A stretch of DNA of 36,672 nt from Bacteroidales bacterium (GTDB lineage: Bacteria; Bacteroidota; Bacteroidia; Bacteroidales; JAADGE01), in assembly GCA_029934515.1 (NCBI GenBank), contig JAOZMB010000015.1:1-36672 (forward strand), written 5' to 3'. Of the stretch, positions 1 through 36,672 are shown piece after piece; position 1 is the stretch's first letter, and the number at the start of each line of letters is the position of its first letter. The notes beneath the pieces were generated by a model. The model made no database searches and was not told where the DNA came from. It saw nothing but the letters and a program-made list of their open reading frames with translations. Made by a program: the position numbers and the translations under genes.

Positions 1-126
1 TAATTCATAATTCGTAATTCATAATTCGTAATTCATAATTCGTAATTCGTAATTCGTAATTCGTAATTCATAATTCATAATTCGTAATTCATAATTCGTA
101 ATTCGTAATTCATAATTCATAATTTA
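1..126. repeat. Heptamer tandem repeat, 18 units
   Basis: Seventeen exact head-to-tail copies of the 7-base unit TAATTCR (R is A or G), followed by one degenerate copy TAATTTA. Units ending in A and in G alternate irregularly. The array starts at or before the window edge, so its full length is unknown. It ends 23 bases before the start codon of the next gene. There are no spacers between units, so this is a microsatellite and not a CRISPR array. Short reverse-strand relatives of the same unit occur at about 34021-34045. Confidence 0.95.
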
Positions 127-149
127 CTAAGCTTCCAAACAAATTTAAT

Positions 150-2489
150 ATGAAACACAATATTACAAAATTAACAATTACAATAATTTTCTTGTTTTTT
201 TTTCAATTATTATATTCACAATATGAAGTATCTAAAAAGATTAGTGAAATTTTTGTTGAAACAAATAAAAAAGAAATAAGAAAATTTTTTGGAGCACAAG
301 ACGGCAAAACAAAAATACTCGTTTTGCCATTTCTTAATAATCAACAAAAACCAGATGAATACAGCGATGATATAGCCCGACAAATTGCTAGCGCTTTGCA
401 ACTTGAATTTCAGAACAAAAATAATATAATGATATTCGTAAAAGATGAGTTCGATGGTAATAATACAAAAATTATAAAAAGTTTCAGCACCACTGGAACA
501 AATATTAATTATTACGAAAATTTGTTAAAAAAATTTCGTCCTGATTTTTTTATTGAAGGTCAATACCATATCAGCACAAACAGTGCGGGACAGGAAGTTT
601 TGAAAATAGAGTATGTAAATATTAAAAACTATTATTACAAAACAACCGAAGGAATAAAAAAGAAAGCTCTTAAATCTTGCAAATCCTCTGTTCCTGAGGC
701 TGATAAAACATTAAATATTAAAACTCGCCGTTTTATTTACGCAAACGGAAAAGCAACATACTACGAAAAAGCAGAAGATAAGTCGCTTGAAAATTTACTC
801 TCCAAAATAGCGGCAAGCTTGCAAACAAAATTTTTGGCAGTAAAGCCAATTGATATGAATATTAGTGAATTTACTGTTAAAGTAATGAACACTTATCAAT
901 ATATTATTGCCGACAAAATTAAAAGCAAAGTTGTGAGCGAAGAAGACGGCAACTGCGAAATTATTAAATATATATCGAAAGATGTTTTATTACAGATTTT
1001 TGAAGAGCGTGAAATTTTGATAAAAAATTATATAAAAACAGCTATTAACGCCGAGAACGAGCTTAGAATTGCCGATGCTTTATTGAATTATTACCGTGCA
1101 TTGGTTTTGTTGAAAACACATACAAATTATTCAAAAATGCAATACGACTTGGGTAAAGGTAATGTAAAACTTTCGGTAGCTTTGCCAGTTAGGATTTCAA
1201 ATATTTTAAGTAATGTAAAATACAAGATAAAATCGAAAGAAGAAATTTCGAAAGTAAATACAAATTATACAATAGAAATTAAATATAAGAACAAAGCCAT
1301 ACAAAATATTGAATATAAATTTTGGAACGGAAACGGATACTCAAAAATAGTAAGAGCAAGAAACGGAATTGGTATTGTAGAATTATTTGGAACTTGTTCG
1401 TCTGAAACAAAAAATTTGAAATTTAAAACAGAATATATGTTTGCCGTAAAAAGCAAAGAAGACCTTGCTTTTGTCGCAGCATTAGATATAACAGAACCAC
1501 AACGATTTCCAGAGAGTTCGCAAAAAATTTCACTATCAGGCTCAAAAAACGTTTCGCCAGTAAGTAAACCCGATTATAGTGCTTCAAAAGAAATAAATAC
1601 CGGAAAATCATTAAAAAAATCGTATAGAACAAGAAAACCGGGAACAGCAAAAAATATTAATACAAACACTGGAAATTTGAATACAAAATCTTGTGGCGAA
1701 ATTATTGAACAAATTACACAAGCCGTAAAAAGCAAACAACACGTCAGCGTGAAAAAATATTTTACAAAAGAGGGTTTTGAAATGTACACAGAACTTATTG
1801 ACTACGGAAACGCAAGAGTGCTGAACTGCGGAAACAATTATAAACTTGTGAAAATGAACAACAGAAATGTTTTTCGTTCTGTTCCTATGAAATTTACTTT
1901 CAACAAAAAAATGTTTGTCGAGAATGTAAATTTTATTTTCAACGATGAGAATAAAATATCAGCTGTTTCTTTTGCATTGAGCGATGATGCGGTTAGTAAT
2001 ATTATGAACTCGGAATGGTCTGAATACGATAAGTTTGAATTGTTGAGTTTTATGGAAAACTACAAAACGGCATATCAATTAAAACGTCTCGCCTATATAA
2101 ATTCAATTTTTAGCGAAGACGCACTTATTATTATTGGACATATGCTAAAAAAAACGGTAAAGAACGACCCCGAACTGAAAAAAATTAAGTATAGTAAAAA
2201 AACAAAAAAACAATATCTATCAAGTTTGAAACGCAATTTTGCTGCAAATGACTATATTAATTTGCGTTTTGAAGAAACAAATGTAAAAAAAAGTGGTAAA
2301 TTAGAGCATGTTTATGGAATACAATTAAATCAAATTTATACCTCATCGAATTATGCCGATAAAGGTTATTTGTTTTTGCTTATTGACCTGCGCGACCCCA
2401 AGAATCAGCTTATACACGTCCGCACTTGGCAACCCGAAAAAAATTCCGACGGTTCAATTTTTGGTGTAGATGATTTTTATTTTGATTAG
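150..2489 (+). CDS. Secreted LPP20/CsgG-like family protein
   Basis: A 779-residue protein with a clear N-terminal signal peptide: Lys-rich start, a hydrophobic Ile/Phe/Leu run, and likely cleavage after LLYSQ near residue 24. Residues of about 50-155 (KILVLPF, then a stretch ending near FFIEGQYHI) look like the alpha/beta fold of periplasmic TolB/CsgG/FlgO-type domains. A Ser/Lys-rich linker at about 455-510 leads to a C-terminal block of about 515-779. That block carries the phrases NYKTAYQLKRLAYINSIF, GYLFLLIDL and HVRTWQPEK, which I recognise from a widespread Bacteroidetes secreted or lipoprotein family often labelled LPP20. There is no lipobox, so it is probably periplasmic. It lies directly after the heptamer array and appears monocistronic. 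The biochemical role is unknown; the family assignment is from memory of motifs. Confidence 0.6.
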   Translation: MKHNITKLTITIIFLFFFQLLYSQYEVSKKISEIFVETNKKEIRKFFGAQDGKTKILVLPFLNNQQKPDEYSDDIARQIASALQLEFQNKNNIMIFVKDEFDGNNTKIIKSFSTTGTNINYYENLLKKFRPDFFIEGQYHISTNSAGQEVLKIEYVNIKNYYYKTTEGIKKKALKSCKSSVPEADKTLNIKTRRFIYANGKATYYEKAEDKSLENLLSKIAASLQTKFLAVKPIDMNISEFTVKVMNTYQYIIADKIKSKVVSEEDGNCEIIKYISKDVLLQIFEEREILIKNYIKTAINAENELRIADALLNYYRALVLLKTHTNYSKMQYDLGKGNVKLSVALPVRISNILSNVKYKIKSKEEISKVNTNYTIEIKYKNKAIQNIEYKFWNGNGYSKIVRARNGIGIVELFGTCSSETKNLKFKTEYMFAVKSKEDLAFVAALDITEPQRFPESSQKISLSGSKNVSPVSKPDYSASKEINTGKSLKKSYRTRKPGTAKNINTNTGNLNTKSCGEIIEQITQAVKSKQHVSVKKYFTKEGFEMYTELIDYGNARVLNCGNNYKLVKMNNRNVFRSVPMKFTFNKKMFVENVNFIFNDENKISAVSFALSDDAVSNIMNSEWSEYDKFELLSFMENYKTAYQLKRLAYINSIFSEDALIIIGHMLKKTVKNDPELKKIKYSKKTKKQYLSSLKRNFAANDYINLRFEETNVKKSGKLEHVYGIQLNQIYTSSNYADKGYLFLLIDLRDPKNQLIHVRTWQPEKNSDGSIFGVDDFYFD

Positions 2490-2569
2490 TTTCGATTAAA
2501 TTAAGTACTGAAAATCAAGGAATTACTATTGATAAATTAGCAGAGATTTTGAAAATAAATGAGAAATGA
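2486..2569 (+). pseudogene. C-terminal remnant, winged-helix-like
   Basis: An open stretch without a start codon reads STENQGITIDKLAEILKINEK and stops at 2567-2569. This resembles the tail of a winged helix-turn-helix domain, as in AlbA_2/divergent AAA-4 proteins, but it is too short to be sure. The 30 bases at 2501-2530 recur in inverted orientation at 24716-24745 with one mismatch, there inside another remnant. It lies between the stop of the LPP20-like gene and the methyltransferase vestige, and I infer it is a leftover of a deleted gene. Confidence 0.4.
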
Positions 2570-2605
2570 TAAAAATTAAAAAGTCAGACATACTCTGCGC
2601 ATGTG

Positions 2606-2690
2606 TGGTGTTTTCACTGCAATTTTTTCAAATTAAAATTTGACAGTATAGCAGAATCCGAATATATAAGTAAAATATTCAAGGAATAAT
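2606..2690 (+). pseudogene. Vestigial 5' end of a DNA methyltransferase copy
   Basis: The bases from about 2633 to 2690 match the leader and first codons of the intact methyltransferase (about 4015-4074) almost base for base. The start codon has become ATA (2648-2650). The decoded peptide IAESEYISKIFKE then meets a stop, whereas the intact gene reads MAESEYINKIIQG. Just upstream (about 2606-2632) is a decayed copy of the terminator hairpin that is intact at 3471-3496. I interpret this as the start of a former second methyltransferase gene whose body has been lost. Confidence 0.75.
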
Positions 2691-2741
2691 TCGAGATTAT
2701 TTGATTATTTTTTATAAACACAAATTAAAAACAAAAATATT

Positions 2742-3335
2742 ATGATAGTAGAAACAATAAAAAAACGAAACACTAATTAGAATACCTTCTTCAATAGATT
2801 ATAGGATAGTTCAATCAGAGATAGACTATTTTCGTATTGTAGAAATTCTAATGAAAAACAATAATTATGAACAAATATATATAAACTTTCTTGATGATAA
2901 GTCTATCTATAAAAAAATGTTGCTTTTTGGGACAGTATAATAAAAAGTTTGCTAGTTCCTGAAAATCTGATGCTTTCTGAATACATTGCTACATCTGACG
3001 GTTTTGGAAACGATTTTTATGACGGAAACCCCATTTACAATTTCAAAATTGACAATTTAAATAAAGGTGTCATAATAATTCAGGAAGAACCAGAAGAAAG
3101 TTCTATCCTTTTTTCAGCATGGATAAGTGAAACAGAATTACCAACAGGACAATTTGTCAATGAACTTGTAGTAAATTTGGAATTAACACCTGAAACAACA
3201 ATTCTTATAATAGATTTAATACATGCGTGGATATTAAGCGATTTAACTAAATTTCGCATGAAACGATATATTGAAACTATCAGTAAAGTAAGAACACAAA
3301 TCAAAGAAACAAGAGAACTTGAATTTGCCTGTTAA
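2742..3335 (+). pseudogene. Unknown gene broken by two frameshifts
   Basis: Three consecutive reading frames join into one plausible protein of about 197 residues. Frame 1 starts at ATG 2742 (MIVETIK). At the seven-A run 2759-2765 one A too many forces a shift into a frame reading about 2761-2913 (ETLIRIPSSIDYRIVQSEID, later YEQIYINFLDDKSIYKK). At a second seven-A run, 2911-2917, one A too few shifts back, and the last part (NVAFWDSIIKS onward) runs to the stop at 3333-3335. The two shifts cancel. If the final part is translated alone, possible starts are TTG 2949 or ATG 2970. I do not recognise the family, and no signal peptide or membrane segment is evident. It lies between the 5' and 3' vestiges of a methyltransferase copy. 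Genuine decay and homopolymer sequencing error are both possible. Confidence 0.6.
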
Positions 3336-3392
3336 CCTGATAAATATGCTTAACATTGTGCTTTATGTCATTTTGTTTTTTGTATTTTTTAG

Positions 3393-3443
3393 GTGCAAAA
3401 CAAAGAAAATGAAACAGAAATAAATAACTTCTTGTCAAAATAA
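3393..3443 (+). pseudogene. Vestigial 3' end of a DNA methyltransferase copy
   Basis: This stretch decodes as VQNKENETEINNFLSK followed by TAA. It matches the last codons of the intact methyltransferase (about 5145-5194, ending TEINNFLSK) at protein and DNA level, with a few substitutions. The rest of the coding sequence is absent upstream; the broken gene 2742-3335 sits there instead. It is followed within 30 bases by a clean intrinsic terminator at 3471-3496. Confidence 0.75.
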
Positions 3444-3470
3444 ATGAAAATAACAGTAATTCATGCGCCT

Positions 3471-3496
3471 GTGTGGTGTTTTTACCACACTTTTTT
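3471..3496 (+). terminator. Intrinsic terminator
   Basis: A perfect 7-bp stem, GTGTGGT / ACCACAC (3471-3477 and 3484-3490), closes a 6-base loop and is followed directly by six T. It would end transcripts from the vestigial methyltransferase copy. A degraded relative lies at about 2608-2632. Confidence 0.8.
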
Positions 3497-3597
3497 CAAA
3501 TAAAAATTTTACAGTAATAATAATTAAATTAATTTCGCATATTAAAAGAAATATTTTATACTGAAAAATTGAATATTTTGAAATAAACATATATAAA

Positions 3598-3999
3598 ATG
3601 GAAAAATATACAGAAGCATACAGATACCTTGACAACGCAAAAGAAATTCTGCGAACAAAAGCAAAAAAAGATGGCAAATTTTACGATGATGTTAAATATG
3701 TGCGTATGGCTTGTAACACAGCATATAGCGGTTTACTTGTAGCTTTGAATGATTATTTTACACAAAAAGGAATAAAATATCCAAGACCAAAAGGTAAAAG
3801 AACACAATCTACAAATGTTGATTTTTACAAAAAAAATCTTGCAAAAATTAATAAAACTAAACTAAAAGAATTTAATTCAGCTTACAATCATTTGCATTTA
3901 TTTGGTGGGTATGACGGAGACCTTGCTGTTGTAGTTTCAAAAACAGGTTTAGAATTTGCAAAGTCAATAATAGACTGGATAGACAAACAAATGAAATAA
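3598..3999 (+). CDS. DUF5618 family protein, HEPN-like
   Basis: A 133-residue, mostly helical, soluble protein. The pattern is EAYRYLDNAKEIL, then KYVRMACNTAYSGLLVALND, then SAYNHLHLFGGYDGDL, and finally a helix ending IIDWIDKQMK. This matches my memory of DUF5618, a small Bacteroidetes family with a HEPN-like helical layout. I see no clear R-x4-6-H ribonuclease motif, so RNase activity is not supported. Start ATG 3598 fits the family N-terminus. The gene ends 31 bases before the methyltransferase and probably shares its transcript. A partial copy of its last codons follows the methyltransferase at 5191-5259, so the pair was duplicated together. Function unknown; a toxin, antitoxin or accessory role beside the methyltransferase is speculation. 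Confidence 0.6.
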   Translation: MEKYTEAYRYLDNAKEILRTKAKKDGKFYDDVKYVRMACNTAYSGLLVALNDYFTQKGIKYPRPKGKRTQSTNVDFYKKNLAKINKTKLKEFNSAYNHLHLFGGYDGDLAVVVSKTGLEFAKSIIDWIDKQMK

Positions 4000-4030
4000 T
4001 AATTTTTTCTATTAATTAAAATTTTACAGT

Positions 4031-5194
4031 ATGGCAGAATCCGAATATATAAATAAAATAATTCAAGGAGTAAATTATGAAGTTCTTGAAAAGTTGCCAG
4101 CAAAATCAGTTGACCTAATTTTTGCAGACCCACCATATAATCTACAATTAAAAAAAGAATTATACAGACCAAACCAAACAAAAGTTGACGGTGTTTTTGA
4201 TAAGTGGGATAAATTTAAATCAATGAAAGCATACGATGAATTTACAAAAAAATGGCTAGCGGCTTGTAAAAGAGTATTAAAAGATAACGGAACAATATGG
4301 GTAATTGGTAGTTATCATAATATTTACAGAGTCGGTGCAATAATGCAAGATCTCGGTTTTTGGTTCTTAAATGACATTCTTTGGATAAAAACAAATCCAA
4401 TGCCTAACTTTATGGGCACAAGATTTAATAATGCTCACGAAACGATGATATGGGCTTCTACAAAAAAAAAAGCTAAATATACTTTTCATTACAAAACAAT
4501 GAAAACATTTAACGGAGATTTACAAATGCGTAGTGATTGGCATATCCCTATTTGTAGTGGAAAAGAAAGAATAAAACATAACGGAGAAAAAGCACATTCT
4601 ACTCAAAAACCAGCAGAATTATTATTAAGAATAATATTATCAACTTCAAATGTTGGAGATACAATTTTAGACCCTTTTTTCGGAAGCGGAACAACAGGAG
4701 CTGTTGCTAAACGGCTACAAAGAAATTTTATAGGAATAGAAAAAGAAAAATTTTATATAGAAATTGCAAATAAAAGAATAGAAAAAATTATACCGTTAGA
4801 AACAGAACTACTAAATTATAAACTTGAAATAAAACCTCCAAAAGTTCCATTTGGTAATTTAATAGAAAAAGGATTTATAAAAATTGGTGAAAACATTTTT
4901 TCTAAAAATAAGCAAAATATAGCAGTAGTAAATGCTAATGCAAGTATTAGTTTAAATGGTTTTGTTGGTTCAATTCATAAAGTTAGTGCAAATATTCTTA
5001 ATAAAAAATCTCATAATGGTTGGAAGTATTGGTATATAAAACGTGAAGATAAATTAATTTTGATTGACGAACTAAGAAATCAATATATTCAAAAATATTT
5101 ATCTGAATATAAAAAAAAAGAAAAAATATTATTTCAAATTCCTGAACAAAAAACAGAATATAAAACAGAAATAAATAACTTCTTGTCAAAATGA
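4031..5194 (+). CDS. DNA adenine-N6 methyltransferase, CcrM/HinfI type with RAMA domain
   Basis: A 387-residue beta-class methyltransferase. The catalytic motif IV (DPPYN, residues 33-37) precedes the SAM-binding motif I (DPFFGSGTTG, 214-223). HSTQKP (189-194) and the surrounding sequence are typical of the HinfI/CcrM group, which modifies the adenine in GANTC. The C-terminal part, about residues 308-368 (GSIHKVSANILN, then NGWKYWYIKRE), looks like the RAMA domain also present at the end of CcrM. No restriction endonuclease gene is adjacent, so it is likely solitary; GANTC specificity is inferred from family resemblance. ATG 4031 is supported by the matching MAESEY start in the vestigial copy at 2648. 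Partial copies of both ends of this gene lie upstream, showing past duplication. Confidence 0.88.
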   Translation: MAESEYINKIIQGVNYEVLEKLPAKSVDLIFADPPYNLQLKKELYRPNQTKVDGVFDKWDKFKSMKAYDEFTKKWLAACKRVLKDNGTIWVIGSYHNIYRVGAIMQDLGFWFLNDILWIKTNPMPNFMGTRFNNAHETMIWASTKKKAKYTFHYKTMKTFNGDLQMRSDWHIPICSGKERIKHNGEKAHSTQKPAELLLRIILSTSNVGDTILDPFFGSGTTGAVAKRLQRNFIGIEKEKFYIEIANKRIEKIIPLETELLNYKLEIKPPKVPFGNLIEKGFIKIGENIFSKNKQNIAVVNANASISLNGFVGSIHKVSANILNKKSHNGWKYWYIKREDKLILIDELRNQYIQKYLSEYKKKEKILFQIPEQKTEYKTEINNFLSK

Positions 5195-5259
5195 ATGAAA
5201 ATATAAAAAGATTTGTAATAAAAGCAATAAAAGACTGGATAGACAAACAAATGAAATAA
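5191..5259 (+). pseudogene. Vestigial 3' end of a DUF5618 gene
   Basis: A 22-codon ORF starts at ATG 5191, overlapping the methyltransferase stop (ATGA), and ends in AIKDWIDKQMK plus stop. The bases from about 5222 to 5269 match 3959-4006, the end of the DUF5618 gene and its downstream A/T run, nearly exactly. It is the tail of a second DUF5618 copy fused to new upstream sequence. Translation into a 22-residue peptide by coupling is possible but unproven. Confidence 0.75.
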
Positions 5260-5318
5260 TAATTTTTTAGTAAAACATAAAAATATAGATAAAACAAAAA
5301 ATATTAAAATATTAAAAT

Positions 5319-5487
5319 AAAAAGCGTTTAGCTTATTTTCTTGCTTTTCAAAATCTGGTAAATTTTAAAGACAACAAGGAATAAGATGAATGTTCACGCC
5401 AAATGGCGTGGGCTATTCTTATTTGTTGTCGTTGGTTTACCAGAACCTTGAAAAGCGGATAAGAGTTACAGTTCCCACGCTTTTTTT
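5319..5487. repeat. 169-bp imperfect palindromic element (MITE-like or structured RNA)
   Basis: The element folds on itself over its whole length. Ends AAAAAGCGT (5319-5327) and ACGCTTTTT (from 5477) are complementary. Inside them pair GCTTTTCA (5343-5350) with TGAAAAGC (5449-5456), TCTGGTAAA (5354-5362) with TTTACCAGA (5436-5444), GACAACAA (5370-5377) with TTGTTGTC (5423-5430), and ATAAGA (5381-5386) with TCTTAT (5417-5422). The tip is CACGCCA (5395-5401) with TGGCGTG (5404-5410). A seven-T run (5481-5487) follows the right end on the plus strand. No ORF in it is credible. It could be a non-autonomous mobile repeat, or an RNA gene with its own terminator. Confidence 0.7.
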
Positions 5488-5544
5488 ATGTTTAATTTAA
5501 ACATTGCTTTTTGGAGAGTTGGTGGCAAACAATACTTTTCACAT

Positions 5545-5862
5545 ATGAGAAAATTTATTATTTTAGGTATCGTAACACTGTCTTTTACTTTTACTTTACC
5601 TTCATGTATGACAACAAAAACAAGTGTCGGAACATTTAAAGAAAAAAGTGAAAGCACAGGCAGAACTTACACTTTTGACAAAGGGAGACAGATATGGTTG
5701 TTTTGGGGATTTTTACCACTAGGACGAACAGACGTAAGCACACCACCAGACGGAAATTGTCAGATTATAACTAAATATAGACCTCTTGATATTATTATTA
5801 CTGGTGTTACATTTGGGTTTGTAAAAGTTTATTCAATTAAAGTTAAAGCTAAAAAGAAATAA
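5545..5862 (+). CDS. Small lipoprotein, Bor-like
   Basis: A 105-residue protein with a lipoprotein signal: MRKFIILGIV, a hydrophobic stretch, then LPSC with Cys near residue 20. I chose ATG 5545 because the longer frame from 5488 would put 19 unrelated residues before this signal and begins at the edge of the palindromic element. The mature part has FWGFLPLGRTDVSTPP, then a segment resembling the end of the Bor lipoprotein family (GVTFGFVKVYSIKV beside Bor's glycine/aromatic/TP pattern). Bor-type lipoproteins are outer-membrane proteins linked in phage lambda to serum resistance; a similar role here is not implied. It is monocistronic, just downstream of the palindrome. Confidence 0.55.
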   Translation: MRKFIILGIVTLSFTFTLPSCMTTKTSVGTFKEKSESTGRTYTFDKGRQIWLFWGFLPLGRTDVSTPPDGNCQIITKYRPLDIIITGVTFGFVKVYSIKVKAKKK

Positions 5863-5956
5863 ATTATTAATTTTCAATGAATTTAACAACATCTTTCTCT
5901 TTTAACTAAATTGCAGATTAAATAAGATTTATTCTTTTTATTTATCTGCTTTTTTA

Positions 5957-5964
5957 TATTTTTG
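5957..5964 (+). promoter_or_regulatory. Bacteroidetes -7 promoter box
   Basis: TATTTTTG matches the TAnnTTTG consensus of the Bacteroidetes primary sigma factor, 54 bases ahead of the C69 peptidase start. No convincing TTTG -33 box is visible at the expected distance. Confidence 0.45.
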
Positions 5965-6018
5965 CAAAATATAAAACAAATAATAATATATTTCACAAAA
6001 ACTCCAAAATTTAAATAG

Positions 6019-7638
6019 ATGAAAAAAAGTTTTTTTTTAATAACTATTTTTTCGATTTTCATTTTTTCTAACTACGGATATGCACAAGACAGAAGCGATT
6101 GGATGGGTGGATATCCAGAAGGATGTACAACGATAACAGTAGGTAAAAAAGCAACAAAAGATGGTTCTGTTATAACTTCGCATACAGATGACAGCCATAG
6201 AACACGTTCTTGGATGGATATTATGCCCGCAAAAAAACATAAAAAAAATGATGTCGTAAAGATGTATAAAAGAACAAAATCAGACAGTTTTGCAATGCCA
6301 ACGTATGCACATATTCCGATAGGAAATATTCCGCAAGTCAGAAAAACATACGGTTATATAAATACAGCATATCCGTGTATGAACGAAAAACAGCTCGCAA
6401 TAGGAGAATCAACTTTTGGTGGACGTAGCGAACTGCATTCAGAAAAAGGTTTAATTGACTGTCAAAGATTATGTGTTTTAATACTACAAAGATGCACAAC
6501 AGCGAGAGAAGCAATAAAAACAGCAGACGAATTAACAAAAAAATACGGCTGGTCTGATGAAGGAGAATGTTTGACAATTGCAGATAAAACGGAAGTCTGG
6601 CATCTGGAAATATTGGGTGCAGGAAAAGACAAAATCGGAGCCGTTTGGGTGGCACAACGTGTTCCAGACGAACATGTATCGGTAAATGCAAATGCAAGCA
6701 GAATAAGAAAAATTGATTTGGATAATCCAGATTATTTTATGGCTTCTGATAATGTATATTCGCTGGCAAAAGAAAATAAATGGTGGACAGGAAACAAAAA
6801 TGATTTTGAATTTTGTTATGCCTACGCACCTAAATCCAGAACTTCGGTAGCCGCAAGGAGACGAGAATGGAGAGTCTTTGACCTTTTGGCACCAACATTA
6901 AAATTACACCCAAACGATGAAAATTATCCATTTTCTGTAAAACCAGACTCTTTGATAAGTTTAAATAAATTGGTCGAAGTTTTTAAAGATTATTACGAAG
7001 GAACACCTTACGATATGACAAGAAACATAACAACCAAAAACGACAAAGGAGAACAAATTATCTCACCTCTTGCAAATCCATTTATGCCTTACAACCAACT
7101 CGAAATAAGTAATGTCAGCGGTGGTTGGTATTTTAAAAAAGAAAACGGAGAATACGGTTTTCTCGGAGAACGAACAATAGCACGATGGTACACAATGTAC
7201 GGAACAATAACTCAGTCTCGTGAAAATTTGCCCGATGAAATAGGTGGAGTCGTCTGGCTGGCACAAGATAATATTGCAACTTCCATATATATTCCTGTTT
7301 ATTCTGGTGTAAGCGACCTACCGATGTCATACAAAACTCCGGGCAGAACAAACGGTTACACAAGAGAATCTGCATGGTGGGCTTTCAATAGGCTCGGAAC
7401 TCTTACAGCACAAAGATGGGGAGATATGAGAAAAGATGTAGAAAACGTCTGGAAACCAATGCAAAAAGAACTGTTTGAAAATCAGGACAAATTTGAGAAT
7501 GAAGCTCTAAAAATAAAAAAAATTGAAAAACGTAAAGAATTTTTAACAAATTATACAATGAAACAAGGAAAAAAAGTTGTGAAAAAAGCTTGGAATCTTG
7601 GAGATTTATTGTGGACAAAATACGATGAAAAATTTTAA
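6019..7638 (+). CDS. C69 family dipeptidase (secreted)
   Basis: A 539-residue protein with a signal peptide (MKKSFFLITI, cleavage near YAQ at residue 23). Cys36 in the motif GCTTITVGKKATKDGS is where family C69 peptidases place the catalytic cysteine that becomes the N-terminal nucleophile after propeptide removal (Ntn hydrolases). The block GECLTIADKTEVWHLEILG and the later SWYF/AWWAFNRLG region are also typical of PepD-like dipeptidases. Length fits the Bacteroidetes secreted members. It should release or split dipeptides in the periplasm or outside the cell. It is monocistronic with its own -7 box and a strong terminator downstream. High confidence in family; the substrate range is unknown. 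Confidence 0.9.
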   Translation: MKKSFFLITIFSIFIFSNYGYAQDRSDWMGGYPEGCTTITVGKKATKDGSVITSHTDDSHRTRSWMDIMPAKKHKKNDVVKMYKRTKSDSFAMPTYAHIPIGNIPQVRKTYGYINTAYPCMNEKQLAIGESTFGGRSELHSEKGLIDCQRLCVLILQRCTTAREAIKTADELTKKYGWSDEGECLTIADKTEVWHLEILGAGKDKIGAVWVAQRVPDEHVSVNANASRIRKIDLDNPDYFMASDNVYSLAKENKWWTGNKNDFEFCYAYAPKSRTSVAARRREWRVFDLLAPTLKLHPNDENYPFSVKPDSLISLNKLVEVFKDYYEGTPYDMTRNITTKNDKGEQIISPLANPFMPYNQLEISNVSGGWYFKKENGEYGFLGERTIARWYTMYGTITQSRENLPDEIGGVVWLAQDNIATSIYIPVYSGVSDLPMSYKTPGRTNGYTRESAWWAFNRLGTLTAQRWGDMRKDVENVWKPMQKELFENQDKFENEALKIKKIEKRKEFLTNYTMKQGKKVVKKAWNLGDLLWTKYDEKF

Positions 7639-7665
7639 ATAATGAAATAAATAAACATTCAAATG

Positions 7666-7697
7666 AGGACAACTTTTTAAAAGTTGTCCTTTTATTT
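7666..7697 (+). terminator. Intrinsic terminator after C69 peptidase
   Basis: A perfect 12-bp stem, AGGACAACTTTT / AAAAGTTGTCCT (7666-7677 and 7679-7690), with a one-base nominal loop, followed by TTTTATT. It closes the C69 peptidase transcript. Confidence 0.85.
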
Positions 7698-8018
7698 TTC
7701 TGTCTTTTTGGCATATAAACTGACAGCTTGTTGTTTTTTTATTTGTAATAATATGTCTTTATTACAATATAAATAATATTGAATTGAGACAAATAAATTA
7801 TATTAATTCAAGAAAATATTTTGTAAAAAATAAATTAATAAATCGTAATAGCCTGTGTTACAATAACTTATAAAAAAACATGTCTTATTTTGATATCTGT
7901 TTTATGACTGTTGTAAAATTTTATTTTAATTTTTTATAAATATTTTTTTATGCCGGTATAATCATTGATAAAAAAGAACTGAATGATTGAATATTAATAA
8001 ATTAAAAATATATACAAA
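7698..8018. other. Non-coding leader of dnaK
   Basis: A gap of about 320 AT-rich bases between the terminator and dnaK. I see no CIRCE operator (TTAGCACTC-type inverted repeat), no exact TAnnTTTG box, no RNA gene and no credible ORF. The dnaK promoter must lie here but cannot be placed by eye. Confidence 0.5.
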
Positions 8019-9944
8019 ATGGCTAAAATTATCGGAATAGACTTAGGAACGACAAACTCATGCGTATCGGTAATGGAAGGAAACGAACCAGTTGTTATAC
8101 CTAACAGCGAGGGAAAACGAACAACACCTTCAATTGTTGCTTTTATCAAAGGCGGAGAACGAAAAATCGGAGACCCAGCTAAAAGACAAGCAATCACAAA
8201 TCCTGTTGACACTGTATATTCTATAAAAAGATTTATGGGAGAAACTTATGATAAAGTTTCACGAGAAATTAATAGAGTCCCTTACAAAGTTGTTAAAGGA
8301 GACAACAACACACCACGAGTAAAAATTGGAGATAGACTATATACACCACAAGAAATATCTGCTATTGTTCTACAAAAAATGAAAAAAACAGCCGAAGATT
8401 ATCTCGGACATGAAGTTACAGATGCAGTTATTACTGTACCTGCATATTTCAGCGACTCGCAAAGACAAGCTACAAAAGAAGCAGGTGAAATAGCTGGACT
8501 AACAGTGAAAAGAATTATAAACGAACCAACCGCTGCATCGCTTGCTTATGGTTTAGACAAAAAAAATAAAGACCAAGTAATAGCTGTTTTCGATTTGGGC
8601 GGCGGAACATTTGATATATCTGTACTCGAACTCGGAGACGGTGTTTTTGAAGTAAAATCTACAAACGGAGATACACACTTAGGAGGCGATGATTTTGACG
8701 AAGCTATAATTGATTGGCTTGCCGATGAATTTATAAAAGATGAAAATATTGATTTGAGAAAAGACCAAATGGCATTGCAAAGATTGAAAGTTGCTGCCGA
8801 AAAAGCAAAAATCGAACTATCAAGCTCAACAAGTACAGAAATAAATCTACCTTATATAATGCCCGTTGACGGTATTCCAAAACATTTGGTAAGAACACTT
8901 TCGCGTGCAAAATTTGAACAAATTGCAGACCATTTGATACAACAGGTTTTAGAACCATGTAAAAAAGCAATTGATGATGCAGGAATTTCAAAATCCGAAA
9001 TAGACCAAATAATTCTTGTAGGAGGCTCAACAAGAATCCCTGCAATACAAAATGTAGTAAAAAAATTCTTCGGAAAAGCACCTTCGAAAGGAGTAAATCC
9101 AGACGAAGTTGTTGCTGTTGGAGCAGCAATACAAGGTGGAGTTTTAACTGGTGAAGTTAAAGATGTTGTATTACTCGATGTTACACCGCTCTCGCTTGGC
9201 ATAGAAACAATGGGCAGTGTGATGACACGACTTATTGATTCAAACACTACAATTCCAACAAATAAAAAAGAAACATTCACAACAGCAGCTGATAATCAGC
9301 CAGCAGTAGAAATACACATATTGCAAGGCGAACGACCAATGGCACGCGACAATAAAACGATAGGACGATTTCATCTTGACGGACTTCCACCAGCACGACG
9401 TGGTATTCCACAAATTGAAGTTACTTTTGATATTGATGCAAACGGTATTTTGAATGTCTCGGCAAAAGATAAAGGAACAGGAAAAGAACAAAATATTAGA
9501 ATCGAAGCATCATCTGGATTATCTGATGCCGAAGTTCAAAGAATGAAAGACGAAGCAAAAGCAAATGCAGAAGCTGATAAAAAACAAAAAGATAAAATTG
9601 ATAAACTAAATAAAGCAGACAGTACAATCTTCCAAACTGAAAAACAATTAAAAGAATTTGGAGACAAAATACCTGCTGATAAAAAAGCACCAATAGAAAA
9701 AGCCCTAGAAGAACTAAAAGATGCTCACAAAAAAGAAGACATAGATGCAATTGATAAAGCTCTTGAAAATCTTAACAAAATTTTTCAGGAAGCAACACAA
9801 AATATGTATAATCAAGGTGCACCAGGAGGACAACAACAAGGTGCTGACTTTAAAGATGCAAATGTAAACAATCCTTATGCGGATAAAAAAAAGAAAAAAG
9901 ATGATGATAATGTAACAGATGTTGACTACGAAGAAGTTAAATAA
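8019..9944 (+). CDS. dnaK: Chaperone DnaK (Hsp70)
   Basis: A 641-residue Hsp70. The N-terminal ATPase domain shows [16 protein letters not shown] (residues 6-21), [16 protein letters not shown] (about 168-183), [13 protein letters not shown] and [11 protein letters not shown]. The linker [15 protein letters not shown] leads to the substrate-binding domain, a Lys/Asp-rich lid, and the family tail DVDYEEVK. It binds exposed hydrophobic segments in the cytoplasm and cycles with DnaJ and GrpE, neither of which is adjacent. ATG 8019 is fixed by the universal [14 protein letters not shown] start. It is monocistronic, with a 17-bp hairpin downstream. Length and motifs are complete. Confidence 0.98.
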
Positions 9945-9969
9945 AAAAAATTAAAAGTTAAAAAGTTAA

Positions 9970-10010
9970 ATTGAAAGTTGAAAATTATTATAAAATTTTC
10001 AACTTTCAAT
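9970..10010. terminator. Hairpin terminator after dnaK
   Basis: A perfect 17-bp stem: ATTGAAAGTTGAAAATT (9970-9986) pairs with 9994-10010 around a 7-base loop. It lacks a long T run on the plus strand, so its strength as a terminator is uncertain. It may act as a 3' stabiliser of the dnaK mRNA. Confidence 0.65.
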
Positions 10011-10107
10011 ATTTGAACTGAAAAATTATTATATTCTGATATTCTATTTGCTTTATTCTTTCTTTTTCAATTTTTTTTATTTTTATTTTTTTTTAATTTA
10101 AAATTAA

Positions 10108-10115
10108 TATCTTTG
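10108..10115 (+). promoter_or_regulatory. Bacteroidetes -7 promoter box
   Basis: TATCTTTG fits TAnnTTTG, 35 bases ahead of the serA start. The expected -33 position is T-rich but has no clear TTTG. Confidence 0.5.
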
Positions 10116-10150
10116 AAGTGTTTTTTTTAATAAAAATTTAATAAGGAATT

Positions 10151-11068
10151 ATGAAAATAACAGTAGCAACAGTAAAGCCGTTTGCACCGATGGCTGTAAA
10201 ACTTATACGTAATCTAACAAAAGATGTTGGTTATGAATTTGAGTTATTGGAAAAATATGCCAACAATTCAGAACTTATTGAAGCAGCAAAAAATACCGAT
10301 GCTCTGATAGTTAGAAGCGATAAAATAACAAGAGAAGTTATTGAAGCTTCGGAGCGATTGAAAATTATTGTAAGAGCTGGTGCAGGATACGATAATGTTG
10401 ATTTAGAAGCGGCAAGTGAAAAAGGAATAGTAGTAATGAATACTCCCGGACAGAACGCAAACGCAGTTGCCGAGCTTGCAATCGGAATGATGGTATTTTT
10501 GGCAAGAGGTTTTTTTAATGGAAAACCCGGAACAGAGCTTAAAGAAAGGAAACTTGGTATTCATGCCTACGGAAATGTAGGTAAAAATATAGCAAAAATA
10601 GCAAAGGGATTTGGGATGAAAGTTTATGCTTTTGACCCTTTCGTAAAGAAAGAATATATTGAAAAAGATGATGTTAAAGTAATTGATTCTATTGAAAAAC
10701 TATACGCAAAATGTCAATATATTTCGTTAAATATCCCAGCTAATGCAAAAACAGTAAATTCAATTGATTATAATTTATTGTCGAAAATGCCAAAAGATGC
10801 AGTCCTCGTAAATACTGCAAGAAAAGAGATTATTAACGAACCAGATATTTTGAAAATGATGGAAATAAGACCAGATTTTAAATATCTATCGGATCTTGCT
10901 CCTAATTGTAAAGAAAAATTCGAAGAAAAATTTAAAGGTAGATTTTTCTTTTCACCTAAAAAAATGGGAGCACAAACAATAGAAGCAAACATAAATGCTG
11001 GCATTGGAGCAGCAAACCAAATTGTTAATTTCTTTGAAAATAATGATAAAACATTTCAAGTTAATTAA
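10151..11068 (+). CDS. serA: D-3-phosphoglycerate dehydrogenase, Bacteroidetes type
   Basis: A 305-residue D-2-hydroxyacid dehydrogenase that would oxidise 3-phosphoglycerate with NAD+, the first step of serine synthesis. The N-terminal half has RAGAGYDNVDLEAASEKGI and NTPGQNANAVAELAIG. The nucleotide-binding turn is GIHAYGNVGKNIA, the form I associate with Bacteroidetes SerA, followed by the acidic VYAFDPF. The catalytic Arg is in LVNTARKEIINE. Where most relatives have PHLGA with the catalytic His, this protein reads SPKKMGAQTIEAN, which I recall as usual in this lineage. There is no C-terminal ACT domain, so serine feedback through ACT is not expected. serC is not adjacent. Confidence 0.85.
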   Translation: MKITVATVKPFAPMAVKLIRNLTKDVGYEFELLEKYANNSELIEAAKNTDALIVRSDKITREVIEASERLKIIVRAGAGYDNVDLEAASEKGIVVMNTPGQNANAVAELAIGMMVFLARGFFNGKPGTELKERKLGIHAYGNVGKNIAKIAKGFGMKVYAFDPFVKKEYIEKDDVKVIDSIEKLYAKCQYISLNIPANAKTVNSIDYNLLSKMPKDAVLVNTARKEIINEPDILKMMEIRPDFKYLSDLAPNCKEKFEEKFKGRFFFSPKKMGAQTIEANINAGIGAANQIVNFFENNDKTFQVN

Positions 11069-11081
11069 ATTATAAAAATAA

Positions 11082-11142
11082 TGTATCCACTAAAAAAATA
11101 TTGTAAAGTAAAATTTTAACATATTTTCTATAAGTGGATACA
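11082..11142. terminator. Long-range inverted repeat between serA and the MscS-like gene
   Basis: TGTATCCACT (11082-11091) and AGTGGATACA (11133-11142) are perfect 10-bp arms enclosing 41 A/T-rich bases. It may act as a terminator or processing site between the two genes. There is no T run immediately after it. Confidence 0.45.
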
Positions 11143-11171
11143 ATTATAGCCTTCAAAAAAATATATCAAAG

Positions 11172-11873
11172 ATGCAGTATATTAAATTTATATTTATAGG
11201 AACTTTATTATTTTTTGTGTTCAGATTCATACCGCGAATTATTCGCAGAGTTTTAAACAAAAAAAATATGCTCGGCTCGTTCACGAGAGTATATCCTTTT
11301 GTCGAATTTATTTTATGGACGGCATTTATTTTTTGGGCTGTACAGGAAATTTTTAGAGATAAATTTTATTTCACAACAATAATAACTGGAATAGTTATAA
11401 TTGTTATGATTATTTTTGGTTACTACGTTCTTCGTGATTTTGCCGCAGGTATGGTTCTAAAAGCAGAATATATTATGAAAAAAGGTAAACTGATTAAAAT
11501 CGGAAACACATTAGGAACAATCACAAACCCAACATACCTATCACTTGAACTTGAAACAAACGAACACGAGAAAATTAAAATCCCTTACAGCAAAATAAGC
11601 GGCGAAAAAATAATAATGCCAAACCCTACCGAATCTTTGAAAAAATTTGTTTTCAATATTAATGTACAACGAAAAATAAATATAATATCTACGAAAAAAC
11701 AATTAGAAAAAAAATTGTTAAATACAGTATGGACAGCAGTTACAAAAAAACCAGATATAAAACTTATAAAAGAAAATTTAGAAACATACGATTTTAAAAT
11801 AATCATCTTTGCACAAAACGAAAACCATGCAGAACGAATAAAACAAATAATAGACAACGAACAATTATCTTAA
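11172..11873 (+). CDS. MscS-like mechanosensitive channel protein
   Basis: A 233-residue membrane protein with N-terminal hydrophobic segments at about 4-20, 45-62 and 68-88. The last runs into YYVLRDFAAGMVLKAEYIMK, the place of the MscS pore helix. A beta domain follows: KKGKLIKIGNTLGTITNPTYLSLELETNEHEKIKIPYSKISG resembles the MscS pattern of glycine-rich strands followed by IPNGKI. The C-terminal alpha/beta part, about 155-233, completes the cytoplasmic vestibule. It probably releases solutes under osmotic downshock. It is shorter than E. coli MscS (286 residues) and divergent in the pore helix. Its last 9 bases overlap the end of convergent rbfA. Confidence 0.75.
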   Translation: MQYIKFIFIGTLLFFVFRFIPRIIRRVLNKKNMLGSFTRVYPFVEFILWTAFIFWAVQEIFRDKFYFTTIITGIVIIVMIIFGYYVLRDFAAGMVLKAEYIMKKGKLIKIGNTLGTITNPTYLSLELETNEHEKIKIPYSKISGEKIIMPNPTESLKKFVFNINVQRKINIISTKKQLEKKLLNTVWTAVTKKPDIKLIKENLETYDFKIIIFAQNENHAERIKQIIDNEQLS

Positions 11874-12197
11874 AAGTTTATCAATTTTCTCTGCATAATC
11901 GAGTGAATCGTCCATGAAAAAATCAAGCTCTGGAATATTCCTAAATTGATGTCTTATTTTCTTTCCTAGTTTATATCTTATTTTTTTTACATTCTTATTT
12001 ATTTCTTCGTATAACTCATTTGATTTATCTGGCGGAAAAATACTTAGATATATTTTTGCAAGTTTAAGGTCTGGAGACATCCTTACAACTGTTACTGAAA
12101 CTATTTTATTACGAAAATCAAAACTATTTTCTTGAAAATAAATACTTATTTCTTGTTGTATAATCTTTGCGGCTTTTAACTGTCTTTTTGATTCCAT
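11865..12197 (-). CDS. rbfA: Ribosome-binding factor A
   Basis: A 110-residue protein with the RbfA layout: an N-terminal helix ESKRQLKAAKIIQQEIS, then VSVTVVRMSPDLKLAKIYLSIF (the KH-like strand with the D-L-x-x-A-x-I-Y/V pattern), and near the end the conserved RNIPELDFFMDDSLDYAEKIDKLL. It binds the 30S subunit and helps mature the 5' end of 16S rRNA; loss typically causes cold sensitivity in E. coli. Length is normal. It ends 9 bases inside the convergent MscS-like gene and has no minus-strand partner in the window. Confidence 0.92.
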   Translation of the reverse strand: MESKRQLKAAKIIQQEISIYFQENSFDFRNKIVSVTVVRMSPDLKLAKIYLSIFPPDKSNELYEEINKNVKKIRYKLGKKIRHQFRNIPELDFFMDDSLDYAEKIDKLLR

Positions 12198-12425
12198 TAT
12201 TTTTTTTTTGCAAATATTGTAATAATTTTTTTACATGTTGTTTGAACTTAACTTTGGCAAAACTTTTATATATTTTATTTTAATAATAAACTATTCTTCA
12301 TTTTACATTAACTTATATCATTGATTTTCAATAATAATAAAATAGATATTTTGCTTTATTAAATACAGCAACAATAATTTTGGCAAATGTATTAATAAAA
12401 TTTTGAAATAAAACATTCTTTTATA

Positions 12426-12433
12426 TATCTTTG
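12426..12433 (+). promoter_or_regulatory. Bacteroidetes -7 promoter box
   Basis: TATCTTTG fits TAnnTTTG and lies 26 bases ahead of the aminopeptidase start, giving a leader of only about 20 bases. No exact -33 TTTG is seen. Confidence 0.55.
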
Positions 12434-12459
12434 TCATTTTACATATTTAATCAAATTTT

Positions 12460-13848
12460 ATGTTTCCAAAACAAGTTTATATAAAAAGGCGCGAAGCGCT
12501 TAAACAAGAATTTAAAAGCGGATTAATTTTTCTTCCGGGTAATCAAGATGTTGCATTTAATTATTCTGCAAATATTTACACATTTCGTCAGGACAGTACA
12601 TTTTTGTATTTTTTTGGCATAAATCATCCTAATTTTTACGGTATTATTGATATAGATACAGGAAAGGATTATATTTTTGGTAATGATATTTGTATTGATG
12701 ATATTATATGGATGGGAAGGCAACCTTCTGTTAGTGAGCAGGCTGCTGATGTTGGTGTTGAACTGACAAAGCCAGTAGATAAGTTAAGAAAATTTTTGAA
12801 ACAAAGAAAAAAGAAAAAACAAAAGATACATTTTTTGCCACCTTATAGAGGTGAAACAAAAATCGAAATTGAAAAATTATTGAAAATACCTATTGCTAAA
12901 ATTCCTAATAAAAGTTCTGTTGAACTTATAAAAGCTGTTGTAAAATTAGCTTCGGTAAAAGATGAATATGAAATAGCTGAAATAGAAAGAACAGTCAATG
13001 TAGCCGAGAAAATGCACACTGCTGCTATGCGTACAGTAAAACCCGGAATGGTAGAACGAGAAATTTCAGGTAAAATTGAAGGAATAGCATTATCTTACGG
13101 TGGTCCTGTTTCGTTTCCTGTTATTTGTTCTGTTGATGGTCAGATTTTGCATAATCATAATCATAACAATATTATGAAAGCAGGAGATTTGCTTGTTATT
13201 GATGCTGGTGCTGAGTCGCCGATGAGTTACACAAGCGACATAACAAGGACTATTCCCGTGAGTGGTAAATTTACAAAACGACAAAAAGAAATTTATGAAA
13301 TCGTACTAAAAGCAAATCTCGAAGCAATAAAAATGACAAAACCGGGTATTACTTATAAATCTGTTCATTTACATATTGCAAAAATTATTGCAGAAGGTTT
13401 GAAAGATATAGGTCTAATGACTGGTGATATAGACGAAGCTGTAAAAGCTGGTGCACACGCATTATTTTTTCCACACGGGCTTGGACACATGATGGGACTT
13501 GATGTTCACGATATGGAAGGACTTGGCGAAAATTATGTTGGATATGACAATACATTAAAAAGAAGTTCACAATTCGGACTCGCTTTTTTGCGTCTCGGAA
13601 GAGAACTAAAACAGGGTTTTGTTATAACAGATGAACCAGGAATATATTTTATCCCAGAATTGATTGATATATGGAAAAAAGAAAATAAATTTTCAGAGTT
13701 TATTAACTATAATAAAGTAGAAACATACAAAGATTTTGGAGGTATTAGAATCGAAGACGATATTCTTGTTACAGAAAATGGATGTCGAGTTCTTGGCAAA
13801 CCAATACCAAAGACAGTTGATGAAATTGAAAACATAATGAAATCATAA
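12460..13848 (+). CDS. pepP: Xaa-Pro aminopeptidase (M24B)
   Basis: A 462-residue cytoplasmic metallopeptidase that removes an N-terminal residue preceding proline. Residues of about 1-155 form the AMP_N domain (YIKRREALKQEF, LPGNQDVAFNYSANIYTFRQDSTFLYFFG). The pita-bread catalytic domain carries all five metal ligands: Asp248 (VIDAGAE), Asp260 (YTSDITRT), His343 (FPHGLGHMMG), Glu392 (TDEPGIYF) and Glu432 (GGIRIEDD). The run HNHNHNN at 231-237 holds the substrate-site histidine region. No signal peptide. Monocistronic with its own -7 box. Complete and normal in length. Confidence 0.93.
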   Translation: MFPKQVYIKRREALKQEFKSGLIFLPGNQDVAFNYSANIYTFRQDSTFLYFFGINHPNFYGIIDIDTGKDYIFGNDICIDDIIWMGRQPSVSEQAADVGVELTKPVDKLRKFLKQRKKKKQKIHFLPPYRGETKIEIEKLLKIPIAKIPNKSSVELIKAVVKLASVKDEYEIAEIERTVNVAEKMHTAAMRTVKPGMVEREISGKIEGIALSYGGPVSFPVICSVDGQILHNHNHNNIMKAGDLLVIDAGAESPMSYTSDITRTIPVSGKFTKRQKEIYEIVLKANLEAIKMTKPGITYKSVHLHIAKIIAEGLKDIGLMTGDIDEAVKAGAHALFFPHGLGHMMGLDVHDMEGLGENYVGYDNTLKRSSQFGLAFLRLGRELKQGFVITDEPGIYFIPELIDIWKKENKFSEFINYNKVETYKDFGGIRIEDDILVTENGCRVLGKPIPKTVDEIENIMKS

Positions 13849-13935
13849 AAACTATTTATAATCGATGTTTTATATAAAGAAATGCTACTTTGTCATTTAA
13901 TTATCTGAATGTTAAGTAGAATTTCTTTATTTTTT

Positions 13936-13965
13936 TTTGTTTAATTAAAAATTAAATTAATTTTG
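13936..13965 (+). promoter_or_regulatory. Bacteroidetes promoter, -33 and -7
   Basis: TTTG (13936-13939), an 18-base spacer, then TAATTTTG (13958-13965). This is close to the TTTG-N19-TAnnTTTG consensus. Transcription would start near 13972, about 23 bases before the SPFH gene. Confidence 0.7.
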
Positions 13966-13994
13966 CGTATTAATAAAAAAATCAATTTTAAATT

Positions 13995-14816
13995 ATGGAA
14001 AAGAAAATTAAATCAGTATTTGTAGTAATAGGTATTGCAGTTGTTCTTGTGATAATGTTCAGTGCAATGGTATTTATTACTTTACAGCCAGGTGAAAAAG
14101 GAATAATATTTAGGAAGTTTGGTGACGGTTTGGATAAAAAGAATATTTATAATGCTGGCTTTCATATAATAGCTCCATGGAACGAGATGTTTGTTTATGA
14201 TGTAAGAGAGCAGAAAGTTGACGAAACAATGGACGTTTTAGATAAAAATGGACTCTCAATTCATGTTGACGTTTCTGTAAGATTTTATCCACTTTATGAT
14301 AAGATAGGAGAGCTACACGAAAAATTTGGTACAACTTATAAAGACCAGCTCGTAAAACCAGAAGTCCGCTCTACGGTAAGACAAGTAATGGGACGTTTCT
14401 CGGCAGAGGAGATTTATTCAACAAAGAGAAAAGAAGTAGAAGCAGCAATTATTCAAGAAACAGAAGCAGTATTGAAATTACCACAAAACAATATTCATAT
14501 GACAGCCTTGTTGATACGCTCAATAAATTTACCTGATAAAATTAAACATGCAATAGAGAGTAAATTAAAACAAGAACAAGAAGCAAAAGCATATCAATAT
14601 AAACTGGAAAAAGAAAAAAGTGAAGCTGAACGTAAAAAAATTGCAGCTGAAGGAGAAGCAATAGCAAACCAAATTATCAATAATTCGTTGACAACATCTT
14701 TGTTAAAGATGAGAGGAATAGAAGCAACAATAAAATTATCGGAATCAAAAAATTCAAAAGTAGTTATCATAGGAAGCGGAGCAGACGGAATGCCACTAAT
14801 ACTTGGTAATAACTAA
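13995..14816 (+). CDS. Prohibitin/SPFH domain membrane protein
   Basis: A 273-residue protein anchored by one N-terminal membrane segment at about 7-31. The SPFH/prohibitin domain begins at LQPGEKGIIFRKFGDG and includes GFHIIAPWNEMFVYDVREQK and VDVSVRFYPLYDKIGELHEKFG. An alanine/glutamate-rich helix follows (about 185-220, QEQEAKAYQYKLEKEKSEAE and IAAEGEAIAN), then the prohibitin-like tail VVIIGSGADGMPLILGNN. Such proteins form ring oligomers in the membrane and act as scaffolds, often with FtsH-type proteases in the case of HflK/HflC; no protease gene is adjacent. Monocistronic behind a near-consensus promoter. Confidence 0.9.
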   Translation: MEKKIKSVFVVIGIAVVLVIMFSAMVFITLQPGEKGIIFRKFGDGLDKKNIYNAGFHIIAPWNEMFVYDVREQKVDETMDVLDKNGLSIHVDVSVRFYPLYDKIGELHEKFGTTYKDQLVKPEVRSTVRQVMGRFSAEEIYSTKRKEVEAAIIQETEAVLKLPQNNIHMTALLIRSINLPDKIKHAIESKLKQEQEAKAYQYKLEKEKSEAERKKIAAEGEAIANQIINNSLTTSLLKMRGIEATIKLSESKNSKVVIIGSGADGMPLILGNN

Positions 14817-14832
14817 ATTTAATTGTAAATTA

Positions 14833-14929
14833 TATACTGAAGTAAAATAGGTTTTCGGTTTTTCTAATTAATATTTATAATTTTGAAAAAGTTATATTTA
14901 AATCCGAAAACCTAATTCATTTTAGTATA
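14833..14929. repeat. 97-base stem-loop with 26-bp arms
   Basis: Arms 14833-14858 and 14904-14929 pair over 26 positions with four departures, two of which are G-U wobbles. An inner TTTTTC / GAAAAA pair extends the fold. It begins 17 bases after the SPFH stop. It could be a 3' mRNA structure or a small palindromic repeat; no T run follows. Confidence 0.6.
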
Positions 14930-14938
14930 AATTATAAA

Positions 14939-14975
14939 AAAACGTTCGTAACTATACAAAAGTGCGAACGTTTTG
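14939..14975 (+). terminator. Intrinsic terminator
   Basis: AAAACGTTCG (14939-14948) pairs perfectly with CGAACGTTTT (14965-14974) around a 16-base loop. Flanking A and T runs suit termination in both directions. It lies downstream of the SPFH gene and its large stem-loop. Confidence 0.7.
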
Positions 14976-15086
14976 TTAATTTATAATAAAAAAAAGAAAA
15001 ATTGACTTTTATATTTATAAATTAACAAAAAACATATCACAATCTGAAAGGTTGTACTCTATTAAATTTTAATATTAATAAAACTT

Positions 15087-17315
15087 ATGAGAACATTATT
15101 TACAATATTTTTTATCCTGTTTGTTATAACTGTTAAATCGCAACAAATAGTAATAACAATTTTAAATGCAGATAATTCAAAACCAATTCCTTATGCTCAT
15201 ATTTGTACAAAAAATTTTAACAATGAAAATGAAAAATATCAGGCGGCCGACCTTGATGGTAAAAGAAAAATTAATATAAAAGAAAAAACAATTATTTATG
15301 TTAGTTGTATTGGTTATGAAACAATATCGGATACAATTTTGCCTGGAACAACCCAAAAAGAATATAAACTTAAAAGAACCGGATTTGATATAGAAGAAGT
15401 TGTTGTAACTGGACAATATGAACCAGTAGCTGTTGATAAGTCAATTTATGATATAAAAATAATAGGCAGAACTCAGATAGAAAATAAAGCGGCAAATAAC
15501 CTTGCAGACCTACTCACAGATGAATTGGGAATCAATATATCACACGACCCTTCAACAGGAACAGGAATAAAAATGCAAGGTATATCAGGAGAGAACGTAA
15601 AAATTTTAATAGACGGTGTGCCAGTTATAGGACGAATGAACGGAAATATAGACCTCAGCCAGATAGACCTTTCAAATGTAGACCATGTTGAAATTATTGA
15701 AGGTCCTATGTCGGTAATCTATGGAAGTAATGCGCTTGCTGGGGTTATTAATATTATTACAAAAGAAAATAAATATTCAAAGTTTAAAACAGGAGCAAAT
15801 TTATACTATGAATCTGGAACAACATATAATGCAAATACAAATGTTTCGTTCAACAAAAATAAACATTTGATTTATTTTAATGGAGGTAGAAAATTTTTTG
15901 CTGGTTTTGATGTTGATGACACTAACAGAAAAATGGATTATAAACCAAAAGAACAATATAATGCAGATGCAAATTATACTTTTGGAACTGTAAAATTTAA
16001 AATCAAATATAAAATTGATTTTTTTAAAGAAAAACTATTAGACAGAAGCGATTTATTCGGACTACAACATTATAGTATAAAAGGATTGGATACATGGTTT
16101 TATACGATAAGAACAAACAATAATCTGCAAATAAATCACAAATTAACAGAGAACTCAAATTATAACTTCCTTGCCGCATATTCATATTATAACAGAAAAA
16201 AACATACATATATAAAAGATATGACAAATCTTGAAACACAACTCACTACTGGTTCAACAGACCATGATACAACAAAATTTGATGCCATTATTACGAGATA
16301 TGTTTATAATTATGTTCCTGAAAATATTAATGTAAATTTTCATGCTGGTTTTGATTTTAATTTAGAATATGGAACAGGAAAAAGAATGAAAAATAATAAA
16401 GAAGATATACAAGATTATGCTTTATTTACTGGAATAATGTGGAATATATTACCAAATTTTGTTATACAGTCTGGTCTGCGAGCATCATATAATACGAAAT
16501 ATAATTCGCCTTTGGTACCTTCTTTTAATTTGAAATATAATATTAAAAAACTGAACATTAGAGCTTCTTACGCGAGAGGTTTTAGAGCGCCTTCTTTGAA
16601 AGAACTTTATCTTTACTTTTATGACAGCAATCATCAAATAGAAGGCAACGAAGACCTTAATGCAGAGTATTCACATAATTATAATTTATCTACAAATTAT
16701 AACATAACATCAGGAAAAAATAAATTTGATTTTGAAATAAAAACGTATTATAATATTATAAATAATAAAATTACATTGGTACAGCTTAGTCCAGATAATC
16801 AATTGCATTTTACAAATTCTAACATTGGACACTTTAAATCAATAGGAGTCGAAGCTAATATTGGATATAAATATTTGCCGTTCTTTAAAATAGATATGGG
16901 CTTCTCTCGGATAGGACAAACAGATTCTTATGACGAAGATTCACTTATTTTTAGCAATAATTTCAATTCTATATTAACATATAATTTTTTGAAATTGAAC
17001 GGAACATTATCTATTATCTACAAATATATCGGTGAATATCCAAGTCATACATTGACAAGCGAAGACTTGTTGTTACTAAATATTATGGATTCATATCATA
17101 ATCTTGATATTACAATATCTAAAAAATTCTTTAATAATTCGATTGTTATTTCTGCTGGAGCAAAAAATATTTTTGATAATATTGAAATATCAGGTACACA
17201 AACAGGTGCTTCTCAGTCTGGCGGAGCGCATGGTTCAACAGGTGGCATATCTTCACTTGCCGGTCGGGGACGAATCTTTTTTGTAAGTTTGAAAATGAAT
17301 ATAACAAAATATTAA
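15087..17315 (+). CDS. TonB-dependent outer-membrane receptor
   Basis: A 742-residue receptor. A signal peptide (MRTLFTIFFILFV, cleavage near KSQ) is followed by a carboxypeptidase-regulatory-like domain (IVITILNADNSKPIPYAHI, then IIYVSCIGYETISDTI), the usual N-terminal extension in Bacteroidetes. The plug domain has IEEVVVTGQYEPVAVDKS, VKILIDGVPVIGRMNG and VDHVEIIEGPMSVIYGSNAL with INIITKE. The rest is a 22-strand-type barrel rich in aromatics (RASYARGFRAPSLKELYLYF) and ends in an aromatic beta-signal, FFVSLKMNITKY. It imports a ligand across the outer membrane with TonB energy. No SusD gene is adjacent, so it is a stand-alone receptor. The ligand cannot be told; a CirA/BtuB-like iron or cofactor role is a guess. 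Confidence 0.9.
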   Translation: MRTLFTIFFILFVITVKSQQIVITILNADNSKPIPYAHICTKNFNNENEKYQAADLDGKRKINIKEKTIIYVSCIGYETISDTILPGTTQKEYKLKRTGFDIEEVVVTGQYEPVAVDKSIYDIKIIGRTQIENKAANNLADLLTDELGINISHDPSTGTGIKMQGISGENVKILIDGVPVIGRMNGNIDLSQIDLSNVDHVEIIEGPMSVIYGSNALAGVINIITKENKYSKFKTGANLYYESGTTYNANTNVSFNKNKHLIYFNGGRKFFAGFDVDDTNRKMDYKPKEQYNADANYTFGTVKFKIKYKIDFFKEKLLDRSDLFGLQHYSIKGLDTWFYTIRTNNNLQINHKLTENSNYNFLAAYSYYNRKKHTYIKDMTNLETQLTTGSTDHDTTKFDAIITRYVYNYVPENINVNFHAGFDFNLEYGTGKRMKNNKEDIQDYALFTGIMWNILPNFVIQSGLRASYNTKYNSPLVPSFNLKYNIKKLNIRASYARGFRAPSLKELYLYFYDSNHQIEGNEDLNAEYSHNYNLSTNYNITSGKNKFDFEIKTYYNIINNKITLVQLSPDNQLHFTNSNIGHFKSIGVEANIGYKYLPFFKIDMGFSRIGQTDSYDEDSLIFSNNFNSILTYNFLKLNGTLSIIYKYIGEYPSHTLTSEDLLLLNIMDSYHNLDITISKKFFNNSIVISAGAKNIFDNIEISGTQTGASQSGGAHGSTGGISSLAGRGRIFFVSLKMNITKY

Positions 17316-17377
17316 TGACGAATAAATCTATAAAATAAAAAAAAATTGTTTTTATTTTCATTAATTAAATTTTTTAT

Positions 17378-17385
17378 TAGATTTG
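17378..17385 (+). promoter_or_regulatory. Bacteroidetes -7 promoter box
   Basis: TAGATTTG fits TAnnTTTG, 73 bases ahead of the coiled-coil gene. The -33 region is T-rich but without a properly spaced TTTG. Confidence 0.45.
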
Positions 17386-17458
17386 CATTATACTAATAAT
17401 TACATCTAATTGTTATTACTTACAAATTTTATAATCTAATTAATAAAAAAACAATAAA

Positions 17459-18340
17459 ATGAAAAATAGTATTTCAAAAATATTGCTGGTTTTACTTGTT
17501 ATTGAGACTATTACAATAATTTTTCTTCTTAATGATAGATATAAATATAAAGCTGTAAATGAGAAGCTTACCGCAGATTTAAATGAAGTTGTCGATGAAA
17601 AAAGTGCTGTAGAAGAAGAACTAAGAAAAATGCTTGTTCAATATGAAGAATTAAAAACAGAAAATGCAGATATAAACAAACAATTGGAGGCTGAGCAAAA
17701 AAAGATTAGAAAATTACTTTTGCAACTAAAAAAAGTAAACAGTTCTGATAAGATAAGAATACAACAGCTTGAGCGTGAGACCGCTACATTGAGGTCGATA
17801 ATGAAAAGTTATATAGCGCAGATAGATTCTCTTAGTACAAAAAATAAATTGCTTACAGCTAAAAATTTAAAGATTAAAAAAAAATATCAAGAAGAAAGTG
17901 ATGAAAAAAATAAAGTTATATTAGAGCGAGACAGTCTAAATAAACAAGTTACTGTTGCTTCCGAATTAAAATCTTACAATATAAATATTACACCTTTGAA
18001 TAAAAGAGGTAAAAGTACCAAACGTTCAAGGAAAATGAAAAAACTTAAGATATGCTTTACAATACAGGAAAATAAAATTGCTGTGAGTGGTAAAAGAGAT
18101 ATTTTTGTAAGAATTGCAGGTCCTGATAACTTGATAATTATGAATAAAGATTCAAAATTATTCATGTTCGAGGGAAAAGAGATAGCATATTCTTCTAAAA
18201 GAAATGTTAATTATAAAGGAAAAGACCTTGATGTATGTGTATTTTGGAAAGCTGAGAACCTACAGGCAAGCGGAAAGTATAATGTTACAATATATGCAGA
18301 TGGAAAAGAAATAGGAGAAAAAATATTTAATTTAAAGTAG
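17459..18340 (+). CDS. Membrane-anchored coiled-coil protein of unknown function
   Basis: A 293-residue protein with one N-terminal membrane segment (about 7-25, ISKILLVLLVIETITIIFLL) and a long coiled coil at about 35-165 with regular heptads rich in Lys, Glu and Leu (VEEELRKMLVQYEELKTENA, then ATLRSIMKSYIAQIDSLSTK). A basic patch KRGKSTKRSRKMKK near 180-195 precedes a compact C-terminal beta-rich domain (LKICFTIQENKIAVSGKRDI to the end). Similar anchored coiled-coil proteins are common in Bacteroidetes and are usually of unknown role; a cell-envelope scaffold is a guess. It is monocistronic and converges on the restriction-modification gene across a shared hairpin. Confidence 0.7.
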   Translation: MKNSISKILLVLLVIETITIIFLLNDRYKYKAVNEKLTADLNEVVDEKSAVEEELRKMLVQYEELKTENADINKQLEAEQKKIRKLLLQLKKVNSSDKIRIQQLERETATLRSIMKSYIAQIDSLSTKNKLLTAKNLKIKKKYQEESDEKNKVILERDSLNKQVTVASELKSYNINITPLNKRGKSTKRSRKMKKLKICFTIQENKIAVSGKRDIFVRIAGPDNLIIMNKDSKLFMFEGKEIAYSSKRNVNYKGKDLDVCVFWKAENLQASGKYNVTIYADGKEIGEKIFNLK

Positions 18341-18355
18341 ACATTTAGACATTCA

Positions 18356-18388
18356 AGACCTTCAAGGTTTTTAAAACCTTGAAGGTCT
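18356..18388. terminator. Bidirectional terminator hairpin
   Basis: A perfect 16-bp inverted repeat, AGACCTTCAAGGTTTT / AAAACCTTGAAGGTCT (18356-18371 and 18373-18388), sits between two convergent genes and can serve both. The same AAGGTCT word recurs just after it at 18391-18397, suggesting a small repeat unit. Confidence 0.8.
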
Positions 18389-18397
18389 AATAAGGTC

Positions 18398-21355
18398 TCA
18401 TAATATTTCATCTCGATACTTATTTAAAATGTAATCTTCTAACCTAATGTATTCAAGCGCTCGCATATAGTCTTCCATAAATTTGTAATCGGGGTCGCCT
18501 TGTGAGGTTATAGGCAAAAATATTTTCTTTTTAGGTAAATCTCTGCTTGACAACTGATTTCCATATGATATATTATTTGCAGACCTTTTTATTAAATAAA
18601 CAATAAACTCAGCTAAATATCTATTTAGTTTTTTGTTTTTAATTTGAATTGCGTGTATTTTCATATCTAAATTTGCTGTGTATGAATGATAAAATACAGA
18701 ACCTAAAAAAGAAACAGATATAAAATTGTTTAATTCTCTATAATTTTTATGATTTGAAATTTCAGTAAATTTAACAATTCCGTTGTTTTGATCAGTAGCA
18801 GAAATACGAGGACGAGTTCCTATTTTTAAATATTTTTTTTGAACATTTGCACCTGTATAAACATTAAATACTTTACCAATTTCAAACTCTCCCCACTTTC
18901 TCTCTGTCAGCAGAATTATATTTCTTTTAATTTTGACTTTTCGTTTTGAAATATAATTTTTGTATATTTGGAGCAATTTATGCTCTTCTGCTCGCATGTA
19001 ATTTTCCATAAATTCGTAATCTGGTTCTTCTTGTGAGGTTGTTGGCAAAAGTATTCTTAACTTTTCGAGTGTTTTTAATCTAAATTGTTTACCATAACTA
19101 AATATATTTTCGGTTGTTTTTTTAAAACAGCTAGTAATAAAATTACCGTTATATCTGTTAATTTGTATATTTTTTAATACATGAATATTATCATCACATT
19201 TAAAATTATATTCCCTATAAAACACATTTCCAAACATATCTATTGTTATTGAATTAGAATATTGTTTTTGTATTTTGTTTCCGATTAATTTAGCAACACC
19301 TTCATTTTTAAAACCGGCTGTTATGAATGGTATATCTCCTTTAATTCTATTTGATGCGATTAGACGTTTTCCTCTTTCAATCTTAAATAAGTTTATAACA
19401 AAAAACTCTTTCCACTTTCTATTTTCCAGTTCTATTTTGGTTTTGATTTTTTTTTTTGAATATTTATTATTTTCAAATAAATATTTTCTTCCTTGTATAA
19501 TCATCTTAAATTCAAAAGTCAAATAATCAGCCATTGTTTTTTCAAAATCTTTATTTTTTGGTATTTCATCGTTAAAATAATAGAACGAGTGCAACCATTC
19601 GTCTTTGTCCGTAATTGTTGTTTTTACCATAAATTTGCTTTCTGCATCGTCTCTATCATACCAACAATCTAAAAGTTTTGCTTTCTTTTCTTTTGCTATT
19701 TCAGTCGGTTTTAAACCTATATGTTTATTAATTTCCCATCCATCGTTCTCAAAATTTATGAATTTACTTCTTTTATTCGTTTCATGTGGTTTGTGAGCCG
19801 TAAAAATAGCAATACACGGGTTTGTTCCTATTCTGTAAAAAGTTTCCTTGTTTAGTGTAATTACACCTTCAAGTGTGTGTTTTTCAAGGATTTGTTTTTT
19901 TATATTCTTATCATTTTTTCTTTTTCCTACCATTGTAGATTGCGGGACAATAATAGCGCATCTTGCACCGTCTTCGAGACTGTCAAGAAGATGTTTTGTA
20001 AAATTAATTTCAGATAAATGAGCTGTATCTTTTCCTTTTGCTTGCGAATACGGCGGGTTCATAAAACCTACTGTATATTTTTCTTTTCTTAATTCTTCGA
20101 CTGTTTTAGAAAGGAAATCTGCACATTTTAAGTTACTTTTTCCATCATCTCTGAGTATCATATTTGTAGTTGCAATAGAGAACATATCTTCTCTAATTTC
20201 TATTCCGTGCAGTTGATTAGATTTTATATTTTCTTTTTCATTTTTATCTTTTGTCATGTTTTCCATTCTGTGCATAGCCGCGATAAGAAATCCAGCTGTT
20301 CCGCAACAGGGGTCAAAAACATGGTCATCTTTTTTTATATCTACCAAATCACAAAACAATTCAGTTATGTGGCTCGGAGTTAAAACTACTCCAAGAGTTT
20401 GTCCGTCTCCTCCGCTGTATCTCATAAATTCGCCGTAAAATTTTCCGAGAACATCTTCTTTTACATTTGCTTTTATTGATGCTAAAATATTATTTTTAAT
20501 AAATTCTGTAAAATATTTTAGTGGCGTTTTCGCCAGTCTTTCATCTTTTTGATTAAGTAAAGTTCTGTCTTTTATTATATTGAATTGATTTAATACTTTT
20601 TTTAATTTTATTTCTGGTGAAACATTTGCTTCTTTCATAAAATTTTCAACAGCCTGGAAGATTTTTATTCCATCAGTGCTTCTTTTGTTTCCTGTAAGAT
20701 TATTTATTTTAAAATCGTCATAGTTCAGTGCCAAAAGTATAGCCGATACAACAAGTGGTTTTTCTTTATCTCCAAGTTGTCCATAGTTTCGTAATGCTTC
20801 GTGCAGTTCGGCAGCTTTTTTTTGCAATTCTTTTGCTTCTAATATTTCTTTTGGTGTTTCTCCGAGTACTTGTTCTTTGTAGTATTTTTCGATATTTTTT
20901 TCCGAAAAATTTTCAAAGTTTTCCACTTTTTTCAAAATTCTATATCCATTTTCATCAACAAATATAGGTTTAATAATATGGTGTTTTTCATTTCCTGAGC
21001 ATCCAAAAGCAAATACTTTTTTAAATGATGTTTTTTTTATAATTTGGTTTGCATAATGCAATGCACCGTTTTCAGCAAAATCTATAATAGATTTTACATT
21101 TTGTTTTAGTTTTGTTTTTTCGTTATCTATATAATTTGCTTGTTTATCTGTTTCAGCTTTGTCTTCTATTACGATAATAAATTTTTCTGATTTTGCCGTA
21201 AATTCTGGATATCCAGCTTTACCTGTTCCTTTTTTTGAAGCTGTTTTTAAAGCGTTTTTTATTTCTTTTATATCACTACCATTTGGAGTATATTTAATTT
21301 TTGCCAAATCGAGCAGTTTTCCTATAAAAAAATCTGTTTTTTTTTCGTTTGCCAT
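18398..21355 (-). CDS. Single-chain restriction-modification enzyme (R-M-S fusion, type IIG/IIB-like)
   Basis: A 985-residue protein joining all three activities of a restriction system. The N-terminal nuclease domain shows a PD-(D/E)xK pattern: Pro50-Glu51, then IIVIEDKAE with Glu64 and Lys66. The methylase core resembles type I HsdM: an N6_N-like helical region, FDPCCGTAGFLIAA (motif I, about 347-360) and NPPYSQ (motif IV, 433-438). Two type I S-like target-recognition domains follow at about 646-805 and 818-975, each ending in the same phrase (TSQ-x-x-PDY-x-FME-x-YMRA). It should methylate adenine and cut DNA with a bipartite target, as in BcgI/AloI-like enzymes. No other defence gene is adjacent. 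The frame is intact. The target sequence cannot be predicted by eye. Confidence 0.85.
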   Translation of the reverse strand: MANEKKTDFFIGKLLDLAKIKYTPNGSDIKEIKNALKTASKKGTGKAGYPEFTAKSEKFIIVIEDKAETDKQANYIDNEKTKLKQNVKSIIDFAENGALHYANQIIKKTSFKKVFAFGCSGNEKHHIIKPIFVDENGYRILKKVENFENFSEKNIEKYYKEQVLGETPKEILEAKELQKKAAELHEALRNYGQLGDKEKPLVVSAILLALNYDDFKINNLTGNKRSTDGIKIFQAVENFMKEANVSPEIKLKKVLNQFNIIKDRTLLNQKDERLAKTPLKYFTEFIKNNILASIKANVKEDVLGKFYGEFMRYSGGDGQTLGVVLTPSHITELFCDLVDIKKDDHVFDPCCGTAGFLIAAMHRMENMTKDKNEKENIKSNQLHGIEIREDMFSIATTNMILRDDGKSNLKCADFLSKTVEELRKEKYTVGFMNPPYSQAKGKDTAHLSEINFTKHLLDSLEDGARCAIIVPQSTMVGKRKNDKNIKKQILEKHTLEGVITLNKETFYRIGTNPCIAIFTAHKPHETNKRSKFINFENDGWEINKHIGLKPTEIAKEKKAKLLDCWYDRDDAESKFMVKTTITDKDEWLHSFYYFNDEIPKNKDFEKTMADYLTFEFKMIIQGRKYLFENNKYSKKKIKTKIELENRKWKEFFVINLFKIERGKRLIASNRIKGDIPFITAGFKNEGVAKLIGNKIQKQYSNSITIDMFGNVFYREYNFKCDDNIHVLKNIQINRYNGNFITSCFKKTTENIFSYGKQFRLKTLEKLRILLPTTSQEEPDYEFMENYMRAEEHKLLQIYKNYISKRKVKIKRNIILLTERKWGEFEIGKVFNVYTGANVQKKYLKIGTRPRISATDQNNGIVKFTEISNHKNYRELNNFISVSFLGSVFYHSYTANLDMKIHAIQIKNKKLNRYLAEFIVYLIKRSANNISYGNQLSSRDLPKKKIFLPITSQGDPDYKFMEDYMRALEYIRLEDYILNKYRDEIL

Positions 21356-21674
21356 TTTTATTTTTGTTAAAGTTAGTTTTTTTCTTCGATATTTGAAATA
21401 TTCTAAAAAAACAAAATTATTGTAAATTTTTATGAAAGTGCAAAATATTTTGATTTATTTTAAAATATAAAATATAGTTTGATTGTTTTTGCATACTTTA
21501 TTTATAAATTTCCTGATGCTAGTATAAAAATAATCGCCAGTACTAAAAATTTTTTTTTCATGATTTTTAATTTAAAAATTTATAATTATGCAATTTTAAT
21601 TTTTTTTTTTTTTTTTGCAAAATTTTTTATTATTATTATATCAAATTCATTTACGATAACTTAATTAATAATTT
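21356..21674. other. Intergenic region with T17 tract
   Basis: A divergent gap of 319 bases between the R-M gene and the rel-like gene. It holds the R-M promoter and an uninterrupted run of 17 T (21600-21616) followed by GCAAAATTTT. No RNA gene or credible ORF is seen. No exact -7 box for the rel-like gene could be placed. Such a homopolymer is prone to length change and to sequencing error. Confidence 0.5.
21412..21444 (-). promoter_or_regulatory. Bacteroidetes promoter of the R-M gene
   Basis: On the minus strand, TAATTTTG (plus-strand 21412-21419) and a TTTG box (21441-21444) are separated by 21 bases, close to the TTTG-N19-TAnnTTTG consensus. Transcription would begin about 50 bases before the R-M gene start codon. 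Confidence 0.55.
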
Positions 21675-23921
21675 ATGAGCGCCCAACAAAGTGCAAAAGA
21701 GGATTTACTAAAAAAAAATTTCGATATACTTCTTACGAATAATCCTTCTCGTTTTACAAATGAAAAGCAGAAGATTTTATTACAGGATGCATTTAATTTT
21801 GCCTGTAATGCTCACAAGAATATGAACAGATATCCGGGTGAGCCTTACATGACTCACCCTCTTGCTGTTGCAACAATTGTTTTTGAACAAATAGGATTGG
21901 GAGTTAAATCAGCAGTCGCTGCATTATTACACGATGTTCCATCAAAAACAGAATACGGAATTGATGATATAAAAAGATATTTTGGTAAAAGAACAGCATC
22001 AATTGTTGCAGAGCTAAGAAAAATTAAATACAACGAATATGCCAAAAAAGAACCAGAGAAATCTATTTATAAACCTAAAAAACAAAGTAATAAAAAACAT
22101 TTTGACGACAACCCTCAGGCATCAGTATTTAGAGAAATCCTATTATCTATGTCAGACGATATTCGTGTTATTTTTATAAAAATAGCAGATAGGCTACATA
22201 ATATGCAAACAATTGAATATCTCTCAAACAAAAATAAAGAAAAATTAGTTAAAGAGATTTTGACAATTTATGCACCACTTGCACATAGATTAGGATTATA
22301 CAAAATAAAAGCAGAATTAGAAGATTTATGTTTAAAACATTCAAACCCAGAACGTTACAACGAAATTAATAATAAAATTAAAAGTACTAAAAAAGACCGC
22401 ATAGAATTTGTTGGACGATTTACACAACCTATAAAAAGTAAATTGGACAAAGCTGGAATAGAATATAGAGTAGAAAGTCGTGTAAAATCAATATATTCTA
22501 TATGGAAAAAAATGCAAAAGAAAAAAGTTAGTTTCGAAGAAGTATATGATTTGTTTGCTTTTAGAATTATTTTTTCTCCTAAAAATGAAATAAACGAAAT
22601 AAATGAAATAAACGATATAGGAAAAATTATTACACAATTATATACAGAAAAATTAGACAGAAGAAGAGAATGGTTAGAGACACCCAAAGATACTGGTTAT
22701 CAAGCATTGCATTTAACAGTTAGCAACGAAGAAAATAGATGGGTAGAAGTGCAAATTCGTTCAAAAAAAATGCACGATATTGCAGAATACGGTCTAGCTG
22801 CTCACTGGAAATACAAAGGTCTTAGAGGCGTTAAAACAGAGTTCGATGTAAAAGTAAGAGAAATATTAGAGCATTTATCTAAAAATAACTCCTCCGCTGA
22901 TGACTTCCTTGATAATTTAAAATTAAATCTATTAAGTTCAAAAATCAGAGTACTAACACCAAAAGGACATATTGTTACGTTACCCAAAGGAGCATCAGTT
23001 TTGGATTTTGCATTTAAAATACACACAGACCTGGCATACAAATGTATTGCTTCTAAAATTAATGGAATAACATCGTCGATATATAAAAAAATAAAAAACG
23101 GCGATAAAATCGAAATTATAACATCACAGAAGAATAAACCTAAAAAAGAATGGTTTAATCATGTTATAACTCAAAAAGCATTGAATAGTCTTAGAAATAT
23201 ATTCAAACATGAAATAAAATCAAGTTATGAAAAAGGAGAAAAAATTATTACCAATATAATTGAGACATTAAATATTCCCGATACGAAAAGTGCAAAAAAA
23301 CAACTCATCGATGAAATGAGCAATATTCTTAGTAAAAAAGATTTCTTTATAAGTGTAGGCGAGAAGAAAATTTCTGAAATTGATATGGTAGAAATAATTA
23401 AGAAATGTTGTACACAAAGGAAAAGCAAATTCTGGAAAATTAAAATCCCTTTTCAGAAACAGCAATTAAAAAATCCTGAACCCAAAGGAAACTCACGACT
23501 TAAAATTAATTACACAATTGCAAATTGTTGCACACCTCTTCCGGGCGACAATGTGATTGGAATAAAAAATTTTGATAGCAATAAAATAGAAATTCATAAG
23601 ACAGATTGTTCGGTTGCAATTGTTCACAGAGATTGTTTCGATGTTGAATGGACATCGTACACAGCGATTTCTATATTATCAAAGTTCAGAATACAGGGTA
23701 AAAATTCTAAGGGAATTATTAATAAAATTTCGTCTATTATATCAAATGATTTTTCTGTTAATATAAAATCATTAAATTTTGTATCCGAAAAAGATTTGTT
23801 CAATATTGATACAGTCCTGCATATAAAAGAAAATGGTGCTTTGGAAAATAATAAAAAAATGAAAAAAATTATTGAAGAATTAGAAAAAATAAAAAATATT
23901 GAAAGTATTGTTCTAATTTAA
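21675..23921 (+). CDS. RelA/SpoT-family (p)ppGpp synthetase with altered hydrolase site
   Basis: A 748-residue long RSH protein. The HD hydrolase domain keeps His61 (THP), His86-Asp87 (LLHDV) and Asp172/Asn176 (ADRLHN), but the usual E-D-T after HDVV/I is replaced by Ser90-Lys91 (HDVPSKTEY), and a Lys-rich insertion lies at about 124-147. The synthetase domain is complete: SRVKSIYSIWKKM (Arg269, Lys271), YDLFAFRI (Asp292), GYQALH (341-346) and VEVQIR (Glu358). TGS (about 412-475), the Cys-rich middle region (IANCCTPLPGDNVIGI) and a C-terminal ACT domain follow. It makes the alarmone (p)ppGpp in starvation; hydrolysis is probably weak or lost. Bacteroidetes often carry two long RSH genes, so a second, hydrolytic copy is likely elsewhere. 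Confidence 0.88.
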   Translation: MSAQQSAKEDLLKKNFDILLTNNPSRFTNEKQKILLQDAFNFACNAHKNMNRYPGEPYMTHPLAVATIVFEQIGLGVKSAVAALLHDVPSKTEYGIDDIKRYFGKRTASIVAELRKIKYNEYAKKEPEKSIYKPKKQSNKKHFDDNPQASVFREILLSMSDDIRVIFIKIADRLHNMQTIEYLSNKNKEKLVKEILTIYAPLAHRLGLYKIKAELEDLCLKHSNPERYNEINNKIKSTKKDRIEFVGRFTQPIKSKLDKAGIEYRVESRVKSIYSIWKKMQKKKVSFEEVYDLFAFRIIFSPKNEINEINEINDIGKIITQLYTEKLDRRREWLETPKDTGYQALHLTVSNEENRWVEVQIRSKKMHDIAEYGLAAHWKYKGLRGVKTEFDVKVREILEHLSKNNSSADDFLDNLKLNLLSSKIRVLTPKGHIVTLPKGASVLDFAFKIHTDLAYKCIASKINGITSSIYKKIKNGDKIEIITSQKNKPKKEWFNHVITQKALNSLRNIFKHEIKSSYEKGEKIITNIIETLNIPDTKSAKKQLIDEMSNILSKKDFFISVGEKKISEIDMVEIIKKCCTQRKSKFWKIKIPFQKQQLKNPEPKGNSRLKINYTIANCCTPLPGDNVIGIKNFDSNKIEIHKTDCSVAIVHRDCFDVEWTSYTAISILSKFRIQGKNSKGIINKISSIISNDFSVNIKSLNFVSEKDLFNIDTVLHIKENGALENNKKMKKIIEELEKIKNIESIVLI

Positions 23922-24038
23922 TTCAAAATTGTTCATTATTTTATTAATATTTGCAAAAAAAGAAAATATATATAAATTTGTTTTTTTTTAACTATAAATT
24001 CTTAATTTGTATAAACAATTTGGACACATTTTTATCAT

Positions 24039-24686
24039 ATGGATATACTATTTATAATAAAAGGTTTATCAATAGGAATAGCGGTGTCTGCTCCGTTGGG
24101 ACCTATTGCCGTTCTTTGCATTCAACGTACTATGAACAAAGGATTTATGTCTGGTCTTGTTTCTGGCTTAGGAGCAGCAACAGCCGATATTATTTATGCA
24201 ATTATTGCTGGTTTTGGAATTACTCTTATTAAAGATTTTCTTATTAATAATCAAATGCCAATCAGAATAATAGGAGGACTATTTTTAATATTTATGGGCG
24301 CAAGAATATTTTTTTCAAACCCAGCAAAACAAATACGTAAACTAAGAACAAAAGGAAATAGATATTTTACAGATTTTGTTACAAGCTTCCTACTAACAAT
24401 CTCAAATCCTATAACTGTACTCGCATTCGGCGCTTTATTCGCTGGATTCGGAACAATAACAGAAAATACAATAACTTTTAATATAACTATTCTTATTACA
24501 TCAGTATTTGTTGGTGCAATATTTTGGTGGATTAGTCTAATTGGAATTATTTCAATTTTTAGAAGAAAAATACGTTTACGAAATTTATTGTGGATAAACA
24601 GAATTACTGGAGTACTAATAGTAATATTTGCAATATCTGTTTTTATAAGTGCATTCTTTATTAAAACAATCGAGGTTAGTGGTTAG
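24039..24686 (+). CDS. LysE/RhtB family exporter
   Basis: A 215-residue inner-membrane protein with about six hydrophobic segments. The N-terminus, GLSIGIAVSAPLGPIAVLCIQRTMNKGFMSGLVSGLGAATAD when read in parts, has the family signature of a Pro-Gly-Pro region followed by GxxxGxGAAxxD. SNPITVLAF near 120 is the second signature. Family members export amino acids such as lysine, threonine or homoserine lactones. The substrate is unknown. Start ATG 24039 fits the family N-terminus. It stands alone between the rel-like gene and a region of gene remnants. Confidence 0.87.
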   Translation: MDILFIIKGLSIGIAVSAPLGPIAVLCIQRTMNKGFMSGLVSGLGAATADIIYAIIAGFGITLIKDFLINNQMPIRIIGGLFLIFMGARIFFSNPAKQIRKLRTKGNRYFTDFVTSFLLTISNPITVLAFGALFAGFGTITENTITFNITILITSVFVGAIFWWISLIGIISIFRRKIRLRNLLWINRITGVLIVIFAISVFISAFFIKTIEVSG

Positions 24687-24700
24687 TTGTTAGTTTTTTG

Positions 24701-24780
24701 TTATCTATTTTTCAAAATAGTAATTCCTTGATTTTCAGCACTTAAATATTTTATTAGTAACTTTTGTAAAACTGTAAGAA
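24701..24780 (-). pseudogene. C-terminal remnant sharing 30 bp with 2501-2530
   Basis: On the minus strand this reads LLTVLQKLLIKYLSAENQGI, then TILKNR and a stop, with no start codon. The 30 bases 24716-24745 are the inverse of 2501-2530 with one mismatch, and both decode to the same LS(A/T)ENQGITI. I infer two decayed copies of one gene family, possibly an AlbA_2-like DNA-binding protein, but the match is short. Confidence 0.4.
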
Positions 24781-24978
24781 GCAAATTACAACATTACTGA
24801 TAATTTTACAATCGAACAAGCCGAAACAGTTACTAATTTTCAATCGGTAATTCCGTCTGGAACAGAAACATATACATTAACTCTTAACGAAGAACTGTTT
24901 GACATAAATGGAGATGAAATAGAAGGAACAAATATTAAAATATTTACGAAAAAAATTATGGTAATATTAGATATGTAA
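24778..24978 (+). pseudogene. C-terminal fragment of a lost gene
   Basis: An open frame of 66 codons without a start codon follows an in-frame stop. It reads EANYNITDNFTIEQAETVTN, continues through FQSVIPSGTETYTLTLNEEL and ends VILDM plus stop at 24976-24978. Codon use looks coding and the composition suggests a beta-rich surface-protein domain. I do not recognise the family. It is probably the tail of a truncated gene. The gap 24687-25000 otherwise holds only the remnant at 24701-24780. Confidence 0.5.
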
Positions 24979-25000
24979 TTCTACATTCTACATTTTTTTA

Positions 25001-27631
25001 TCATTGGCTTCCTCTATTTTTTTTATTTCCAAAAATATGAACGAAGCCATTGATATTTCTTACTTCTATTCCAGATAGTCGATATTCATAAACATCACAC
25101 AAATAATAATATACGCCATCGCTTACAGGATTTCCAGACTTCATATCATCGCCGTCCCAATTTATATCTGGGTTGTCAGTTTCAAAAACAAGAGCGCCCC
25201 AACGATTATATATTTTTATGTCAATCTTCTCAACAAACTTATAAGGAAACGGTATAAAAAAGTCATTTTTGCCATCTCCGTCTGGAGTAAAAACATTTGG
25301 TAAATTGTAATAATTACAGTTATCTATACAAATTTTTGTCAGTTGTTCTGGAGCGATTGAATTACCTGCCGAATCCTGTGCAGATACAACATAACAACCA
25401 GCAAGTGTTGTCTCTGGATAATGAGCGTATGTTCGCAAGGAATTATCATCAAGTGTTTCGATAAGTTCTAATTTACCATCGTATGTATTGCTATAATATA
25501 TTAAAAAATTGGCGATATCTCTGGAACAAGAATCAACAACAGTCCAAGATAAATTGTTTACCATAATATCACAATCACTGTTCACAGTAAAGCTCAAAGG
25601 ACAAGGAGGAATAGTATCCAGAGGCGCTATACACATCTCCTGCGAAAGATTTACCAATGGTTTGGGTATATATTCCAGATTGTATTTACCTGTTGTTTTA
25701 ATCTTAAACCAATAATTTGTTTCATTAATTAAACCTAAATTTGTAAAAGAATTGTTATCTGAGACTCCGATGGAATCATATTCAAAATTATTAATATTAC
25801 ATTCTTTATCTGCATCTTTTCTGTAAATTACATATTCATAATTCGTCCAAGGTGTGTTATCTTGTATATCTATTTCTACTTTTCTATCGTTTGGATGTCC
25901 AACAATAAATATAGAAGATACATATCCGGAAGTACCAACTTGTTGCCATTCGGCATTATCTTGGCTGTATAATGTGAGTCTGTATGATTTTGGTGCTGTT
26001 GCTGTATTTATAAATGTATCAATAAATATTGTATCTTCTATACCAATTATTTCAATCGGGTTTGAATAATTTTGTCCATACAAATCAGGTGACGATTCGA
26101 GTATATATTTATAAGGACCTGGAAATTGAATTGTATCAAATTCAATAGGTTGCATCCATTTAAGATAAATAGAGCCGTTTGTTGTGTCTGTGTACGCAAC
26201 TGATGCTTCGATAAATACAGGAGTTCCTTTTACAAGTTCTACACAAATTTCATTTGAAACATAACTTTCTGCGCCGTCTACAAAATATGCAGTTATTCTA
26301 TAACAATATTCATATCCGGGTGGTAGTCCTGTTCCTGTTCCGTTGTCAAGGAAACTTTGACTGCTTGCTCCTTCATGCGAAGCTATAAGAGTATAATCTG
26401 CCGATGCAGGAAGACCTGTTTCGCATTCGTCTGGTGTAAAATCGTAACTACCTTTTCTACGATAAATTCTAAAACCTTCTGCATTGGAACAGCCATAAGT
26501 ATCCCAGCTCAGAAATATAGTATTACTTGTCGGAGATGCTTGTAGGTTCTCAGGAGCCTGTGCAACAACTGTAATTTTAGTTTCTTGATATCCAGTTAGT
26601 TGTACTTCTGGATTATCATCTTTTGCACGAAACAGAACATCATAAGGTTGTTGTCTTACATGAATACAAGAGGTATTCCAAGTAAATGTCGCTGTAACAG
26701 GACTTACTCCCGTATATTGCGTAAATACAGCTGGATTGTATTCAATTTCAAAAGGTCCTCCTATTCCTGTGAGTATGATATTATCTCCGTCTGGGTCGCT
26801 TGCAGTAACATCAAAAATAACTGTATTTCCAGCTGTAATACAATAATCAGGTAATGGTTCAATTATAGGCGGTTCGTTATCAGTTTCCAATACTTCTATT
26901 TGCATATCTCTTATAATACTTCCTATTTTTATTCCGTTGCGCCATTCCTCAATTTCCATAGCAACATTATATTCACCTATCATAGTTGGAGCGTCCCAAA
27001 CAAACTCTCCTGTAATTTCGTTTACGTATAATTCTTCGCTTGCACTTGGATATGTGTAACCTTCGATAGGCACACCGTTTGGACCAAGACAGACTGATAA
27101 TTTATATGAAAGACTGTCGCCATCGGGGTCATAAGCCAAAGGTATATGACTAAACCTTCTTCCAAGTGCAGCCCTATCAACAGGCGGATTTAATAAATTT
27201 GGAGTACTATTACTCCCTATATCTGGGTCAATTTTTAAAATCGTCTGTACCGTAAAAACTACCTGTACAGAGTTTGGTATATTAATAATATCTTCGTTTC
27301 TGTTTGGGTCTGACATAATCATTTTATAAACACCTGGTCCAGAAAAAGTATGGTCGCCTATATATGTATTTTTTTGAATTTGCCCATCGCCAGGCAACAA
27401 ATAAATTTCTTCTCTATTTATCCAATCGCTTGTATTATCTCCCCAGAACAATTCTAATTGGTTTCGTTGCTCATTGGCTTCACTTGGTGCGTAAGTATAA
27501 GTAATCAAAGTAATTCTGTATGTATAACCATATAAATGTTTGTATGTTATTTCACCAGCTCTATTATGCGTTGCATAAGATTGTAATGTTAATGCCGTCA
27601 ACAGCATGATTAATATTATTATTTTTTTCAT
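25001..27631 (-). CDS. T9SS type B secreted multidomain protein (gliding-associated C-terminal domain)
   Basis: An 876-residue secreted protein. Signal peptide MKKIIILIMLLTALTLQSYA is followed by HNRAGEITYKHLYGYTYRIT, a start I associate with large Bacteroidetes surface proteins. The middle holds Ig/cadherin-like repeats (YDPDGDSLSYKLS, SDPDGDNIILTG) and fibronectin-type modules (LSWDTYGCSNAEGFRIYRRK; INLSWT-like WTVVDSCSRDIANFLIYYSN). The C-terminus, NLPNVFTPDGDGKNDFF, then IKIYNRWGALVFET and DGVYYYLCDV, is the gliding-motility-associated domain that directs type IX secretion and surface attachment (type B). It likely acts as an adhesin or surface-layer protein. Its start overlaps the stop of the DUF6702 gene by 4 bases (ATGA), so the two are translationally coupled. 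Confidence 0.88.
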   Translation of the reverse strand: MKKIIILIMLLTALTLQSYATHNRAGEITYKHLYGYTYRITLITYTYAPSEANEQRNQLELFWGDNTSDWINREEIYLLPGDGQIQKNTYIGDHTFSGPGVYKMIMSDPNRNEDIINIPNSVQVVFTVQTILKIDPDIGSNSTPNLLNPPVDRAALGRRFSHIPLAYDPDGDSLSYKLSVCLGPNGVPIEGYTYPSASEELYVNEITGEFVWDAPTMIGEYNVAMEIEEWRNGIKIGSIIRDMQIEVLETDNEPPIIEPLPDYCITAGNTVIFDVTASDPDGDNIILTGIGGPFEIEYNPAVFTQYTGVSPVTATFTWNTSCIHVRQQPYDVLFRAKDDNPEVQLTGYQETKITVVAQAPENLQASPTSNTIFLSWDTYGCSNAEGFRIYRRKGSYDFTPDECETGLPASADYTLIASHEGASSQSFLDNGTGTGLPPGYEYCYRITAYFVDGAESYVSNEICVELVKGTPVFIEASVAYTDTTNGSIYLKWMQPIEFDTIQFPGPYKYILESSPDLYGQNYSNPIEIIGIEDTIFIDTFINTATAPKSYRLTLYSQDNAEWQQVGTSGYVSSIFIVGHPNDRKVEIDIQDNTPWTNYEYVIYRKDADKECNINNFEYDSIGVSDNNSFTNLGLINETNYWFKIKTTGKYNLEYIPKPLVNLSQEMCIAPLDTIPPCPLSFTVNSDCDIMVNNLSWTVVDSCSRDIANFLIYYSNTYDGKLELIETLDDNSLRTYAHYPETTLAGCYVVSAQDSAGNSIAPEQLTKICIDNCNYYNLPNVFTPDGDGKNDFFIPFPYKFVEKIDIKIYNRWGALVFETDNPDINWDGDDMKSGNPVSDGVYYYLCDVYEYRLSGIEVRNINGFVHIFGNKKNRGSQ

Positions 27632-28170
27632 TGTATTATAAATTTTTCTTCGGTTTTTGATTTATCAAATTTAATTGCTTTTTGAATATTTTTGTATGTA
27701 AAGATAAATAAATTTTTCTGGTCTCGATATAAATCGTTCATTAATGTATTAATTATTTTAATTTTTTTATAATTTTTTGTATATTTGTAACTATAATACA
27801 GCCAAATTACGTTTTCATTTTTTTTATATTTTTTGCCTTTAAATTTATTTTTTTTTTGATTAATATCATTGTCATTAAATATTAATTTTAAGTTTTTCTT
27901 TATATATATATCAATATATTTATTACTTTTTTTGTTTTCAAAGTTCACGTTTTTATCAAATTTTAAATCCAATATTTTTTTAAAGTCATCTGCAAACAGT
28001 TTTATTGATATATCAAAACTTTTTTTTTTTGAATTATAATCAATATTTGTAACAGAAACATGAACTGGATGCTCCTGCTCTTTTAACATAAAATTTTTAT
28101 AATCAATATTTGGTATTAAAAATACAAATAATAACGAAAAAAATATAATTTTATCTATTTTTATTAACAT
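27628..28170 (-). CDS. DUF6702 family protein
   Basis: A 180-residue protein with a hydrophobic N-terminus (MLIKIDKIIFFSLLFVFLIP), probably a signal peptide or anchor. The mature part begins EHPVHVSVTNIDYNSKKKSF, then SIKLFADDFKKILDLKF, the pattern of DUF6702, a Bacteroidetes family (His-Pro/Lys start, 'VSVTxIxYN', 'RIFxDDF'). The rest is unusually rich in Lys, Asn and Tyr, as expected in this AT-rich genome. I chose ATG 28170 over an upstream in-frame ATG at 28281 because the longer form would begin upstream of the -7 box at 28203-28210 and would overlap the divergent promoter. It is first in a two-gene unit with the T9SS protein. Function unknown. Confidence 0.7.
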   Translation of the reverse strand: MLIKIDKIIFFSLLFVFLIPNIDYKNFMLKEQEHPVHVSVTNIDYNSKKKSFDISIKLFADDFKKILDLKFDKNVNFENKKSNKYIDIYIKKNLKLIFNDNDINQKKNKFKGKKYKKNENVIWLYYSYKYTKNYKKIKIINTLMNDLYRDQKNLFIFTYKNIQKAIKFDKSKTEEKFIIQ

Positions 28171-28202
28171 TTGATTATTACATTTAATATAAAAAAACAT
28201 AG

Positions 28203-28210
28203 CAAAAGTA
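28203..28210 (-). promoter_or_regulatory. Bacteroidetes -7 promoter box
   Basis: On the minus strand TACTTTTG fits TAnnTTTG, 32 bases ahead of the DUF6702 start at 28170. It faces away from the plus-strand box at 28263-28270, forming a divergent promoter pair. Confidence 0.5.
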
Positions 28211-28262
28211 AGAAATATATTATAAAAATAAAAAAATAAAAAATAAAATCTAATTTTTTTGT

Positions 28263-28270
28263 TACCTTTG
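28263..28270 (+). promoter_or_regulatory. Bacteroidetes -7 promoter box
   Basis: TACCTTTG fits TAnnTTTG, 30 bases ahead of ATG 28301. No clear -33 TTTG. It drives the carbonic anhydrase-like gene and probably the genes behind it. Confidence 0.55.
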
Positions 28271-28300
28271 TGGTTTTCCAAATATTTATATTATAAAAAT

Positions 28301-28813
28301 ATGTCGATAATAAAAACAGTAAGAGGATTTACACCCGTAATAGGAAAAAATTGTTATATTGCTGATAATGCGGTACTTGTTGGCGATATAATTATCGGAG
28401 ATAATTGTAGTTTTTGGTTTAATGCAGTTTTAAGAGGTGATGTAAATTATATACGAATAGGAAACAATGTAAACATTCAGGACGGTGCTGTGCTTCATAC
28501 ACTTTACAAGAAATCAACAATTATAATAAAAGATAATGTTTCGGTAGGTCATAATGCGGTTATTCACGGAGCGCGAATAGAAAAAAATGTTCTTATTGGT
28601 ATAGGTGCAATTATTCTTGACGATGCTGTTATTAATGAAAATACTATCATTGCAGCTGGCGCACTTATCAAAACAGGAACGATAGTTAAACCGAATAGTA
28701 TTTATGCTGGTGTTCCAGCAAAAAAAATTAAAGATATAGACCCAGAACAGACAAGTGAAATGATTAATAAAATAGCTAAAAATTATCTTATGTACGCAAA
28801 TTGGTACAAGTAA
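28301..28813 (+). CDS. Gamma-carbonic anhydrase-like hexapeptide protein
   Basis: A 170-residue left-handed beta-helix protein of the YrdA/CaiE/gamma-carbonic anhydrase family. Hexapeptide repeats run through the chain (IADNAVLVGDIIIGDNCSFW, IRIGNNVNIQDGAVLH, IIIKDNVSVGHNAVIHG). The three metal-binding histidines are present: His66 (VLH), His84 (VGH) and His89 (IHG). The tail with AGVPAKKIKDI is typical. It may hydrate CO2, though many family members have no shown activity. ATG 28301 is preferred over a longer TTG-started frame from 28259, because the extra residues overlap the -7 box. It is first in a probable plus-strand run with the SpmAB-like gene 42 bases downstream. Confidence 0.88.
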   Translation: MSIIKTVRGFTPVIGKNCYIADNAVLVGDIIIGDNCSFWFNAVLRGDVNYIRIGNNVNIQDGAVLHTLYKKSTIIIKDNVSVGHNAVIHGARIEKNVLIGIGAIILDDAVINENTIIAAGALIKTGTIVKPNSIYAGVPAKKIKDIDPEQTSEMINKIAKNYLMYANWYK

Positions 28814-28855
28814 GTAAGTTTTAAAAATAAATATTTATAAAATAAATAAATTGTA

Positions 28856-30088
28856 ATGGTATTAAATTATATTTGGGTAGTTTTTTTTCTGATTGCTTTT
28901 GCTGTCGGGTTGGTAAAATTAATATTTTTTGGAGATGCGGAGGTTTTCCCGGCAATGGTTTCAAGCACTTTTGATATGTCAAAGACTGGTTTTGAAATTT
29001 CTCTTGGTCTAACGGGTGTATTAACGCTTTGGCTTGGCATGATGCGAATAGGTGAAAAAGGTGGAGTGATTAGGATTTTCAGTAAATTAATAGGACCATT
29101 TTTTCGTAAACTTTTTCCAGAACTTAAAAAAGACCACCCCGCTTATGGCTCTATGTTAATGAATGTAGCCGCAAATATGTTGGGTCTTGACAACGCCGCA
29201 ACGCCAATGGGCTTAAAAGCAATGAAGCAATTGCAAGTAGATAATAAGAAAAAAGACACTGCAACAAATGCTCAGATAATGTTTCTTGTTCTAAATACTT
29301 CTGGCTTAACTCTTTTGCCTATAAGTGTGATGGTTTATAGGTCGCAGCTTGGTGCCTCCGACCCTTCCGATATTTTTATTCCGATACTTCTTGCCACATA
29401 TTTTTCAACAATCGCTGGGCTTATAAGTGTTTCAATTTATCAAAAAATTAATCTTTTTGATAAAGTTATTTTAGCATATCTTGGAGGTCTTAGTCTTTTA
29501 ATTATCAGCATGATTTATTATTTATCTGGTTTGCCAAAAGAACAAATTGCAAAAATATCATCTGTTGCAAGCAATGTTATTCTTTTCAGTATAATTGTTC
29601 TTTTTATAGGACTTGCAGCGATAAGAAAAATTAATGTTTACGATGCGTTCATCGAAGGAGCAAAAGAAGGTTTTAGTATTGCCATAAAAATTATTCCTTA
29701 TCTGATAGCAATACTTGTATCGATAGGTGTTTTTAGAGCCTCAGGAGCGATGGACTATTTAATAGAAGGAATTTCATTTCTTTTTTCATCAGCTGGAGTA
29801 AATACAGATTTTATTGAAGCACTGCCAACCGCATTAATGAAACCCCTCAGTGGAAGCGGCGCAAGAGGTATGATGGTCGATGCAATGCAAACTCACGGCG
29901 CTGATTCATTCGTAGGAAAAGTAGCGTCAACAGTTCAAGGAGCAACAGATACAACATTTTATATAATAGCTGTTTATTTTGGTTCGGTAGGAATAAAAAA
30001 TACAAGATACGCAGTAACATGCGGACTAATAGCTGATTTTACAGGAATTATTGCTTCAATATTTATAGCTTATTTGTTCTTCCATTAA
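28856..30088 (+). CDS. Fused SpmA-SpmB-like membrane protein (nucleoside-recognition Gate domains)
   Basis: A 410-residue inner-membrane protein with many hydrophobic helices. The first half (about 1-200) matches SpmA: LGLTGVLTLWLGMMRIGEKG, then NVAANMLGLDNAATPMGLKA. The second half (about 225-410) matches SpmB: FIEGAKEGFSIAIKIIPYLI, ALMKPLSGSGARGMM and VQGATDTTFYIIAVYFGSVG. In Bacillus the two are separate spore-maturation proteins; the fused form is usual in non-sporulating Bacteroidetes, where the role is unknown and may be transport. It lies 42 bases after the carbonic anhydrase-like gene and 62 bases before the trifunctional MMPL gene. Confidence 0.88.
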   Translation: MVLNYIWVVFFLIAFAVGLVKLIFFGDAEVFPAMVSSTFDMSKTGFEISLGLTGVLTLWLGMMRIGEKGGVIRIFSKLIGPFFRKLFPELKKDHPAYGSMLMNVAANMLGLDNAATPMGLKAMKQLQVDNKKKDTATNAQIMFLVLNTSGLTLLPISVMVYRSQLGASDPSDIFIPILLATYFSTIAGLISVSIYQKINLFDKVILAYLGGLSLLIISMIYYLSGLPKEQIAKISSVASNVILFSIIVLFIGLAAIRKINVYDAFIEGAKEGFSIAIKIIPYLIAILVSIGVFRASGAMDYLIEGISFLFSSAGVNTDFIEALPTALMKPLSGSGARGMMVDAMQTHGADSFVGKVASTVQGATDTTFYIIAVYFGSVGIKNTRYAVTCGLIADFTGIIASIFIAYLFFH

Positions 30089-30150
30089 TAATGCGAATTA
30101 AGGATTAAAATTGTAAATGGTCTAATTCTATTTCGTACACTATTGTAAAA

Positions 30151-33100
30151 ATGCCAATTATGTTTAATTTTTTGTATAAATATTTCAGAAAAAGACGCTT
30201 GCTTCTTGCTTTTATTATTATTATAGGATTTATTTTTTCTGTATTTTATTCTTTGAAAATAAAACAAACAGAAGACCTTGTAAAGTTAATTCCTGTAGAT
30301 GAAGAGTTGGAAAGATTTAACAATATTAGCAAAAATATTAAATTCAGCGAACGTTTGGTTTTTAATTTTTCGCTTGTCGATAGCACTTCCTCTGCAAAAC
30401 AAGATACTTTGTTAGCTTTTGCAGATTCTGTAATTTTCAGAATTGAGCGCCTCTTAAAAAATGATATTAAAGATATAAAATATAAAATATCCGACAATAC
30501 AATTAACAATATTTATCACAAGTTTTATGAAAATTTGCCTTTACTTCTCGAAGATATTGACTATATAAAAATAGATTCTATGTTGCTATCTGGCGAAATA
30601 GAAAAAACTCTTACAACAGCTTATAAGAATTTAATATCTCCAGCTGGCATTGTTACAAAACAATTTATCAGTAGCGACCCTTTGAGTATCACAGCTATAG
30701 CTTTGAAAAAATTGCAGTCGCTTCAATTTGACGATAATTACGAAATCTATAATAATAGAATATTAACAAAAAATCATAAAAATTTACTCGCTTTTGTATC
30801 TCCAATTTATTCATCTAATAATACAAACCAAAATAAACAATTAATTGATAATATTAAATCAATATCTGCTGATGTTTCTTTGCTTTTTCCAAGCGTAAAA
30901 CTTGAACTCTTTGGGAGTCCTATAATTGCTGTTGGAAATGCAGAACGAATAAAAAAAGATATTATTTTAAGTGTTTCGATAGCTCTTGTTTCTTTATTTT
31001 TATTTATAACATTATTTTTTAGACGTTTTGAAATATTTTTTATTCTCGTTCTTCCCGCCTGTTTTGGCGCATTAACGGCACTTGCTTTTATATCTATTTT
31101 TTATGGCGAAATTTCGGCAATCTCTCTTGGTGTTGGTTCTGTTCTTGTTGGTATTTCAATTGATTATTCTTTACATATTTTCACTCATTTTAGAAGCAAA
31201 AATAAGGTTTCCGAAATTTTTGGTGATATTACTGTTCCTATTCTAATAAGCAGTCTTACAACGGCTTCCGCTTTTTTTTGTTTATTGTTTGTGAGTTCGG
31301 AGGCTTTACGCGATTTGGGATTATTTGCAGGCATCAGCGTTATTGTTGCGGCAATTTTTGCTCTGATTGTTCTACCTCATTTTTTACGAAAACGACAAAG
31401 AGACAATATTTACAAAAAAAAAAATAACAGCAATTTAATTGAAAAATTTGCGGCTTACGGTTTCGATAAAAATAAAAAAGTGCTTGCTTTTTTGATAATA
31501 ATTACTTTTGCCTGTTTGTTTTTGTTCCGAAATGCAGAGTTTGAATCGGATATGGATAAGATGAATTACATGTCGCCAGAATTGAAAGAAGCCGAAAAAA
31601 ACTTAAACAAAATTAGCAGTATAGCTTTGCGCTCTATGTATCTTGTCGCTACTGGCGACAATCTGGAAACTGCTTTACAGAACAACGAAAAAATTATAAA
31701 TAAAGTAAAAAATCTTAAAAATAAAGGAATAATTAAATCTTATAGTTCAGTAAATTCTGTTTTGATTTCCGAAAAACTGCAACAGAAAAGAATAAAAAAA
31801 TGGAACAAATATTGGACAGATAAGAAAAAAAATAAACTTGTTGAAAATTTAAAAAAATATGGTAAAGAAATAGGTTTTAAATCAACAGCTTTTAACAAAT
31901 TTTACGATTTGATAGATAAAGAATTTATGCCACTTGATTCGGCAACTTTTAACAATCTGAAAAATATATTTGCCGATGAGCTTGTTAACGAAAATCCTGA
32001 ATTGACAACAGTAGTAACCTTTTTGCGTCTTCGACAGGAAGATAAAGAAAAAGTATATTCTGCATTGCCCGAAAACGAAACTTTTATTATTATTGACAAA
32101 AAACATCTTACAGATAAAATAGTTCTTATTCTAAAAAAAGATTTTAATCTTTTGGTTAGTATTTCGCTTGTTGTTGTTTTTGTTATTTTGCTTGTTTACT
32201 TTGGACGTATTGAACTTACAATAATTACTATAACACCGATGATAATAAGTTGGTTGTGGACGCTTTCTATAATGAGTTTGTTTGCAGTAAAGTTTACAAT
32301 TTTTAATATTATAATATCTACTTTTATCTTCGGTCTCGGCATCGATTACAGTATTTTTGTTATGCAGGGTTTGTTACAAGAATACCGTTTTAATCATAAA
32401 AATCTTGCATCTTATAAAACGTCAATTCTTCTCTCTGCAATAACAACCGTAACGGCAATCGGAGTTTTGATTTTTGCAGAACACCCAGCAATAAAATCTA
32501 TTGCTTCATTGTCTATTATCGGTATTTTGTCGGTTGTTTTTATTACATATACTTTGCAGGCTGTTATGTTTGGTTTCCTTGTCGGACGGCATGACAAAAA
32601 ACGAAGTTTACCAATAACTTTTAAAGACCTATTTTTTAATATTTTATTATTTTTAATTTTTGTAACAGGTTCGATTCTTACAAATATTTTAAGATTTTTA
32701 TTAAATTTAATTTCTTTAAAAAAATCGAAATTGTTTTTTCATTATTGGCTAATGTTGGTTACAAAAACTATTGTATATATTCCTTTTCATGTTAAAAAAA
32801 TTATAAATAATCCTTTTGGAGAAGATTTTAAAAAACCAGCTGTAATTATTACCAATCATTCCTCACATATTGATATACCTCTTATTTTGATGTTAAATCC
32901 AAAAATACTTGTACTTACAAATGATTGGGTTCAAAATAATATTTTTTATGGAAAGATTGTTAAATATGCTGATTTTTATCCTATCTCAAACGGTATGGAA
33001 AAAAATATAGAAAAATTAAAACCTAAAATTAAAGAAGGATATTCTGTTCTTATTTATCCAGAAGGCACACGCTCCAAAAAAAATGAAATGAAACGGTTTC

Positions 33101-33999
33101 ATAAAGGTGCTTTTTATATTGCAGAGAAATTTGGACTTGACATTTTGCCGATAATAATACATGGAGCTGGATATTGTGTTCCAAAAGATGAACCTTTTGT
33201 AAAAAGTGGACTTTTAAGCGTTAATATATTAAAAAGAATAAATCAAAATAATTTCGGTGCAAACAACCGCGAACAAGCAAAGAATATCAGAAAATATATG
33301 CAAAAAGAATATCATAATATTAGAAAAAAATACGAAACAACAAAATATTTTAGAAAAAAACTTATTGCAAATTATATATACAAAACGCCAGTGCTGGAGC
33401 ATTACACACGAATAAAAACAGCAATGGAAAATAATTATGAAATTTTTGATAAAATTATTCCACAAAAAGCAACAATAACAGATATTGGTTGCGGATACGG
33501 ATACTTGTCTTATATGCTTAGTTTTATGTCGGCGGAACGTAAAATAATTGGAATAGATTATGATATTGGCAAGATAGAAACAGCAAAAAATAATATCTCA
33601 AAAACAGATAATTTAGATTTCTTTTGTGCCAATATTTTGAATGCAGATTTAAAGAAAAGTGATATTTTTGTGCTAAATGATATTTTGCATTATATGCCTG
33701 ATAAAGAACAAAAACAACTTATAAAAAAGTGTATAAATAACTTAAATAAGAACGGTAAAATTATTATTCGTAATGGGAATAGTCAGATGGAAAAAAGACA
33801 CAAAATAACAAAATTATCTGAACTGTTTTCAACAAAATTACTAAAATTTAATAAAACACATTTTGATAGACTTTATTTTACATCAGAACAAAAAATATTG
33901 TCAATAATTTCGGAATGTAATTTTAAAACAGAAGTTATTGACAATACAAAATTTACATCGAATATTATTTATCTTTGTAGCAAAAATGATTTGTGTTAA
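30151..33999 (+). CDS. Trifunctional MMPL transporter / lysophospholipid acyltransferase / SAM methyltransferase
   Basis: A 1282-residue fusion. Residues of about 1-860 form an RND/MMPL exporter: a first membrane helix near 15-33, two periplasmic domains, and two sets of helices carrying SIDYSLHIF (Asp338) and GIDYSIFVM (Asp732). Next is a PlsC-type acyltransferase, with NHSSHID (Asn902-His903 to Asp908, the NHx4D motif) and YPEGTRS (about 969-975). The C-terminal class I methyltransferase has DIGCGYGYLSYML (Asp1111 onward) and FVLNDILHYMP. This architecture is known in Bacteroidetes, often in aryl-polyene or flexirubin pigment clusters, where it may load and export lipid-linked product. Here no ketosynthase or other pigment genes flank it. 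The frame is intact throughout. Confidence 0.88.
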   Translation: MPIMFNFLYKYFRKRRLLLAFIIIIGFIFSVFYSLKIKQTEDLVKLIPVDEELERFNNISKNIKFSERLVFNFSLVDSTSSAKQDTLLAFADSVIFRIERLLKNDIKDIKYKISDNTINNIYHKFYENLPLLLEDIDYIKIDSMLLSGEIEKTLTTAYKNLISPAGIVTKQFISSDPLSITAIALKKLQSLQFDDNYEIYNNRILTKNHKNLLAFVSPIYSSNNTNQNKQLIDNIKSISADVSLLFPSVKLELFGSPIIAVGNAERIKKDIILSVSIALVSLFLFITLFFRRFEIFFILVLPACFGALTALAFISIFYGEISAISLGVGSVLVGISIDYSLHIFTHFRSKNKVSEIFGDITVPILISSLTTASAFFCLLFVSSEALRDLGLFAGISVIVAAIFALIVLPHFLRKRQRDNIYKKKNNSNLIEKFAAYGFDKNKKVLAFLIIITFACLFLFRNAEFESDMDKMNYMSPELKEAEKNLNKISSIALRSMYLVATGDNLETALQNNEKIINKVKNLKNKGIIKSYSSVNSVLISEKLQQKRIKKWNKYWTDKKKNKLVENLKKYGKEIGFKSTAFNKFYDLIDKEFMPLDSATFNNLKNIFADELVNENPELTTVVTFLRLRQEDKEKVYSALPENETFIIIDKKHLTDKIVLILKKDFNLLVSISLVVVFVILLVYFGRIELTIITITPMIISWLWTLSIMSLFAVKFTIFNIIISTFIFGLGIDYSIFVMQGLLQEYRFNHKNLASYKTSILLSAITTVTAIGVLIFAEHPAIKSIASLSIIGILSVVFITYTLQAVMFGFLVGRHDKKRSLPITFKDLFFNILLFLIFVTGSILTNILRFLLNLISLKKSKLFFHYWLMLVTKTIVYIPFHVKKIINNPFGEDFKKPAVIITNHSSHIDIPLILMLNPKILVLTNDWVQNNIFYGKIVKYADFYPISNGMEKNIEKLKPKIKEGYSVLIYPEGTRSKKNEMKRFHKGAFYIAEKFGLDILPIIIHGAGYCVPKDEPFVKSGLLSVNILKRINQNNFGANNREQAKNIRKYMQKEYHNIRKKYETTKYFRKKLIANYIYKTPVLEHYTRIKTAMENNYEIFDKIIPQKATITDIGCGYGYLSYMLSFMSAERKIIGIDYDIGKIETAKNNISKTDNLDFFCANILNADLKKSDIFVLNDILHYMPDKEQKQLIKKCINNLNKNGKIIIRNGNSQMEKRHKITKLSELFSTKLLKFNKTHFDRLYFTSEQKILSIISECNFKTEVIDNTKFTSNIIYLCSKNDLC

Positions 34000-34017
34000 A
34001 ATCAGCAAACAACTTAG

Positions 34018-34046
34018 TAAATTACGAATTATAAATTACGAATTGG
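34018..34046. repeat. Short reverse-strand copies of the heptamer repeat
   Basis: After the trifunctional gene the sequence holds two CGAATT words 15 bases apart within TAAATTACGAATTATAAATT and its continuation. These read as CGAATTA-type heptamers, the reverse complement of the TAATTCG unit at 1-126. Only two to three units are present. It may be a seed or remnant of the same repeat class. Confidence 0.6.
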
Positions 34047-34153
34047 TTTACACCAGATAATAAATATTTTACAAAAAACAAATCATAAGTTATTTTTTAA
34101 TTCAACAAGTTGTTCGCTTATTCAACAAGATAAAATGTTGTTTTAAGTTATAC

Positions 34154-36307
34154 TTATTCAAAATATTTATTAATTGTTTCCATTACTTCTGGGATGTCCA
34201 TTTTGATATTTTTCATATGTTTTGGAGTTGGTATTCCGTTTTTGTTCCAACCTCTTCTTTTGTAAACAGCATCAAGAAGTTTTTCGTATCTATCTTCCCG
34301 ATATTTTCGTGTAATTTTCATTTTTTCTTCTGTTGTTTTTCCTTTTGTTTCTATATTTAATATTTCTATTATTTGTTTGTCATATAGTTCTTTTTGCGAT
34401 TCGTATTCTTCAGCTGTAACTGGTCCTGCGGCTCTATAAGGTTGTGCATCGTATTTTCGTGTTCCGTATCCTCTTCTGATATTAAAAATACGCTGATAAT
34501 TATAAACTCTTTCTGACTGTAAAATCATTTCTTTTTTGTCAAGTTCTTTACCTGTTACCGCTTTGTATATTTCGATATAGTTATCAACATGTTCTGGCAC
34601 TTTTGCTGGTTCTTCTGTTTCGGCGTTGTTTTCTGGTTCGACATCGTTCCATGGCAATTTGCATAATCCCTGCAAACCAAACCAAGTTCTGAACATTGGA
34701 AAATAATGCAATGCTTCTGCTTTATCTTCGAATGTTGGTATTTGATTATTTACCATATCCATAAAAATCAACCAAGCCTCATCATGTTGTGGTCCTTTGT
34801 TTGTCATTGCGTATCCGCCTTGTTGTGCAAGAGATTCTTTTGAAACGTACTGAGAATATTCCAGACCTTTATTTACCATTCCAATATCATTCATAAAATT
34901 AATATCTCCCCAGCCTTTTTCTGCAAAATATTCTTTTAACTTTTGAACACCAAGTCCAGCGATTTTACCAAAATTTTCATTTCTTGCAAGTCTGTGCAAT
35001 AGTTCCATTGCTCCGTCTGCATTTCCAAAATTAAGTTTAATTCCTTCTGTTCTTTCTTCGTTTAATATTTTATTTTCGTAGCATTCCATCAGGAATCCAA
35101 GTATTGTTCCCCATGTAATTGTGCAAATACCATAAGTATCGCAATAAAAATTAGCTTCGATTGTAAAATCTGGATTAAAAATTCCTGCAACCGAGCCGAG
35201 CGATGATGTTGTTTCATATTCAGGACCTTCTACGAGGACTTTTTCACTTTTGTAAGGGCCCGTTCTTAGTTCGTATTTATCAATACCTTTTGCACACGAC
35301 ATCATGCATCCTATCCAACAACCATCGTTCATTCCCTGCGAAAAGTACGACTCCCATACATCACTGTGAATATTTTTTGCATCAGGATGGCTTCCGAATT
35401 TGAAATTATTTACAGGTAACAAATTATAATCATTCATAATATTTGTAAGATGAGCTGTTCCCTGTTTTCTCATTTTATTTTGTTTATCATCAAGCTCTCT
35501 CATTTCTTTATTGAAACGTCTTCCACGTTGCATTATAGTTTTCAAATCAACAACATTGTTCAAATTACCTTTTACACCAGGAATTTTTACAACAAGCGCT
35601 TTTATTTTTTTGTCTCTAAAAACTGAACCTATACCACCTCTTCCAGCTTGTTTTAGTCTTACTTCTTTACGTTTCATATCGTAAAAACTAAAATTAAGCA
35701 TTCCTATTAACGAGTGGTCGGCAGCCGTTCCTGCTGATACAACAGATATATTTTTTTTATCTTTATCGTTGTCGGCATACATTTCTGTAAGCATTTCTGC
35801 TAATTTATGACTATCGATTGGCTCTGTTGGTGCTTCATAAATTTCTATTTTACCTTTTACACCATCAATAAATACAATAACCTCTTTCTCTGCTTTTCCT
35901 TGAACTTCGAGAGAATCAAAACCAGAAAAATTAAGAAACGGTCCAAAATATCCACCTACATTACTGTCCATAACAAAATCAGTAGGCGAAATGGAAACGA
36001 CAATCGATTTTCCGGTTCCCGAATATTGAGTAATTCCTGCAATTGGTCCAGTTGATATGACGATTTCATTTTCTGGGTCGTTCCATTTTGTATTAGGTTT
36101 TGTAGCATCCCAAAGAAGTTTTAGACCATATCCTTTTCCTCCTACAAATTTTTCTTTCATCAGTGGTGGTACATCTTTTTCCTTAATTTCGTTTGAACCA
36201 ACATTGACATACAATACCTTATCTGTGTATCCTTTATCAAGTGGTTTTACATTGTAATTGTATTCACCAATAATTTTACGGTTATTCTTTATTTCCTGAA
36301 AATTCAT
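34154..36307 (-). CDS. Aldehyde:ferredoxin oxidoreductase family protein
   Basis: A 717-residue protein of the tungsten/molybdenum-pterin AOR family. The N-terminal pterin-binding domain shows LYVNVGSNEI, FVGGKGYGLKLLWDATKP (53-70), STGPIAG and GGYFGPFLNFSGFD. AGRGGIGSVFRDKKIKA (221-237) is the family's second signature. The [4Fe-4S] cysteines are Cys330, Cys334, Cys338 (GCWIGCMMSCAKG) and a later Cys549 (LQGLCKLPW). GPEYET and RRGWNKNGIPT near the end are typical. The first three cysteines are spaced C-x3-C-x3-C, whereas classical AOR has C-x2-C-x3-C. It would oxidise an aldehyde or similar substrate with ferredoxin in the cytoplasm under anaerobic conditions. The substrate is unknown. No ferredoxin-like or cofactor gene is adjacent. 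Confidence 0.88.
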   Translation of the reverse strand: MNFQEIKNNRKIIGEYNYNVKPLDKGYTDKVLYVNVGSNEIKEKDVPPLMKEKFVGGKGYGLKLLWDATKPNTKWNDPENEIVISTGPIAGITQYSGTGKSIVVSISPTDFVMDSNVGGYFGPFLNFSGFDSLEVQGKAEKEVIVFIDGVKGKIEIYEAPTEPIDSHKLAEMLTEMYADNDKDKKNISVVSAGTAADHSLIGMLNFSFYDMKRKEVRLKQAGRGGIGSVFRDKKIKALVVKIPGVKGNLNNVVDLKTIMQRGRRFNKEMRELDDKQNKMRKQGTAHLTNIMNDYNLLPVNNFKFGSHPDAKNIHSDVWESYFSQGMNDGCWIGCMMSCAKGIDKYELRTGPYKSEKVLVEGPEYETTSSLGSVAGIFNPDFTIEANFYCDTYGICTITWGTILGFLMECYENKILNEERTEGIKLNFGNADGAMELLHRLARNENFGKIAGLGVQKLKEYFAEKGWGDINFMNDIGMVNKGLEYSQYVSKESLAQQGGYAMTNKGPQHDEAWLIFMDMVNNQIPTFEDKAEALHYFPMFRTWFGLQGLCKLPWNDVEPENNAETEEPAKVPEHVDNYIEIYKAVTGKELDKKEMILQSERVYNYQRIFNIRRGYGTRKYDAQPYRAAGPVTAEEYESQKELYDKQIIEILNIETKGKTTEEKMKITRKYREDRYEKLLDAVYKRRGWNKNGIPTPKHMKNIKMDIPEVMETINKYFE

Positions 36308-36336
36308 ATTTTAATATTTAAATAAAAAAATTTTGG

Positions 36337-36344
36337 CAAAAATA
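36337..36344 (-). promoter_or_regulatory. Bacteroidetes -7 promoter box for the AOR gene
   Basis: On the minus strand TATTTTTG fits TAnnTTTG, 29 bases ahead of the AOR start codon. No clear -33 box. Confidence 0.5.
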
Positions 36345-36439
36345 ATTATTATTTCTTATTATATAATAATTTTAGTTATAATTTATTTTTTTGTAACTAT
36401 ATAAGACTATACTACATATTTGTAATAAATATTAAATTA

Positions 36440-36470
36440 TTTGCAATAATATGAAATCTTATTAATTTTG
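36440..36470 (+). promoter_or_regulatory. Consensus Bacteroidetes promoter
   Basis: TTTG (36440-36443), exactly 19 bases, then TAATTTTG (36463-36470). This is a full match to TTTG-N19-TAnnTTTG, the best in the window. Transcription would start near 36477 and run off the right edge. Confidence 0.75.
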
Positions 36471-36515
36471 TGCAATGATTTTAATAAAAAAAATATTTAG
36501 AAATAGAATATAATT

Positions 36516-36620
36516 ATGTTTAGATTCTTAAAAGAAAATTTAGAATTAAACAACTTAAAAAGTTGTTGTACATTAATATCTATTGAAAAAATCGTAGCTG
36601 CTTATAATTTACCTTATTAA
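36516..36620 (+). CDS. Possible 34-residue leader or small protein
   Basis: A short ORF starts about 40 bases after the predicted transcription start and reads MFRFLKENLELNNLKSCCTL, ending AAYNLPY plus stop. It contains an 8-bp hairpin with a 3-base loop (AACAACTT at 36549-36556 and AAGTTGTT at 36560-36567). A second hairpin, TATTCTGT / ACAGAATA (36640-36647 and 36652-36659), followed by an A/T run ending in T, lies after its stop. It may be a real small protein, a leader peptide or part of a non-coding RNA. No family is recognised. Confidence 0.3.
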   Translation: MFRFLKENLELNNLKSCCTLISIEKIVAAYNLPY

Positions 36621-36672
36621 TCGTTAAATAATAAATTCGTATTCTGTGACGACAGAATATGAAATTATTTTT

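Follow-up and report, generated by a model that had tools for sequence, protein, structure and literature searches.

A near-palindromic element widespread in Bacteroidota with the features of a leader RNA and two predicted alternative folds

Background

What is the role of a near-palindrome of 169 nt that stands between a DNA methylase gene and a small lipoprotein-like gene in a Bacteroidales genome? The sequence lies at positions 5319–5487 of the window, by which we mean the whole stretch of DNA that was analysed (36,672 nt of contig JAOZMB010000015.1). An initial annotation had described complementary arms running in order to a GC-rich tip, A- and T-runs at the ends and a strong folding potential, and proposed either a MITE-type mobile repeat or a new structured RNA. 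It pointed to blastn against the own and other genomes, an Rfam search, covariation analysis and an inspection of the flanks for target-site duplications as suitable checks. To our knowledge, few cis-acting regulatory RNAs particular to Bacteroidota have been recognized.

Results

The near-palindrome is present as described: its arms pair in sequence up to the GC-rich tip, and its ends are A-rich and T-rich. The folding is indeed strong, the segment 5310–5495 reaching -65 kcal/mol against a mean of -33.6 kcal/mol (sd 3.5) for 200 dinucleotide shuffles, none of which equalled it (z -8.9). Upstream lies an ORF for a 387 amino acid DNA methylase (4031–5194), with Pfam N6_N4_Mtase and RAMA domains, which ends 124 nt before the palindrome. 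Overlapping the methylase gene at its end is a 22-codon ORF (5191–5259) that, as judged by eye, may be a remnant of a following gene. Behind the element is the gene for a small lipoprotein-like protein (5545–5862, + strand), its start being taken from relatives while the mechanically called ORF begins at 5488; a Pfam search with this whole ORF gave no match. After it comes a hairpin with a T-run (5913–5956, + strand). This terminator-like hairpin has relatives at 97% and 81% in the same genome, and weaker relatives occur near several leader loci of other genomes.

The element is not a single copy. Its own genome holds four, the other three being 78–84% identical to it, and blastn revealed matches in 26 of 99 relatives, with up to eight in one genome. 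An apical-hairpin pattern was found in 111 stretches of named genome records, labelled mostly as Bacteroidales, Flavobacteriia or unclassified Bacteroidetes; a few were labelled Chlorobi/Ignavibacteria or only 'uncultured bacterium'. Zobellia uliginosa and Chryseobacterium gambrini are among these records. A profile search of 163 loci gave 174 hits, which were reduced to 152 non-redundant copies, each covering over 110 model positions and 143 being full length; since copies were found by similarity or by the apical-hairpin pattern, this set is biased towards that motif. Across the phylum Bacteroidota, a covariance model built from 48 copies matched 55 of 395 sampled genomes (E-values up to 1e-4). 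The homologous unit extends past 5319–5487, many relatives also carrying a promoter motif 50–80 nt upstream and sharing a downstream segment that pairs with the 3' arm of the element. Some loci (L042, L050 and L041) hold two or three leader copies in series, those of L042 (1250–1417 and 2375–2542) each standing ahead of a similar ORF. No known Rfam family fits: with Rfam 15 the window gave no match at gathering score, and weak, chance-level matches only at a relaxed E-value, and 20 other loci gave nothing but a tRNA at gathering score.

The core of the leader RNA (5319–5487, + strand), as supported by the fold score, the four own-genome copies and covariation, is a rod comprising stems P1–P6, together with a terminal U-run. 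In an alignment of 109 copies that was itself fitted to the rod, 96.1% of the pairs were standard and the covariation score was 0.703, against 0.060–0.091 with slid partners. RNAalifold, applied to an unfitted alignment of 48 copies, showed both-sided changes in 24 of 34 pairs. Four doubtful matches were then taken out of the 109 rows (leaving 105; covariation scores), as was one truncated copy (leaving 104; swap tests). Stems P2 (model positions 24–31:130–137), P3 (35–40:120–125) and P4 (51–57:106–112) vary freely with compensation, and conserved unpaired stretches lie between the varying stems. In the window copy, where they also pair, the 5' sides of P2, P3 and P4 are at 5340–5351, 5354–5363 and 5370–5377 (+ strand), with partners at about 5449–5459, 5434–5444 and 5423–5430, respectively. 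P1 has been rebuilt in some copies (AAAGGCG/CGCCTTT in L161; CAGCG/CGCTG in L058 and L061). The apical hairpin P6 (5392–5413, + strand; GTTCACGCC/GGCGTGGGC) is near-invariant, with 98–100% standard pairs in 105 copies and a conserved pair that is U-G in 76 of them. In the same 105 copies 362 G-U pairs were counted against 33 A-C mismatches, an excess which argues that the sense strand works as RNA. The element is a real structure, formed most likely by the RNA of the sense strand.

From its sequence, the element also looks built to fold in a second way, exclusive of the first, in which four strands (model positions 4–25, 56–77, 86–106 and 137–158) would pair as 1:2 and 3:4 to give hairpins A and T. 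In the window, all on the + strand, the predicted 5' arm of A is strand 1 (5322–5343), whose rod partner is strand 4, and its 3' arm is strand 2 (5375–5395), which pairs with strand 3 in the rod; both sets of limits were read by eye. Swap tests and half folding place the 5' arm of T, the putative terminator, at strand 3 (5405–5423) and its 3' arm at strand 4 (5457–5480), which is also the partner of P1 and P7. A U-run (5481–5487) follows.

The swap tests, which are alignment-free, compare the duplex energy within a copy with that of swaps between copies. For 104 copies, with permutations and shuffles that leave shared ancestry in, z was -14.2 for 1:2 and -11.2 for 3:4, against +1.3 and +1.1 for the control pairings 1:3 and 2:4; the rod pairings co-varied weakly (2:3, z -1.9; 1:4, z -1.0). 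In 31 copies thinned to less than 72% identity the values were -8.6 (1:2) and -8.4 (3:4), and sub-regions of both pairings beat all 2000 permutations in 22 Flavobacteriia-like and 82 other copies separately. Folded alone, the 5' half always gives hairpin A (104 of 104 copies), whereas the 3' half gives hairpin T in 103 of the 104, with at least six U among the eight nt after T in 89. By eye, hairpin A reads GCGTTAGCTTTTATTCTTG/CAAGAATAATAAGTATGACGC in L053 and GCGTTTAGCTTTTGATTTAG/CTAATATCAAAACTAAGACGC in L102, and the inner stem of T reads TTGTT/AACAA in L042, CTCT/AGAG in L164 and CTATAC/GTATAG in L167. The pairing P7, between strand 4 and a segment just before the gene (5512–5523 in the window, + strand), also stood out in the swap test (own -8.36, swapped -6.68; 0 of 2000 permutations; n=104).

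Fixed alignment columns lend hairpins A and T scant support, hence our reliance on the alignment-free tests. Given sequence-only half alignments (57 of 60 rows, L026, L181 and L023 being left out), RNAalifold missed hairpin A altogether and found no more of T than its outer 8 bp, and sub-alignments of the model-fitted alignment gave little support for either hairpin. In our opinion, this poor recovery is due to register slips between lineages. A contiguous-complement test of the inner T stem (94–98 versus 140–152) was negative, 57 of 104 copies matching with their own partner compared with a swapped mean of 63.5. On average the rod is about 15 kcal/mol more stable than A and T together, so that a kinetic or factor-driven choice between the folds would be required.

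The position of the copies was examined next to promoters and genes. TAnnTTTG is given as the Bacteroidota promoter motif in the available text of PMC7366714. In 45 of 103 copies it starts 50–80 nt upstream, where the Markov expectation is 2.9 on average and 10 at most. Downstream, 135 of the 152 copies are followed at a median distance of 52 nt by an ORF of at least 60 amino acids that opens with ATG; its start falls 40–59 nt after the element in 56 of these and 0–19 nt after it in 24. For 123 copies the flanks reach 400 nt or more on either side; in 118 of them a sense ORF begins no more than 250 nt downstream, and in 23 a divergent ORF begins no more than 250 nt upstream. The arrangement of a promoter upstream and a same-strand gene start downstream is enriched, not universal, and the window copy has no consensus promoter at the usual place. 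It also has no upstream mini-ORF there. Such a mini-ORF (ATGNNNTAR) occurs within 60 nt upstream of 64 of 143 copies, against a Markov mean of 11.7 and 13 and 10 in control windows; in loci among L001–L163 it consists of two codons about 16–56 nt upstream, ATG ACA TAA being the commonest form. As a universal part of the element this Met-X-stop reading frame was rejected, being mostly missing in Flavobacteriia copies. That the element serves as a leader in some form appears very likely.

The leader precedes many unrelated genes, often exported ones. From 135 downstream and 133 upstream ORFs, 129 and 126 proteins, respectively, were kept after removal of repeats and of a few sequences that were doubtful or very long. 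No Pfam family is represented in more than six of the 129 downstream proteins, and Pfam results for 10 chosen ones were nearly empty. By a crude rule of our own, exported-protein-like N-termini were assigned to 82 of 135 downstream ORFs; among the other ORFs in these loci the figure was 114 of 423. Lipobox-like sequences were seen in 36 and 26, respectively. Anti-phage cargo was considered as a common theme and dismissed, PADLOC results for the 129 proteins being scattered, with at most three members per model. At five loci (L030, L032, L043, L142 and L148) the signal peptides of unrelated lipoproteins resemble one another (pattern near ISFTGC). Homology stops near this pattern, as if leader and signal peptide had been reused with new mature proteins. 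In Flavobacteriia (L119, L129, L163, L123, L082 and others) leaders stand ahead of a family of proteins of about 300 amino acids with an 'RYW.F'-like start, in which Pfam finds nothing or a zinc ribbon only.

Leaders may be closely related where their surroundings are not. In a genome from a different family of the same order, one leader shares 93% identity with that of the window, the DnaK proteins of the two genomes being 84% identical. When these loci were compared over 1.1–1.5 kb on either side, homology was confined to the element with about 70 nt ahead of it and 45 nt behind it, and the ORFs behind the leaders differ. Being present before different genes, the leader is modular. In Flavobacteriia its cargo lies next to mobilization genes: homology that spans relaxase-like and ParA-like genes frequently stops at the 3' boundary of the element, beyond which the cargo differs. 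The genes immediately upstream (n=126, counted without a control set) include 12 of ParA type, five resolvases, four RteC and three phage integrases. In Chryseobacterium gambrini (L067) a tRNA gene is located about 1.5 kb upstream of the element, with a recombinase-like ORF, so named by eye, between the two. Carriage by phages or plasmids was discarded as an explanation, neither a pattern scan of viral contigs nor blastn having given a match, the window copy serving as query against both plasmids and phages and one Flavobacteriia copy against plasmids.

Discussion

We propose, with moderate confidence, that the element is a bistable transcription attenuator in the leaders of accessory genes, often of exported or mobile-element cargo. 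The proposal is supported by the co-evolution of P2–P4, 1:2 and 3:4, by the sense-strand signal, and by the enriched promoter motif upstream and the gene start downstream. As 5' leader RNA of the next gene, the element would fold either as the long rod (1:4, 2:3 and P2–P4) or as the two hairpins A (1:2) and T (3:4). The U-run after hairpin T makes 3:4 look like an intrinsic terminator and the rod like an antiterminator: T would release RNA polymerase ahead of the gene, and the rod, by separating strand 3 from strand 4, would let it pass. After read-through, strand 4 could form P7 with the stretch just ahead of the start codon. Some signal, perhaps a protein, a small molecule, the state of the ribosome or a trans RNA, would set the balance between the folds. 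More tentatively, the leader could be a gene-independent, horizontally shared 'plug-in' RNA switch, that is, a phylum-wide attenuator through which one common cellular signal acts on acquired genes of the cell envelope and on mobile-element cargo.

A rival reading is translational: the leader would be an orphan riboswitch or would bind a protein, and P7, or the helix next to the start codon, would control the access of ribosomes. Co-evolution links P7 to the segment ahead of the start codon, the start codon of Flavobacteriia copies is often only 0–13 nt past the U-run, and unpaired stretches are conserved between the varying stems. Purely translational control, however, needs neither the co-evolution of T nor a U-run, which is kept even where the base of the hairpin has been rebuilt, and the genes concerned share no pathway; we think this reading rather unlikely. 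Lower still we place an action at the DNA level, in which a single-strand hairpin would serve as recombination site or as a single-strand replication origin or promoter for integrated mobile elements. The mobilization genes nearby in Flavobacteriia, the homology that often stops at the 3' boundary of the element and the modular exchange of genes behind one leader speak for it. Against it are the G-U bias of the sense strand, the promoter upstream, the fixed distance from the element to a start codon, the terminator-like U-run, and the lack of plasmid, phage and viral-contig matches. Integron attC sites carry paired RYYYAAC/GTTRRRY boxes at their ends; none were seen by eye at the ends of our alignment.

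A MITE or REP-like repeat, or simply a long terminator of the upstream gene, would likewise be multi-copy and palindromic with a T-run at its end, yet we regard it as very improbable. Copies are strongly oriented to the downstream gene, a promoter motif separates the upstream gene from the element, and 39 of 133 upstream neighbours are encoded on the other strand. The flanks show no signal of target-site duplication: the longest direct repeats at the ends of 104 copies average 2.43 nt against 2.63 nt after shuffling, and reach at least 6 nt in two. The stems, moreover, vary in a compensated way, which is unlike recent transposed copies. Of the two proposals in the initial annotation, the mobile repeat is therefore not borne out, and the new structured RNA is, by an element that is multi-copy, phylum-wide and covarying, with wobble pairs on the sense strand and no match in Rfam.

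Roughly every seventh genome sampled from the phylum carries the element, often in several copies, and no single pathway stands behind it. Should it prove to be a switch, identifying its signal would reveal how exported and mobile cargo genes are controlled in common, and mutational tests are easily planned around the alternative pairings that co-evolve.

Two sets of sequences invite comparison within the phylum. According to the available text of PMC9723704, the Flavo-1 RNA motif of Rfam is widespread in Flavobacteriaceae, of unknown function and seen near 5' regions, its matches occurring sense or antisense indistinctly. By this account our element differs in being oriented, and neither the window nor the 20 other loci had an Rfam match to it at gathering score. 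The portion of PMC8040213 available describes four palindromic candidates found mostly or entirely in Bacteroidetes (HMP2_4205, HMP2_1065, HMP2_1032 and HMP2_4078), of 80–132 bp with TPR, RuvA, TonB or phage-domain neighbours, the first three being predicted terminators. Compared by these descriptions, they are unlike the element in length and neighbours. Within the texts available, our literature search found no description of the element, and we regard it as a copy of what is probably a previously unlisted family of Bacteroidota leader RNAs, a new class to which some of the HMP2 candidates might conceivably belong.

Riboswitches with a terminator as expression platform combine conserved unpaired stretches between covarying stems with a competing terminator. 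The element resembles them in both respects, the terminator being putative here, and differs in that the genes behind it are unrelated and that no ligand is known for it. The leader of the trp operon is the classical 1-2-3-4 attenuator, with exclusive pairings 1:2, 2:3 and 3:4, the last followed by a U-run. Unlike it, the element has no leader peptide with control codons and is tied to no single pathway; a long covarying rod lies between its strands, and strand 1 pairs with strand 4 as well. What the two would have in common are the mutually exclusive pairings 1:2, 2:3 and 3:4, with a U-run after the last.
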